Of a DNA stretch of 5,833 nt, positions 1 through 5,833 are shown in pieces. Numbering within the stretch: position 1 is the first letter of the stretch; every line of letters starts with the position of its first letter. Under the pieces are notes generated by a model that worked only from the letters and a program-made list of their open reading frames with translations, did no database searches and was not told the origin of the DNA. The position numbers and the translations under genes were made by a program. The stretch is from NCBI GenBank assembly GCA_017652545.1, contig JAGCAV010000557.1, forward strand, positions 1 through 5,833. The letters are read 5' to 3'. The DNA is from Lachnospiraceae bacterium (GTDB lineage Bacteria > Bacillota_A > Clostridia > Lachnospirales > Lachnospiraceae).

Positions 1-1533
1 ACCGCAGCCCATCACCTGGGTTACGGTCATGCCGGTGACGCCCAGGTCATTCATGGCCCGCTTGAGGGCGTCATATCTGGACAGCTTCGCAATAATGACC
101 ACTTTTGAAATGCCTGTATCCACGGCCGGAATGCCTGCACCGTCCGTTCGGATCACCTGAACTGCAGCGTTGCGCTTCGCTTCGGAAGCCTCATCATAAC
201 TGTCGGCTCCGAGGTTCGTGTTCTCATTGACGCTCATCATCATCGTGGTGGAAATATCCATGATGGAGAAGCCTGCATACGCGGAGGGGAGGCCGTGCTC
301 AGTGGAGTCAAGGCCCATCAGCTCTTCTTCCTCCGTCACCCGCAGTCCGACGGTCGCCCGGATGATGGAAAATGCGATGAAGATCGTCACAACTGTCCAG
401 GCTGCGGTGATGAACATGCCGCCGAACTGCTTGCCGAGCTGCACAAAGCCGCCGCCATAGAACAGACCTTCGCGAATCCCTGCCACAGCAAAGCCCGGTG
501 CACTTGAAGTCGCGAACAGGCCGACCGCGATGGTGCCCCAGATGCCGTTGATCATGTGAACTGCCACCGCACCGACCGGATCGTCCACATGGGTCACATG
601 GTCATTGAACCACACACCGAAGACCACCAGCAGACCGGATACGGCGCCGATGATGGCTGCGCCCGCGCAGTCCGTCACATCGCATGGCGCTGTTATGGCC
701 ACCAGACCTGCAAGTGAGGCGTTCAGACACAGGGAAACATCCGGCTTACCATACCTGATCCAGGTGTAGATCATGCACACAACGGTCGCAACGGAAGGCG
801 CCACTGTTGTCGTCAGGAAAACGGATCCCATCGTTGGCACATCTGTCGCAGCTGCTCCGTTGAAGCCGTACCAGCCGAGCCAGAGAATGAAGACGCCCAG
901 CGCCGCAATAACAAGGTTATGGCCGGGGAATGCGTTGACCTTGCTGATCTTCCCGCTCTTATCCTTCTCGAATTTGCCGATCCTGGGCCCCAGCATCCAG
1001 GCTCCGATGAAGGCGCAAATGCCACCGACCATGTGGATGCAGTTCGAACCCGCATAATCATGAAATCCCCACTGAACGAGGAAACCGCCACCCCAGGTCC
1101 AGTGCGCCTCGATCGGGTAGATCACGGCAGAGATGATGGCCGAATAGATACAGTAGCTGGAGAACTTGGTCCGCTCCGCCATGGATCCGGAAACGATCGT
1201 CGCAGTCGTCGCGCAGAAGACCAGGTTGAACACGAACGCGGAATAATTGAAGCTTCCGTAATGGGAAAACACGTCAAAGCTCAGGCCCCCGGCAAACCCC
1301 TTCAGGATGTTCGGCCCGAGCATCAGCGAAGCGCCGCAGATGAACCACATCACAGTTCCGATGCAGAAGTCCATCAGATTCTTCATGATGATGTTGCCTG
1401 CGTTCTTCGCCCTGGTGAAGCCCGCCTCACACATGGCAAAGCCGGCCTGCATCCAGAACACGAACGCGGCGCCAATCAGAAACCATACCGCAAAAATCTC
1501 TCCATCCAGTGCCTTCATGATCTCTTGTGTCAT
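1..1533 (-). CDS. amt: Ammonium transporter with C-terminal P-II domain (Amt–GlnK-type fusion), 3' part missing
   Basis: The frame is open from the ATG at 1533 to the left edge, giving 511 codons without a stop, so the gene is cut by the window. The protein is an Amt/MEP/Rh membrane channel for ammonium uptake. I see about 11 hydrophobic segments over residues 12-392 and the Amt signature DYAG at 159-162. Both pore histidines of the twin-His pair are present, H167 (CIHMVGG) and H326 (AVHMINGIWG). The usual cytoplasmic tail is at 398-422 (EEEELMGLDSTEHG). After a polar linker of about 50 residues, residues 476-511 (KVVIIAKLSRYDALKRAM, then GVTGMTVTQVMGCG) match the first strand and helix of a P-II signalling protein. 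The T-loop and nucleotide-binding parts lie outside the window. The start is supported by TGAGGAAA about 7 bases upstream. Amt–P-II fusions are known in Clostridia; in most bacteria GlnK is a separate protein that blocks the channel. Expression probably depends on the terminator-overlapping switch upstream. Confidence 0.95.
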   Translation of the reverse strand, partial: MTQEIMKALDGEIFAVWFLIGAAFVFWMQAGFAMCEAGFTRAKNAGNIIMKNLMDFCIGTVMWFICGASLMLGPNILKGFAGGLSFDVFSHYGSFNYSAFVFNLVFCATTATIVSGSMAERTKFSSYCIYSAIISAVIYPIEAHWTWGGGFLVQWGFHDYAGSNCIHMVGGICAFIGAWMLGPRIGKFEKDKSGKISKVNAFPGHNLVIAALGVFILWLGWYGFNGAAATDVPTMGSVFLTTTVAPSVATVVCMIYTWIRYGKPDVSLCLNASLAGLVAITAPCDVTDCAGAAIIGAVSGLLVVFGVWFNDHVTHVDDPVGAVAVHMINGIWGTIAVGLFATSSAPGFAVAGIREGLFYGGGFVQLGKQFGGMFITAAWTVVTIFIAFSIIRATVGLRVTEEEELMGLDSTEHGLPSAYAGFSIMDISTTMMMSVNENTNLGADSYDEASEAKRNAAVQVIRTDGAGIPAVDTGISKVVIIAKLSRYDALKRAMNDLGVTGMTVTQVMGCG

Positions 1534-1558
1534 AACATTTCCTCACTTTCTGTTTTAT

Positions 1559-1583
1559 GAACCGGTGTCTGGGAAACCGGTTC
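1559..1583. repeat. Perfect 8-bp inverted repeat just upstream of amt
   Basis: GAACCGGT and ACCGGTTC are exact reverse complements separated by 9 bases. On the amt strand the repeat begins right after the T-tract of the terminator and ends 25 bases before the amt ATG. No T-run follows it on that strand, so it is not itself a terminator. It could be a DNA operator, or a 5' hairpin on read-through mRNA that affects stability or processing. I recognise no specific regulator. Confidence 0.6.
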
Positions 1584-1626
1584 AAAAAAGCCATCCCGCA
1601 CCAGCGAACCACGCCGTTGTGGGATG
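1584..1626 (-). terminator. Intrinsic terminator/attenuator between glnN and amt
   Basis: On the minus strand, CATCCC pairs with GGGATG (plus 1621-1626 and 1592-1597). Inside, CA pairs with TG, and CGGCG pairs with CGCTG around a TGGTT loop, with two single mismatches. After GC comes a run of six T. It lies 100 bases past the glnN stop and about 50 bases before the amt start. It could end the glnN transcript, but its 5' arm overlaps a hexaloop hairpin that excludes it. That makes it better read as a conditional terminator in the amt leader. Confidence 0.8.
1609..1622 (-). promoter_or_regulatory. ANTAR-type hexaloop hairpin in the amt leader (P2-like)
   Basis: The minus strand reads CCAC-AACGGC-GTGG: a 4-bp stem closing a six-base loop with A at position 1 and G at position 4. 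It uses bases that also form the 5' arm and apical stem of the terminator at 1584-1626, so the two folds exclude each other. In known ANTAR targets the second hexaloop hairpin overlaps the terminator in this way, and protein binding favours antitermination. The ACAACGGCGT core is nearly identical to the element before glnN. The stem is short and no upstream partner hairpin with an AxxGxx loop was found, so this is probable, not proven. Confidence 0.6.
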
Positions 1627-1662
1627 ACTTTGTTTCTCCTTCTTTATTCAATCAACCGGGGC

Positions 1663-1716
1663 TGATCACAGACCGTCCCCTGATCGGGGGCAATCACAGA
1701 ACCGTCCCCTGATTGG
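1663..1716. repeat. Two tandem GTCCCC-core repeats of REP type
   Basis: Two copies of ATCACAGA(A)CCGTCCCCTGAT lie head to tail at about 1663-1685 and 1691-1716, starting 9 bases past the glnN stop. Each copy is bounded by a short inverted repeat: GATCA/TGATC in the first and CAATCA/TGATTG in the second. The end bases differ between copies, but pairing is kept in both. Short AACCGTCCCC elements with imperfect palindromic ends are, from memory, common extragenic repeats in Firmicutes and other bacteria carrying REP-associated tyrosine transposases (RAYT/Y1 family). No transposase is present here. They could also act as a 3' mRNA hairpin for glnN. Confidence 0.65.
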
Positions 1717-1725
1717 CTGACTGCC

Positions 1726-3825
1726 TTAGTACACCGAGAACAGCAGCTTCCCGTAGCTCGGGAACGGCCAGCATTTCTCCGGCATCAGCATCTCCGCCTC
1801 GTCCACATGCTTTCTCAGATGTTCCATCTTCGGAAGCACATCGTCACGGATCGCCTCGGAAGTCTTCATGATATCTTCCATACCTTTCAGGTCTTCAAGG
1901 GCCTTCTCAAGATCCTTCACCCTCTCCAGTATGTAGTCTGTAAGCTCAGAAAGCCTCTCCAGCGTGGATACTTCGTAGTTGCACTTCACATGATCACTGA
2001 CCGACTTCATCATGGATGTGGTCCTTGCCAGGCTGTACAGATACTCCTCGATCGCCGGCAGGTAGTTCTTCCTGACCATATCGACCATGGTGTGTCCCTC
2101 AATGTTCACGGTCTTGCAGTAGTTCTCCAGCATGATCTCGCATCTGGAATGCAGTTCCGTCTCGGTGAATACCTTATGCGCCATGAGCATATCCATGTTC
2201 TTCTGATCCAGCAGATGCGGCATGGCATCCGCCGTGGTCTTCAGGTTGGACAGGCCGCGCACCTTCGTGGCTTCCTCCACCCACTCCTCTCCGTAACCGT
2301 TTCCGTTGAAGAGGATCCTCTGATGTTTTTCAATCGTCTCCTTGATCAGATCGTGCAATGCAGCCTCAAAGTCCTGCGCGCTTTCCAGACGATCCGCGTA
2401 CTGCATCAGGCTTTCCGCCACGGCAGCGTTCAGCATGATGTTGCAGCAGGCGATGCTGTTGGAGGAGCCGAGGGACCGGAATTCAAATTTGTTGCCTGTG
2501 AAAGCGAAGGGTGAAGTCCTGTTTCTGTCCGTCGTGTCCCTGAAAAATCTTGGGAGTGAATGGACACCGAGCTTCATCTTCACCTTCTCTGTTCCCTGGT
2601 AAGGCGTATCGGTCTTGATGGCTTCCAGGATACCGGTCAGCTCATCTCCCAGGAATACGGAAATGATCGCGGGCGGCGCTTCATTGGCACCAAGCCGGTG
2701 ATCGTTGCCAGCCGTTGCCACTGAGAGCCTCAGCAGATCCTGGTAATCGTCCACCGCCTGGATCACGGCGCAGAGGAAAAGCAGGAACTGCGCATTCTCA
2801 TAAGGCGTATCTCCCGGTGAGAGAAGGTTGACACCCGCATCCGTCGCCATGGACCAGTTGTTGTGCTTGCCGGACCCGTTCACACCTGCGAAGGGCTTCT
2901 CGTGGAGCAGGCAGACCAGGCCGTGTTTTCTGGCGACCTTTTGCATGATCTCCATGGTCAGCTGGTTGTTGTCCGTCGCCACGTTGGTCGTGGAGAAGAT
3001 CGGCGCCAGCTCGTGCTGGGCCGGGGCGACCTCATTATGCTCCGTCTTGGCCAGAATGCCGAGCTTCCACAGTTCCCTGTTCAGGTCATCCATGAAGGCA
3101 ATGACCCTGGGCTTGATCACGCCGAAGTAGTGATCATCCATCTCCTGTCCCTTCGGCGGCATGGCGCCGAACAGCGTCCTGCCGGTGTAGACAAGGTCCG
3201 GTCTCTTTTCAAACATTTCCCTGTCGATCAGGAAATATTCCTGTTCCGGTCCCACACTCGTGCGGACATTCTTCACTTCCGTGCCGAACAGCTTCAGGAT
3301 CCGCTTTGCCTGCTTGTTCAAGGCCTGCATGGACCGCAGCAGCGGCGTCTTCTTATCCAGCGCATCTCCCGAGTATGAGCAGAATGCGGTGGGAATACAC
3401 AGTGTATGGTCCTTGATAAAGGCATAGGAGGTGGGATCCCAGGCCGTATAGCCTCTGGCCTCAAAGGTCGCGCGCAGGCCTCCGGAAGGGAAGGACGAAG
3501 CATCCGGCTCTCCCTTGATCAGCTCCTTGCCCTTGAATTCCATGATCACGCCGCCATCCGGGGAAGGGGTGATAAAGCTGTCGTGCTTTTCTGCCGTTGT
3601 GCCGGTAAGCGGCTGGAACCAGTGCGTAAAATGCGTTGCCCCGCGCTCCACAGCCCAGTCACGCATCTCGGTTGCGACGGCCTCCGCGATCTCCTCATCA
3701 AGGTCTGCATTCTCATCTATCGTTCTGCGAAGGGAATTGTAAACTTTTGCCGACAATCTGGCTCTCATCTCCCTGTCGTCAAAAACCATCGAACCAAACA
3801 TCTCCGGTACACTTGTTTTCTCCAT
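1726..3825 (-). CDS. glnN: Type III glutamine synthetase (GSIII)
   Basis: A complete 699-residue protein, the usual size of GSIII (about 700; GSI is about 450-470). It makes glutamine from glutamate, ammonium and ATP in the cytoplasm, as a large oligomer in known family members. Landmarks in order: the GSIII N-terminal block [11 protein letters not shown] (65-75); [20 protein letters not shown] (112-131); the metal-site motif [10 protein letters not shown] (192-201); [12 protein letters not shown] (264-275); [10 protein letters not shown] (316-325) with the conserved histidine H321; [12 protein letters not shown] (374-385); and EFRSLGSS (448-455). The C-terminal 150 residues are charged and helical, as in other GSIII proteins. 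All expected catalytic motifs are intact. The ATG at 3825 is preceded 6 bases away by GGGAGG (3832-3837). It sits between asnB and amt, both on the same strand. Upstream, a terminator with an overlapping hexaloop hairpin suggests control by antitermination. Many databases label such proteins glnA. Confidence 0.97.
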
Positions 3826-3848
3826 AACGAACCTCCCTCTTATTGCAT

Positions 3849-3887
3849 AAAAAAGGCGCCACTGAGCCTGTTTTGCTCAAAGACGCC
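3849..3887 (-). terminator. Intrinsic terminator/attenuator in the glnN leader
   Basis: On the minus strand GGCGTCTTTGAGC pairs with GCTCAGTGGCGCC: 12 pairs (two G·T) and one T·T mismatch around the 7-base loop AAAACAG. Six T follow directly (plus 3849-3854). It ends only 11 bases before the glnN Shine-Dalgarno. It could be the asnB terminator, but there is no room for a promoter between it and glnN. glnN must therefore be transcribed through it, so an attenuator role is likely. The overlap with the hexaloop hairpin at 3880-3895 supports that. Confidence 0.85.
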
Positions 3888-3895
3888 ATTGTCTC
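3880..3895 (-). promoter_or_regulatory. ANTAR-type hexaloop hairpin in the glnN leader (P2-like)
   Basis: The minus strand reads GAGAC-AATGGC-GTCTT: four Watson-Crick pairs plus one G·U around a six-base loop with A1 and G4. The loop and 3' arm contain GGCGTCTT, which is the start of the 5' arm of the terminator, so the hairpin and terminator cannot coexist. This is the arrangement of the second hexaloop hairpin in ANTAR-controlled leaders. The core ACAATGGCGT differs by one base from the amt element. The best hairpin upstream (3919-3936, GGAG/CTCC) has an inner AAGCAG loop that lacks G4, so a standard first hexaloop is not evident. Confidence 0.62.
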
Positions 3896-3903
3896 ACCAC
3901 AAT
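3888..3903 (-). other. Competing 5-bp hairpin overlapping the glnN hexaloop
   Basis: ATTGT and ACAAT are perfect complements around GGTGAG on the minus strand. The 3' arm ends next to the first base of the terminator stem, so this hairpin can form together with the terminator but not with the hexaloop hairpin at 3880-3895. It could therefore hold the leader in the terminating state. It is AT-rich and short, so chance is a real alternative. Confidence 0.35.
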
Positions 3904-3984
3904 ATTTATTCATCATCCGGAGCACTGCTTCTCTCCAGCACGTATTTTCCATGCCATGCCTTCATCGCAAAACAGCCCGGCTTC
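3904..3984. other. Rest of the asnB–glnN intergenic region, no clear signal
   Basis: Between the asnB stop and the leader hairpins I see no open frame with a ribosome binding site. There is one weak hairpin (3919-3936, GGAG/CTCC on the minus strand). There is also a poor promoter-like pair, TTGCGA then AAAATA 16 bases later on the minus strand, which does not match consensus well enough to call. glnN transcription may start here or come through from asnB. Confidence 0.4.
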
Positions 3985-5637
3985 TTATGTACCACTCTCC
4001 CCGTAGTTGGAAAGCACCCTGGCTGACGGATCATTCACATCACAGCCTTCCCAGTTCCTGTTGGGCATCCAGAAATCGACGACCATCTCAGACTGTCCGG
4101 GATAATACTTCTCAAAAATGTCACGGTAGAGCAGGGACTCCTTTGTAAACGGCCTTGCGTGATCGTACCTTTGGATGCCGGCTTCAAACGCTTCATCCGT
4201 ATAGGTCTCTTCCGCGTAGGCCTCCAGATCATCCTTCAGCGAATGACCTACCGCGTCTGAAAAGGCTGCCTTCTCCCGCCACAGGATATTGTCGGGGATC
4301 AGTTCATCATCTTCAAAGGCATGCCGCAGCAGGTATTTTCCCATTCCGTACCGGTTCAGCTTTTTCTTCGGGTCAATGGACATGCAGTAATCCACGAAAT
4401 CCAGATCACCGAAGGGGACCCTCGCTTCCAGGGAGTTGACGCTGATGCACCGGTCTGCCCGGAGTACATCATACATATGGATCTCGCGGATCCGCTTTTC
4501 GGCTTCCTTCTGGAACTCCTCCGCTGACGGGGCGAAATCCGTATATTTGTATCCGAAGATCTCGTCTGAGATCTCCCCGGTCAGGATCACTCGAAGATCC
4601 GACTGTTCATGGATCGCCTTGCATACCAGGTACATCCCCATGGAAGCCCGGATGGTCGTAATGTCGTAGGTTCCGAGCAGTTCGATCAGCGGCTCCAGCG
4701 CCCCGATCACATCATCCCGCGTGATGATCACCTCATGATGGTTGGAATGAATGAAGTCTGCCACCTGTCTGGCATACTTCAGATCGATCGCGTCCACATC
4801 CATTCCGACGGACCATGTCTCAAGCGGCTGATCCGTCATGCTGGCCGCGATCCCGCACACCAGCGATGAATCCAGTCCGCCCGAGAGAAGAAATCCTACG
4901 GGGGTATCGGAATCCAGTCTTTTCTTCACGCCCTGAAACAGCAGGTCATGAATGTTCTCGGACATCCGGAGCGGACCCTCGTCATGATAGGATCCCACTT
5001 CCGACATGTCCCGGTATCCGGTGAACACGCCGTTCTTGAAGTAATGCCCCGGCGGGAACGGTCTCACCTTGCCAACCAGCGGCACCAGGTTTTTCGGCTC
5101 GGACGCAAAGACATATGTTCCGTCGTCCCGGATCCCATAATACAGCGGGCGGATGCCGATCGGGTCCCTTGCTGCGATCCAGGTGTTTTCCTTCCTGTCG
5201 TACATGACCAGGGCAAACTCCGCGTCCAGCATGCGGAACATACCGGTTCCGTGTTCCCGGTAAAGGGCCGGAAGGATCTCACAGTCGGATCCGCTTGAAA
5301 AGGTGTATCCTTTTTCGATCAGTTCCTGCCGCAGAGGCCGGAAGCCGTAGATCTCTCCGTTGCAGGCGAGGATGATCCCGCTTTCTTCAGGAATATCATA
5401 TCCCTCTGAACCTTCCTGCAGGTCAGACAGTGTATATGTTCTCCGGTTCCCACAGACAAAAGGCTGCATGCCGTTTTCAGTCAGGCCCATGATGGACAGC
5501 CGGTTAAATCCGATCCATCCGTTTCCCGTATTGATGATCCTGGAATCATCCGGTCCCCTGGACTTGGTTGCCAGGAGCGCCTTCTGAATCTCGTCATATT
5601 CACCATTGCTTCCGCAAAAGCCAAATATCGAACACAT
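3985..5637 (-). CDS. asnB: Asparagine synthetase B, glutamine-hydrolysing
   Basis: A 550-residue protein, close to E. coli AsnB (554). It makes asparagine from aspartate, ATP and glutamine (EC 6.3.5.4) in the cytoplasm. The N-terminal Ntn-type glutaminase begins MCSIFGF, where Cys2 is the nucleophile after Met removal. It continues with R46 in NRLSI, NGEIY (93-97), GSDCE (116-120) and RDPIGIRPLYYG (157-168). The synthetase domain has the PP-loop SGGLDSS (252-258), the family-specific YDITTIRAS (324-332), TGEISDE (353-359), LEARVPFGD (403-411) and WREKAAFSDAVG (453-464). Two features differ from the E. coli enzyme: about 20 extra residues between QPF (58-60) and NGE (93-95), and Ile356 where E. 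coli has Gly in SGEGSDE. The ATG at 5637 is chosen because Cys must be residue 2 and AGGAGG lies 6 bases upstream. The frame stays open to an ATG at 5787, but that longer start would bury the catalytic Cys. Confidence 0.96.
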   Translation of the reverse strand: MCSIFGFCGSNGEYDEIQKALLATKSRGPDDSRIINTGNGWIGFNRLSIMGLTENGMQPFVCGNRRTYTLSDLQEGSEGYDIPEESGIILACNGEIYGFRPLRQELIEKGYTFSSGSDCEILPALYREHGTGMFRMLDAEFALVMYDRKENTWIAARDPIGIRPLYYGIRDDGTYVFASEPKNLVPLVGKVRPFPPGHYFKNGVFTGYRDMSEVGSYHDEGPLRMSENIHDLLFQGVKKRLDSDTPVGFLLSGGLDSSLVCGIAASMTDQPLETWSVGMDVDAIDLKYARQVADFIHSNHHEVIITRDDVIGALEPLIELLGTYDITTIRASMGMYLVCKAIHEQSDLRVILTGEISDEIFGYKYTDFAPSAEEFQKEAEKRIREIHMYDVLRADRCISVNSLEARVPFGDLDFVDYCMSIDPKKKLNRYGMGKYLLRHAFEDDELIPDNILWREKAAFSDAVGHSLKDDLEAYAEETYTDEAFEAGIQRYDHARPFTKESLLYRDIFEKYYPGQSEMVVDFWMPNRNWEGCDVNDPSARVLSNYGESGT

Positions 5638-5643
5638 GGCACA

Positions 5644-5649
5644 CCTCCT
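5644..5649 (-). promoter_or_regulatory. Shine-Dalgarno AGGAGG that fixes the asnB start
   Basis: A consensus AGGAGG lies 6 bases before the ATG at 5637. It settles the start in favour of the protein beginning with Met-Cys rather than the upstream in-frame ATG at 5787. Confidence 0.9.
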
Positions 5650-5662
5650 GTCCCGGTTTTTC

Positions 5663-5783
5663 GCCACGCACCTCGCGACCTGTGGTCGCTCGGTCGCGGC
5701 TGTCGCAGCATACAGACGAATGTCCTTCATATCTCCTGCGAGTAAACTCGCATCGAGCTGCAGGCCCTTCATATGTGCGTGGC
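5663..5783 (-). ncRNA. Putative structured leader RNA (or palindromic repeat element) upstream of asnB
   Basis: GCCACGCAC (minus strand, 5783-5775) is a perfect reverse complement of GTGCGTGGC (5671-5663), which closes a 121-base region. Inside, on the minus strand: GG-CTG-CAGC can pair with GCTG-CAG-CC (5757-5766 with 5698-5709, one single and one three-base bulge). TGCGAG-TTTA-CTCGCA is a perfect 6-bp hairpin (5737-5752). GGAC-ATTC-GTCT is a small hairpin (5714-5725). CGCGACC pairs with GGTCGCG (5674-5698). The 9-mer ATATGAAGG occurs twice, 42 bases apart, each time just after a helix. The nested layout resembles a multi-branched regulatory RNA, and it ends about 13 bases before the Shine-Dalgarno. 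I cannot match it to a known riboswitch, and it has no T-box sequence. An interspersed repeat is the main alternative. Confidence 0.45.
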
Positions 5784-5797
5784 TCATAGCTCACACG

Positions 5798-5833
5798 CAA
5801 AGAAGTCGCCCTGGAATTTCTTCCAAGACGACT
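5798..5833 (-). terminator. Strong GAAA-capped hairpin with T-rich tail at the right edge
   Basis: On the minus strand 13 consecutive pairs (two G·T) form between AGTCGTCTTGGAA and TTCCAGGGCGACT around a GAAA tetraloop, followed by TCTTTG. It may end an upstream gene outside the window or act as an attenuator in the asnB leader. The short, interrupted T-run makes termination less certain than at the other two sites. The hairpin is cut by the window edge and may be longer. Confidence 0.6.

Follow-up and report, generated by a model that had tools for sequence, protein, structure and literature searches.

Hairpins with a single hexanucleotide loop, each overlapping an intrinsic terminator, are likely ANTAR antiterminators in the leaders of nitrogen and glutamine operons of gut and rumen Clostridia, with one ANTAR protein setting many such operons together. 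The window, that is the whole stretch of 5,833 nucleotides that was analysed, carries asnB, glnA and amt in this order on its minus strand, with the following genes and leader elements:

3985..5637, minus strand: asnB, glutamine-hydrolysing asparagine synthase
1726..3825, minus strand: glnA, type III glutamine synthetase (GSIII; GSIII_N, PF12437)
1..1533, minus strand: amt, ammonium transporter, with a domain match to Ammonium_transp only; the reading frame continues past the window edge
3880..3895, minus strand: glnA-leader hexaloop hairpin GAGAC[AATGGC]GTCTT with a 5 bp stem, the presumed ANTAR docking site (antiterminator)
3849..3887, minus strand: glnA-leader intrinsic terminator (stem 3855-3887, U tract 3849-3854; MFE -18.0 kcal/mol, z -3.07)
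1609..1622, minus strand: amt-leader hexaloop hairpin CCAC[AACGGC]GTGG with a 4 bp stem
1584..1628, minus strand: amt-leader intrinsic terminator (stem 1590-1628, U tract 1584-1589; MFE -22.9 kcal/mol, z -4.42)
5804..5833, minus strand: 3' part of a third unit, in the asnB leader, comprising the terminator hairpin (z -4.06); the hexaloop is lost to the window edge save for its last four letters

In the glnA leader the 5' arm of the terminator consists of the 3' half of the loop and the 3' strand of the hexaloop hairpin, and in the amt leader the hexaloop hairpin likewise overlaps the 5' arm of the terminator, as it does in the ANTAR-target RNAs defined in PMC3369931. Both complete units also have the hallmark by which such RNAs are defined there, a hexanucleotide loop that has A at position 1 and G at position 4 and is closed by 3 bp or more. 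The first-pass annotation of this DNA had proposed that the glnA and amt leaders share a core, ACAAYGGCGU, on terminator stems that are otherwise unrelated. The stems do differ in sequence, and the window contains exactly two copies of ACAAYGGCGY (1611-1620 and 3883-3892), both on the minus strand and each a closed hexaloop that overlaps the 5' arm of a terminator, where 0.06 occurrences were expected and none of 200 shuffles reached two, a statistic that applies to a motif picked after inspection of the sequence. To these two leaders a third has to be added, that of asnB at the window edge (5804-5833); its visible loop letters, AGTC, depart at position 5 from the loop consensus given below, and the opposite terminator arm is changed to match. 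Complete asnB units are present in relatives, at 1574 in L001 and at 759 in L002. No promoter match was found adjoining the window's own units, and no relatives of its glnA were found among viral contigs. The annotation neither named ANTAR nor remarked on the absence of the usual second hairpin.

The regulon and the association with ANTAR were tested in relatives, including two genomes (G001 and G002) with a GSIII 96 and 95% identical to that of the window. In the window and 80 related glnA loci, the best 80 of 585 relatives, we found 186 hexaloop-plus-terminator units, compared with 1-17 for nine scrambled-letter loops under the identical filter. The loop consensus across the 186 units is AANGGC, with A at position 2 in 181, G at position 5 in 167 and C at position 6 in 171; the scan itself required the letters at positions 1 and 4 and the C-G closing pair, which are not free observations. 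The shared loop is real, while the proposed ten-base core fixes too many bases. The pair next to the closing pair is G-U, A-U or G-C in an alignment of 63 units chosen from 112 non-redundant ones, one window unit among them having been added by hand. In the A1 alignment the hexaloop helix is 97.5% paired with 38 double-change cells and the terminator 91.6% paired with 138, counts biased towards pairing because the scan that supplied the units demanded both a hairpin and a terminator. There is no unit within 450 nt in 17 of the 80 glnA loci, one of which (L075) has no upstream sequence.

Downstream of the units in relatives lie genes for glutamine synthetases and glutamate synthase, amt, asnA/B, nifH, gdhA, carA, pyrG, purF, guaA and a PII-like gene, and some matches precede genes without a clear nitrogen link. 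The glutamate synthase, glnA, amt, asnB and nifH genes that had been predicted to follow the core were all recovered in this way; of the urease genes also predicted, none was seen. In R. torques a unit, the GOGAT genes, a GSI and the ANTAR gene lie in a row, and divergently from them tandem units, GSIII and Amt-PII. In this relative (L051) Amt and PII are fused in one open reading frame. By eye, the C-terminal residues of amt within the window resemble the start of a PII domain.

An ANTAR gene in the same genome, a further mark of ANTAR-target RNAs in PMC3369931, was found in 38 of 40 source genomes chosen from the 80, G001 and G002 among them, and 35 have a single such gene. In a linkage count of 33 genomes, from which five ANTAR-positive genomes were left out, the ANTAR gene is on the glnA contig in 26 and within 10 kb of glnA in 20. 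Across a phylum sample of 249 genomes that was not hand-picked, model matches occur in 28 of 124 ANTAR-positive and 3 of 125 ANTAR-negative genomes, with no match in the other 96 ANTAR-positive genomes (22 candidates scored per genome). The hexaloop is present in all 27 inspected ANTAR-positive genomes with a model match and in none of the three ANTAR-negative genomes with a match, where stems of 3 bp were accepted and one unit (L201), missed by the scanner, was read by eye; the remaining ANTAR-positive genome with a match (G335) has no locus and lies outside the 27. A separate comparison used the 20 listed of 38 ANTAR-negative genomes and 20 of 109 ANTAR-positive ones, a choice that passed over several in which the ANTAR genes numbered two or scored like EutV. 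Together with the gene set, this co-occurrence supports in relatives the earlier suggestion that one factor reads the same loop in the terminators of a nitrogen regulon.

It is likely that by default the nascent RNA would fold the terminator and transcription would halt ahead of glnA, amt or asnB. As soon as the A1/G4 hexaloop appears in the nascent RNA, an ANTAR protein, the gene for which is usually near glnA in relatives, would bind it and keep the hairpin folded, and because the 3' half of the loop and the strand that follows are the 5' arm of the terminator, the terminator could not form once the hexaloop was held, and the gene would be read through. A single ANTAR protein could in this manner exert joint control over many glutamine-making and glutamine-using operons, presumably in response to nitrogen or glutamine status. 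One hexaloop would be enough, unlike in the targets of EutV, AmiR and NasR, and among relatives in which a promoter can be seen, most would have it right at the 5' terminus of the RNA.

The units would hold nothing new if they were ordinary dual-hexaloop ANTAR targets in which the first hairpin, P1, is irregular or is provided by an upstream tandem unit. The accessible part of PMC8164766 presents as dual the roughly 400 ANTAR RNAs known from firmicutes and proteobacteria, 21 of the 63 glnA leaders that carry a unit have at least two in tandem, and in the window a weak 3-bp hairpin of the A..G.. type, TTG[ATTGAA]TAA, lies about 20 nt upstream in the amt leader. We nevertheless consider this reading unlikely. 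The upstream P1 with a short linker that characterises ANTAR-target RNAs in PMC3369931 (5-12 nt between P1 and P2 in E. faecalis eut) is lacking: P1-like hairpins upstream of the units are at chance level (20 compared with 21.0 in shuffled sequence for at least 3 bp, 7 compared with 8.3 for at least 4 bp), and none was found in the glnA leader of the window. In 105 of the 186 units there is no room for a P1, because only 3-12 nt separate the end of a -10 box from the hairpin, an arrangement seen at 0.5% of random positions. A second hexaloop inside the terminator is near chance at a threshold of at least 3 bp (17 compared with 14.3 shuffled), although at a threshold of at least 4 bp there are 10 cases among the 186 units, compared with 5.4 in shuffled sequence, which favours a dual arrangement. 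As a positive control, the same detector does find dual hexaloops in eut leaders of the same order, at eutS and eutA.

Were the ANTAR protein to bind the hexaloop with some other outcome, such as enhanced termination, translation control or its own titration by many short leader RNAs, plentiful short 5'-terminal transcripts would make good decoys, and the part of PMC8934654 available to us discusses EutX, an sRNA that acts as a decoy for EutV. The odds are well against this, since the hexaloop and terminator share a strand and a bound protein should therefore oppose the terminator, and since both complete units of the window end upstream of the start codons. A protein-free riboswitch for glutamine or ammonium, sharing the loop by coincidence, would suit a hairpin often at the 5' end and genes that are mostly glutamine-related, but is very improbable: one short hairpin and a terminator leave little space for an aptamer, the element co-occurs with ANTAR genes, and an Rfam search of the window gave nothing over the gathering score, the only matches at E up to 10 being three to snoRNA families. 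Least probable of all, to the point of being negligible, is a chance likeness of two plain terminators. By itself the core is no rarity in genomes and is informative only in combination with hairpin and terminator; a 14-base pattern on it was below its reversed control in six of seven genomes and above only in G013, a member of the R1 model training set. Among 20 regions around pattern or weak model matches (17 in ANTAR-positive and 3 in ANTAR-negative genomes), 15 have no unit, including all three of the latter, and of the five with a unit one (L155) has a loop outside AANGGC. The occurrence of the core at random positions, which had been named as evidence against a regulon, thus holds for the core where no terminator accompanies it, but not for the loop-plus-terminator units, with their 186 examples against 1-17 for scrambled loops, their conserved gene set and their co-occurrence with ANTAR.

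Antitermination by a single hexaloop, the reading that we prefer, is contradicted by the example studied most closely, unless the rule is altered in this ANTAR clade or by the 5'-end position. Deletion of P1 abolished induction of E. faecalis eutP (PMC3369931), and according to the accessible part of PMC8934654 EutV reportedly requires both hexaloops for antitermination, while in the structure its dimer binds just one hairpin, which raises the mechanistic question why two are needed. A natural family seemingly without the first hairpin makes this puzzle directly testable. We are inclined to believe, with less assurance than for the switch itself, that a large ANTAR class, pairing one 5'-terminal hexaloop with a non-phosphorylated pseudo-receiver protein, makes up the regulon through which Clostridia of the gut and rumen control nitrogen and glutamine genes in general. 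If this is true, the two-hairpin rule would be a trait of one ANTAR branch and not of the mechanism. For the assimilation of ammonium by Lachnospiraceae- and Oscillospiraceae-type bacteria, the analysis offers a putative switch together with a candidate factor and a list of genes. Searches for dual motifs could overlook single-hexaloop leaders. We found no description of a single-hexaloop antiterminator for nitrogen genes, nor of such a switch in Lachnospiraceae, in a literature search that mostly covered papers outside subscription; some of the leaders may be in the supplementary tables of PMC3369931.

The linked ANTAR proteins have an ANTAR domain (PF03861) over the curated Pfam cut-off and a degenerate receiver. 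In the aligned proteins the acidic pair is replaced, mostly by SS, SG or SA, and the phospho-acceptor Asp position holds Asn in 16 of 23 and Asp in one; the intact receiver, with acidic pair and phospho-acceptor Asp, of a phospho-activated regulator of the EutV type is absent. A Response_reg match, always below the Pfam cut-off, was obtained for 9 of 10 linked proteins scanned, compared with 88.6-96.6 bits for five ANTAR proteins with canonical receivers, two of which adjoin eut leaders; in the ANTAR proteins beside the eutS and eutA leaders the receiver is intact. In the L224-L231 group the acidic pair is lost in 7 of 8 proteins, those with the start covered, and an Asp is retained. Because the receiver is degenerate, the linked regulator probably responds to a partner protein or ligand and not to phosphorylation. 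The available part of PMC8934654 names seven contact residues of EutV; by our own mapping, the equivalent of Met172 alone is invariant in the 23 aligned proteins. The two best Foldseek matches to the predicted fold of the R. torques ANTAR protein are EutV structures (6wsh and 6ww6; 189-192 columns); with Foldseek and VIA-align the receiver part also matches many receivers besides those of ANTAR regulators, and is as such uninformative on function.

The units resemble the dual-hexaloop leaders of EutV/eutP, NasR/nasF and AmiR/amiE (PMC3369931) in the A1/G4 hexaloop, the two bases by which ANTAR antiterminators are recognised, in the short stem and the overlap of P2 with the 5' arm of the terminator, and in having nitrogen genes downstream and several leaders per genome. 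They differ in having only one hexaloop, with P1 no commoner than expected by chance and often left no space by the position of the promoter, and in a loop that is mostly AANGGC. With EutV, a REC-ANTAR response regulator, the linked proteins share the overall fold, the ANTAR domain and the Met172 equivalent, and differ in the receiver. A parallel in this respect is AmiR/AmiC, where a pseudo-receiver ANTAR protein is not phosphorylation-driven (PMC3369936, accessible part), but AmiR controls a single locus and the amiE leader is dual-hexaloop (PMC3369931). In Clostridium thermocellum (Clo1313_2030) and C. acetobutylicum (nitR), the available part of PMC4676874 describes no leader RNA, hexaloop or regulon; the feature in common is an ANTAR gene that ends a GOGAT/GS cluster, and its product has been suggested to be an antiterminator for ammonia assimilation.

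The first-pass annotation had claimed a common core, ACAAYGGCGU, in two leaders at the 5' arm of a terminator, and this was seen in the window, in the leaders of glnA and amt. The core, as ACAAYGGCGY, occurs twice (expected 0.06), a number reached in none of 200 shuffles. In both leaders it forms the loop and neck of a hexaloop hairpin, a presumed docking site for an ANTAR protein; this hairpin and the U-tract terminator whose 5' arm it overlaps make up what we call a unit. The genes and leader elements are as follows.

5637-3985, minus strand: asnB
3825-1726, minus strand: glnA, type III (GSIII_N, Gln-synt_C-ter)
1533 to beyond base 1, minus strand: amt
3883-3892, minus strand: core in the glnA leader, as loop and neck of hairpin GAGAC[AATGGC]GTCTT
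1611-1620, minus strand: core in the amt leader, as loop and neck of hairpin CCAC[AACGGC]GTGG
5804-5833, minus strand: third unit, in the asnB leader, cut by the window edge (terminator fold z -4.06)

The third unit can be aligned to the complete units before asnB in L001 and L002, the two closest relatives; where these read AGGC its visible loop letters are AGTC, with a matching change in the opposite arm of the terminator. From the asnB terminator to the start of asnB (5638-5803), the window is about 130 nt longer than L002. Upstream of the amt attenuator, at 1672-1716, lie two 16-nt repeats (94% identical, spacing 29) with GGGGACGGT on the minus strand, which we take to resemble dispersed REP-like repeats. 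A second inverted repeat (1553-1589; 17-nt arms, 88% complementary) lies between the amt terminator and start codon, without a U tract in the amt direction.

The unit is widespread in relatives. We scanned the window and 80 loci (together 1.27 Mb), the best-ranked among 585 loci that code for relatives of the glnA product, for C-[A..G..]-G hexaloops on stems of 4 bp or more that overlap a terminator, and obtained 186 units. Under the same filter, nine control loops with altered fixed letters gave 1, 2, 7, 7, 17, 3, 7, 9 and 11 units. The loop consensus is AANGGC, with A at position 2 in 181/186, G at position 5 in 167/186 and C at position 6 in 171/186; the closing C-G pair and the letters at positions 1 and 4 were imposed by the scan. 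In an alignment of 63 units, whose selection for structure biases the counts toward pairing, 97.5% of the hexaloop helix was paired (38 double-change cells) and 91.6% of the terminator (138 such cells). A unit lay within 450 nt upstream of glnA in 63 of the 80 loci, at least two in 21 of these; among the other 17, eight carry one at another place in the locus, and L075 lacks sequence upstream of glnA. Two units (L068 9908-9971, L072 2446-2506) can be read as hexaloop and terminator on both strands.

The unit co-occurs with ANTAR genes. ANTAR (PF03861) was above cut-off in 38 of the 40 source genomes checked, of 80; 35 of them have a single gene and three have two. In G018 and G030, the two ANTAR-less genomes, glnA is not preceded by a unit (L026, L050); searches with R1, our model of the unit, gave no match in G018 and one in G030, to the terminator part only. 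Among 33 decidable genomes, 26 carry ANTAR and glnA on one contig, no more than 10 kb apart in 20 genomes and no more than 20 kb apart in 25. Of 147 genomes sampled in the order to which G013, another relative's genome, belongs, 109 had ANTAR; R1 matches below 1e-3 were found in 10 of 20 chosen genomes with ANTAR, one of the ten belonging to the R1 training set, versus none of 20 without, and weaker matches in two ANTAR-less genomes had no hexaloop. Across a phylum sample of 249 genomes, 31 had R1 matches and 124 had ANTAR, and 28 of the 31 were among the 124 (Fisher p 5.7e-7, raw matches). The hexaloop was present in all 27 inspected of these 28, some with a 3-bp stem, and absent from all three matched genomes without ANTAR. 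As this run scored 22 candidates per genome and had low sensitivity, the 96 matchless genomes with ANTAR do not count as negatives. G411 (L215) and G220 (L216) share one and the same GACAAAGCCGC terminator without the hexaloop; of its 13 matches in G411, six are no more than about 350 bases from where a contig starts, as would be seen at the edge of a repeated element.

Reading frames behind first-set units encode GSIII (88, a count owed largely to the search design), glutamate-synthase amidotransferase (40), asnB (12), amt (11), gdhA (6), pyrG (4), and carA, purF and purC (2 each), with 12 single cases including dapL, gltD, purA, guaA and, judged by eye, one transposase-like and one MATE-like gene. 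In the genome searches, units stood before carA, nifH (three genomes), amt, asnA, type I GS, pyrG, purF and asnB, as well as PII-like, GlnQ-like, nitrilase-like and xanthine-dehydrogenase-like genes scoring below family cut-offs. Glutamine production together with several glutamine amidotransferases in this set suggests glutamine or nitrogen status as the signal. Some matches precede genes without a clear nitrogen link (for example L165, with no family). L143, L144, L134, L223, L169 and L183 have units before genes of no obvious nitrogen role, which are possibly further regulon members; the L134 and L223 products are related, and the end of the latter is weakly PEP-synthase-like. In R. torques (L051), one strand carries, in order, a unit, GATase_2, Glu_synthase, GXGXG, type I GS and the ANTAR gene, which sits behind one of its own presumed targets; on the divergent side there are two units in tandem, followed by GSIII and an Amt-PII fusion.

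A sigma-70-type promoter match lay within 120 nt of 127 of the 186 units. In 105 the -10 box ended 3-12 nt upstream of the stem, with a median of 8, a placement found at 0.5% of random positions and in 0.7% of shuffled upstreams. The transcription start should therefore lie near the base of the hairpin. No promoter match adjoins the glnA and amt units of the window, which may be read through from asnB. By default, the terminator would fold and transcription stop; an activated ANTAR dimer would hold the hexaloop hairpin and so keep the 5' arm of the terminator occupied, letting polymerase read on.

The ANTAR proteins linked to glnA retain the receiver-coiled coil-ANTAR architecture. Their acidic pair is gone (mostly SS, SG or SA), 16 of 23 aligned proteins have Asn at the phospho-acceptor position and one has Asp, and Response_reg fell below the Pfam cut-off in nine of ten scanned, the nine being all that matched. 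Eight proteins from genomes with two ANTAR matches each (L224-L231) keep an Asp; the acidic pair is gone in all seven whose start is covered, and among five scanned Response_reg scored 46.5-57.3 bits in four and 29.4 in one (cut-off 30.2). Five ANTAR proteins with canonical receivers scored 88.6-96.6, two of them adjoining dual eut leaders. The R. torques protein (AlphaFold2 pLDDT 91.8) has as best Foldseek matches EutV (6wsh, 6ww6), Rv1626 and AmiR. Seven EutV contact residues are named in PMC8934654; by a chain-to-paper numbering offset derived here, the Met172 equivalent is invariant in all 23 glnA-linked proteins, and the L106 protein has Arg and Lys at the two lysine positions and differs at the other four.

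A nitrogen regulon of this kind is not a new idea, since ANTAR regulons for nitrogen genes were predicted in PMC3369931. According to PMC4676874, the C. thermocellum GOGAT cluster includes an ANTAR gene with a suggested antiterminator role, and expression drops together with that of a separate GS gene. In the literature searched, we found no description of a single-hexaloop antiterminator class. As a positive control for dual hexaloops, ten neighbourhoods of ANTAR genes in the order of G013 yielded eight leaders, dual before eutS (L189) and eutA (L194) and single before amt-like, asnA, asnB, two glutamate-synthase-amidotransferase-like genes and one ANTAR gene. The ANTAR targets known so far contain a pair of hexaloops, P1 and the terminator-overlapping P2, and EutV induction is reported to be abolished without P1 (PMC3369931). 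In contrast, our units show no P1 above chance: the 45 nt upstream, in units with that much sequence, held 20 P1-like hairpins versus 21.0 after shuffling, and the two complete leaders of the window have none apart from a 3-bp A..G.. hairpin in that of amt. One EutV dimer contacts one hexaloop, and P1 is called the recruitment hairpin (PMC8934654); in our units, a hairpin at the 5' end would fold early and may replace the recruitment step.
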